Shown in pieces: positions 1 through 36,792 of a stretch of 36,792 nucleotides of DNA. The stretch is taken from the IMG/VR virus record IMGVR_UViG_3300020411_001986, positions 1-36,792 of that record. The stretch is one strand, 5' to 3'. Below the pieces are notes generated by a model. The model had not been told where the DNA came from and did no database searches. It saw only the letters and a program-made list of their open reading frames with translations. This stretch comes from a virus. Each line of letters starts with the position of its first letter. The stretch's first letter is position 1. The position numbers were made by a program, and so were the translations under genes.

Positions 1-277
1 CCACACGAACGCGGGGCGCTGTGCCAAATATCTCAGTGATTGTTGAGTCGTTTAGGTCGATGATTGGGCGGCTTTTGCCATTGCGCTTTGAGGCTGTGAC
101 TTTGCGGTCATTGTCGGTTGCGAATTGGGTAAACAATGCTATTTGTTGACCTTCTGGATTATCTACGCGCCTGTAGGGCGTTCCCTCAGTGAATCCCGCT
201 AGGGTTAGGTTGTTCCCTTCTAACCAGATGCGGCCCTTGCTTCGATGTGTGCCAATTTTTGAGTATTTAATATTCAT
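1..277 (-). CDS. C5 cytosine DNA methyltransferase, N-terminal part (runs off left edge)
   Basis: This is the first 92 codons of a minus-strand gene that starts at ATG 277-275 and is cut by the window edge. The protein begins MNIKYSKIGT and continues with IWLEGNNLTLAGF, which I recognise as the N-terminal domain that precedes the catalytic domain in a family of phage cytosine-C5 methyltransferases. The start overlaps the stop of the upstream gene (274-492) as ATGA, so the two are translationally coupled. The rest of the enzyme probably corresponds to the truncated gene at 36148-36792. In phages such enzymes usually protect DNA against host restriction. The family assignment comes from remembered similarity; the catalytic motifs themselves lie outside this piece. 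Confidence 0.6.
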   Translation of the reverse strand, partial: MNIKYSKIGTHRSKGRIWLEGNNLTLAGFTEGTPYRRVDNPEGQQIALFTQFATDNDRKVTASKRNGKSRPIIDLNDSTITEIFGTAPRVRV

Positions 278-492
278 CTGACCACCTCACAATTTAAACG
301 CACAATTTCAAATGTGGTAGTTGGGTCAGATGCTTTAAACGCTTGCAAATCTTTTTCAGCTTGCGAAAAACTCGAACAAAGTTCTTCAATGTATGGGCTT
401 TGTTTTGTGCCGTATGTATTGCCGTAGTTAGACGCAACAGCATACGCAGGCGAACCATGTAACGAGTCAACTTGTATATTTATAATCTTCAT
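274..492 (-). CDS. Small early protein, 72 aa, unknown function
   Basis: The 72-residue protein begins MKIINIQVDS and has a mixed, soluble composition with a Gln/Ala/Lys-rich central helix (residues 43-52). No family is recognised. The start is strongly supported: the sequence AAAGGTAAAGTTATGAAG places an AGG ribosome site at normal distance, and the same AAAGTTATGAA block heads several other early genes here. It is the promoter-proximal gene of the minus-strand early operon, and its stop overlaps the methyltransferase start. A putative promoter lies at 526-554. A small modulator of host or defence functions would fit the position, but nothing in the sequence shows this. Confidence 0.65.
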   Translation of the reverse strand: MKIINIQVDSLHGSPAYAVASNYGNTYGTKQSPYIEELCSSFSQAEKDLQAFKASDPTTTFEIVRLNCEVVR

Positions 493-525
493 AACTTTAC
501 CTTTATATTGATTAACGGTATTAGA

Positions 526-554
526 ATACTACTAAAGGTATTAGATAAGTACAA
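526..554 (-). promoter_or_regulatory. Candidate early minus-strand promoter with operator-like dyad
   Basis: Reading the minus strand, TTGTAC (549-554) is followed after 17 bases by TAGTAT (526-531), a weak sigma-70-like pair. The dyad AATACT-N6-GGTATT (525-542) overlaps the -10. On the minus strand, AATACCTTTAGTAGT in this dyad matches 12 of 15 positions of AATACTnATAGTATT, the site repeated around the lysogeny switch. The promoter would drive 274-492, the methyltransferase and the small genes beyond the window edge. The promoter call is inference from spacing and position. Confidence 0.4.
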
Positions 555-931
555 CTTATATATATATTAATTTAGATGGGGTTTGGAGCACCCAAACAGA
601 AACATTCTTTTTCACTTCTGGGCTTTCTCGGTTGTCAGCCGAACAGCAAGCGCATCAGCATCAGACGGCTTTGCATACCTTCCTAGGTGAAAGGTACGCA
701 CACAGACAAATAATAATCCAATAATATCAATAGGTTATGGGTTGGTTGTTGGTCGCTGTCGTCTGCAACCCGCATGAACACTGGATAAACTACCCTAATA
801 TAAATTCTAGTTATCAATTACTAAAAGGCGGGTGATTTTTTTCGGGGCGGGGGCAGGGCCAGGCCCTTTGCACATGAACAGTAGCCACCTCCCCACAAAA
901 AAAGTAAAATACGAATTTCCATATTAAAAAA
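555..931. other. Non-coding divergent region between early minus and late plus operons
   Basis: About 380 bases without a credible gene; the 73-residue minus-strand reading frame across it has no ribosome site and ends in the GC-rich block. It contains several short dyads: GTTTGG/CCAAAC at 581-597, TACCTT/AAGGTA at 676-696 and GGGTTG/CAACCC at 739-771, then the GC-rich dyad described separately. These could be structured RNA or protein-binding sites. I find no convincing sigma-70 promoter for the late operon, although position suggests that late transcription starts here. The region lies immediately before the small terminase gene, where packaging sites are usual. Confidence 0.5.
844..867. 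other. GC-rich G-run block and dyad, candidate cos/packaging site
   Basis: In a moderately AT-rich genome this 24-base block is almost entirely G and C, with G-runs at 844-847, 849-853 and 856-858, followed by the perfect dyad AGGGCC-A-GGCCCT (855-867). It sits 65 bases before the small terminase start. Packaging (cos) sites of tailed phages are often GC-rich and placed just there. The call is inferred from position and composition only; a G-quadruplex or regulatory structure is equally possible. Confidence 0.3.
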
Positions 932-1354
932 ATGCCTATGGATAAGCCCTTAGAAGCCGTAGAAGCCGCGTTAGAACCAATTAATACTCGTAAGCAGGGT
1001 AAGGAGACAGCGGCTACAGGAAAGGCTAAGAACAAGCGTCAGGTTGCTAGTGAAAAGGTTGCTAGTGAAAGACAAGCTATGCGGCAATTCAGGCAAAGGA
1101 TATTACGTTCACCAAAAAGCCCTAGAGTATTAGACAGTATTTTTGATGCAGCTTTGGATAAGGAAGACCCGCATAGAGCTGTAGCATGGAAATTGTTAAT
1201 TGATAGATTTGCTCCTATACGGGATTTCGAGCGTGACCAGTTATCAGGTCGCTCTAGTGTCAACATCACAATCACAGGCGTTGAATCAGCAAACGACATA
1301 CAGCCGATAGAAGGCGAGGTTATTGAGGATGCGGAAATTAAAGAAAATGCTTGA
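932..1354 (+). CDS. Putative terminase small subunit
   Basis: A 140-residue, basic, helix-rich protein that is the first gene of the late operon. Residues 49-95 contain a conserved-looking core (RILRSPKSPRVLDSIFDAAL, then DPHRAVAWKLLIDRFAPI) of the kind found in small terminase subunits of podoviruses, which bind phage DNA and hand it to the large subunit. The C-terminus is acidic (EGEVIEDAEIKENA). The large terminase follows after four short genes and one mini-ORF. Ribosome-site support is poor (A-rich leader), and ATG 938 is an alternative start. The last 26 bases overlap the lysozyme gene. Identification rests on position and general resemblance. Confidence 0.6.
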   Translation: MPMDKPLEAVEAALEPINTRKQGKETAATGKAKNKRQVASEKVASERQAMRQFRQRILRSPKSPRVLDSIFDAALDKEDPHRAVAWKLLIDRFAPIRDFERDQLSGRSSVNITITGVESANDIQPIEGEVIEDAEIKENA

Positions 1355-1784
1355 AGAACATGAAGGTAAGCGCGATTACGCTTATACGGACATGAATGGC
1401 AAGTGGCACATTGGTATCGGAAGGAACATAGACGCTGATGGTGGGCTAGGTCTATCAGAGGATGAGATAGATATGCTCCTGGATAATGACATTGTTCGCA
1501 TTATGCGGGAATTAGCGACTGAATTTAAATGGTTTGCCAAATTGGATGAAGTTCGTGCTGATGCCTTGATACAGATTTCTTTTAATCTGGGTCATACACG
1601 GTTGCGGAAATTCGTCAAAGCATTAGGCGCGATGGAAAGTGCGATACAGCTTGGCGATGATACTTATTTTCAAATAGCAAAAATTGAATTTTTAGATTCT
1701 CTCTGGTCAACGCAAGTGGGAAAACGTGCGGTGACGTTAGCTACCATGATTGAAACGGGGAAATATCCAGATGGCTACGACTAA
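1329..1784 (+). CDS. Endolysin: GH24 (T4-type) lysozyme
   Basis: A muramidase that hydrolyses the MurNAc-GlcNAc bond of peptidoglycan for host lysis. The 151-residue protein fits the T4 lysozyme family: catalytic Glu12 in EEHEG, Asp21 in YTDMNG, then WHIGIGRN, and the helical motif SFNLGHTRLRKF near residue 86. The position equivalent to T4 Thr26 is His27 (see findings). No signal peptide is seen, so release depends on a holin. ATG 1329 is preferred over an in-frame TTG at 1323 because GGCGAGG lies just upstream. It sits between the terminase genes, about 14.5 kb from the holin, so the lysis genes are split. It overlaps both neighbours. Confidence 0.9.
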   Translation: MRKLKKMLEEHEGKRDYAYTDMNGKWHIGIGRNIDADGGLGLSEDEIDMLLDNDIVRIMRELATEFKWFAKLDEVRADALIQISFNLGHTRLRKFVKALGAMESAIQLGDDTYFQIAKIEFLDSLWSTQVGKRAVTLATMIETGKYPDGYD

Positions 1785-2055
1785 AGACGTAAAAAGGCTG
1801 CCTAGTGGTCGGTTGCAGTACCGTGGTGAAACATTTTCGGGCTACAACAAGCCAAAAAGTGACAGACAGGGCGGTAAAAAGTCTGTTGTTCTTGCGAAAC
1901 AAGGGCCACAAGTGCGAATGGTTCGCTTTGGTGATGCCAATATGACGATTAAAAAGGATGACCCAGCCAGAAGAAAGAGTTTTCGGGCGCGGATGAAGTG
2001 TGATACCGCAAAAGACAAACTAACCGCACGATATTGGTCGTGCAAGGCGTGGTAA
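1771..2055 (+). CDS. Conserved small basic phage protein, 94 aa
   Basis: The protein is Lys/Arg-rich, with a central block MVRFGDANMTIKKDDPARRK (residues 49-68) followed by SFRARMKCDTA and a C-terminal ARYWSCKAW. I recognise this pattern from short conserved proteins next to terminase and structural genes in many marine phages; their function is not known to me. ATG 1771 is preferred to the in-frame TTG 1750, giving a 14-base overlap with the lysozyme gene. The two Cys residues are not arranged as a zinc ribbon. A virion-associated or DNA-binding role would be inference from charge and position. Confidence 0.75.
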   Translation: MATTKDVKRLPSGRLQYRGETFSGYNKPKSDRQGGKKSVVLAKQGPQVRMVRFGDANMTIKKDDPARRKSFRARMKCDTAKDKLTARYWSCKAW

Positions 2056-2238
2056 ATGGCTAGTGGAGTGAAACATTACTTGCGTGACGGTACTTTACAT
2101 ACTGGCGGTATGCACAAAATGGCAAATGGCGAACTGCATACGGGTGCTAACCATACTAATTCTTCAAAAAAATTAGTTCATTACGGCGCTTTAAGCGCAA
2201 GAGCCAAGAAAAAAGCACGAACACAATGGAAAAAATAA
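2056..2238 (+). CDS. Conserved small phage protein, 60 aa
   Basis: The 60-residue protein begins MASGVKHYLRDGTLHTGGMH and carries a duplicated short pattern: DGTLHTGGMHKM followed by NGELHTGANHTN (roughly residues 11-34), then a basic tail KKKARTQWKK. The start directly follows the previous stop (TAAATG), implying coupled translation. Similar His/Gly-rich short proteins occur beside terminase genes in marine phages. No catalytic or membrane features are visible; the role is unknown. Confidence 0.7.
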   Translation: MASGVKHYLRDGTLHTGGMHKMANGELHTGANHTNSSKKLVHYGALSARAKKKARTQWKK

Positions 2239-2267
2239 GCATTACTTTTATCTAAGGAGTTTGTGGT

Positions 2268-2426
2268 ATGGCAACAAGGAACAAACGTGGTTTGTATGAA
2301 AATATACGCCGAAAGAAGGCCCGTATCGCGGCTGGTTCTGGTGAAAGAATGGCTAGGGCTGGCGAGAAAGGTAGACCAACTAATGCGGATTTCAAAAAAG
2401 CGGCTAAAACCGCAAAAAGGAGATAA
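2268..2426 (+). CDS. Small basic phage protein, 52 aa
   Basis: This reading frame is short, but it has a good ribosome site (AAGGAG, about 13 bases upstream) and a family-like sequence: GLYENIRRKKARIAAGSGER, then RAGEKGRPTNADFKKAAKTA and a terminal KRR. I recall the pattern GLYxNIxxKRxRIAAGSGE from small structural-region proteins of marine phages. It is strongly basic with no Cys, so DNA or capsid-interior association is plausible but unproven. It lies between the 60-residue protein and the leader peptide before the large terminase, with ordinary gene spacing. Confidence 0.7.
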   Translation: MATRNKRGLYENIRRKKARIAAGSGERMARAGEKGRPTNADFKKAAKTAKRR

Positions 2427-2428
2427 AA

Positions 2429-2470
2429 ATGCCTAAGAAAAAGAAGAAAGGTAGGCCCAAGCCCTATTAA
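2429..2470 (+). CDS. 13-aa basic leader peptide coupled to large terminase
   Basis: A mini-gene encodes MPKKKKKGRPKPY. It is preceded by a strong ribosome site (AAAAGGAGATAAAA), part of which overlaps the stop of the preceding gene, and its stop TAA shares its last A with the ATG of the large terminase (TAATG at 2468-2472). The terminase itself lacks a good ribosome site, so translation of this peptide probably feeds terminase by re-initiation. The peptide may have no role of its own. It is too short to test for conservation by eye. Confidence 0.45.
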   Translation: MPKKKKKGRPKPY

Positions 2471-3720
2471 TGCACAATCTAAAGTTTCCGTTACTTGATT
2501 GGCAAAAAGAGGTATGGAACGACCCAGCAAGGTTTAAGGTGGTTGCTGCGGGTCGCCGTACAGGTAAATCTCGCCTTGCGGCAAACCTGTTAATTTTTAA
2601 CGCCTTAAAAGCTGATAAGGGAAATGTGTTTTATGTCGCGCCGACACAGGGACAAGCGCGTGACATTATGTGGAATTTGTTGTTAGAGGTAGGGCAAGAG
2701 GTAATTAAGTCCAGCCACATCAACAATCAACAAATAACGCTTATCAACGGGTCAGTTATCTCTCTCAAGGGTGCGGATAGATTCGATACTATGCGAGGCG
2801 TTAGCCTGTTTTGGGTGTGCCTGGACGAGCTATCAGAGATGAAGCCCGAAGTATGGGAATTGATTTTACGTCCAGCGTTGGCAGATTTAAAAGGCTCTGC
2901 GTTGTTTATTGGAACACCGACAGGGCGAAACCATTTTTACGATATGTTTATCTATGCGCAAGGCGATGACCCTCAATGGAAGTCTTGGCATTTTACAAGT
3001 TACGATAACAAGCTGCTTGAAAAGTCTGAAATAGATGCGGCTAAGAAATCAATGTCATCTTATGCGTTTCGGCAAGAGTTTATGGCTAGTTTTGAAGCCA
3101 AAGGCTCTGAAATGTTTAAAGAGGAATGGGTGAAGTTTGATGAAAAAGAGCCGTCAGGCGGTGATTACTTTATTGCGGTGGATTTGGCGGGTTTTACGGA
3201 AGTTGGAAAATCTAAAGCCAAAAGTAAGCGCCTGGATAATACAGCTATTGCGATTGTTAAGATTGGAGATTACGGCTGGTGGGTTAAAGACATAATCCAC
3301 GGCAGATGGGATTTAAACGAGACAGCGGCAAAGATATTTAACGCGGTGCGTGATTATCAGCCTGTTTCGGTAGGCATAGAGAAAGGTATCGCCCGTCAAG
3401 CGGTCATTAGTCCTTTGACTGACCTAATGCGGCAATACAACCGATATTTTCGCGTTGAAGAATTAACGCATGGCAACAAAGCAAAGACAGACCGCATAAT
3501 GTGGGCGTTACAGGGAAGGTTTGAAAATGGCGCTATCAAATTAAACAAAGGCAGTTGGAACGCAACTTTTATGGATGAGTTATTCCAATTCCCTGATGCG
3601 CTAACCCATGATGATTTGGTGGACGCATTGGCTTACTGCGACCAACTGGCGACAGTGAGCTACCACCAAGAATTTGAATATGATGACCACAAACTTTTAG
3701 ACACTGTGGCGGGATACTAA
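2470..3720 (+). CDS. terL: Terminase large subunit (ATPase and nuclease)
   Basis: The packaging motor that pumps DNA into the procapsid and cuts it. In 416 residues the N-terminal ATPase shows Walker A AAGRRTGKS (residues 26-34), an adenine-proximal LLDWQKEVW patch, and Walker B FWVCLDELSEM (about 115-125), followed by the coupling segment FIGTPTGRNHF. The C-terminal RNase H-like nuclease shows acidic residues in FIAVDLAGF (about 234), VGIEKGIARQ (about 301) and THDDLVDALAY (about 382). Length and motif order match complete large terminases. It starts within the TAATG overlap with the leader peptide and is followed after one base by the portal gene. Confidence 0.95.
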   Translation: MHNLKFPLLDWQKEVWNDPARFKVVAAGRRTGKSRLAANLLIFNALKADKGNVFYVAPTQGQARDIMWNLLLEVGQEVIKSSHINNQQITLINGSVISLKGADRFDTMRGVSLFWVCLDELSEMKPEVWELILRPALADLKGSALFIGTPTGRNHFYDMFIYAQGDDPQWKSWHFTSYDNKLLEKSEIDAAKKSMSSYAFRQEFMASFEAKGSEMFKEEWVKFDEKEPSGGDYFIAVDLAGFTEVGKSKAKSKRLDNTAIAIVKIGDYGWWVKDIIHGRWDLNETAAKIFNAVRDYQPVSVGIEKGIARQAVISPLTDLMRQYNRYFRVEELTHGNKAKTDRIMWALQGRFENGAIKLNKGSWNATFMDELFQFPDALTHDDLVDALAYCDQLATVSYHQEFEYDDHKLLDTVAGY

Positions 3721-3721
3721 T

Positions 3722-5716
3722 ATGGACAATCTAAACGATGAAGCGGAATACAAAATGGAAACGCTGGAAAGTTGGGTAATTTCCAACTGTAACCGCTGGC
3801 GTGAACACTACAACTCGAATTATGAGCAAAAGTTTGAAGAATATTACCGTCTGTGGCGTGGTCAATACACCGCGATGGATAAAACGCGGCCTTCTGAGCG
3901 TTCCGAGATAATCTCCCCTGCGTTGCAACAAGCTGTTGAGTCATCTGTTGCGGAAATAGAAGAAGCCACGTTTGGTCGCGGTAGTTTTTTTACAATACGC
4001 GATAACATGACTGACCCAGAAAATCGTGATGTTGTGTACTTGCGTGAAAAGCTCAATGAAGACTTTCGTAAGCACAAAATACGGCAGCAAGTGGGCGAAT
4101 GTCTAATAAATTCAGCGGTTTACGGAACAGGCATCGCTGAAATAGTGATGGATGTTGATACGGAACTGTCACCCACCGCACAACCTATGCAGGGCGGTAA
4201 TATGCAGATGGTTGGCGTAAATGAAACTGAGCGTATGGTCGTGAAATTACGCCCAATTTTGCCTCAAAACTTTCTTATAGACCCAATCGCAACCAGCATT
4301 GAAGATTCTATTGGCGTTGCCATTGATGAATATGTTTCACCACACACTGTTAAGTTGCTTCAAGAGCAAGGTGTGTACCGCGATGTGGAAATTGACGTAG
4401 AAACATACGGCGATGAAGCCTTAGAGCCTGACCCTGAACTAACACAACAACCTGATAGAAAAGTGCGTTTAACTAAATATTATGGTCTTGTGCCGCGTCA
4501 CTTGTTAGATGCTGAAGAAGGTGTGGCAAATATCACCGATGAATTGGAAGCCGAAATAGAAGAAGCGGTGGAAGAAGAGTTAGATGTTGATGCCGAAGTG
4601 GTTGTTAAGACTGATTACTACGTTGAAGCCTGTGTAGTTATCGCCAACCGTACCACAATTCTTAAAGCACAAGAAAACCCTTACATGATGAATGACCGCC
4701 CTGTTGTGGCTTTCCCGTGGGACATCGTACCTGGAAGATTCTGGGGGCGAGGTGTGTGTGAGAAAGGCTATATGTCCCAGAAAGCCCTAGATGCGGAGCT
4801 TAGAGCTAGGATTGACGCTTTGGCGTTGACCAATTCCCCCATGATGGCGATGGATGCAACCCGTATGGCCCGTGGTGCTAGGCCAGAGGTTAGGGCGGGT
4901 AAGATATTGTTGACCAATGGCGACCCACGGGAAGTTTTACACCCGTTTAACTTTGGTCAAGTCTCGCAGATTACTTTTGCGCAAGCCGAAGCCTTGCAGC
5001 GTATGGTTCAAACCTCTACGGGTGCTGTAGATTCCACTGGCGTTAGTGGTGGCATAAACGGTGAAGCGACAGCAGCGGGAATATCTATGTCTCTTGGCGC
5101 TATTATCAAAAGACATAAACGAACGCTTATCAATTTCCAAGATTCGTTCCTAATTCCATTTATTAAAAGCGCAGCTTGTCGCTATATGCAATTTGACGCG
5201 GAAAACTACCCTGTGAATGATTATATTTTCGAGGTTACGTCAACTTTGGGAATTATTGCGCGAGAATACGAGGTAACGCAGTTAGTTCAGTTGCTTCAAA
5301 CGATGTCGCAAGAATCAGCCGCTTATCCGCTGATACTTCAAGCAATTATTGACAATATGCAGTTACAGAATCGTGAGCAGCTTATTCAAACGCTGCAAGA
5401 GTCAATGCAGCCTGACCCAGCGGCACAAGCGGCAGCAGAAGCCGCGCAACAGGTTCAGTTGGAATTCCAGCAGTCACAAACCAACGCTTTGAACGGTCAA
5501 GCAGTCGAATCACAGGCTAGGGCTGAGAAGATATCTACTGAAACGAAAGCGATTCCTGTAGAGCTTGAAAACGAGCGTCTTAAAGCGATTGCCACTACGA
5601 TGAAAGCAGAGGGTGATGTTGATAAAGACTTTGAGCGTAGAGTTAAAGTTGCTGAAACACTAATCAATGAGAAAAAACTTGGTATAGAGGAAGCAAAATT
5701 AACTTTGCGTAACTAA
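3722..5716 (+). CDS. Portal protein (head-tail connector)
   Basis: A 664-residue protein, directly after large terminase, with the length and composition of podovirus portals. Portals form the dodecameric ring at one capsid vertex through which DNA enters and leaves. The N-terminal part contains RSEIISPALQQAVESSVAEI (about residues 60-79); a central block FPWDIVPGRFWGRGVCEKGY (about 331-350) is typical of this portal class. Residues 560-664 are Ala/Gln/Glu-rich and predicted coiled coil, fitting the barrel region reaching into the capsid. The acidic stretch around 270-300 is unusual but compatible. No separate head-tail adaptor gene follows immediately. Confidence 0.88.
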   Translation: MDNLNDEAEYKMETLESWVISNCNRWREHYNSNYEQKFEEYYRLWRGQYTAMDKTRPSERSEIISPALQQAVESSVAEIEEATFGRGSFFTIRDNMTDPENRDVVYLREKLNEDFRKHKIRQQVGECLINSAVYGTGIAEIVMDVDTELSPTAQPMQGGNMQMVGVNETERMVVKLRPILPQNFLIDPIATSIEDSIGVAIDEYVSPHTVKLLQEQGVYRDVEIDVETYGDEALEPDPELTQQPDRKVRLTKYYGLVPRHLLDAEEGVANITDELEAEIEEAVEEELDVDAEVVVKTDYYVEACVVIANRTTILKAQENPYMMNDRPVVAFPWDIVPGRFWGRGVCEKGYMSQKALDAELRARIDALALTNSPMMAMDATRMARGARPEVRAGKILLTNGDPREVLHPFNFGQVSQITFAQAEALQRMVQTSTGAVDSTGVSGGINGEATAAGISMSLGAIIKRHKRTLINFQDSFLIPFIKSAACRYMQFDAENYPVNDYIFEVTSTLGIIAREYEVTQLVQLLQTMSQESAAYPLILQAIIDNMQLQNREQLIQTLQESMQPDPAAQAAAEAAQQVQLEFQQSQTNALNGQAVESQARAEKISTETKAIPVELENERLKAIATTMKAEGDVDKDFERRVKVAETLINEKKLGIEEAKLTLRN

Positions 5717-5736
5717 AATATAAACAGTATTTATAA

Positions 5737-5755
5737 AATACTAATTTTGGTATTA
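5737..5755. promoter_or_regulatory. AT-rich dyad between portal and next gene
   Basis: The sequence AATACT-AATTTT-GGTATT can form a six-pair stem (one G-T) followed by a T-rich stretch, so it may be a weak terminator. It also resembles the dyad at 525-542, which has the same AATACT...GGTATT arms and spacing. Whether it acts as a terminator, a processing site or a regulator site cannot be decided from sequence. Confidence 0.35.
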
Positions 5756-5793
5756 ATTTTTATTTTGTGTTAATTTAGAAAAAGGAATTGTGT

Positions 5794-6027
5794 GTGACTG
5801 AAGATGAGAAGTATGTCAATTCAATGTACGAGATGTTTCGTACTGACGGTTGGAAACAGCTTTTAGATGATCTTCAAAAAAACATAGTGAACATAAATTC
5901 CGTGGAAGCGACAAAAGACAATGAGGATATGTGGTTTCGTAAAGGCCAGTTAAACATTCTCACCTTTATCACTTCCCTGGAAGCTCAAGTTGAAAACATG
6001 GATGCTAACAATGAGAAGGATTTATGA
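5794..6027 (+). CDS. Small conserved head-region protein, 77 aa
   Basis: A helical, charged 77-residue protein containing MFRTDGWKQLLDDLQKNI (about residues 12-29) and MWFRKGQLNILTFITSLEAQ. This pattern is familiar from short proteins lying between portal and scaffold in marine podoviruses; no function is known to me. GTG 5794 is chosen because AAAGGA sits about seven bases upstream, whereas the in-frame TTG at 5788 is too close to that site. It overlaps the following zinc-ribbon gene by 17 bases. A chaperone or head-completion role would be guesswork. Confidence 0.75.
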   Translation: MTEDEKYVNSMYEMFRTDGWKQLLDDLQKNIVNINSVEATKDNEDMWFRKGQLNILTFITSLEAQVENMDANNEKDL

Positions 6028-6244
6028 CTTTAGATGCTCGGAAGGGCATTTGTTTGAAAAGTTCATAGATTCTGACATTAAAAGCATTGAATGTGACATC
6101 TGCGGTCAACCTTCAACTAGAGTTGTGTCTTGTGCTGCACCAATGCTCGACCCTATTAGCGGCGATTATCCGTCAGCTACTATGAAATGGGCAAAGATGC
6201 GACAAGAAAAAATTAAAGCAGAGCGAAAGGCAGCCAGCGCGTAA
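6011..6244 (+). CDS. Small zinc-ribbon protein (FmdB/DUF1178-like)
   Basis: The N-terminus forms a likely zinc-binding ribbon: YDFRCSEGHLFEKF followed by IECDICGQPSTRVVS, giving candidate ligands Cys9, His13, Cys28 and Cys31. This CxxxH...CxxC arrangement with the GHxFE signature resembles the FmdB/DUF1178 group of small regulatory-type zinc ribbons. The C-terminal half is basic (AKMRQEKIKAERKA). Start choice is uncertain: ATG 6011 best matches the family start, but ATG 6002 and TTG 5990 are in frame and none has a clear ribosome site. Translation is likely coupled to the overlapping upstream gene. It precedes the scaffold gene. Confidence 0.75.
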   Translation: MRRIYDFRCSEGHLFEKFIDSDIKSIECDICGQPSTRVVSCAAPMLDPISGDYPSATMKWAKMRQEKIKAERKAASA

Positions 6245-6300
6245 TGGTCTTTCGTAAGCAAGGTAGCCAATTTGGTCTTGGAATAACGCGGAGTTAATTT

Positions 6301-7077
6301 ATGGCAGCGAAGCTATTAGACGAAGAATCCACGGAAGAAACTGAAGGTGTAACCCCGATAGAGGAGCAACCGCCCCAAGTCGATAAGGTTGAATCTAAAT
6401 TTGCTGATAAGTCGCGTGAAGAAATTGAGCAAATGCTCATCGATGCGCAAACAATGATTGGTAAACAATCAAAAGACATTGGTGATGCAAGAATTCAGAT
6501 AGAGGCTTATAAAAAAGCAGACAGTTTTATACAAGGGCAACTCAACGAACCTAAAGTAGAGCAGCCGAAAGAGGAGCTAGATTATTTCGGCAACCCTGAA
6601 CAAGCGATACAGAAGTCTATAGAAAACAATCCTGTATTGACGGAAACGCGAGATACTTTGAAAGAGCTAAAGCAGCAGCAAGCGGCTCAACAAATTATGG
6701 CAGCACATCCAGACATGGTACAGATTGTTCAAGATCAAACTTTTATTGATTGGGTATCTAAAGACAATGTACGAATGAGATTGTTTAACGAGGCAAATCA
6801 AGACTTAAATGTTGATAGTGCTAACTATCTATTTAGTGAGTATAAGAATCAACACAAAGTTGCTGATGCGCCAGTGCAACAACCTCAAGTGAAAAAGTCT
6901 GAGTCTGTAAGGGCTGCATCGACAGGTGCGGCAACAGGTAGCTCAGAACCAGTTTCGAAAAAGCGATACAGGCGTTCCGATATAAGAAGGCTAATGAATG
7001 ACGACCCTGAACAGTATGCAGCGCGTGAAGCAGAATTCCGAATTGCATACGAAGAAGGTCGTGTCGTTGGTAATTAA
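6301..7077 (+). CDS. Putative scaffolding protein
   Basis: A 258-residue, acidic, low-complexity N-terminus (EESTEETEGVTPIEEQPP) is followed by a coiled-coil-prone middle (DKSREEIEQMLIDAQTMI; DTLKELKQQQAAQQIMAAHP) and a basic C-terminal helix-turn-helix-like end (KKRYRRSDIRRLMNDDPEQY). This layout, together with its place directly before the capsid gene, is that of scaffolding proteins, which organise capsid subunits in the procapsid and then leave. The basic C-terminal end would be the expected capsid-contact region. The start has GCGGAG upstream. No protease motif is visible, so scaffold exit is likely without cleavage. Confidence 0.75.
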   Translation: MAAKLLDEESTEETEGVTPIEEQPPQVDKVESKFADKSREEIEQMLIDAQTMIGKQSKDIGDARIQIEAYKKADSFIQGQLNEPKVEQPKEELDYFGNPEQAIQKSIENNPVLTETRDTLKELKQQQAAQQIMAAHPDMVQIVQDQTFIDWVSKDNVRMRLFNEANQDLNVDSANYLFSEYKNQHKVADAPVQQPQVKKSESVRAASTGAATGSSEPVSKKRYRRSDIRRLMNDDPEQYAAREAEFRIAYEEGRVVGN

Positions 7078-7092
7078 TTTCGGAGGCTAGAA

Positions 7093-8043
7093 ATGGCAAC
7101 TTCAACTTTTCCCGCTACAGGCGGTTTTAGCGATAATACGACTCAGGCAAAATTTATACCTGAGTTGTGGTCGGACGAAATTCGTGCGGCATACGAAAAA
7201 CGATTGGTAAGGGCTGGTCTTGTTAAGAGACTCCCTATGGTTGGTAAAAAGGGCGATACAGTCCATATTCCCGCTCCAACACGCGGAACGGCTCACGCCA
7301 AAAGCGCAAAGACCGCTGTGACTGTCCAGGCAAACACTGAAAGCGAAGTGCAAGTATTAATTGATAAGCACTATGAGTATTCAAAGCTCATGGAAGATAT
7401 CACTGAAACACAGGCACTAAGTAGTATGCGTGGCTTTTACACCTCGGATGCAGGGTACGCCCTATCGCGTCAGGTCGATTCGGATTTAGCCTTGTTAGGT
7501 AAGTCTATCGGCGACCAGACAAATAATTGGGTTGGTACTGGCTCTTACTACAACGATGCTACGTCAGGTCTACAACCTTATGCGTTAGATACGGTTACTG
7601 ATGCTGATTTAGTCAATGACGCAGCGATCAGAGGTTTAATAAAACTGCTTGATGACACTGATGTTCCCTTTGATGAAAGGTATTTCGTAATTCCTCCATC
7701 AATGCGTAAAACCATTATGGGAATTGATCGTTATGTTTCATCTGACTTTGTAGATGGGCGTGGTGTACAAAATGGACGCATCGGCAATCTTTACGGTGTT
7801 GAAATTTATGTAACGTCAAACTGCGAGACAGTTGAGCTTGCGGCTGACAATACTGCTGGTGGCGATATTAAAGCTGCCACTATATTTCACAAGGAGGCTT
7901 TTATCCTTGCGGAGCAGCAAAACATCAGAACGCAAACACAATATAAGCAAGAGTGGTTAGGTAATCTATTTACAGCCGATACGATTTATGGCGTAAAAAC
8001 CTATCGACCTGATGCTGCTTTTAACTTGATGGTCAACGCTTAA
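7093..8043 (+). CDS. Major capsid protein
   Basis: The 316-residue protein follows the scaffold gene after a good ribosome site (CGGAGG) and is followed by a strong terminator, the usual setting of a highly expressed capsid gene. Its sequence, with FIPELWSDEIRAAYEKRLVR near the start, MVGKKGDTVHIPAPTRG around residue 50, and YFVIPPSMRKTIMGIDRYVS near 195, has the character of HK97-fold phage capsid proteins that lack a cleaved delta domain. It would form the icosahedral shell. The C-terminus contains IYGVKTYRPDAAFNLMVNA, a common ending in this class. No Ig-like decoration domain is present. Confidence 0.88.
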   Translation: MATSTFPATGGFSDNTTQAKFIPELWSDEIRAAYEKRLVRAGLVKRLPMVGKKGDTVHIPAPTRGTAHAKSAKTAVTVQANTESEVQVLIDKHYEYSKLMEDITETQALSSMRGFYTSDAGYALSRQVDSDLALLGKSIGDQTNNWVGTGSYYNDATSGLQPYALDTVTDADLVNDAAIRGLIKLLDDTDVPFDERYFVIPPSMRKTIMGIDRYVSSDFVDGRGVQNGRIGNLYGVEIYVTSNCETVELAADNTAGGDIKAATIFHKEAFILAEQQNIRTQTQYKQEWLGNLFTADTIYGVKTYRPDAAFNLMVNA

Positions 8044-8062
8044 TCTCCCTTCATTTAAGCGC

Positions 8063-8091
8063 GGGTAGCCTTTTCGGGGGCTACCCATTTT
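8063..8091 (+). terminator. Rho-independent terminator after the capsid gene
   Basis: An eight-pair perfect stem GGGTAGCC/GGCTACCC (8063-8070 and 8079-8086) with an eight-base loop is followed by ATTTTTA. It lies 19 bases after the capsid stop and 18 bases before the tail fibre start, so it can lower read-through from the head genes to the tail genes. Confidence 0.85.
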
Positions 8092-8109
8092 TACATAGGA
8101 GAGAGATAC

Positions 8110-9582
8110 ATGACTGTTATAATTACCAAAAATAGCTCGACAGCATCTAGCGTTCCTACGTCTGCTGATTTGGTACAAGGCGAATTAGCGGTCAATGTTG
8201 CTGATAAACGTCTTTTTACCGAAGATAATTCAGCCGCAATAATCGAAATAGGCACAAATCCCACTTCAATTACAACTGGCGCTATTACTGCGTCCGGCAC
8301 TGTTACTTTAAACGGACAATTAGTAAACGCAAATGCGGCTCTTACTGGTGGCTCGATTGATGGCATTATAATCGGTAACACAACAGCGGCAGCTATTACA
8401 GGTACAACTGTCACCGCTTCTACTGGATTTGTCGGTGGGTTAACCGGAAATGTTGTCGGGAATTTACAAGGAAATGTGACAGGCGCGGTTACGGGAAATG
8501 TGCAGGGCGACCTTACAGGAAATGTTACTGCATCAAGCGGAACGACTACGCTTCACAATTTATCTCTGACGGGTACTGTAGATTTTAACACAGCACGATT
8601 GACGGACATTGGCACACCCACAGCGGCGACTGATGCTGTAACTAAGCAATATGCTGATGACCTAATCACGAATTTAATTGATGGCGCTCCGGCGGCTCTT
8701 GATACACTTAACGAGCTTGCAGCGGCGATGGCCGATGATGCGTCATTTCATACGACTGTCACGAATAGCATAGCGACTAAACTTCCCCTCGCGGGAGGAA
8801 CAATGTCTGGTGCTATTGCGATGGGTACGGCTAAGATTACAGGTCTTGGCGACCCGACTTCTGCTCAAGATGCAGCAACAAAAACGTATGTAGATACACA
8901 AGTTGGTGGTGGTTTGCCAACAACGGGCGGCACGATGACAGGCGCTATCGCCATGTCAACGAACAAGATTACCGGAATGGGTGATCCAACCGCTGCTCAA
9001 GATGCCGCTACAAAAACTTATGTTGATGGGATACTTGGAAGTGCCACATCTGCGGCGACTTCTGCGGCAGCGGCCTTAGTTAGCCAAAATGCAGCGGCGA
9101 CAAGTGCCACAAATAGTGCGACTTCCGAAACAAATAGCGCAAATTCAGCGACCGCATCGGCGGCAAGCGCGACACAAGCGGCGGCTTCATTAGATGAATT
9201 TGATGATACATACCTTGGTCAAAAAAGTAGCGACCCGACAGTAGACAATGACGGTGATCCTCTTGCGACAGGGGCGCTCTATTTTTCGACCACCTCAAAT
9301 GCTATGAAGGTCTATAGCGGTTCTGCATGGAGCGCAGTAGCACCAACAGCCACATCTGTTACTTGGAGTCAAGTAAGTGATGCCCCTGCTTATGCCAGTG
9401 AGAACGGAAAGTATTTAAAGTCCAGTGGTGGCGCATTAGTTTGGGAAGTGGTCGCTGACGAAATACCGTCACAAACTGGTCAGTCTGGAAAATATCTAAC
9501 AACAAATGGTAGCAACCTGTCTTGGGCTGAAGTTCAAGCAGGGTTTCAAGAATCGAAAGCCTATTTCTTTGCGAGTTTTTAG
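8110..9582 (+). CDS. Tail fibre-like protein with repeat domains
   Basis: A 490-residue fibrous protein. Residues about 115-145 carry a Gly-Asn-Val repeat (GNVVGNLQGNVTGAVTGNV), and residues about 225-310 contain two copies of a tail-fibre repeat of the form GGTMxGAIAMxTxKITGxGD followed by PTxAQDAATKTYVD. An Ala/Ser/Thr-rich coiled stalk follows (about 315-370), then a domain with ALYFSTTSNAMKVYSGSAW, which is common near the C-terminal ends of marine phage fibres. These features point to a trimeric fibre or fibre-connecting protein involved in host attachment. The start has GGAGAGAG upstream. The receptor-binding tip may instead be one of the next three proteins. Confidence 0.82.
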   Translation: MTVIITKNSSTASSVPTSADLVQGELAVNVADKRLFTEDNSAAIIEIGTNPTSITTGAITASGTVTLNGQLVNANAALTGGSIDGIIIGNTTAAAITGTTVTASTGFVGGLTGNVVGNLQGNVTGAVTGNVQGDLTGNVTASSGTTTLHNLSLTGTVDFNTARLTDIGTPTAATDAVTKQYADDLITNLIDGAPAALDTLNELAAAMADDASFHTTVTNSIATKLPLAGGTMSGAIAMGTAKITGLGDPTSAQDAATKTYVDTQVGGGLPTTGGTMTGAIAMSTNKITGMGDPTAAQDAATKTYVDGILGSATSAATSAAAALVSQNAAATSATNSATSETNSANSATASAASATQAAASLDEFDDTYLGQKSSDPTVDNDGDPLATGALYFSTTSNAMKVYSGSAWSAVAPTATSVTWSQVSDAPAYASENGKYLKSSGGALVWEVVADEIPSQTGQSGKYLTTNGSNLSWAEVQAGFQESKAYFFASF

Positions 9583-9593
9583 AGGATTAAAAA

Positions 9594-10235
9594 ATGGCTA
9601 ATGGAACACTAGGACAATCAGCTTTAGCGGCAAACACCGACACGACTGTTTACACCTCTGGCACTGAAACCGTCACTTTTACCGTCACGGTTGCCGGAGG
9701 TAAGTTAGTGATAGACGGAGTATCGCAAGATACTTTAACTTTGCGCGAAGGCTCAACTTATACGTTTGACCAATCTGACGCGACTAACGCAACTCATCCT
9801 CTACGGTTATCGACAACAGCAGACGGTACGCATGGCGGCGGTAGTGAGTACACAACAGGCGTAACTACTAATGGCACTCCTGGAAGCAGCGGAGCATATA
9901 CTCGCATCGTTGTCGCTACAGGCGCACCGACTCTTTATTATTACTGTTCTGCTCATGCTGCGATGGGCGGCACAGCAAATACGTCAGCAAATACAGTTAC
10001 ATCATCTACAGTAAATGTATCGATGATAAACAAGGGTGCTTCTCCTGCTGCTGTTAGATTAGCAGTAGCGGCAAGTGGCACACCATCAACTTCTGAATTT
10101 TTAGAATACGACACTGTGTTAGGTGTTGGGGATGTTCTTGAACGCACAGGCATAGTTTTAACAGCAGATAAAAACGTAGTGGCGAGAAGTAATGTCGCTG
10201 ATGTCGCTGTCAACATTTACGGTTATGAGGCTTAG
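9594..10235 (+). CDS. Virion-region protein with cupredoxin-like domain
   Basis: In 213 residues, a beta-rich domain (about 25-126) contains a full blue-copper-type ligand set: His68 in NATHPLRL, then Cys118, His121 and Met124 in YYYCSAHAAMGG, the same Cys-x2-His-x2-Met spacing as amicyanin. The remaining C-terminal part (130-213) is a second beta-rich domain ending VAVNIYGYEA. It sits between two tail-fibre-like genes, so a surface or adhesion role is likely. Whether it binds copper is inference; similar sequence in phage structural proteins may use only the fold. A ribosome site (AGAGGA) supports the start. No signal peptide is seen. Confidence 0.7.
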   Translation: MANGTLGQSALAANTDTTVYTSGTETVTFTVTVAGGKLVIDGVSQDTLTLREGSTYTFDQSDATNATHPLRLSTTADGTHGGGSEYTTGVTTNGTPGSSGAYTRIVVATGAPTLYYYCSAHAAMGGTANTSANTVTSSTVNVSMINKGASPAAVRLAVAASGTPSTSEFLEYDTVLGVGDVLERTGIVLTADKNVVARSNVADVAVNIYGYEA

Positions 10236-10237
10236 TC

Positions 10238-13192
10238 ATGGGTAGAACTAATACGACAAACAATGACGATTTAGGGTTACGCAAAGTTTCCTCTGCGACA
10301 GGTTTTAGCGCAGGTGACTTGATTTATGAAACTGGTAGCGGCATTGGAAAAATACCAACTGGCACAGGTGGTGATGCCACTTTTTCTGCTACAGGTGAAT
10401 TAAAGGTATCTGGCCCAAGCGCAGGAACGAAACATGGTTTCGCCAGAAACGTAAATATTACTGCATCTGGTGTAGGTAATGGGGAATATGTTTGTAAACT
10501 TTCAAGTGGAAAGATAGCGATTGTCTATTATCGAGCGAAGGTTGCAAATACCAGAGGTTCTGCCGAAGAGGATATGTATGTCTATCTGCGAATCTACAAC
10601 GAAGATGGCACGATAGATGTAGCGGAAACAGCAGTTACAACATCCACAACACATCAATTTGTTGGCAACACAAGTATGCCAGCTTTAGCTGTTTGTCAGT
10701 TAAGTGGTGGAAATTTAGTGATAGCGTGGGGTAGTGAAGGCTCTAATTATACCTATCCTAGTTATGCGGTTCACAACGGCACAACTGGCGCACAAATTAC
10801 AGCGCCAACTCAAATAACAAGCACCGCCGATGGTTCGAGCGCATTTATTAGACATTGTTTAAGAATAGAGCCATTAACTAATGGTAATTGTGTTATTGCT
10901 TGGACAAGTGACGCTAACACAAATATGTATCACACAATTATCAACTCTACTGGCGGTAGTGTTATGGCTGCTACGTCAGTGGGTCAAAACTATGGTGGTT
11001 CGCAAAATAGAGATTCGCTTTCAATATGTGCAAGACATGACGGTAATTATTGTCTGTTGCAATCGTATAGCGGTGGATATTATTTCTATATTTATAGCGG
11101 CACAGATGGTTCTTATGTCTCTGCTGACGCTAACTCTAGTTTAACTGGTGGCTCAATTTTTGGCAGTTGGATGACGCGAGACTCTAATAACCAGATAAAT
11201 ATGTATATGCTCAACAGTGGTTATGCGTATCGCGCAACTGTAGCTTCAGGAGGAGTCAACTTACAAAATCTAACGCAAATATTTGCTAACTCAAACATGG
11301 CTAGTTTTGGTGGTGGTTCGGGGCAACTCGGAGGAGGTACTAATAGCTATGGAATGGTTAGAGCGCATTGTATAGAAGGCACAACAAAAAACATTATTTA
11401 CTTAAACGTAAGTTATGGCGGCATGGATAGGTTGCTGTATCTCAACAGTGATGGCACAGAAGCCGCAGGAACACAAGTAATTGGAGGTGTTTCTTGTAAC
11501 GGTTGGTGTCGAGGTGGTTCGTTTGTTGAAGTAACAAATGACGTTCGTTTTTATACCAATAGCGGAACACTAGATAATCAGCAAAAACCAGAAGTACCTC
11601 CAACTGGAATTTTCTATTACTCAATTAATAAATCAGCGTTAAATGTTGGCGGTGGTAGCGGTGTTACTGGTGCGTTAGGCACAGCTACGGCTGCTACTGC
11701 TGCGTATAGTGAGTCTGGTTCTACAGTTAAAAATGGGTCTTTCTTAGCTGCTGCTGATGGTTCGAGCAGCGCAACAAATACTCGAACAACAGGACAAACT
11801 TTAATTAAAGGTTTAACAGACGTACCGGTAGGAGGTAATTGTGACGGCTATGATGTTGATGGTCGAATTGGTGGTGGTTTCTTTGTTTCTTCAATCGAAG
11901 ATACGACTGTTAAGGTATATGTCTATGACAAAGATTATGAGCTAGAAAAAACGGTCACGGTTACGACATCTGCGAATAGTGGAAATTCATCACAGTTTCA
12001 GGCTCTAGTTTGTCAGCTCGGAAATGGGAAGGTTGTAGTTGCTTATCCAAATGGAAGCGGAGCTACAGGCACTAACGGAGCAATGATGAAGATTTATAAC
12101 GAAGATATGTCTACCGTTCTCGTTGATGAAACTTCCTTTGGTGTTGGTGTATATATGCTTCAACAATATCCGCACATGATTCAAGGATTAATGGGTGAGG
12201 ATGGTGATGAATTTGCTTTTGTTTACGTACATAACGGTTCTCCATATTACGGAAAAATAAGCGTTTATGATGATACCGGAACACATAAATGGGGCGGTCA
12301 AACTTTAGGAGAAAGTTATCTTTCTAGTTATGGCGCGAGAAATACTATTTTGTGCGCGTTACCAAACGGAGATATTGGTGTTGCTTACAACACAAGTGGT
12401 TATAACGCTGTTTACATGGATGTATGGAAAAAATGTCCAGATGGCACAGCTTGGTTTCATTCCGCCACGTCTACATGGTCAACTAACTCGTATTTCGGAA
12501 GTGATAAACGAGCTTGGAAATCATTTAGTGGGCCTTCAGGAGTAGCGCAATACAGCGTAGTTGATTCGAGTGGTATTTGGTACAACCTACAACACGCAGC
12601 TTGCGACCACGAACACGTTTACTGCGAAAACTCTTATTATCCCTACAACTCAGGTTGGGGTGCTTTTGGTGTGGCAGGGAACATGTCTCCTTTTTGCATA
12701 CAAACAACGAATGGCAATTCTTATATGTACACTTGGTCACCAAAAATTAATGACAACAATAACCTTAATATCAATAGTTACAATCTAGTTAATCCGTACA
12801 CACAAGCAGGAGCATCTACGTACAACATCCAAACTCTTCCGCTAAATGGACATGAGGCTGCAATGTTTTTCACATCAACTGCGAGTGGAAATGGTGACTG
12901 CTCCTTCTTTGTAGTTAGAACAATGGATGAGGTAACTAATATTGGTTATACCACTTCAACAGCTTGTGACCCGATTGCCTTAGATGACCCATCGAAAAGA
13001 GCAGTATTTTTAGGTGTTGCGGTTACGGACTGTCCTGCTGGTGGTTCTGGCACTATACAGACTAAAGGTGATGCGAAACTTTCAAGCTCGTATAAAGACG
13101 CATCTACCGCAGAAAATTTTAATTTTGAATCCCACAGTGGCGATGGCAAGTCAGGTAGTCAGGTTGGTCGCTCAGTGATAATCAGGGAGTAG
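10238..13192 (+). CDS. Large repeat-containing surface protein, probable tail fibre/adhesin
   Basis: At 984 residues this is the largest protein in the window. It is Gly/Ser/Asn/Tyr-rich and nearly all beta by appearance. A short motif of the form LxxGxxVIAW recurs (for example KLSSGKIAIVYY at 87-98, and at about 152, 211, 592 and 706), reminiscent of propeller-blade or extended beta repeats. The N-terminal 60 residues look like an attachment segment, and the C-terminus (SSSYKDASTAENFNFESHSG) is distinct from the repeats. Lying between the cupredoxin-like and glycine-rich proteins, it is a good candidate for the main receptor-binding structure. No enzymatic motif was recognised. Confidence 0.65.
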   Translation: MGRTNTTNNDDLGLRKVSSATGFSAGDLIYETGSGIGKIPTGTGGDATFSATGELKVSGPSAGTKHGFARNVNITASGVGNGEYVCKLSSGKIAIVYYRAKVANTRGSAEEDMYVYLRIYNEDGTIDVAETAVTTSTTHQFVGNTSMPALAVCQLSGGNLVIAWGSEGSNYTYPSYAVHNGTTGAQITAPTQITSTADGSSAFIRHCLRIEPLTNGNCVIAWTSDANTNMYHTIINSTGGSVMAATSVGQNYGGSQNRDSLSICARHDGNYCLLQSYSGGYYFYIYSGTDGSYVSADANSSLTGGSIFGSWMTRDSNNQINMYMLNSGYAYRATVASGGVNLQNLTQIFANSNMASFGGGSGQLGGGTNSYGMVRAHCIEGTTKNIIYLNVSYGGMDRLLYLNSDGTEAAGTQVIGGVSCNGWCRGGSFVEVTNDVRFYTNSGTLDNQQKPEVPPTGIFYYSINKSALNVGGGSGVTGALGTATAATAAYSESGSTVKNGSFLAAADGSSSATNTRTTGQTLIKGLTDVPVGGNCDGYDVDGRIGGGFFVSSIEDTTVKVYVYDKDYELEKTVTVTTSANSGNSSQFQALVCQLGNGKVVVAYPNGSGATGTNGAMMKIYNEDMSTVLVDETSFGVGVYMLQQYPHMIQGLMGEDGDEFAFVYVHNGSPYYGKISVYDDTGTHKWGGQTLGESYLSSYGARNTILCALPNGDIGVAYNTSGYNAVYMDVWKKCPDGTAWFHSATSTWSTNSYFGSDKRAWKSFSGPSGVAQYSVVDSSGIWYNLQHAACDHEHVYCENSYYPYNSGWGAFGVAGNMSPFCIQTTNGNSYMYTWSPKINDNNNLNINSYNLVNPYTQAGASTYNIQTLPLNGHEAAMFFTSTASGNGDCSFFVVRTMDEVTNIGYTTSTACDPIALDDPSKRAVFLGVAVTDCPAGGSGTIQTKGDAKLSSSYKDASTAENFNFESHSGDGKSGSQVGRSVIIRE

Positions 13193-13195
13193 GAT

Positions 13196-13930
13196 ATGGC
13201 ACTACCAGAAATTTCACAAAAACTGACAAATCCAGTGACAGGAGTATTTGGTACTGGTCAGGTCAAAATGTTCGCAACGACAGGCACGTTTACTGTTCCT
13301 ATCGGTATCTCTAGATGTCGTGTAAGAGTCTGGGGCGCAGGAGGAGGCAATTCGGGATGTGGTGGCGGTTTTGCTATGGAGGAAATTGACCTTGGCACTA
13401 CGGCAACAGTGGCGGTTACGGTTGGCACAGGCAGTTCAGGAAATGGAGGCACATCTTCTTTTGGTTCTTACTGTTCCGCAACAGGAGGCACAGCTAACAG
13501 CACTACCGGAGCAGGAGCAGGAACAGGCGGTGATGTAAATTATACAGGCGGTGCAGGTGGTACTAATTGCGGTGGCGGTGCAGCGGGTATTTTTGGTGAT
13601 GGTGGACAAGGCGGTGGCGGTTATTCTGGTTTCAACGGTAATGCAGGTGGCGGTCAAGGCAGCACATCTTCAACATCTTCAAAGAATTTTGGTGGAAATG
13701 GGTTTTTAGGCACTGGTGGTAGTTCTAACTTTTACGGCAGACTGCCTCCAACGTCAGGTATAGATTCAGGTTGGGGTCTTGATGCTATCGGGGCAGGAGG
13801 CGGTGGCACTGAGTATCAGGGAGGAATAAACGGTGGCGGTGGTGGACAATACGGTGATGGCGGTTGGCCTGCTGGCGGTGGCGGTAATTCTTATAAAGGT
13901 GGTGACGGCTTAGTGATTGTGGAGTTTTAA
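13196..13930 (+). CDS. Glycine-rich tail tip/adhesin protein
   Basis: A 244-residue protein with a short beta-rich N-terminus (MFATTGTFTVPIGISRCRVR at 25-44, then VWGAGGGNSG) of the phage glycine-rich domain type, followed by almost continuous Gly runs to the end (for example GGGGQYGDGGWPAGGGG). Such sequences form polyglycine-II-like sandwiches at the tips of phage fibres and bind surface receptors or cap the fibre. Position directly after the 984-residue protein supports a fibre-tip role. The ribosome site GGGAG sits close to the start. Codon usage is forced to GGN and gives a locally repetitive DNA, a likely hot spot for recombination. Confidence 0.75.
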   Translation: MALPEISQKLTNPVTGVFGTGQVKMFATTGTFTVPIGISRCRVRVWGAGGGNSGCGGGFAMEEIDLGTTATVAVTVGTGSSGNGGTSSFGSYCSATGGTANSTTGAGAGTGGDVNYTGGAGGTNCGGGAAGIFGDGGQGGGGYSGFNGNAGGGQGSTSSTSSKNFGGNGFLGTGGSSNFYGRLPPTSGIDSGWGLDAIGAGGGGTEYQGGINGGGGGQYGDGGWPAGGGGNSYKGGDGLVIVEF

Positions 13931-13931
13931 A

Positions 13932-14192
13932 ATGAGATATATACGAACAAGAATCAACGATGATGGTGATAAAGTAATTGCCGAGATTTTTCCTGTTGGA
14001 TTTGTCCCAACTGACCAGAATCTACACATCAGCCTTCTAAATCATTGCACAACTGCGAGAGATGATGTTCAAGAGGATTGGGTATTGAAAGGTAGCGAAT
14101 TTTATCCTGCTGATGAAGAACCGCGAGAGAATCCTCCGGTGACACCTCCTGAAGAAGAGTCTGAAGAAGAGTCTGAAGAAGAATCTGAGTAA
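13932..14192 (+). CDS. Small protein with acidic repeat tail, 86 aa
   Basis: The 86-residue protein has a compact N-terminal domain (MRYIRTRINDDGDKVIAEIF) and a proline-containing acidic tail ending in the repeated EEESEEESEEESE. The tail is encoded by a near-perfect 12-base repeat at about 14154-14189. It follows the glycine-rich gene after one base, so coupling is likely. A fibre-assembly chaperone is a common occupant of this position, but no homologous sequence is recognised. Expansion or contraction of the repeat would change tail length without a frameshift, since the unit is a multiple of three. Confidence 0.65.
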   Translation: MRYIRTRINDDGDKVIAEIFPVGFVPTDQNLHISLLNHCTTARDDVQEDWVLKGSEFYPADEEPRENPPVTPPEEESEEESEEESE

Positions 14193-14198
14193 TGTTCA

Positions 14199-14372
14199 AT
14201 GAACATATTTTTGCTCGTTATCGTCATAGGAGGAATATCTGCCATTACAAATTGTGATGATGGCGGCCTGTGTTTTGCGCAAAAATCTAACTGTGAACGG
14301 TTTGCTCAAAGAATTATTTTAAATAGCGTTAATACAAACATAAGCGCCATGTGTAAAAAGGTTGAGCAATGA
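14199..14372 (+). CDS. Small membrane or exported protein, 57 aa
   Basis: The frame encodes MNIFLLVIVIGGISAITNC, a hydrophobic N-terminal segment typical of a signal anchor or signal peptide, followed by a polar domain with five Cys in all. The stop overlaps the next start as ATGA (14369-14372), a typical coupled junction. The ribosome site is weak, and an upstream out-of-frame ATG at 14192 lies close by. There is no canonical lipobox. It lies at the head of the membrane/lysis block; a spanin-like or envelope role is possible but not shown. Confidence 0.5.
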   Translation: MNIFLLVIVIGGISAITNCDDGGLCFAQKSNCERFAQRIILNSVNTNISAMCKKVEQ

Positions 14373-14869
14373 TTGGCGAAGCAATGTTAGCGATAAAGGC
14401 GTTAGATAGCGCGTTTGTGGTTGTTAAAACAGCTATTGCTAAAAAGAAAGAAGTAGAAGATATGGCAAGTGAGGTGGGTAAATTCTTCACAGCCAAGAAG
14501 AAAGTAGAAGAACATATTAGAAAAGCTAGGGATGCTGGTACTGATGATTTGTTGGCTGGTTCGGCTTTGGAAGAAGCTATTACAATAGACCAGCAAGAAG
14601 AACGTATAGAAAAAATGATGGAAAAAATACGCGATCATTATATGCGTAAAGGACAAACCCACAGATGGGGTAAAATTAAGGCTGAAGCGGCTAAGATTGA
14701 AAAGAAGCGTGAGATAAAGCGTAAGGCAAATGCAGCCGCTAGGGTGGCAGCGAAAAAAGAAGAAGACATATTGATAGAGCAACTAGCAAAATTAGTTTTA
14801 GGATTAGTTGTTACAGTAATAGCAATAGCTGGGATGGTATTCTTGATTTTTGGGATTTCTAGTGAGTAA
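14369..14869 (+). CDS. C-tail-anchored coiled-coil membrane protein
   Basis: The 166-residue protein is strongly helical and charged (Lys/Glu-rich from about residue 25 to 130, with EEDILIEQLAK near 129-139) and ends with one hydrophobic span LVLGLVVTVIAIAGMVFLIF (about 143-162). This predicts a cytoplasmic coiled coil anchored by a C-terminal membrane helix. It lies just before the class-3 lipase, lipoprotein and holin genes, so a role in lysis or in DNA ejection across the membrane fits. No named family is recognised. Coupling to the preceding 57-residue gene is by ATGA overlap. Confidence 0.65.
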   Translation: MIGEAMLAIKALDSAFVVVKTAIAKKKEVEDMASEVGKFFTAKKKVEEHIRKARDAGTDDLLAGSALEEAITIDQQEERIEKMMEKIRDHYMRKGQTHRWGKIKAEAAKIEKKREIKRKANAAARVAAKKEEDILIEQLAKLVLGLVVTVIAIAGMVFLIFGISSE

Positions 14870-14912
14870 AAATAATACTAAAAATACTAAAATAAAGGTG
14901 AAAAAGGTATAT

Positions 14913-15614
14913 ATGAGCGATACGTCAGGCAAGATGCCAAGTACGGAAATGCTAAGAAAAGCAACGCAATACAGTGCTGACGCATATCAAGATCAAATTC
15001 CAGGTGCGTTGAAGATTGAGAACAAATTGGCAAGCAGTACAGCCTTTTTTATGCACGATGAAGAACTAAATATGGATGTTTTGGCTCATAGAGGTACACA
15101 ACAGGCGCGTGATTGGATTTTCAATTTTAGCGCAATACCTTGTCGTTATGGCAAAAGGTGGGTGCACGGTGGCTTTGCGTTAGCTCATGCGTCTGTCTGG
15201 GGAAGGATTAAGAAACTAATTAATCCTACCAAGAAGTTATTGATTACAGGTCATTCTCTCGGTGGCGGTATGGCTGAATTGTCGGCTTTGAAGTTAGCGA
15301 GAGAAAGCGGTTTTGGAAACGTCAATCTGGTTACTTTTGGAAAGCCGAATACTTTTTTAAAACGCAATAATAGATATGCAATGGAACATTTAGCGGGGCA
15401 TTTATCAGTAATAAGCGGTAGTGACATTGTGACTCGCATACCGCGTTTTCTTTATTGTCCTGATGCAAATCAGATGAGCTTATATTTGGGCAATGACGGC
15501 AACGATTACGTTAATTGCGAAAGAGAATTTATGTTAAATGATTGGTCTGCTACTGATTCCATATCAGATCATTCTATGGACTTGTACGCAAAAAGGATGG
15601 AAGCACACACATAA
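14913..15614 (+). CDS. Class-3 lipase / alpha-beta hydrolase
   Basis: The 233-residue protein has the class-3 lipase signature LLITGHSLGGGMAELSA with nucleophile Ser115, plus candidate Asp171 (GSDIVTRIPR) and His220 (ISDHSMDLY) in the expected order. LAHRGTQQARDWIFNF (about 58-72) matches the oxyanion-side strand of this family. It probably cleaves ester bonds of lipids. No signal peptide is seen, so access to the envelope would be at lysis or inside the cell. ATG 14913 is chosen over TTG 14850 and GTG 14862 because AAAAAGG stands about seven bases upstream. Neighbours are membrane proteins and the holin, which suggests a lysis role. Confidence 0.85.
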   Translation: MSDTSGKMPSTEMLRKATQYSADAYQDQIPGALKIENKLASSTAFFMHDEELNMDVLAHRGTQQARDWIFNFSAIPCRYGKRWVHGGFALAHASVWGRIKKLINPTKKLLITGHSLGGGMAELSALKLARESGFGNVNLVTFGKPNTFLKRNNRYAMEHLAGHLSVISGSDIVTRIPRFLYCPDANQMSLYLGNDGNDYVNCEREFMLNDWSATDSISDHSMDLYAKRMEAHT

Positions 15615-15623
15615 GGAGATTAT

Positions 15624-15830
15624 ATGCGTTATCTGGCGATTTGTTTTTTACTGACTAGCTGCTCTGTTTCAGAGGATATGATTTCTAATAAAAACCTCTA
15701 CTGTTCACAAGTGTATCAGGGAATACGGGCTGTGGGGCGCGTAGCTACGGAGGTTACGACAGGTGTAGCGATTCCGAATGTGTGTGACACGATAGATGAC
15801 ATTGTTGAGGAAGATGCTGAAAAAAAGTAA
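15624..15830 (+). CDS. Small lipoprotein, 68 aa
   Basis: The N-terminus MRYLAICFLLTSCS is a lipoprotein signal peptide with lipobox LTSC, predicting lipidation at Cys13. The mature part is short, contains two further Cys and an acidic C-terminus (DDIVEEDAEKK). The start follows a strong AAGGAGATT ribosome site. Lying between the lipase and the holin, it could be an outer-membrane spanin or an exclusion lipoprotein. Sequence does not decide between these; it lacks the proline-rich composition of classical Rz1-type spanins. Confidence 0.7.
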   Translation: MRYLAICFLLTSCSVSEDMISNKNLYCSQVYQGIRAVGRVATEVTTGVAIPNVCDTIDDIVEEDAEKK

Positions 15831-15873
15831 TTCAGAACATAGAGGCGCTTATAAAAGTGTATTTGTTGGTTAA

Positions 15874-16347
15874 ATGAAATTAGGCGGTCTGCTCAAAAGT
15901 CTTGCACCTACCATCGCATCTGCGGCTGGTGGGCCAATGGCAGGTATGGCGGTCAAAATGGCTGCTTCCAAATTGGGATTGCCTGAGACTACAACAGCTA
16001 ACGAAATAGAAGATTTGATTGAACGACAGCCTGAACGTGCTGTTGCGTTAAAACAAGCGGATGAAGAGTTTAAGAATCGTATCCGCGAAATGGAAATAGA
16101 CTTGGAGAGTTTTAAGACCGAGGTTGAAGATAGAAAAGATGCTAGAGAAAACTTTGCTTCTGATTGGACACCAAAGATATTTAGCATCCTTTGTCTTCTT
16201 CTCTATGGCGGTTTTGTGATGATAGTAACTTTAATGCCGCATGACCAAAATGATGAAACGATTATAAGTTTGGTCTTAGGGCAATTATCAGGAATTTTAG
16301 GGACGGCTGCCGCTTTTTTTTACGGCGGCTCAAGCGGGAAAAAATAG
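15874..16347 (+). CDS. Holin of the GTA three-TM type
   Basis: A 157-residue protein. The N-terminal segment LLKSLAPTIASAAGGPMAGM (about 5-24) is weakly hydrophobic, a charged helical linker follows (about 45-100), and then come hydrophobic spans near KIFSILCLLLYGGFVMIVTL (about 105-124) and LGQLSGILGTAAAFFYGG (about 135-152). This layout matches the gene-transfer-agent three-TM holin family, which forms the inner-membrane lesion for endolysin release. It lies after the lipoprotein, within the lysis block, while the lysozyme is far upstream at 1329. The ribosome site is weak. Confidence 0.75.
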   Translation: MKLGGLLKSLAPTIASAAGGPMAGMAVKMAASKLGLPETTTANEIEDLIERQPERAVALKQADEEFKNRIREMEIDLESFKTEVEDRKDARENFASDWTPKIFSILCLLLYGGFVMIVTLMPHDQNDETIISLVLGQLSGILGTAAAFFYGGSSGKK

Positions 16348-17490
16348 ATGGCTGAACCAATAAGCACAACTATGGCAATAGTTGACACAATACAAAAAGT
16401 TAAGCAAATAGCTGACTTTTTTAAATCTATTAAAGGCTTGTTTAAAGGTAAAGAGGTAATCCCTTATACCGCACAAGAGCTTGCGGATATGTCTTTTGAG
16501 CAAATTGAGCAAATGGTCAACTCGCCAAATTTATATGGCGATGGTGGCAATGAAGGGCAGTTAGAGGCAATCGAAGCACAATTTGAAGATGCTGTTTCAA
16601 AAGTACAAGGTTTAGAAGAAAGTCCTGAAAAGACACGGTTGTTAAACGAAGCTGTGCGAATTTTGCCCCGTGGTTTTACGCAGCTTACTGAAACGGACAT
16701 CATGCCAGATTTAGATGCACTTAGTGACACCACGCAAGACGATGACGATGACGATGATGCTATTGTAACTATCGGTGGCGGTAACGATGTTGTAGGTACA
16801 ACACCGACAGATACCAATACGGTTGTGTCAAGCGAAACACCCGAAGATATATTGGCGAAATATAAGGATAGAGCTGACCCTGTGACAGATATGTTGCGCG
16901 ATTACAAACAGGACGATGGTTCGAATTTTCCAGTAAACGTGCTTCTTGAGATTATTAGTGATTATGCTGTCAACAGAGACAACAAAGACGCGCAGGCTAT
17001 TCTTGCTACATGGAATGACAAAGTAGCCGCGACAAAAGATCAAATTTTAGCAAATGAGGCTACTGCTGGAAATACGGCTGGAGCTACTAGCAACGTACCA
17101 ACAGGAAACGTACCGACAGGAAACGTACCGACAGGAAATGTCCCTACAGGAAACGTGCCAACTGGGAATGTGCCGACAGGAAACGTCCCTGCTGGTGGCG
17201 TTGTGAGTCAAGGAAGTGTGTTAGATCAATCAGGCACAGGCACAGTCAACGTGGACGACAAAGTGCCAAATATATTCAACATACCAATTCCAGGCCCACA
17301 AGGTGAACGCGGCGAAAGAGGATTACAAGGGATACAAGGAATTGCAGGGAAAAATGCTGTACCAATAATCTCTACACCAATATCTGACTCTTATTTGTTC
17401 CAAATGGACATACCAGAAGTGCCAGTAACTAGAGGTACATTAGTAGAACGGGCAATGATAGCTGACAATAATTGGAGAAACATCGTATGA
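16348..17490 (+). CDS. Repeat protein with NVPTG repeats and collagen-like segment
   Basis: The 380-residue protein begins directly after the holin stop. It has a hydrophobic/basic N-terminus (QIADFFKSIKGLFKGK), an acidic patch of seven Asp near residue 132, seven pentapeptide repeats (mostly NVPTG, about 249-283), and then a short collagen-like Gly-X-Y stretch GPQGERGERGLQGIQGIAG (about 318-336), with a globular C-terminal end VTRGTLVERAMIADNNWRNI. Collagen-like segments in phages generally form trimeric structural elements. Position before tail-tube A suggests a tail or fibre-base component. No enzymatic motif is visible; the function is unknown. Confidence 0.6.
   Translation: MAEPISTTMAIVDTIQKVKQIADFFKSIKGLFKGKEVIPYTAQELADMSFEQIEQMVNSPNLYGDGGNEGQLEAIEAQFEDAVSKVQGLEESPEKTRLLNEAVRILPRGFTQLTETDIMPDLDALSDTTQDDDDDDDAIVTIGGGNDVVGTTPTDTNTVVSSETPEDILAKYKDRADPVTDMLRDYKQDDGSNFPVNVLLEIISDYAVNRDNKDAQAILATWNDKVAATKDQILANEATAGNTAGATSNVPTGNVPTGNVPTGNVPTGNVPTGNVPTGNVPAGGVVSQGSVLDQSGTGTVNVDDKVPNIFNIPIPGPQGERGERGLQGIQGIAGKNAVPIISTPISDSYLFQMDIPEVPVTRGTLVERAMIADNNWRNIV
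17092..17196 (+). repeat. Seven tandem 15-bp repeats within a coding region
   Basis: The unit AACGTACCGACAGGA is repeated seven times (17092-17196), coding for NVPTG with small changes in the last copy (NVPAG). Copies two and three are identical; others differ mainly at third codon positions, so the protein repeat is better kept than the DNA. Slippage here changes the length of a flexible linker in multiples of five residues. Confidence 0.9.
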
Positions 17491-18134
17491 CTTATCTTGA
17501 ATTGATAAACGGTGTGCTAAGACGATTGCGGGAAAACACTGTATCAACCGCAAACGAAACTGATTACTCGTCAATGATAGGCGACCTTATTAATGACGCG
17601 AAGACAACTGTGGAATCATCGTGGGAATGGTCTGCTCTGCGGAACACAATCACTTTTAACACCGTGGCAGCAACCTATACTTATTCGCTTACTGGCGCTA
17701 AACAAGATTCTATATTTAAAGAAGCGATGAATGACACAAGCAATCTTTTTATGCAGCAACGGACGAAGACATTTTTTAACTCGCAGTTTTACAATGCCGA
17801 CCCTGCCTCTGGAAGCCCCAACTACTTCACCTTTAATAGCACTGACGCAAACGGTGATTTACAGGTAGATGTTTACCCTAAACCTGACGGCGTTTATGCC
17901 ATGCGCTTTGACATGGTTAGCCCACAAGCAAAGCTGACCGCTGATGCAACTAATTTAAGTTGTCCTAGCAATCCTGTATTGCAACTTGCTTATGGTCTTG
18001 CTTTACGAGAAAGGGGTGAAACAGGTGGTCAATCTGCGGCTGAACAGTTTGGCTTGGCGAACATTGCTTTATCTGACGCTATAGCGATAGATGCGAACAG
18101 ATATCCCAGCGAACTAACTTTTGAGGCTTGCTAG
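17487..18134 (+). CDS. Tail tubular protein A-like (tail adaptor)
   Basis: A 215-residue protein beginning MTYLELINGVLRRLRENTVS, with SSMIGDLINDAKTTVESSWE near residue 30. Length, start and composition fit the T7 gp11-type tail-tube A/adaptor proteins that join the portal to the tail. The end (LALRERGETGGQSAAEQF) matches the helical C-terminal part of that family. ATG 17487 overlaps the previous stop as ATGA; the in-frame ATG at 17472 would overlap more and has no better ribosome site. The next gene is the expected tail-tube B/hub partner. Confidence 0.8.
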   Translation: MTYLELINGVLRRLRENTVSTANETDYSSMIGDLINDAKTTVESSWEWSALRNTITFNTVAATYTYSLTGAKQDSIFKEAMNDTSNLFMQQRTKTFFNSQFYNADPASGSPNYFTFNSTDANGDLQVDVYPKPDGVYAMRFDMVSPQAKLTADATNLSCPSNPVLQLAYGLALRERGETGGQSAAEQFGLANIALSDAIAIDANRYPSELTFEAC

Positions 18135-19661
18135 ATGGCGCAACCACTTCAAAGTATTAGCATAACTGCTCCTGGATTTGCGGGAATAAATACGCAAGAT
18201 GCTCCCTTGCAACAACAACCCTCTTTTGCGTCTATTGCTGATAACTGCGTTATTGACAAGGAAGGAAGAATTGCAGCGCGAAAAGGCTACACGATGGTTT
18301 CATCAAATGGCGCAGCAGTCTTAGGCTCAAGTGATGGCATAGAATCTGTTGGTGAATTTGTGCAAACAGACGGTACTAAAATCGTATTCAGTACTGGAAA
18401 TAATAAGATTTTTAGCGGAACAAGTACCCTAACAGACATAACTGGTAGTTTGATAATTACCGCTAATAATTGGTCAATGGCTAGTTTAGCTGACAAGTTT
18501 TACTTTTTTCAGCGGGGGCATAACCCTTTAGTCTATGACGCTGGCACAACAGCTTTAACGACTATTGCTGGTCATGGATCTGCGCTTGGTACGCCGCCAG
18601 ATGCCCATGTTTGCATGGCTGCGTTTGGACGCATTTGGGCCGCTGACGTAACGGGTAATAAGCAAACGCTTTATTGGTCTGATAGTTTAAATGGTGTTAG
18701 CTGGAACGCTGGCACAAGTGGTTCACTAGACCTTACCACTGTTTTTCCTAGCGGCTTTGATGAAATCACAGCACTAGCAGCGCACAACAATTTCCTCATA
18801 ATTCTCGGACGGAGAAGCATCTTAGTTTACTCTGGTGCGGGTGATCCATCGACAATGACACTCTCCGACACCATTTTAAACATCGGTTGCGTTGGTAGAG
18901 ATGCGATTCAGTCAGACGGAAAAGATATATTGTTTTTAGACTTTTCTGGCGTAAGAAGTCTTAGTCGAACGATTCAAGAAAAATCATCACCGATAGGCGA
19001 TGTTTCTCAAAACGTCAACAGTGAAATAAAGTCTCGCGTACAAGCTGAAACGGGTGATATCAAAACTGTTTATGATGCTAACAACGCATTTTTTCTAATC
19101 AACTTTCCGACTGTAGGGGTAGTTTATTGTTTTGATACGCGCTACCCCTTGCAAAACGGCAGTTATAGAACAACGACATGGACAGGCATAAAACCTTTGT
19201 GCTTTACGGTTACTGATGATGATGAGCTATATATAGGTGTTGCAACTGGGTTAGCGAAATACACCAGTTACACAGATGATACGGGAAGTTATACGCTACA
19301 GTATTTTTCGCACCCACTAAGTTTTGGCGATAGCTCAAGGCTCAAATTTTTAAAAAAGGTCAATGTCACTACCTTTAGCGGTGCGGGTGCTAATGTGACA
19401 CTGAATTGGGCTTACGACTACCGAGGGAATTATCGCGTACAGGTTTACACGTTGCCTGGATTTAACGCTGCTCAATACAATATAAGTGAATACAACACTA
19501 CCGCTGAGTATTCGTCAGATGCAAGTCTTATAAATCAACAAAAGATAAACACGGGTGGCTCTGGTTCTGTAGTACAAGTCGGAATTACAACCACAGTTTC
19601 AGGCCAAGAAATAGCATTTCAAGAATTAAATATTCAAAGCACGATTGGGAGGATTAACTAA
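18135..19661 (+). CDS. Tail hub/tail tubular B-like protein
   Basis: A 508-residue beta-rich protein beginning at the codon after the tail-tube A stop. The segment APGFAGINTQDAPLQQQPSF (about 12-31), then NCVIDKEGRIAARKGY, resembles podovirus tail-hub or stabilisation proteins, which begin with a similar statement of undefined strands followed by a propeller-like domain. Several repeated beta motifs follow (FAGRIWAADVTG-like; LAAHNNFLIILGRRSILVYSG near 215). It likely forms the tail nozzle below tail-tube A. The assignment rests on position, size and general resemblance. Confidence 0.7.
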   Translation: MAQPLQSISITAPGFAGINTQDAPLQQQPSFASIADNCVIDKEGRIAARKGYTMVSSNGAAVLGSSDGIESVGEFVQTDGTKIVFSTGNNKIFSGTSTLTDITGSLIITANNWSMASLADKFYFFQRGHNPLVYDAGTTALTTIAGHGSALGTPPDAHVCMAAFGRIWAADVTGNKQTLYWSDSLNGVSWNAGTSGSLDLTTVFPSGFDEITALAAHNNFLIILGRRSILVYSGAGDPSTMTLSDTILNIGCVGRDAIQSDGKDILFLDFSGVRSLSRTIQEKSSPIGDVSQNVNSEIKSRVQAETGDIKTVYDANNAFFLINFPTVGVVYCFDTRYPLQNGSYRTTTWTGIKPLCFTVTDDDELYIGVATGLAKYTSYTDDTGSYTLQYFSHPLSFGDSSRLKFLKKVNVTTFSGAGANVTLNWAYDYRGNYRVQVYTLPGFNAAQYNISEYNTTAEYSSDASLINQQKINTGGSGSVVQVGITTTVSGQEIAFQELNIQSTIGRIN

Positions 19662-19894
19662 TGAGTAATTATACGCCAAGCTATGCGTGGTCTAGTTTCG
19701 ATTCGCTGCCTAGCGGTAATCCCAACAAAATCGTGAAAGCAACAGCCATAGGCGTTGAAATGGGAAATTTGCAAACCGCAATCAATTCGAAAAGCGATGC
19801 AGCAAGCCCGACATTTACTGGCACGACTACTGTGACTGACCTAACAGTTTCAGGCACATTGACCGTCACTACGATTGACGGAGGGACATACTGA
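19661..19894 (+). CDS. Small tail-associated protein, 77 aa
   Basis: The 77-residue protein starts MSNYTPSYAWSSFDSLPSGN and ends TTTVTDLTVSGTLTVTTIDG, a beta-strand repeat like those found in fibre shafts and in small tail proteins of marine phages. Its ATG overlaps the preceding stop (TAATG) and its stop overlaps the next ATG (TGATG), so three consecutive genes are translationally linked. It may be a fibre-attachment or tail-completion protein. No better identification is possible from sequence. Confidence 0.7.
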   Translation: MSNYTPSYAWSSFDSLPSGNPNKIVKATAIGVEMGNLQTAINSKSDAASPTFTGTTTVTDLTVSGTLTVTTIDGGTY

Positions 19895-21018
19895 TGACCT
19901 TGCAAGAAATGATAGATTCAGGCGTTAATTTCCTTGATAGGAACAGAACAGCGTTAGGGGTAGCTGGTCAACTCGCCAATCAAGAAGCGGCAATAAAGGC
20001 GCTTGAAGGCTTGGGCGATGATGCTAAAAAGTTTATAGGGCTACCCGAAGGCGGTTTATATAATACGATTGCTGGCGACACACGTTTCAAGCCTTTCAAT
20101 GTTTCAGCAATTCCAGGCACGTTCACCACAAACGCACAAGGTACATCTTCTTTTGCGTTATCACCTGAACAACAAGCCGTAGAAGAAAGTTTGCGTACAG
20201 GTGGCTCGACTCTCGTAGACGCTGTATTAGGCCGTGGTCAATTTGGAACATTAAACCCCGAAACTGGCGAAATGGAACAAGACTTACGCTCTGAGCAAGC
20301 AGCTTTAATTAATATGCTTGAAGGGCCGATGCGAGCAGAAAATCTTGCGGCAACTGAGCAAACAGCGTTTGACCGATTGCAAGCTCTACGGCAGCCAGAA
20401 CAGGAACGGGCGCAACTGGCGTTAAATCAAAATTTAATTGCGCAAGGTCGGCAAGGGTTAAGAACGGCGCAGTTTGGTGGCTCACCAGAGCAACTTGCTT
20501 TATCCAAAGCCATTGAGGAGCAAAAAGGGCGTGATGCTCTTTCTGCGATGCAATTAGCTCGGACAGACGCACAAGCACGGTCAAATGCTCGTCTTGCAGC
20601 ATTGCAGCAACAAGCGCGTGAAAAGCAGCTTGGCGCTAACATTGCCACGCAATTCCTCGGTCAGTCTTACACACCACAAACCGCGTTGCTGCAAGCAATA
20701 CAGCCTTCATTAAATATTGCGGATATGGCGACAACGGCTGGTAGGCAGCTTGGTCAATACGGATTAGGTCTTGGGCAATCGCAAATGGCTTATGACTTAG
20801 GCGCACAAAGCGCGGCAACTAACTTGCGTAATCAAACGCTAAAAGGTCTGTTTGATTTAATGATTGCGGATAGAAATGCAAACGCAACAGAAAACGCAGC
20901 CGCGTTAAGTAATGCAAACTCTGGTGGTATCGACTTTGGTAACGATGCTTTAAATGCTGTGTTTAATGCTCCAGGTGCGCTAAGAACTGGTGGTTTTACG
21001 TTGCCTGGATTTAATTAG
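19894..21018 (+). CDS. Putative internal virion/DNA-ejection protein A
   Basis: The 374-residue protein is helical and rich in Ala, Gln and Leu, with long amphipathic stretches (for example about 160-250, including RQPEQERAQLALNQNLIAQG) and a Gly/Leu-rich segment near LGQYGLGLGQSQMAYDLG (about 290-307). It is the first of three large proteins after the tail genes, the position of podovirus internal core or ejection proteins that are expelled with the DNA and form a channel through the cell envelope. No named family is recognised. It has no signal peptide or obvious enzymatic motif. Confidence 0.55.
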   Translation: MTLQEMIDSGVNFLDRNRTALGVAGQLANQEAAIKALEGLGDDAKKFIGLPEGGLYNTIAGDTRFKPFNVSAIPGTFTTNAQGTSSFALSPEQQAVEESLRTGGSTLVDAVLGRGQFGTLNPETGEMEQDLRSEQAALINMLEGPMRAENLAATEQTAFDRLQALRQPEQERAQLALNQNLIAQGRQGLRTAQFGGSPEQLALSKAIEEQKGRDALSAMQLARTDAQARSNARLAALQQQAREKQLGANIATQFLGQSYTPQTALLQAIQPSLNIADMATTAGRQLGQYGLGLGQSQMAYDLGAQSAATNLRNQTLKGLFDLMIADRNANATENAAALSNANSGGIDFGNDALNAVFNAPGALRTGGFTLPGFN

Positions 21019-21028
21019 GGGTATAGAG

Positions 21029-22375
21029 ATGAAATTAACAGATATTGCCACGGCTGGATTACCAAACATTAGGGCAGAGTTAGGTCTTGAGACACCTTTG
21101 CAGACGCAAATGCGTCAGATGCAACAAGGCCAGATTTTAGGCCAGCAATTTACAGGTTTGCCGCCAGCAATCGCAAGCCTAGCTCAAGGCGTTGCAGGGA
21201 ACATTCCTAGCGTAGTCGATAACGTGCGTAAAGGAGCTATGTCGCTTGGCGTGACAGGGTTAGAAACAGAGGGTGAACTGTTTGATAAAGCATTAGCAAA
21301 CTATGATGGAACACCGCAAAGCAGGGCTAGGGTTGTGCAAGAATTGACAAAAGTAAATCCTAATTTTGGCGCAATGATGGCTGAAAGGATGCGAGCAACA
21401 GACATCGCAGAAGCACAAGCTCTTTCAACAACTATGTTCAACACAGCAAGAGCAGATCAACTCAATAGAGAAGCGGGTGAGCTTTCTGCTATGCGCAATG
21501 TTTTAAAGCCATTGTTAGTCAATACTCAATTCGCAAATATAAGTGAAGATGATTTTGCCAAGCTCGGAGAAGATGGTTTAAAAAATATTTGGAATGAAGT
21601 GACAGAGAAAAAAGATTTTTCGCTGTTTCAAGGTCAAAATAATCAAGGCGTACAGCAATCAGTTTTCTTTAATAATAAAAATGGCAAATTTTACGACTCA
21701 CAGGACACAAGCAGAGAATTAAGTCCGAGTGAAGTGCCTGAAATGATATATAGGGCTTCTGTGCAAGCTGGTTCAGCAGAAGATTTAGTCGGCGGTAACG
21801 CAGCACAACGAGCATTAATCGAATCTGGTGTAGCTACGTCAGGTCTGTTTGAAACTATTACTAAAGCTATTGATATTGTTGAGCAAGACCCAGCCGCTTT
21901 GAGTAACCCAAGTAAACTAGCCGCATTTGCAACGAGTTTGGCATACGACATAGATGCCGCAAAAAAACTCATCGCAAAAGGCATGATACAAAGTAATGAA
22001 GGTTTTGACCCAAACAGTGCAGAAATTCAAGATGCGCTTAAAACCTATGGTTTTGTTGGTGCTGGTGAAGCTGCGGCAGAGTTAAATTCTTTGATAATCG
22101 GCCTAGCCTATGGCGCAGCAGCAGCGCAAGAAGGTGGCAATACAATTAGTAACTCAGACGTTGCTAATCGTATGAAACAGATAGGTGCTAATCAATCAAA
22201 TCCAGCCACCTTTATAACTAACCTAACCAATTTTGCACAAAACGCATGGGTGCAATATGAAACTCGTTACAAGATGACTAAGCCAAACGAATTACCAACA
22301 GATAATTTTGGTTATGACTACATTTTATTATCGCCAGAAAAACGGGCGGCATTAAGGGCTTTAACACCACAATAG
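21029..22375 (+). CDS. Putative internal virion/DNA-ejection protein B
   Basis: A 448-residue, mainly helical protein, starting at ATG 21029 after GGGGTATAGAG; the longer in-frame start at 20990 lies inside the preceding gene and is not used. The N-terminal 60 residues are Gln/Leu-rich (LQTQMRQMQQGQILGQQF), and the rest is low in Cys with a mixed helical pattern (MAERMRATDIAEAQALSTTM). Placement in the triplet of large genes after the tail hub supports an ejection-protein role; no sequence family is recognised. It is followed after eight bases by the third member. Confidence 0.55.
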   Translation: MKLTDIATAGLPNIRAELGLETPLQTQMRQMQQGQILGQQFTGLPPAIASLAQGVAGNIPSVVDNVRKGAMSLGVTGLETEGELFDKALANYDGTPQSRARVVQELTKVNPNFGAMMAERMRATDIAEAQALSTTMFNTARADQLNREAGELSAMRNVLKPLLVNTQFANISEDDFAKLGEDGLKNIWNEVTEKKDFSLFQGQNNQGVQQSVFFNNKNGKFYDSQDTSRELSPSEVPEMIYRASVQAGSAEDLVGGNAAQRALIESGVATSGLFETITKAIDIVEQDPAALSNPSKLAAFATSLAYDIDAAKKLIAKGMIQSNEGFDPNSAEIQDALKTYGFVGAGEAAAELNSLIIGLAYGAAAAQEGGNTISNSDVANRMKQIGANQSNPATFITNLTNFAQNAWVQYETRYKMTKPNELPTDNFGYDYILLSPEKRAALRALTPQ

Positions 22376-22383
22376 GTGCGAAC

Positions 22384-24771
22384 ATGGCAGAGACTTATAC
22401 AAAAACTCAAATAGAAGCAGCAAAGTTAATTCTATCTGACCCGACTTTAGAAAAATTAAAGCCAGAGGAATACGCTGCGGCTCAGACAATACGCGACTCT
22501 GGCGCTTTTGATAGCCCGTTAAGTACATCTAGCTTGCAAGAACAACCAAGTGATACACCTGTTGTGCCTGTTGATGGACAACCAAACATTTTAGCACCTG
22601 GAACAGAAGTCGCTGATGTCATTGCTGGTACGCCTACGGTGCAAAATGTCGTTGAAACTGTGTCGCCGTATGTTCCTGATGTGATTAAAAAAATGGCGGG
22701 AATAGCTGAAACTGCTACGACTTTTGGCACTGGTGCTGTTTCATTAGTGCCAGCAAGCATCCGTTTTTATTCAGACATCTGGAACGCTTGGGGCAATAAA
22801 AAGTTTATGGATAATGTCATTGATGCTGGCATTAACGCACAGCAAACAATGGCAGGGTGGACTTATACGCCGCGCACTGAGGCGGGTAAAGATTTAACTG
22901 CTGTTGTTTCTTCACCTTTCTTACTACTTGATACAGCAAGCACAGCGGCATCCAACTTTGTAATAGACATGGCTGGCGGTAATGTCACTGGTGGTCTTTC
23001 AGAGGAAGAACAAAGACTGACTGACGATCTAAAGTTAGTACAGGGACAAATACAAGAGTTTCGAGATAGGGGCGAGGTAGCACCCGCGTATCTTTTAAAC
23101 GCAGCAAATACAATGTGGGATAGGGTACAAGACGCTGGAATCATAGAACGTGGTTTAAATTCATCGCCAAACAAATCAGCTATTTGGTCTGGTGTGACTA
23201 TAAAAGCTCTAATCGACTCATTTCCTGACCTATATATGCAAGGTGGTAGGCAACTAAAAAATAGGGCATTAGTTAAAGAATTTAGAGACACAATGGATTC
23301 TTACAACATTGATTTAGGCGCAACAACTGACAAGCAGATACTCGAATGGACTAACGTAATGAACACGGCTGATGGTAAGCCGCCGATGCGAGGTGAAACT
23401 TTAGCCTTTTTACAAGAAGATTTACAACTTCTTGAGCAAGCAACCTTTCAATTAAGTAAACAATTTTATAAATCAGCAGAGGAAGCAGGGGGCTTTTTTG
23501 ATGGTTATAACCTAACAGCGTTAGAGCGAACTGTTGCTGACTTAGGCAATAAAAGAAAGTGGAATGTAAATATTCCTAAGATAGTACCTATCTTGGAAGA
23601 ATTTGAGCAGATAGTCAGCTCTGGGAATGTCAAATTGCCCGATGCTCCTCGCGGGGTGGGTATGCCTTCATCTATCGTGCCGCCGACTCAAGCTGGCGTG
23701 ATAATCAAAGAACGAGGGGCAGAGATAAACGATATTTGGAAATTTCGTGAAAAGCTCAATCAAGAGATAAGTGATTCAAGCCGCAGCACTAAGCGAGGGA
23801 CACAAAGATATAAAAGAGCTTTGCTTGATATAAAAAACGTAATAGATGAATGGATGGATAGCCAGTTTGAAGCTGACACTATTGCGTTAGGTGAAGATAT
23901 GCTGTTACTAGAGCGTAATTCACCCTCAAATGTCGCTTTGTCTAAGTGGTTTATAGCAAATGATTGGTATAACAAGTACAAGGAAAACTTTAGTGAGCAA
24001 AAAGTTGTCGATAGAATATTGAAGAATGATTTAACTGCAAAAAGTGTGACAAATATGCTTTTGGGTTTTAACGCAGCTAATTTTAAGAGTGAAGCGGCAA
24101 ACGTAGTTAAAACGCTGCGCAATATCTTCCCTGACCAAGATGGTCAATTATCACCACAATTACAAGCGATTAAGACAGAATTAAAATTAGCCGTATTCGA
24201 TGATTTGATAACCCCAGCTGCATTAGAGGGTTTGCCTGATACTCAGGCTTACAAAAGAAAGTATCTCAAGTTTAAGAGCATGAACAAAGAACTTATAGAC
24301 GAACTGTTTACGCCAGAAGAAATGACGCAAATGGATTTGTTGTATAAAGCGGTGCAAGCACAAGAGCGTGTATTAGTAAATCAAGTAACGAGCAGGGGTA
24401 GAGGATATGACCCGAAAGGCAATGTTGCCAGAAACGACATTGTGGGCAATTTTGTGGCCTTGCAGTTTGCGGGTGGAAACCCTGCCATGATGAAAGCCGC
24501 TTTCCAGGCAAATCTAATAAGGCGTATTTGGAACGGCATGAAAAATACTGTATCAGCTCTGCCAACTGCTGAACCTTTTGATGTCGGCGCTAGAAGCACA
24601 AAGCAAAGAGCAATTTTGTCGGAGTTGTATGGACAAGATTTAAGAAGGCCACTACGGAGTATCAGACCGTTTACTTCTGTGTTGATGACTGAGCAATCAC
24701 GATTAGCGGAAGAAGAACAAGCGGGTCGCTCTGAGGCAGCACAACAGAGAATTTTGGGAAGGCCGTATTAA
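22384..24771 (+). CDS. Putative internal virion protein C, last late gene
   Basis: The 795-residue protein is the last gene of the late operon. Its N-terminus is Pro/Thr-rich (about 30-75), followed by a segment with hydrophobic character (ETATTFGTGAVSLVPASIRF, about 107-126) and a long helical charged body to the end (LRSIRPFTSVLMTEQSRLAE). The size and order match internal core proteins of podoviruses, although no lytic transglycosylase motif was seen, so peptidoglycan opening during infection is not explained by this triplet. The stop codon lies within a dyad that may terminate transcription. Confidence 0.55.
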   Translation: MAETYTKTQIEAAKLILSDPTLEKLKPEEYAAAQTIRDSGAFDSPLSTSSLQEQPSDTPVVPVDGQPNILAPGTEVADVIAGTPTVQNVVETVSPYVPDVIKKMAGIAETATTFGTGAVSLVPASIRFYSDIWNAWGNKKFMDNVIDAGINAQQTMAGWTYTPRTEAGKDLTAVVSSPFLLLDTASTAASNFVIDMAGGNVTGGLSEEEQRLTDDLKLVQGQIQEFRDRGEVAPAYLLNAANTMWDRVQDAGIIERGLNSSPNKSAIWSGVTIKALIDSFPDLYMQGGRQLKNRALVKEFRDTMDSYNIDLGATTDKQILEWTNVMNTADGKPPMRGETLAFLQEDLQLLEQATFQLSKQFYKSAEEAGGFFDGYNLTALERTVADLGNKRKWNVNIPKIVPILEEFEQIVSSGNVKLPDAPRGVGMPSSIVPPTQAGVIIKERGAEINDIWKFREKLNQEISDSSRSTKRGTQRYKRALLDIKNVIDEWMDSQFEADTIALGEDMLLLERNSPSNVALSKWFIANDWYNKYKENFSEQKVVDRILKNDLTAKSVTNMLLGFNAANFKSEAANVVKTLRNIFPDQDGQLSPQLQAIKTELKLAVFDDLITPAALEGLPDTQAYKRKYLKFKSMNKELIDELFTPEEMTQMDLLYKAVQAQERVLVNQVTSRGRGYDPKGNVARNDIVGNFVALQFAGGNPAMMKAAFQANLIRRIWNGMKNTVSALPTAEPFDVGARSTKQRAILSELYGQDLRRPLRSIRPFTSVLMTEQSRLAEEEQAGRSEAAQQRILGRPY

Positions 24772-24791
24772 AATACTGATAGTATTTTTTT
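24770..24791 (+). terminator. AT-rich hairpin at end of late operon, also operator-like
   Basis: AAAATACT (24770-24777) and AGTATTTT (24781-24788) form an eight-pair stem with a three-base loop followed by further T residues, overlapping the stop of the last late gene, so a weak intrinsic terminator is likely. The inner sequence AATACTGATAGTATT (24772-24786) is also nearly identical to sites near the repressor, so it could be a regulator-binding site. Confidence 0.55.
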
Positions 24792-24814
24792 AATATTAAA
24801 AACGCCCAAAGTGT

Positions 24815-24980
24815 TACCAAACCTGTACCAAACCTACACCTTTAAAAAAAAAGCGATTTTAAGTCATTGATTTTATTAGCATTGTCCAACACTGGGGGGA
24901 AGGTTGGCATAAAATAAATGTAATAAAAACAACAACTTAAAATCAATAAAATCCATTTGGGTCAATTTGGGTCAATTTCC
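24815..24980. other. Intergenic attachment-region repeats, possible integrase arm sites
   Basis: Between the late operon and the tRNA, 261 bases (24772-25032) hold no gene. TACCAAACCT is repeated at 24815 and 24826 (11-base period), and three decamers of the form GTCAATTTGG lie end to end at 24951-24980 (10-base period). Short direct repeats at helical spacing beside an integrase gene are typical of integrase arm-type binding sites in attP. The role is inferred from position; the AT-rich remainder shows nothing else. Confidence 0.4.
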
Positions 24981-25023
24981 TTAAATTAGAACAACCAATC
25001 CATTGCTTGTTTTAATACCCAAA

Positions 25024-25116
25024 ATCGTATTACGGGGTGTAGCGCAGTCTGGTAGCGCACCAAGCTGGGGGCTTGGTGGTCGTAGGTTCAAATCCTGCCA
25101 CCCCGACCAATACGAT
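25024..25116. repeat. 8-bp inverted repeat flanking the tRNA gene
   Basis: ATCGTATT (25024-25031) and AATACGAT (25109-25116) are exact reverse complements placed just outside the tRNA acceptor stem, extending it by eight pairs with one unpaired base on the 5' side. It may help precursor tRNA folding or mark recombinase binding. A third ATCGTAT lies at 25134-25140. Confidence 0.6.
25033..25109 (+). tRNA. tRNA-Pro (anticodon GGG), complete with encoded CCA
   Basis: The 77-base gene folds into a full cloverleaf: acceptor CGGGGTG/CACCCCG, D stem GCGC/GCGC, anticodon stem CCAAG/CTTGG with loop CTGGGGG (anticodon GGG at 25067-25069), five-base variable loop, T stem GTAGG/CCTGC with loop TTCAAAT, discriminator A and CCA end. 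C1 and G72 with discriminator A are usual for tRNA-Pro. It lies beside the integrase gene, whose last codons overlap its 3' end on the opposite strand. It is therefore the likely attachment site as well as a possibly functional tRNA. Confidence 0.93.
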
Positions 25117-26290
25117 GCTTCTCCAATTCCACAATCGTATCTCGCAACTGACCATCTTCCATGTCCAGAGGCTTATCCTTTTCCTCTGTCGGTAGTACAT
25201 TACTCGGTACTACTGGTACTTCCATGTCGTATATATCAAGCATAGAGCGTGTTTTATGACCCGACATTTCCTGTTTTTCTTCCTTAGTAGCCCTTCGTCC
25301 ATCTTTCTTAAAATAGGTAATGCTGGTGCGTTTGTAGGTGTGGAACGTAATCCGATTACGCAAATCTACACCATCTTCAACGCCATGCGTCACTTTCAGC
25401 TTTTTCCATGCTCTTGACATCTGTGACTTTACACCGCTGGCCGTGTACATACTGCCATCGTCCTTGCATAACAACACAGTAGGTACTGGCTTTCCCTTTT
25501 CTATGCACTTTAGCTTGATGCGCCTATAGCGTTTTAACACTTGTTCGCACCAATCTTTCAAAGCAGGGTTAAACTCTTTAATCTGAGCCTGTCCCGTTTT
25601 GCTTTGCTTAATGAAAATCCCCTCGCGTTCTAGCTGCTTTTCACTAAGTTCGCGCATATCCTTCTGTCTAGCGCAAAGTAGATAGCTGCCTCTGGTAAAA
25701 AGTTCAACGATTTCGGGCATACTTTCACGCAGAGCATTAAACTCCCACGTTTCTATTACCCTTGTCCTTGGTTTTACTTTCGGTATTGCTATCCGTGATG
25801 TGTCAATCTGGCTGCAAATCCCCATTTGCGCACCATAATCAAAGATTCGACTGAGCAGATTCTTCTCTTTTTTCGCCTGTGACGGACTATCAGTTTTTTT
25901 AGCTTTAGTCAGCCCGTTATCAGGCGTACACCGTCTTCTGACAAATAAAACAACGTCCTGTAATTTAATTTCATCAATCGGCATATTGCCAAAATGTTTA
26001 CTTAACACCTCGGCGTTCGTACACTCTGCTTCAATAGATTCTTTTTCTCTATCTTCATATCCAGGTTTAGTCTTATATAAATTATACAAATCATCCACGT
26101 TGAATTTTGTTTCACTGTCAACTTCGTTTAGTACGCGATTGTAGTGTTCCATTATGACCGCATACGGTTCAGTGACTTTACATAAAACCCTTGACCTTTT
26201 GCTAACCATACCTAATGCCAGTTTTACCTCGTAGCGGTAGCGATATGATTGGCCGTGCTTTGTAACCCCCTTCAAGTTTAGCTTTTTCAT
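25088..26290 (-). CDS. int: Tyrosine-type integrase
   Basis: A 400-residue site-specific recombinase that would insert the phage into a host tRNA-Pro gene. The catalytic domain (about 175-360) contains Arg208 (CARQKDM), Lys231 (QSKTGQ), His317 in FHTYKRTS, His345 in SGHKTRS and nucleophile Tyr354 (LDIYD). The second catalytic Arg expected three residues after His317 is Lys320 instead. Residues 1-60 look like the arm-binding and residues 90-170 the core-binding domain. The last six residues (GRGGRI) and the stop are encoded within the tRNA. The start overlaps the DUF4224 gene as ATGA and carries the AGGATAAGTTATGAAAA start block. Confidence 0.9.
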   Translation of the reverse strand: MKKLNLKGVTKHGQSYRYRYEVKLALGMVSKRSRVLCKVTEPYAVIMEHYNRVLNEVDSETKFNVDDLYNLYKTKPGYEDREKESIEAECTNAEVLSKHFGNMPIDEIKLQDVVLFVRRRCTPDNGLTKAKKTDSPSQAKKEKNLLSRIFDYGAQMGICSQIDTSRIAIPKVKPRTRVIETWEFNALRESMPEIVELFTRGSYLLCARQKDMRELSEKQLEREGIFIKQSKTGQAQIKEFNPALKDWCEQVLKRYRRIKLKCIEKGKPVPTVLLCKDDGSMYTASGVKSQMSRAWKKLKVTHGVEDGVDLRNRITFHTYKRTSITYFKKDGRRATKEEKQEMSGHKTRSMLDIYDMEVPVVPSNVLPTEEKDKPLDMEDGQLRDTIVELEKHRIGRGGRI

Positions 26291-26481
26291 AACTTATCCT
26301 CATTTGTGTTACGCCTTTCGGCGCTATTTAAAGCGTTCCATGCCACCACGCATTTCATCCCACGTTTCCCGTTTCTGGAAACGTAAAATGGTATGCCTCG
26401 CAGAGCAAGCCATTTGCTCTGGTCATTGACGCGGCTATACCCCGTCAAAAACTCGACTTCATCCTTGTTTAAAAAACTCAT
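26287..26481 (-). CDS. DUF4224 protein, integrase partner
   Basis: A 64-residue protein beginning MSFLNKDEVEFLTGYSRVND and continuing KWLALRGIPFYVSRNGKRG, the pattern of DUF4224, a small winged-helix-like family often encoded directly upstream of phage integrases. By position it may act as an excisionase or regulator of integrase, though this is inference. The stop overlaps the integrase start (ATGA). The ribosome site is weak, and two stem-loops lie immediately upstream, which may limit its translation and that of integrase. Confidence 0.8.
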   Translation of the reverse strand: MSFLNKDEVEFLTGYSRVNDQSKWLALRGIPFYVSRNGKRGMKCVVAWNALNSAERRNTNEDKL

Positions 26482-26489
26482 AATTCAGT

Positions 26490-26547
26490 GGCTCGTTTTC
26501 ACCGTTAGGGTGAGCCAATCCCAAAAGGACGGAGTTATGAAGTCCGT
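26490..26547 (-). promoter_or_regulatory. Two stem-loops in the leader of the DUF4224-integrase pair
   Basis: On the minus strand, GGCT-CACC pairs with GGTG-AGCC in a bulged eight-pair stem (26490-26516) ending nine bases before the DUF4224 start, and a second stem ACGGA/TCCGT lies at 26529-26547. Neither is followed by a T-run, so they look like translation or processing control elements rather than terminators. The gap 26482-26575 holds no gene on the minus strand; a 21-codon plus-strand frame with a ribosome site at 26536 is not supported. Confidence 0.4.
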
Positions 26548-26575
26548 ACGGTCATTAGATATTAGCACTGTTTAT

Positions 26576-26854
26576 TTAAAACGGTACATCTTGCTCGTCT
26601 AAAAATGCGTTTTTTTCAGGTTTTTCAGGCGTTTCAATGCTTTTAGGTTTTTCGGTGTTTTCACTCACCAAAGCATCTGACGCTAGAAGACTTAAATATG
26701 TTTCTCCCTTCTTGGAAACTTTTACCCAAGCCGCAAGGCGTTTATCAACCCCTTCGACATTTATATTCCCCGTATAATTGGGCTGATTGTTTTCCTCTGT
26801 TCTTTTGTTGTTTTTAAATAAAGCACCAGAATTTGTATTGTCATATTGACTCAT
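26576..26854 (-). CDS. SSB-like protein (DUF736-type) with SSB tail motif
   Basis: The 92-residue protein carries NSGALFKNNKRTEENNQPNY, then TGNINVEGVDKRLAAWVK and GETYLSLLAS, a pattern of DUF736-like small OB-type phage proteins. Its last residues LDEQDVPF closely resemble the acidic tip DDDIPF of bacterial single-strand-binding proteins, the docking site for repair and replication enzymes. Position at the end of the recombination operon, after the exonuclease, supports a single-strand binding role. The linker (about 66-85) is Lys/Glu/Pro-rich and likely flexible, as in SSB. The DNA-binding role is inference from fold family and tail. Confidence 0.75.
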   Translation of the reverse strand: MSQYDNTNSGALFKNNKRTEENNQPNYTGNINVEGVDKRLAAWVKVSKKGETYLSLLASDALVSENTEKPKSIETPEKPEKNAFLDEQDVPF

Positions 26855-26856
26855 TG

Positions 26857-27510
26857 TTACCTTTCCTTGTGTTGTTTATAAATACGAAACAGGTTCGTTT
26901 TCTCCAATTTTTCCGCTTCTTCTAAAAAAAAGATTACTTCTTCTTCTACCGTTAGTATTTCTTCTGCCGTAGGCGCAAATCGTTTTATGCCTATTTCTTT
27001 ACCTTTAGGAAACTCATCGTGGTACGCGACAAAATCACACTCAGGAACGCCAGTACAAGCGCACTGAGCAATCATCTGGTGTTGATATTGCAACGGAATC
27101 TCACCTGTGAGCAAAAAATCTAAGTGCCGCTCATCCCCCATGCACTTAATTTCAATCAGTATATTTTTATCTTCCACTAAGCCGTCTGGACTTGCGCCAA
27201 ACATATCGATTATTGGGTGTTCAACAAACTCCGTATCGGTTACAAAATTGCCTGTCGCAATCTCATACGCTTCTTTCGCCTCTGGCTCTAGGTCTGACCC
27301 GCGTTTCATTGCGGAAGTCTGAAAGCTCTGTCTTGCCCGTCCTGTGAGCCTTTGAGCTATAAGCTGCAACATATAGGTTCGTCTGCTCCTGGAATATGCC
27401 CCTGTCTTCAAAGACGGCATGATTTCGTTGACGCGGCTACCCGTGACCTTACCAAGCCGCCGTGGGTCGTTAGCAATATCAATTTGTAATTTGTTTGCTT
27501 TTCTACTCAT
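26857..27510 (-). CDS. YqaJ/lambda-exo-type 5'-3' exonuclease
   Basis: A 217-residue nuclease of the YqaJ viral recombinase family. Visible motifs are GKVTGSRVNEIMPSLKTG (about 19-36), Glu in GSDLEPEAKEAYE (about 70-82), Asp in FGASPDGLVEDKN (about 103-115) and the catalytic E-x-K in LIEIKCMG (about 117-124). Such exonucleases resect one strand of double-stranded ends and pass the tail to an annealing protein, here the ERF-type product of 28029-28595. It overlaps the preceding gene by eight bases. Residue positions follow the first ATG. No signs of decay are visible. Confidence 0.9.
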   Translation of the reverse strand: MSRKANKLQIDIANDPRRLGKVTGSRVNEIMPSLKTGAYSRSRRTYMLQLIAQRLTGRARQSFQTSAMKRGSDLEPEAKEAYEIATGNFVTDTEFVEHPIIDMFGASPDGLVEDKNILIEIKCMGDERHLDFLLTGEIPLQYQHQMIAQCACTGVPECDFVAYHDEFPKGKEIGIKRFAPTAEEILTVEEEVIFFLEEAEKLEKTNLFRIYKQHKER

Positions 27511-28063
27511 TTTTTAACCATCGCCTATCAAAATCCATTTTGTTTTTTGCAGCAACCAATTCGTATATATCTTTTAACTCTGTATGTTTGACACAATAAC
27601 TACCAAAAAATCTACCGTCTTTTCTGAGGTGTGGCTGACACTTTAGCCCCCATTCTTTCTTTGAGATGCAACCAGCAATTCCAAACTTGTTTTCGGCTTC
27701 TTTTGTCACTAAAACAACAACATCGCAAACTGGCTCTTTATTAGTGTTCATTAATAAATGCGGGTGTGTCTTAATAGGATAATTTGTTGTTTTAACATCA
27801 ATAGAAAAATCACCAAAAAAAAGGTCGATTCCCGTATCTACGCCAAATTGAAACGGGTTAAATTGGATGCCTAAGACCTTCGCAACAGCAACTTCACCGG
27901 CAATACCTAACAAATCATGTTTGCAGTCTTTTTCCATATCCGTGTGTTCATCTTTTTCGCTTGCAGGTTTTTTTTCAATTCTCGCTAGTCTATGTCTCTG
28001 CTCACCAGCCGATGCACAATCATTCAATTCACTTTTGCTCAGTTCCACTATTGGCATTGTCAT
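27503..28063 (-). CDS. PD-(D/E)XK-like nuclease, unknown role
   Basis: The 186-residue protein contains the pattern LLGIAGEVAVAKVLGI (about 51-66), then GVDTGIDLFFGDFSIDVKTT (about 75-93), which fits the E...D...x-V-K core of PD-(D/E)XK nucleases. The rest has no recognised domain. It sits between the exonuclease and the annealing gene, so it could process recombination intermediates or act on host DNA. ATG 28063 and ATG 28057 are both possible starts; the second has AAGG at a good distance. The start lies within the 3' end of the ERF-type gene, a 35-base overlap. Confidence 0.65.
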   Translation of the reverse strand: MTMPIVELSKSELNDCASAGEQRHRLARIEKKPASEKDEHTDMEKDCKHDLLGIAGEVAVAKVLGIQFNPFQFGVDTGIDLFFGDFSIDVKTTNYPIKTHPHLLMNTNKEPVCDVVVLVTKEAENKFGIAGCISKKEWGLKCQPHLRKDGRFFGSYCVKHTELKDIYELVAAKNKMDFDRRWLKNE

Positions 28064-28595
28064 CCTTGAGTTTCTCCCTGACTTCGTTTGCTACATCCCG
28101 CAGCGCATCACGATTTTTCTCAGTTAATTTTTCCCAAATTGCTTTCAATTCTGCTAACGTCTTCGCGTTACGCATCTTTGCCGCATGATTCTCCTGCGCC
28201 TTTGTAAGCGGCTTTTCAGCCATCGCTTCGCTATCTGAATCCTCTGTGTCATCTAAGCCGAATAAACCGTTACAGGCGTACTTACGAGCGTAGGAAGACG
28301 CTGCGCCTGTGATTTGTGATTCGTCCATACCTTTTTTTACATCAGGCTCACGGGCATATGCTGTGCATTGCTCAATAATCTTTTCATTCTCTTTCACAAA
28401 AGCAGTTGCTTTTAAATAAACTCGCTCACCCACTAAAACAGGCTCATCTTCAATTTTTAAATGCCACTTATACTTGTTCAGTAATGGCTTAACCGCCTCA
28501 CAAATATCTTCTAATTTCCTGTAATGATAATTGCCAAACTTGTTGTGGTGTTTCTTTGGCACTTTCAGTTCCTTCTGAATTTCGCTTAAACTCAT
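28029..28595 (-). CDS. erf: ERF-family single-strand annealing protein
   Basis: A 188-residue protein matching the ERF (essential recombination function) family: FGNYHYRKLEDICEAVKPLL (about 21-40), then AYAREPDVKKGMDESQITGA (about 80-99) and SSYARKYACNGLFGLDDTED (about 100-119), which is its characteristic block. ERF proteins bind single strands and anneal homologous DNA, pairing with the exonuclease of the same operon. The C-terminal 60 residues are charged and variable. Recombination of this kind helps genome circularisation and repair after injection. GAGGAGC and AAGG precede the start. Confidence 0.88.
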   Translation of the reverse strand: MSLSEIQKELKVPKKHHNKFGNYHYRKLEDICEAVKPLLNKYKWHLKIEDEPVLVGERVYLKATAFVKENEKIIEQCTAYAREPDVKKGMDESQITGAASSYARKYACNGLFGLDDTEDSDSEAMAEKPLTKAQENHAAKMRNAKTLAELKAIWEKLTEKNRDALRDVANEVREKLKDDNANSGTEQK

Positions 28596-28610
28596 TCCTT
28601 GAAGCTCCTC

Positions 28611-28928
28611 TTAGGTTATATTTAGCCTATCTTCTGGTTTTGTTATGAGCCAAAAACATCTTGTTTTCACATTTTTGTTACGCTCGTCTTGGTACAGTGT
28701 TTTACCGAAAGTTCGCATAGTAATTCGATACCCTTCGGGCAATATTAGTCTTAGTCGTCTGTTTAACGCAGCTACATCTGTTTGTGACAAATTAACTTCA
28801 ATACATTCGTCTGTGTCGGGTGTAAGTTCTTTTATCGCAAGCACTAATGGATGATCGAAAGGCCAAGTTCCCTTCACTATATATTTGTTCCTTGGTTTAA
28901 TTATCTTTTTAAATTTAGGTTCACTCAC
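28611..28928 (-). CDS. Conserved early protein, unknown function, 105 aa
   Basis: The protein is basic at the N-terminus (SEPKFKKIIKPRNKYIVKGT) and has a compact mixed alpha/beta body (VLAIKELTPDTDECIEVNLS; LNRRLRLILPEGYRITMRTF). GTG 28928 is preferred because AGGAG lies nine bases before it and it overlaps the upstream stop as GTGA; a TTG at 28949 would add seven residues. No family is recognised. Position between the zinc-ribbon protein and the ERF-type protein suggests an accessory role in recombination. Confidence 0.65.
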   Translation of the reverse strand: MSEPKFKKIIKPRNKYIVKGTWPFDHPLVLAIKELTPDTDECIEVNLSQTDVAALNRRLRLILPEGYRITMRTFGKTLYQDERNKNVKTRCFWLITKPEDRLNIT

Positions 28929-29155
28929 TCGCAATAGCTCCTGTGGCAACGTGGACAGCCCGTAATCGCTTCAACATAGGCTTTTGGGTAATCTATGAAG
29001 TCAAAACCACAAAAAGGACAGATACAGCTATCTGGCATAAAGCTCACCCATACAGCTAACTTAGCTTGAGCATCGCGTATATCCATCCTTCTTGCCTCAT
29101 CTCCTTTAACATTCATAATAAGGCTGTGTTCGGCGCGGATGCACAGCACACCCAT
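28925..29155 (-). CDS. Small zinc-ribbon protein of the recombination operon
   Basis: The C-terminal part contains CICPFCGFDFIDYP and GCPRCHRSYCE, two CxxC knuckles that should bind zinc. The N-terminal half (KGDEARRMDIRDAQAKLAVW) is amphipathic. The start is uncertain: ATG 29155 is used here, but TTG 29173 (18 bases longer) and an internal ATG before DIRDAQ are in frame, and none has a well-placed ribosome site. It is the first clear gene after the leftward promoter. Such small zinc ribbons are common in phage early operons and often bind nucleic acid or host proteins; no specific role is evident. Confidence 0.65.
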   Translation of the reverse strand: MGVLCIRAEHSLIMNVKGDEARRMDIRDAQAKLAVWVSFMPDSCICPFCGFDFIDYPKAYVEAITGCPRCHRSYCE

Positions 29156-29210
29156 ATCCTTGCGCCATGACAAGCATCTCTGTGGAGAGTGGGATAACGT
29201 GGCTTGTCAT
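29106..29210 (-). CDS. Possible 34-aa leader peptide overlapping the zinc-ribbon gene
   Basis: An ATG at 29210, preceded by AAAGGG at a somewhat long distance, opens a 34-codon frame (MTSHVIPLSTEMLVMAQGYG then CAVHPRRTQPYYEC) overlapping the start of the zinc-ribbon gene in another frame. It is the first ATG after the candidate leftward promoter and could be a leader for translational coupling. Coding support is weak. Confidence 0.25.
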   Translation of the reverse strand: MTSHVIPLSTEMLVMAQGYGCAVHPRRTQPYYEC

Positions 29211-29228
29211 ATCTAAAAACCCTTTAAA

Positions 29229-29257
29229 TTAATACGAATAGTATTACTTATATTCAA
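29229..29257 (-). promoter_or_regulatory. Candidate leftward early promoter with 17-bp operator
   Basis: On the minus strand TTGAAT (29252-29257) and TATTAA (29229-29234) are 17 bases apart, a plausible sigma-70 promoter for the recombination operon. The perfect dyad TAATAC-GAATA-GTATTA (29230-29246, plus strand) overlaps the -10 and spacer, so a bound repressor would block it. Position opposite the repressor gene matches a lambda PL/OL-type arrangement. Confidence 0.6.
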
Positions 29258-29265
29258 AAAAAAGC

Positions 29266-29925
29266 TCACTTAAAATAGCTTTGCTCACCAATCACTTTAC
29301 CGACAACTTTAATCTTTTTGTCTTTGAGCTTAAAAACTCTGTCGGGCCAATCTGGATTTGGCATTTGTGCATAGCCGTTACCTTTTAGCTCTGCAAACAC
29401 CAACTCGTCTGTGCCTCTTATGACCAAAACCAAGTCACCTTTTTTTCCAGGCTCTGCGGTGTCAACGTATGCGAGTGAGCCTTCACGCAATCTTGGTTCT
29501 GCCTCTGCACCATCAACATTTAACGCAATGGTCTTGTTGCTGTGCGGTTTGGGCCAATAAATAAGTTCAGACCCTTCAATGTTAAAAACCTTGTTGCTCT
29601 TAATCTTCTTGATAATTTCGATTGTATCCATGTCCAGCAGCACCACATCAATAAAAACGCTGTCTCCAACAGCTAGTCCCAATGTAGTAGCTTGTGCAGC
29701 TAAACGAGGTGAAAAGTCGCTAATGTCACAGTCGAGTAATTCTGCGAATTGTCTCGCCCGTTCTAGGGGAATTGGGTTTACTCCATTCAGAAAGTGACCC
29801 ACTGACCCTTGCGTTATCTTCATCTTCTTCGCAATTTTTTCTTGCGTAAGATTAAGTTGATGCGCTTTAGCCTCATAAATAGCTTTCAAAGCTACCGATT
29901 CTTCGCGCTGCGTTTTATTCCTCAT
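29266..29925 (-). CDS. Phage repressor (HTH plus S24-like domain without cleavage residues)
   Basis: The 219-residue protein has an XRE-type helix-turn-helix near residues 26-64 (LTQEKIAKKMKITQGSVGHF, then LNGVNPIPLERARQFAELL) and a C-terminal S24-like domain. In that domain NVDGAEAEPRLREGSLAYVD aligns with the usual GDSMEP block, but the catalytic Ser is Glu141, and the later Lys position is Ala178 (LVFAELK). So autocleavage should not occur. Between divergent early operons, it is the lysogeny repressor by position. No ribosome site precedes the ATG, so a leaderless message, as for lambda cI, is possible. A Cro-like protein lies on the other side of the switch. Confidence 0.85.
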   Translation of the reverse strand: MRNKTQREESVALKAIYEAKAHQLNLTQEKIAKKMKITQGSVGHFLNGVNPIPLERARQFAELLDCDISDFSPRLAAQATTLGLAVGDSVFIDVVLLDMDTIEIIKKIKSNKVFNIEGSELIYWPKPHSNKTIALNVDGAEAEPRLREGSLAYVDTAEPGKKGDLVLVIRGTDELVFAELKGNGYAQMPNPDWPDRVFKLKDKKIKVVGKVIGEQSYFK

Positions 29926-29959
29926 AATAATAAAATAATAGCACAGCTAATCAGAAAAT

Positions 29960-30009
29960 AATACTGCTACTATTTATTTTTTGACGTTATGTAGTATAGT
30001 GCATAGAAC
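29960..30009 (+). promoter_or_regulatory. Rightward early promoter region with operator-like sites
   Basis: TTGACG (29981-29986) and TAGAAC (30004-30009) are 17 bases apart and could drive the plus-strand early operon. AATACTGCTACTATT (29960-29974) differs at two of 15 positions from the site at 24772. An imperfect 18-base dyad TATGTAGTATAGTGCATA (29988-30005) covers the promoter spacer. Together these fit an OR-like control region. Promoter strength and start point are not visible from sequence alone. Confidence 0.5.
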
Positions 30010-30093
30010 TTTAGTAAAAATATACACGAATAAGTACAAATTTTGGATAATTGCAACCTACGACATGAAGAATTTAGTAAAAAAAATACGAAT
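30010..30093 (+). repeat. Two direct copies of a 21-22 base regulatory-type repeat
   Basis: TTTAGTAAAAATATACACGAAT (broken: TTTAGTAAAAA then TATACACGAAT, 30010-30031) and TTTAGTAAAAAAAATACGAAT without the inner bases (30073-30093) are 63 bases apart in the leader of the rightward operon. A related AGTAAAATACGAATTT stands at 903-918 before the late operon. Shared sites suggest a common binding protein, perhaps one of the two small HTH proteins. Confidence 0.4.
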
Positions 30094-30190
30094 TTTGTGT
30101 TTTATGCGTTTAATGATTTATTAGCGTTGTTTTTCAAATTATATAAGCAATAAAACTCATCATATGGGTCAAGGGAGAGAAGGAAAAGTT

Positions 30191-30586
30191 ATGATAACTA
30201 AAGATGCAAACCTTAAATTTAAGACTGTAATGCGTGATTTGCGGGAAAAACACCGCAAAACCCGAAAACAAGTAGCAAAAAGTATCGGTGTTACTGAAAG
30301 CAAATATTTACGAATGGAGTCAATTACCTCGCAGCAAAAAATTACGCTCGATGAAGCTGCTAAAGTTTACGATTATTATTCTGTTGAAGCTGGTTTCAGA
30401 GAGATATTAACTTTTTTGCCAAAAAGTGAGCGTGACGAGGTGATAAGTCGCGTACTGACTACTGTAAAATTTTTAGACAACCTTACAACGGGTGACATCA
30501 GTATAAAAGAAGTGCGTGAGCAAGCAGTCGAACTACGAAAACAATACAAGAACACGGTGGGTAAGTTAGCACCCTTTATGAAATAG
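30191..30586 (+). CDS. HTH transcription regulator, first gene of rightward operon
   Basis: A 131-residue protein with an XRE-type helix-turn-helix near residues 22-45 (TRKQVAKSIGVTESKYLRME). A charged helical C-terminal half follows (ERDEVISRVLTTVKFLDNLT). ATG 30191 is chosen over ATG 30164 because GAGAAGGAAAAGTTATG gives a strong ribosome site and matches the start block of other early genes. It lies on the opposite strand to the repressor, so it may act as a Cro- or CII-type regulator. A CII-like activator role is possible but cannot be shown from sequence. Confidence 0.7.
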   Translation: MITKDANLKFKTVMRDLREKHRKTRKQVAKSIGVTESKYLRMESITSQQKITLDEAAKVYDYYSVEAGFREILTFLPKSERDEVISRVLTTVKFLDNLTTGDISIKEVREQAVELRKQYKNTVGKLAPFMK

Positions 30587-30627
30587 AACATTATATGATT
30601 AGTGTTGCTTTTCTTTAAATAATAAAT

Positions 30628-30642
30628 AATACTTATAGTAAT
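30628..30642 (+). promoter_or_regulatory. Operator-like site before the second HTH gene
   Basis: AATACTTATAGTAAT matches 13 of 15 positions of the site at 24772 and 29231 (AATACTnATAGTATT). It lies 29 bases before the Cro-like gene start. A weak promoter TTGCTT (30605-30610), 17 bases, AATACT (30628-30633) would place the site over the -10. Confidence 0.45.
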
Positions 30643-30670
30643 AATCAAATATCTAAAAAAGGATTTTTTT

Positions 30671-30946
30671 ATGATGCGGAACGGAAGCCAGCTACCTCTG
30701 CGGCTGTTTTTAGACGAATGTATTTCAAATCGGCGCATGACGCAGCGCACAACTGCCGCGTTATTTGGCGTGACCCAAGCGGCAATCTCTCAAATGTGTC
30801 GTGGCGAACGAGAAATCGTTGTCCAAAAAGAATTTAATGAACAAGAGCAACGCTCCTATTTCAGACTGATAGAAATAAAGGAGCTTGGCGCTGGCACATT
30901 TGAAAAACCAAAAGTTGATAGCGTAAATGCGTTTCCAGGCTTGTGA
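30671..30946 (+). CDS. Cro-like HTH protein, 91 aa
   Basis: The 91-residue protein contains a Cro-type helix-turn-helix at about residues 24-44: TQRTTAALFGVTQAAISQMC followed by RGEREI. Such proteins bind operators and shut off repressor synthesis during lytic growth, or regulate replication genes. The start has AAAAGGA at eight bases. The last 20 bases overlap the primase-like gene. Whether this protein or the 131-residue HTH protein is the functional Cro counterpart is not clear; here the position (second in the operon) differs from lambda, where Cro comes first. Confidence 0.75.
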   Translation: MMRNGSQLPLRLFLDECISNRRMTQRTTAALFGVTQAAISQMCRGEREIVVQKEFNEQEQRSYFRLIEIKELGAGTFEKPKVDSVNAFPGL

Positions 30947-31340
30947 TTTTGCGGCGCTTTGTGAAGGGTCGCGTCAAATCAGGGAAGGCGAATATCAGGC
31001 TAAATGCCCCGCACATGATGACTCTAGCCCCTCGCTCAACATAAAGGACGGTGAAAAAGGTTTGCTCGTTCACTGTTACGCAGGGTGCAGCGTTCAGGAG
31101 GTGTGTGACGCGGCAGGGGTAAAAATACAAGACCTTTTCGACAATCAAAATTTTGTGCCTGACAGCTACCCACCAAAAGAAAGGGAGTTTGACGATACGT
31201 TAATTTTTATTTGCGAGGAGTCAATAAGGTTAGGCAAAAAGCTAACGCAAAAAGATGAAGACGACTATGTAAAAAGTAAATTAAGAAAAGCGCAGAATGA
31301 AGGGAAGCAAAATTATGGCAGGAGATTGGCTCAAGATTGA
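30927..31340 (+). CDS. CHC2 zinc-finger primase-like protein (N-terminal domain only)
   Basis: The 137-residue protein has the zinc-binding domain of DNA primases: Cys27-Pro-x-His30 (AKCPAHDDSSPSLNI) and Cys50-x3-Cys54 (LVHCYAGCSVQEV), followed by AAGVKIQDLF. The TOPRIM catalytic domain normally found after it is missing, because the frame ends soon after in a Lys-rich helical segment. It may recruit a primase or bind single-stranded DNA near the origin, working with the initiator and helicase encoded next. The overlap with the Cro-like gene and with the next gene (26 bases) indicates a compact replication operon. Confidence 0.8.
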   Translation: MRFQACDFAALCEGSRQIREGEYQAKCPAHDDSSPSLNIKDGEKGLLVHCYAGCSVQEVCDAAGVKIQDLFDNQNFVPDSYPPKEREFDDTLIFICEESIRLGKKLTQKDEDDYVKSKLRKAQNEGKQNYGRRLAQD

Positions 31341-32046
31341 AATGACAACACCAGACAAGCCCGAAATTTTAGAAATGTCACAGTTATTGGGCGGTATGGA
31401 TACTGACGCGGTTTTTGGAAAATGTTTTAGGGTTTGGTCTTGGTTTGACCAGCACACAGCTTGTGGTGACGCACCGAGAATCACCACAAATTATTTAGAC
31501 CGCATTTGTGGTGTAGAAAAATTTTGTGAGGCGATGCTTGTGGTGGGTTGGTTGTCGATTGAAAACGAACGTGTGGTGATGCCAAATTTCACACGCCATC
31601 ATACAAAGTCCAGTAAAGACAGGGCTTTAGCAAATCAGAGGCAAGCTCTGTATCGTGAAAAGTTACAAAAGGGTGACGCTTGTGGTGACGCTTGTGGTGA
31701 TGAAAATAGTGAGAATGTTTCGTCACTAGAAAAGAGAATAGAAGAAGTATATATACCACCGGAAAAAAAGGACGCAAGAGAAAAAGCATTTGAACAATTT
31801 TGGTTAGCTTATCCTGGAAAAAAAGGAAGTAAACAATATGCGTTAGATGCGTTTAGCCGAAAAGTCAGAACAAAAGAAAACATTGAAATTTGTCTAAACA
31901 ATATAAACAACAGAAACGCGACAACTTTAGAAATAGGCTGGGGCGTTTCAGATATCAAGTACATCCCTCACGCTTCAACATTCCTCAATAAAAAAATGTG
32001 GCTGGATAAAATCGAATCATCAGACACTACTGAGTTTGCGCTATGA
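31315..32046 (+). CDS. Replication initiator-like protein
   Basis: A 243-residue protein with an N-terminal winged-helix-like region (DWLKIEMTTPDKPEILEMSQ; VFGKCFRVWSWFDQHTACGD) and a C-terminal segment with FEQFWLAYPGKKGSKQYALD and YIPHASTFLNKKMW, typical of phage replication proteins of the lambda O/DnaD-like type that load a helicase. ATG 31315 is preferred to ATG 31297 as AAGGGAAG precedes it at eight bases. Inside its sequence lies a cluster of TTGTGGTGA repeats (31461-31700), as in lambda O, whose gene contains the origin. The helicase gene follows with ATGA overlap. Confidence 0.75.
   Translation: MAGDWLKIEMTTPDKPEILEMSQLLGGMDTDAVFGKCFRVWSWFDQHTACGDAPRITTNYLDRICGVEKFCEAMLVVGWLSIENERVVMPNFTRHHTKSSKDRALANQRQALYREKLQKGDACGDACGDENSENVSSLEKRIEEVYIPPEKKDAREKAFEQFWLAYPGKKGSKQYALDAFSRKVRTKENIEICLNNINNRNATTLEIGWGVSDIKYIPHASTFLNKKMWLDKIESSDTTEFAL
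31461..31700. repeat. Iteron-like repeats inside the replication gene, candidate origin
   Basis: TTGTGGTGA occurs exactly at 31461-31469, 31680-31688 and 31692-31700, and inverted at 31481-31489. Near copies with one change lie at 31506-31514, 31538-31546 and 31571-31579. The last two exact copies form a 12-base tandem unit GGTGACGCTTGT from 31672. An AT-rich stretch follows (from 31701), as expected of an unwinding element. The location in an initiator gene matches the lambda ori pattern; function is inference. Confidence 0.65.
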
Positions 32047-33002
32047 ATATCATTCAAAGCATGAGCAGCGAGGAAGTGCAAAAAGCGATGGCTGTTGCTC
32101 AGTCGCACCGCATCAATGTCTTATCGCAGCACAGAGAAAAAATAATAGACCAAATCAAAAACGGTAAAACTTTAAACGGTATACGTTTGGCGTGGTCGAA
32201 AACACACAATGAAGTTGCTTTTCCCGTTGGCGTTACCTTGCTCACTGGCGCAAATGCCAGCTTTAAAAGCACGATAGCCTCACAACTGCTGCTGTACGCC
32301 GCAAAAGTCGAAAATATCAAGGTCGGTTTAGCGTCCTTTGAAATGTCAATTCCTGACATTGGGGAGTTGATGACTCAACAGACGGCGGGAACTGACGAGC
32401 CTACGATTGAATGGTATGAAAAGTTTGAAAAGTGGTCAGAAGATAAGATTTATGTGTACGACCAGCTAGGGTCAGTAATGCCCGAAAAAGTTTTAGGGGC
32501 TGTTCATGCCTTTGGTCAGAGAGGTTGCAAGTTAGTTTGTGTTGACTCGCTAATGATGTGCAGCGTTGGGGGTGATGGTGAAACTAATAGCCTCGAAAAA
32601 GAAAGGGCTTTTGTAAGCTCGTTAATCGGCATTGCAAGGACGCATGACATGGCGGTGATACTCGTTCATCACTTGCGTAAACCTTCTAACATTCAGCAAG
32701 GACAGCAATATGTCGGCACAAAATGGGATATCAGAGGGTCAGGGCAGATAGTTGATTTAGCGGCGTTGGTGTTAATAGCCAGCAGCGACCAAAAGAAAAC
32801 TGAACTGATACAGAAAAGGGATAAATTCGGGGCGGTCTTAACTGACCAAGAAACTGAATACATCGAAAAACACGCTTGCTTGTGCTTGAACGTAGCGAAA
32901 AACAGGTATTCGGCATTTGAAGGGAAAATTAATTTATGGCGTGTTCCTGGACGGAATCACGTTGGCAGAAAACAAGGACGGTCAATGACTTATGACTTTT
33001 AA
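32043..33002 (+). CDS. RecA-fold replicative helicase-like ATPase
   Basis: A 319-residue ATPase with Walker A GANASFKST (about 69-77) and Walker B CKLVCVDSLMM (about 164-174), then VILVHHLRKPSN (about 207-218), a pattern of hexameric replicative helicases of the DnaB/RepA type. Its smaller size and missing N-terminal domain resemble RepA-like helicases. It probably unwinds the fork after loading by the initiator. The C-terminal basic end (GRNHVGRKQGRSMTYDF) may bind DNA. Start overlaps the initiator stop by four bases. It differs from full DnaB by lack of the primase-binding N-terminal domain. Confidence 0.8.
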   Translation: MNIIQSMSSEEVQKAMAVAQSHRINVLSQHREKIIDQIKNGKTLNGIRLAWSKTHNEVAFPVGVTLLTGANASFKSTIASQLLLYAAKVENIKVGLASFEMSIPDIGELMTQQTAGTDEPTIEWYEKFEKWSEDKIYVYDQLGSVMPEKVLGAVHAFGQRGCKLVCVDSLMMCSVGGDGETNSLEKERAFVSSLIGIARTHDMAVILVHHLRKPSNIQQGQQYVGTKWDIRGSGQIVDLAALVLIASSDQKKTELIQKRDKFGAVLTDQETEYIEKHACLCLNVAKNRYSAFEGKINLWRVPGRNHVGRKQGRSMTYDF

Positions 33003-33408
33003 CCCAAATTTCAGGATAGTAACAAACGACTTCACTAAAGAAAAAGCGATAGAGGAAATCGAAAAGCTCTACGCGGAAAATCATTATGTCGAGGTGGAAT
33101 TAAGGACAGCGAAAACCAGAACCGCACGACAACACAGAGCTTTGCACGTTTTTTGTCGCACATTGGCCGTTGCGTTACGCGAAAAAGATATGGACACAAA
33201 AAAGTTTTTTAAAGAAGGGTTTGAAGTGCCATTCACAACGGAAATTGTAAAGGACAATATCTGGAAACCTATACAAAAAGCCTTAACTGACAAGGAAAGT
33301 AGTAAACAACTGACCACTAATGAAGTGTCACAAATTTATGACACGATTAACAAACTTTTAGCGGAGCGCGGGATTCATGTGCCGTGGCCTAGTCGAAATG
33401 AGCGATGA
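32992..33408 (+). CDS. NinB-like recombination protein
   Basis: The 138-residue protein contains RTARQHRALHVFCRTLAVAL (about 39-58) and VKDNIWKPIQKALTDKESSK (about 84-103), features I associate with the NinB-type family common in phage replication-recombination operons. NinB (Orf) in lambda aids RecBCD-independent recombination by binding single-stranded DNA. Overlap with the helicase gene is 11 bases, and the stop lies inside the next short gene. Similarity to NinB is remote here, so a broader 'conserved phage protein' label is safer if no match is found. Confidence 0.6.
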   Translation: MTFNPNFRIVTNDFTKEKAIEEIEKLYAENHYVEVELRTAKTRTARQHRALHVFCRTLAVALREKDMDTKKFFKEGFEVPFTTEIVKDNIWKPIQKALTDKESSKQLTTNEVSQIYDTINKLLAERGIHVPWPSRNER

Positions 33409-33574
33409 AGAAAAAGAAAAAATCAGGAGAAAAATCATAGCCCATACTCAGGACTTTTTAGACAAGGGCTTTAAGATAAAAAAAATTCCTATGAGCGAAA
33501 GTTCAGGGGATATAAAACGGGATTTCGTCACAGGAAAAAAACATGGAAGAAATAAAAATAGCGGTAAAAGGTGA
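33398..33574 (+). CDS. Small basic protein, 58 aa
   Basis: A Lys-rich 58-residue protein starting MSDEEKEKIRRKIIAHTQDF and ending GKKHGRNKNSGKR, likely nucleic-acid binding by charge. ATG 33398 overlaps the end of the NinB-like gene; the in-frame ATG 33377 would add seven residues and cannot be excluded. It overlaps the next small gene by 32 bases. No family is recognised. Confidence 0.55.
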   Translation: MSDEEKEKIRRKIIAHTQDFLDKGFKIKKIPMSESSGDIKRDFVTGKKHGRNKNSGKR

Positions 33575-33695
33575 AAGGGCGGTAGATATAGCCGACCAAT
33601 TATTAGAACTGAATCATCTAATCAGGGAATTGTTGGAAGAGATTAAAAACGATAGGCAAATCAAAAATGACGTTAAAAATAACCCAAGCGGATAA
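33543..33695 (+). CDS. Small acidic/helical protein, 50 aa
   Basis: A 50-residue frame, too short for many gene finders, is preceded by a strong ribosome site (AGGAAAAAAC then ATG). The protein starts MEEIKIAVKGERAVDIADQL and continues as an amphipathic helix (LLELNHLIRELLEEIKNDRQ). It overlaps both neighbours (32 and 29 bases), a pattern typical of nested small genes in phage operons. The function is unknown; a leucine-heptad helix suggests a dimer or partner-binding role. Confidence 0.55.
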   Translation: MEEIKIAVKGERAVDIADQLLELNHLIRELLEEIKNDRQIKNDVKNNPSG

Positions 33696-34110
33696 ATGGT
33701 TCTCAAAGTGCATAAGGGAAGCGCAGAACTATACTTGTGAGGTGTGCGGGAAAAGCTACCCGTCAAACTCAATGGGCTTGCACTGTTCACACTATTTCGG
33801 GAGGCGTAACTACAGCGTTCGATTTTGCGGCGGTGGTGCAGACGGTGTGACAAATGCTTTCTGTCATTGTTTCGGATGTCACCAGCGGCTTGGAAGCAAC
33901 CCTTACGACTTCACTAAGTGGGTAACTGACACGATAGGCGAGGGAGCGTTAGAGATGCTCATAGAGAAGCGCAACGACATCAACGCGGCTAAAATGATTA
34001 AGAAAAATTTAAAAAATGTTGCAGCCCACTACAAATTAGAATTTGAGGGGCTGCAAGCTAGAAGGGCGGGTGGCGATTCGGGGATACTAACCTTTAACCC
34101 TTATCTGTAG
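33667..34110 (+). CDS. HNH/NinG-like zinc nuclease
   Basis: The 147-residue protein carries YTCEVCGKSYPSNSMGLHCS, then HYFGRRNYSVRF and NAFCHCFGCHQRLGSNPYDF, giving paired CxxC motifs around a His-rich core. This resembles NinG/Rap-type and HNH-like zinc endonucleases of phage recombination clusters, which cut branched DNA. It is the last gene of the rightward early operon, and its last 17 bases overlap a converging gene. Activity is inferred from the cysteine-histidine pattern and neighbours. Specificity (Holliday junction or homing type) cannot be told from sequence. Confidence 0.7.
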   Translation: MTLKITQADKWFSKCIREAQNYTCEVCGKSYPSNSMGLHCSHYFGRRNYSVRFCGGGADGVTNAFCHCFGCHQRLGSNPYDFTKWVTDTIGEGALEMLIEKRNDINAAKMIKKNLKNVAAHYKLEFEGLQARRAGGDSGILTFNPYL

Positions 34111-34330
34111 CGCAAGCCTCACAGACTTTCACAGCGATTTTTAGACCGTGTTCGACAAATGCGACTGTTTCAGTTGTACCGCCGTTAGCCGCTGGCATTG
34201 CTACCCGTTCGAATCGGCTGTCTTGTGGTCTTCCAATAGTCACTGATTGCCGCGCATAAAGTGAGCCTTTTTCGATGTCTTTTTTGCATTGATGACATTT
34301 GAAGTTTTTTCTCGTCTTGATAAGTTTCAT
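34094..34330 (-). CDS. Small zinc-ribbon protein of the minus early operon
   Basis: Two CxxC knuckles frame the 78-residue protein: FKCHQCKKDIEKGSLYARQS near the start and KVCEACATDKG at the end, so a zinc ribbon is likely. The middle contains RPQDSRFERVAMPAANGG. The start follows GAGGG and ends the leftward operon tail-to-tail with the HNH gene, with 17 bases shared. Proteins of this kind in phage early regions often bind host components, but nothing here identifies a target. Confidence 0.65.
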   Translation of the reverse strand: MKLIKTRKNFKCHQCKKDIEKGSLYARQSVTIGRPQDSRFERVAMPAANGGTTETVAFVEHGLKIAVKVCEACATDKG

Positions 34331-34623
34331 AATGCACCCTCGTTAATCTGTACAGTTATCCCGTGATACTTGCAATAACCAATAACAGCATAAAACCCAA
34401 GCAAGCCTGTTGAGGGGTGACCGTGTTCATAAATTTGCGCGGTCAACTTCAAATTTTTGTCATATTCTAAATATAACCAGTAGTCGTTTTCGCCTGTGCT
34501 TGCTTCGTTTGGTGTTGCAGATACCCAAACAGCCGAACCTTCTGCGCAAGTTGTCACCTCGTCACCTGTTAGCTTGGTGATAGCTGAAACGGTAAACAGC
34601 AAATCGTGTAGATCGTTTTTCAT
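34327..34623 (-). CDS. Small early protein, 98 aa, unknown function
   Basis: The 98-residue protein starts MKNDLHDLLFTVSAITKLTG and contains GENDYWLYLEYDKNLKLTAQ and LGFYAVIGYCKYHGITVQIN, a soluble alpha/beta composition. The start carries the recurring GAGGTAAAGTTATGAAAA block, and the stop overlaps the next ATG as ATGA. A terminator hairpin lies just upstream (34637-34670), so this gene and the next may be transcribed separately or at reduced level. No family is recognised. Confidence 0.6.
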   Translation of the reverse strand: MKNDLHDLLFTVSAITKLTGDEVTTCAEGSAVWVSATPNEASTGENDYWLYLEYDKNLKLTAQIYEHGHPSTGLLGFYAVIGYCKYHGITVQINEGAL

Positions 34624-34636
34624 AACTTTACCTCGT

Positions 34637-34670
34637 AAAAAAATAAGCCGCCCTTATTATAGAGCGGCTT
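34637..34670 (-). terminator. Intrinsic terminator (minus strand) with TATAAT in the loop
   Basis: On the minus strand AAGCCGC/GCGGCTT (34645-34651 and 34664-34670) forms a seven-pair stem followed by a T-run (34637-34643). It lies after 34687-34983 and before the start of 34327-34623. The loop contains TATAAT on the minus strand (34656-34661), which could serve as a -10 for the downstream genes. Confidence 0.75.
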
Positions 34671-34686
34671 GGGTTAAATAAAAGCA

Positions 34687-34983
34687 CTAAAGCGCAGCGA
34701 TGCGCCGCAAGTGCCGTTCTTGATAGTCGGGAATAGGTGGTATATTTGCTTTTATGTCGCTTTCAAGCATTTCATGGGCTTTTCGTGCGTAATCTGGAAC
34801 TTCTGCCATGTTGCAATTCTTAAAACCTTGCAAGGCCAGCTTGTAGAATTCCTGCGCTTTTTGATGCTTATCAGAAGGCATCATTTCCCGCTGTTGATAC
34901 CATTGCGCGTTGATGTTTATAGCCATTTGCACACCAAACAAAATTTGGTGTTCGTTCTGTTGATAAAATTGTGCGTTACTCAT
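34687..34983 (-). CDS. Small early protein, 98 aa, unknown function
   Basis: The 98-residue protein starts MSNAQFYQQNEHQILFGVQM and is largely helical (HQKAQEFYKLALQGFKNCNM; YARKAHEMLESDIKANIPP). ATG 34983 is chosen over the longer frame beginning at 35118 because AGAGGTG lies six bases upstream and the extra residues have no coding support. It is followed by the terminator at 34637-34670. No family is recognised; it may be an interaction protein, as are many phage early small proteins. Confidence 0.65.
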   Translation of the reverse strand: MSNAQFYQQNEHQILFGVQMAININAQWYQQREMMPSDKHQKAQEFYKLALQGFKNCNMAEVPDYARKAHEMLESDIKANIPPIPDYQERHLRRIAAL

Positions 34984-35026
34984 GTTTTCACCTCTAAAAA
35001 TATTTTTGTTTGCCAGGACGAAACTT

Positions 35027-35467
35027 CTAAGCGTCTGGGTAGATTGTTTCTTTGTGCAATTCCTTGTTAATTGCGTAATCGCGCCATTCGTTCGTCTTTT
35101 CTCTCCACTCTGCGTCACTGTCTGGGTCTTTTATTCCATAAAGTTTCACTAACTCCGCTTTTTTAGCCATCCGCGCCCCTTCGGACAAATCCCGCTGGCG
35201 TATCACAAACTGTGTTTGTGGGATGTCATCACGGTTGTTGCTGTATTCGTAGATATCTTCCATGCCGTTGAAATGACCCGCTTGATATTGGTGTGTAAGC
35301 TCCTTCACCGCGTCAGTGGTTGGGCCGTCTTGCCAGTGTATGTGTACGGAATCACCCATACTGTACGAGTCAGAAACAACGCTAAATTTCGTTTTTGGAA
35401 ACGCCTTTTTTAAAATAGTTCGAATCTGTTTTGCTGCTTGTGCTTGCTCACTTAATTGTCTTTTCAT
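35027..35467 (-). CDS. LPD29-domain early protein
   Basis: The 146-residue protein has the pattern AAKQIRTILKKAFPKTKFSV (about 11-30), VSDSYSMGDSVHIHWQDGPT (about 31-50) and GHFNGMEDIYEYSNNRDD (about 64-81), which matches large polyvalent protein-associated domain 29 (LPD29), found in early regions of phages and mobile elements. The role is unknown; polyvalent proteins are often injected early and are linked with counter-defence. A second part (RMAKKAELVKLYGIKDPDSD) is charged. The start carries AAAGGTGAAGTTATGAAAA, and the stop leaves a 43-base gap to the next gene. Confidence 0.75.
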   Translation of the reverse strand: MKRQLSEQAQAAKQIRTILKKAFPKTKFSVVSDSYSMGDSVHIHWQDGPTTDAVKELTHQYQAGHFNGMEDIYEYSNNRDDIPQTQFVIRQRDLSEGARMAKKAELVKLYGIKDPDSDAEWREKTNEWRDYAINKELHKETIYPDA

Positions 35468-35498
35468 AACTTCACCTTTTTTTGGTTGCGCGGCGTAA

Positions 35499-35546
35499 TT
35501 GCCACTTCAAAGCGCACACAAGAGCGTATGCGCTTCAAGGTAGCAA
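35499..35546. repeat. Imperfect inverted repeat between two early genes
   Basis: TTGCCACTTCAAAGCGC (35499-35515) and GCGCTTCAAGGTAGCAA (35530-35546) pair imperfectly over 17 bases around a 14-base loop. It lies in the 86-base gap between the LPD29 gene and 35554-35889. No T-run follows, so an RNA-processing or protein-binding role is as likely as termination. Confidence 0.4.
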
Positions 35547-35553
35547 CTAACAA

Positions 35554-35889
35554 CTACCAACAACCCTTGAGGCTTTTAACGCCTCTGTGACTCGCTTTGT
35601 AACCATCGAACAAATTACCCCGTGAGCTGTTACGGGCTGGCGTGTTCCATCCCGCTGGCTTCAACACATCACCGCGCCTAAATCTATCGTCTTCGTCAGT
35701 GTTCACGATGAACGCAAACGCGCCTCCGTTGCTTATGATTTTTATGTACTTTTTGCCAGTGACAGCTTCAAGGCCGTTCTTATACCTTTCGTTGCGCTGC
35801 GCTTCATATTCGGGGCTATTGGTGTTGCTGTTCCAGCTTGCATAGCTGTTATATAAATCGTCTAAAAATTTCTGTATTAACTCGTCCAT
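35554..35889 (-). CDS. Conserved early protein, 111 aa, unknown function
   Basis: The 111-residue protein starts MDELIQKFLDDLYNSYASWN and carries a C-terminal domain with GGAFAFIVNTDEDDRFRRGD, then VLKPAGWNTPARNSSRGNLF. I recall this FIV..D..F..GDxLKPA block from phage and plasmid early genes, without function. ATG 35889 has GAGG at a good distance and is preferred to the longer frame from 35937. It overlaps no neighbour, with 10 bases to the next gene. Confidence 0.7.
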   Translation of the reverse strand: MDELIQKFLDDLYNSYASWNSNTNSPEYEAQRNERYKNGLEAVTGKKYIKIISNGGAFAFIVNTDEDDRFRRGDVLKPAGWNTPARNSSRGNLFDGYKASHRGVKSLKGCW

Positions 35890-35899
35890 TGCTTTTCCT

Positions 35900-36136
35900 C
35901 TATTTGTAGTTGTTTTCAAATTCGGCCTTGTCTCCAAGCCTTTCCATGCGTTTAAAAGCAGCCCCGCCGAACCGCTGCTTTCGTGTATCGTTCCAAGTGC
36001 GGCACATTTCGCGGGCTTCTTCTTCCGTATCTGCTTCGCCTATCTTCCGAGACTCACCAATATGCGGTTCAAGGCCATTTGGCCACGCGGGGTTTTCCTT
36101 CCACCATTCACGATGAAACACTGTATAATTTTTCAT
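35900..36136 (-). CDS. Small early protein, 78 aa, unknown function
   Basis: The 78-residue protein starts MKNYTVFHREWWKENPAWPN and has a charged body (DTEEEAREMCRTWNDTRKQR). The start carries AGAGGAAAAGTTATGAAAA, one of the shared start blocks. It lies directly downstream of the methyltransferase, 11 bases after its stop. No family is recognised. Confidence 0.65.
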   Translation of the reverse strand: MKNYTVFHREWWKENPAWPNGLEPHIGESRKIGEADTEEEAREMCRTWNDTRKQRFGGAAFKRMERLGDKAEFENNYK

Positions 36137-36147
36137 AACTTTTCCTC

Positions 36148-36792
36148 TTAGTTGATTGCGCCGATTAAAGCGCGGGTTAGGTTGTAAGGTTGTAGGTAGT
36201 CCACAGCTTGTCCTAAGATTTCGTGAGCCGTGGTTTTGACTTGGTTAGCTATAAGATGAACGGGGGCGCTTTTCACGGCTGCGTGTTCCGTTGGTGTAAA
36301 TAGTCTTTCCATGCCGTCAGGTCGGACTATGTGCGGCTCTGTGGAGCGGTTCTTGGCATAGAAGCGGCCAATCGTGCCACAAGTCGTCTCCTCGCCTGTG
36401 AGTAGTTGCCGCTTCGCAAAGCCTTTACCAGCAGCCGCATCTCGCACCGCTTTAGCCTTCAAGCCTTCGTTCATTGACCAGCCCTGTGCGTCAGCTTCTA
36501 TAATTGCGCTGATAGGCGTGGTATTAGGTGCGACAGTAGGAAGCTCAAAACTATCTGGAGCTATGCCGCTGGATATAGCGACCATCCACCACCGCTTGCG
36601 CTGTTCGATGCTTCCGGTGTGTGAGCTATCAAGCACCTGTTCGAATATCGTATAACCCATGCGCGTTAGTTCGCCGCGCAGTAAGTCGTACATTAGCGAG
36701 TCTTGCGCCTCTACTACATTTTCAGAAATCAACACGGCGGGGTTAGCGGCCTTGATAGCTGTCATAGTTCCAAATAAGGTCGTACCGCTGTG
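36148..36792 (-). CDS. C5 cytosine DNA methyltransferase, C-terminal part (runs off right edge)
   Basis: The last 215 codons of a minus-strand gene cut by the window edge. The visible part includes ANPAVLISENVVEAQDSL, with the ENV motif (motif VI) of C5 methyltransferases, and SIEQRKRWWMVAISSG (motif VIII region), then a target-recognition region and HEILGQAVDYLQPYNLTRAL (motif X-like end). The SAM-binding motif and the PC nucleophile motif should lie beyond the edge. The same family's N-terminal domain occurs at 1-277, so both are probably halves of one gene. The enzyme would methylate cytosines in phage or host DNA, likely for restriction avoidance. Confidence 0.8.
   Translation of the reverse strand, partial: HSGTTLFGTMTAIKAANPAVLISENVVEAQDSLMYDLLRGELTRMGYTIFEQVLDSSHTGSIEQRKRWWMVAISSGIAPDSFELPTVAPNTTPISAIIEADAQGWSMNEGLKAKAVRDAAAGKGFAKRQLLTGEETTCGTIGRFYAKNRSTEPHIVRPDGMERLFTPTEHAAVKSAPVHLIANQVKTTAHEILGQAVDYLQPYNLTRALIGAIN

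Follow-up and report, generated by a model that had tools for sequence, protein, structure and literature searches.

The window, by which we mean the whole stretch of DNA analysed, is a metagenomic virus record of 36,792 bases. On its plus strand the gene at 31315..32046 encodes a protein of 243 aa that we assign to the YdaU-like phage replication initiators from profile matches, its translation and an AlphaFold2 model. Family membership is given by the N-terminal domain, which matches phrog_2509 (E 1.2e-44) and phrog_9474 (E 1.2e-34), both families of replication initiation proteins; identity to phage proteins such as Rac YdaU is roughly 25-47%. We placed the start at 31315 (MAGDWLK...) because relatives begin at MAGDW; the ORF finder also gives an earlier start at 31297. 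AlphaFold2 predicts a winged-helix-like domain (aa 1-118), a disordered linker (119-148) and a helical C-terminal part (149-209), with pLDDT mostly >90 over aa 11-90. A fold search returned weak winged-helix matches (best E 0.28), and a search of solved structures by sequence gave no match to the initiator. The neighbouring genes also point to replication. Upstream, together with a gene for an HTH protein, lies a gene for a DnaG-type CHC2 zinc finger (30927..31340, plus strand; PF01807, E 5.7e-4, below the curated cut-off; phrog_6088, E 1.4e-13), in whose product Pfam and phrog profiles detected no primase catalytic domain. Downstream, the gene at 32043..33002 (plus strand) encodes a RecA-like/DnaB-like replicative helicase (PF13481, E 1.1e-11; PF03796, E 5.9e-7; phrog_239 primase/helicase, E 2e-28), the matches being confined to the RecA-like/C-terminal part of DnaB.

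Inside the initiator gene there are seven copies of a TGTGGTG core, spanning 31461-31700, and each of these seven main sites continues upstream into TTGTGGTGA or a near match. The nonamer TTGTGGTGA is exact at 31461(+), 31481(-), 31680(+) and 31692(+) and carries one mismatch at 31506(+), 31538(+) and 31571(+); the word of the window can be written TTGTGGTGA(C/T), and TGTGGTGA sites extend over 31461-31703. The array falls into two clusters. Cluster A (31461-31579) opens with the half-site TTGTGGTGACGC (31461..31472, plus strand), which encodes ACGDA and holds the gene position at which relatives have GTAACGC (nt 149/152). Its partner, TTGTGGTGATTC on the minus strand (31478..31489), has its core register 12 bp away. 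The exact copies in these two half-sites make a 9-bp inverted repeat, and the half-sites together form a 19-bp dyad like the GTAACGC-N5-GCGTTAC of relatives. Three plus-strand half-sites follow, TTGTGGTGT (31506..31514), TTGTGGTGG (31538..31546) and GTGTGGTGA (31571..31579). Cluster B (31673-31726) consists of a GTGACGC core that lacks the TTGTG extension (31673..31679, plus strand), a second TTGTGGTGACGC (31680..31691, plus strand), TTGTGGTGATGA (31692..31703, plus strand) 12 bp past the preceding half-site, and a terminal half-site, GTGACG on the minus strand (CGTCAC on the plus strand; 31721..31726). The last is weak when taken alone, abuts a purine tract and occupies the spot where most relatives place their last minus-strand half-site. 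The final two TTGTGGTGA copies are a tandem of the 12-base unit GCTTGTGGTGAC. According to the AlphaFold2 model, cluster A is written in codons of the predicted DNA-binding domain and cluster B in those of the disordered linker. From 31721 to 31757 the order is CGTCAC-TAGAA-AAGAG-AATAG-AAGAA-GTATATATACC, of which the part at 31727..31757 (plus strand), degenerate pentamers and then GTATATATACC, is a candidate unwinding element. With the GTGACGC at 31673, the CGTCAC at 31721 and the purine/TATATA stretch to about 31757 included, the feature reaches slightly beyond 31700.

In none of 2,000 trials did synonymous-codon shuffles, in which the protein and its codon usage were kept constant, yield more than 3 exact or 6 one-mismatch copies; the gene itself has 4 and 7. 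In a motif-free version of the test the best 7-, 8- and 10-mer counts of the gene exceeded those of all 1,000 shuffles. Chance as the source of the repeats is ruled out by these shuffles together with the flank controls described below. The phasing of the seven sites fits a period of 10.9 bp (p ~4e-4, the period search being allowed for). Elsewhere in the window a motif-free scan met repeat clusters of comparable size only in low-complexity A/T runs, and found no better iteron cluster. Two weaker clusters were seen, one of AGGAAATGT-like repeats at about 16920-17340 (6 copies with one mismatch, 1 exact) and one of GGTGGCGGT at 13641-13900 (6 copies, 3 exact). A first-pass annotation made from the sequence had described seven copies, four of them exact, within 31461-31700, partly in tandem with a 12-base unit, recurring beyond chance, followed by AT-rich DNA and set in an initiator-like gene. 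Each of these points is borne out, the A+T content being 64-70% over 31701-31900 versus 54-58% over the repeats; that one exact copy lies on the minus strand had gone unmentioned. GC skew, suggested there as a pointer to the origin, tracks the direction of the genes in this linear fragment and marks no origin.

The layout of the array is shared by other members of the family. After a first set of 14 relatives, we drew dereplicated homologues from viral contigs, phage records and genomes, 90 at first and 155 in the end; a search of the genome collection with the window protein alone gave no matches, and a search with an alignment gave 49 loci. Several of the first 14 relatives carry a different repeated word, GTAACGC, at matching gene positions. 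The first 600 nt of the 90 dereplicated genes contain 370 copies of this word, where synonymous shuffles predict 61.7, and 76 of the 90 have at least three copies (3.2 expected). Its density is 13.9/kb at gene nt 136-435 and 0.18/kb in flanking DNA, where the sites are 78-fold rarer. Without any assumed motif, some 7-mer appears at least five times in nt 131-430 of 43% of initiator genes, versus 0.2% of 1,809 flank windows. Cluster A of the relatives begins with a plus-strand site at nt 149 or 152 and a minus-strand partner 12 bp on, the pair forming a 19-bp palindrome; often more sites follow every 11 bp. Cluster B occupies roughly nt 335-430. The step from one site to the next is mostly 12, 11, 23, 22, 33 or 45 bp, and the periodicity peaks near 11.5 bp, a spacing of ~11-12 bp corresponding to one helical turn. 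The window, too, shows half-sites near gene nt 149-206 and 335-430, its core register being nt 152, 164, 197 and 359-383 versus 149/152, 161/164, 194/197 and 344-427 in relatives; exact counterparts of its sites at 31506-31571 are missing in some of them. In a subfamily that uses TGTCCGC (L084, L210, L213, L295-L374) the first cluster is at nt 54-79 rather than 149-206 and the +/- pairs are 14 bp apart, which to judge from the sequences is a second arrangement of the same putative kind of origin.

Straight after cluster B most relatives have a tandem (AAGAG)n tract that encodes EEKRREEK. At least 17 of 20 period-5 matches were found in 79 of 153 initiator genes, against 1.0 expected. The tract at 31727-31757 is the counterpart of this element in the window, degenerate and not significant in the window alone. 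The purine pentamers of relatives stand at about gene nt 375-415, past the last half-site (e.g. L093, L164, L146, L084), and a Vibrio-type group has TAGATAAGAG repeats in their place.

How can a fixed array be reconciled with a changing word and with a coding sequence? In the window the word is read as ACGD, ICGV, LVVG and RVVM on the plus strand, and as ITT where it lies on the other strand. Since one word recurs in several frames and both orientations, the protein alone does not explain it and it must have been selected as DNA. The 7-base word of relatives encodes [G/S/C]-N-A in one direction and S-V-T in the other. Because the layout is kept among related phages while the word changes, the site also shapes the protein sequence, which extends the earlier remark that the repeats mould the protein through ACGD. 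By a mechanical assignment to the most frequent of seven words, the 155 genes comprise 100 with GTAACGC, 30 with TGTCCGC, 10 with GTCACGC, 6 with TGTCACA, 3 with GTGACGC, 2 with CTAACGC, 1 with the word of the window and 3 without a class. Sites of one gene match each other: 1150 of 1300 within-gene pairs have the same middle base of GTNACGC, versus 967 (maximum 1010) when bases are shuffled across genes. Residue 52, which is coded by the first site, is N in 99/100 GTAACGC genes, H in 9/10 GTCACGC genes and D in 2/3 GTGACGC genes and in the window. The third base of the Val codon of the SVT close by is the same iteron position on the opposite strand, and this codon reads GTT in 89 of the 100 N52 genes, GTG in 9 of the 11 H52 genes and GTC in both D52 genes (2/2), counts that, like those for residue 52, ignore shared ancestry. 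The link holds also in the linker, ~70 codons away, and is absent for other Val codons.

The word goes with the initiator lineage, and the tree requires at least 13-14 changes of word class, many of its forks being poorly supported. In a test of the link between word and codon on independent pairs of the tree, nearly all pairings run in the same direction, without reaching significance (4 pairs, 1 of them well supported). Since only one independent pair has strong support, independent switching of the word in YdaU-like initiators is likely, not proven. Half-sites of the types GTAACGC, GTGACGC and GTCACGC are mixed within single genes in L092, L111, L237, L245, L249, L252 and L276, which one would expect if the word is in transition or the middle base is relaxed. 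In the helix past the wing (residues 106-117) users of GTAACGC have TAKRVAxHK and users of GTCACGC or TGTCACA have DAERKRKSR; these are candidate specificity residues, confounded by ancestry.

The word of the window differs from those of other lineages. GTAACGC has no copy in the window; this word is usual in the family and not defining, since several lineages differ. The word of the window is shared only with one 98%-identical contig, and neither a tblastn search nor two pattern scans over viral contigs turned up another relative that uses it. The unrelated viral contig L045 has three close TTGTGGTGA tandem pairs at 9837-9935, near which no YdaU-like gene was found on the fetched stretch. As three GTGACGC cores stand in the family register (nt 152, 359 and 371), the protein sits on a long branch of the tree and the word recurs in a single near-identical contig, the window appears to be a divergent member of the family, with a word that developed from the GTGACGC type or alongside it. 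The first-pass annotation had named relatives with the same protein and no repeats as a case against its reading; the relatives we collected have repeats at the same gene positions, usually of another word. Conservation thus holds for position, spacing and agreement within a gene, and not for the exact repeat sequence. The further expectation that the sites would be conserved above the surrounding codons found no backing in the 98%-identical relative, where 2 of 24 differences lie inside sites (P = 0.41) and avoidance of sites is not significant; with the word limited to these two records, wider conservation cannot check the sites of the window.

Based on these observations, we propose that the region very probably serves as a replication origin within a gene, functioning in the manner of lambda ori, a candidate status already given to it in the first-pass annotation and now supported by the layout in relatives. 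The model draws on the layout, the 12-bp spacing within pairs and the 19-bp palindrome, all of which are shared with lambda. The initiator (31315-32046) would bind the phased half-sites of clusters A and B through its N-terminal winged-helix domain. With sites about one helical turn apart, the bound copies would lie on one face of the DNA and could thus assemble into a nucleoprotein complex. Strain on the adjoining purine/A+T-rich stretch (31727-31757 and beyond) would open the duplex, where the helicase encoded directly downstream would be loaded. It is also conceivable, if unlikely, that the initiator binds these sites as an autoregulatory or copy-control element, an operator or a means of handcuffing, and that melting starts elsewhere. 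All the evidence for binding sites fits this alternative equally well, and iterons of some systems serve control as well as initiation; however, the array lies deep in the coding region and not over a promoter, in most relatives it borders, as lambda ori does, on a conserved purine/A-rich tract, and the repeat scan offered no better iteron cluster in the window. It is very improbable that the sites serve another DNA-binding protein, such as a host regulator or a factor for partition or packaging, and are in the initiator gene by coincidence. In favour of that alternative, the link between initiator and sites is drawn here from sequence, but the sites keep fixed positions in the initiator gene in records from Proteobacteria, Planctomycetes and Verrucomicrobia, are depleted in the flanks and have a word that tracks the initiator lineage. 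Least credible of all is that the repeats derive from protein repeats (ACGD, GNA, SVT) or replication slippage and have no function as DNA: duplication could explain the two window copies in the 12-bp tandem encoding ACGDACGD, yet the synonymous shuffles, which retain the protein repeats, stay below the observed counts, the word occurs in two orientations and different frames, and the SVT Val codon follows residue 52 where Val codons elsewhere do not, so that a protein-driven repeat or slippage alone is rejected.

What are the implications of an intragenic origin of this kind? For hundreds of phages and prophages, E. coli Rac among them, the lambda-like model predicts with single-base precision where the origin lies. 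Most proteins of this family carry no annotation beyond hypothetical or replication protein. The array is a clear case of a DNA site writing part of a protein, with a synonymous Val codon that follows a residue ~70 codons off. On balance we lean towards seeing the YdaU-like initiators as an extensive natural series, in the course of which the initiator and the origin embedded in its gene have repeatedly moved to a new word together, every half-site of the gene, its codons and residue 52 (N/H/D) following, while the phased two-cluster layout and the purine tract stayed fixed; the phage of the window would then have the most unusual word, extended to TTGTGGTGA. Such a series would lend itself to the study of how the DNA specificity of an initiator shifts together with its origin.

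The parallel with lambda, drawn in the first-pass annotation, holds for layout and not for detectable homology of the proteins. In both systems the repeats lie inside the initiator gene, between the DNA-binding domain and the C-terminal part, and the annotated iterons of lambda occupy nt 349-433 of gene O where cluster B occupies nt 359-412 of its own gene. The lambda iterons have TCCCTC-type arms 12 bp apart, followed by ACAAAAGAAAAAAGAAAAGATTATT, and the minimal O site is a 19-bp imperfect inverted repeat (PMC7466680). The window likewise has inverted half-sites 12 bp apart in a 19-bp unit, with the next sites mostly ~11-12 bp on, and its iterons stand after or around the DNA-binding domain. 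Unwinding in lambda needs an A+T-rich tract (PMC7466680), and a purine/A-rich tract lies immediately 3' of the iterons in both cases (31701-31900 and 31727-31757 in the window); comparable to the pentamer tract of relatives, an AAAAG-rich stretch of lambda O encodes KEKRK. However, the site words differ, lambda has only full palindromes whereas the window has half-sites in mixed orientations, and the extra cluster in the codons of the DNA-binding domain had no lambda counterpart in the repeat scan. The initiator and lambda O have no detectable homology (hhalign probability 0.1%), and Pfam Phage_rep_O, which matches lambda O itself at E 5.7e-36, has no match in the initiator of the window. The likeness may reflect convergence or very old common descent.

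Within the family, Rac YdaU (36% identity over 167 aa) is encoded by a gene with six GTAACGC half-sites at corresponding positions. Rac differs from the window in its word, GTAACGC instead of TTGTGGTGA(C/T), and in the downstream gene, which encodes a DnaC-like loader (ydaV) instead of a DnaB/RecA-like helicase. That the Rac prophage has an active, normally repressed origin, oriJ (PMC3945230), counts in favour of the origin reading. PMC11014345 cites a paper on an oriJ plasmid; the openly accessible literature searched yielded neither a map position of oriJ within Rac nor a paper describing the half-sites of YdaU-like genes. Iteron plasmids and the pri-rep-ori modules of PICIs similarly set initiator-specific direct repeats beside an A+T-rich melting region. 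Their iterons, in contrast, lie outside the rep gene and usually adjoin it, as in PICIs, where an A+T-rich region 3' of rep has a set of iterons on each side (PMC6092414).
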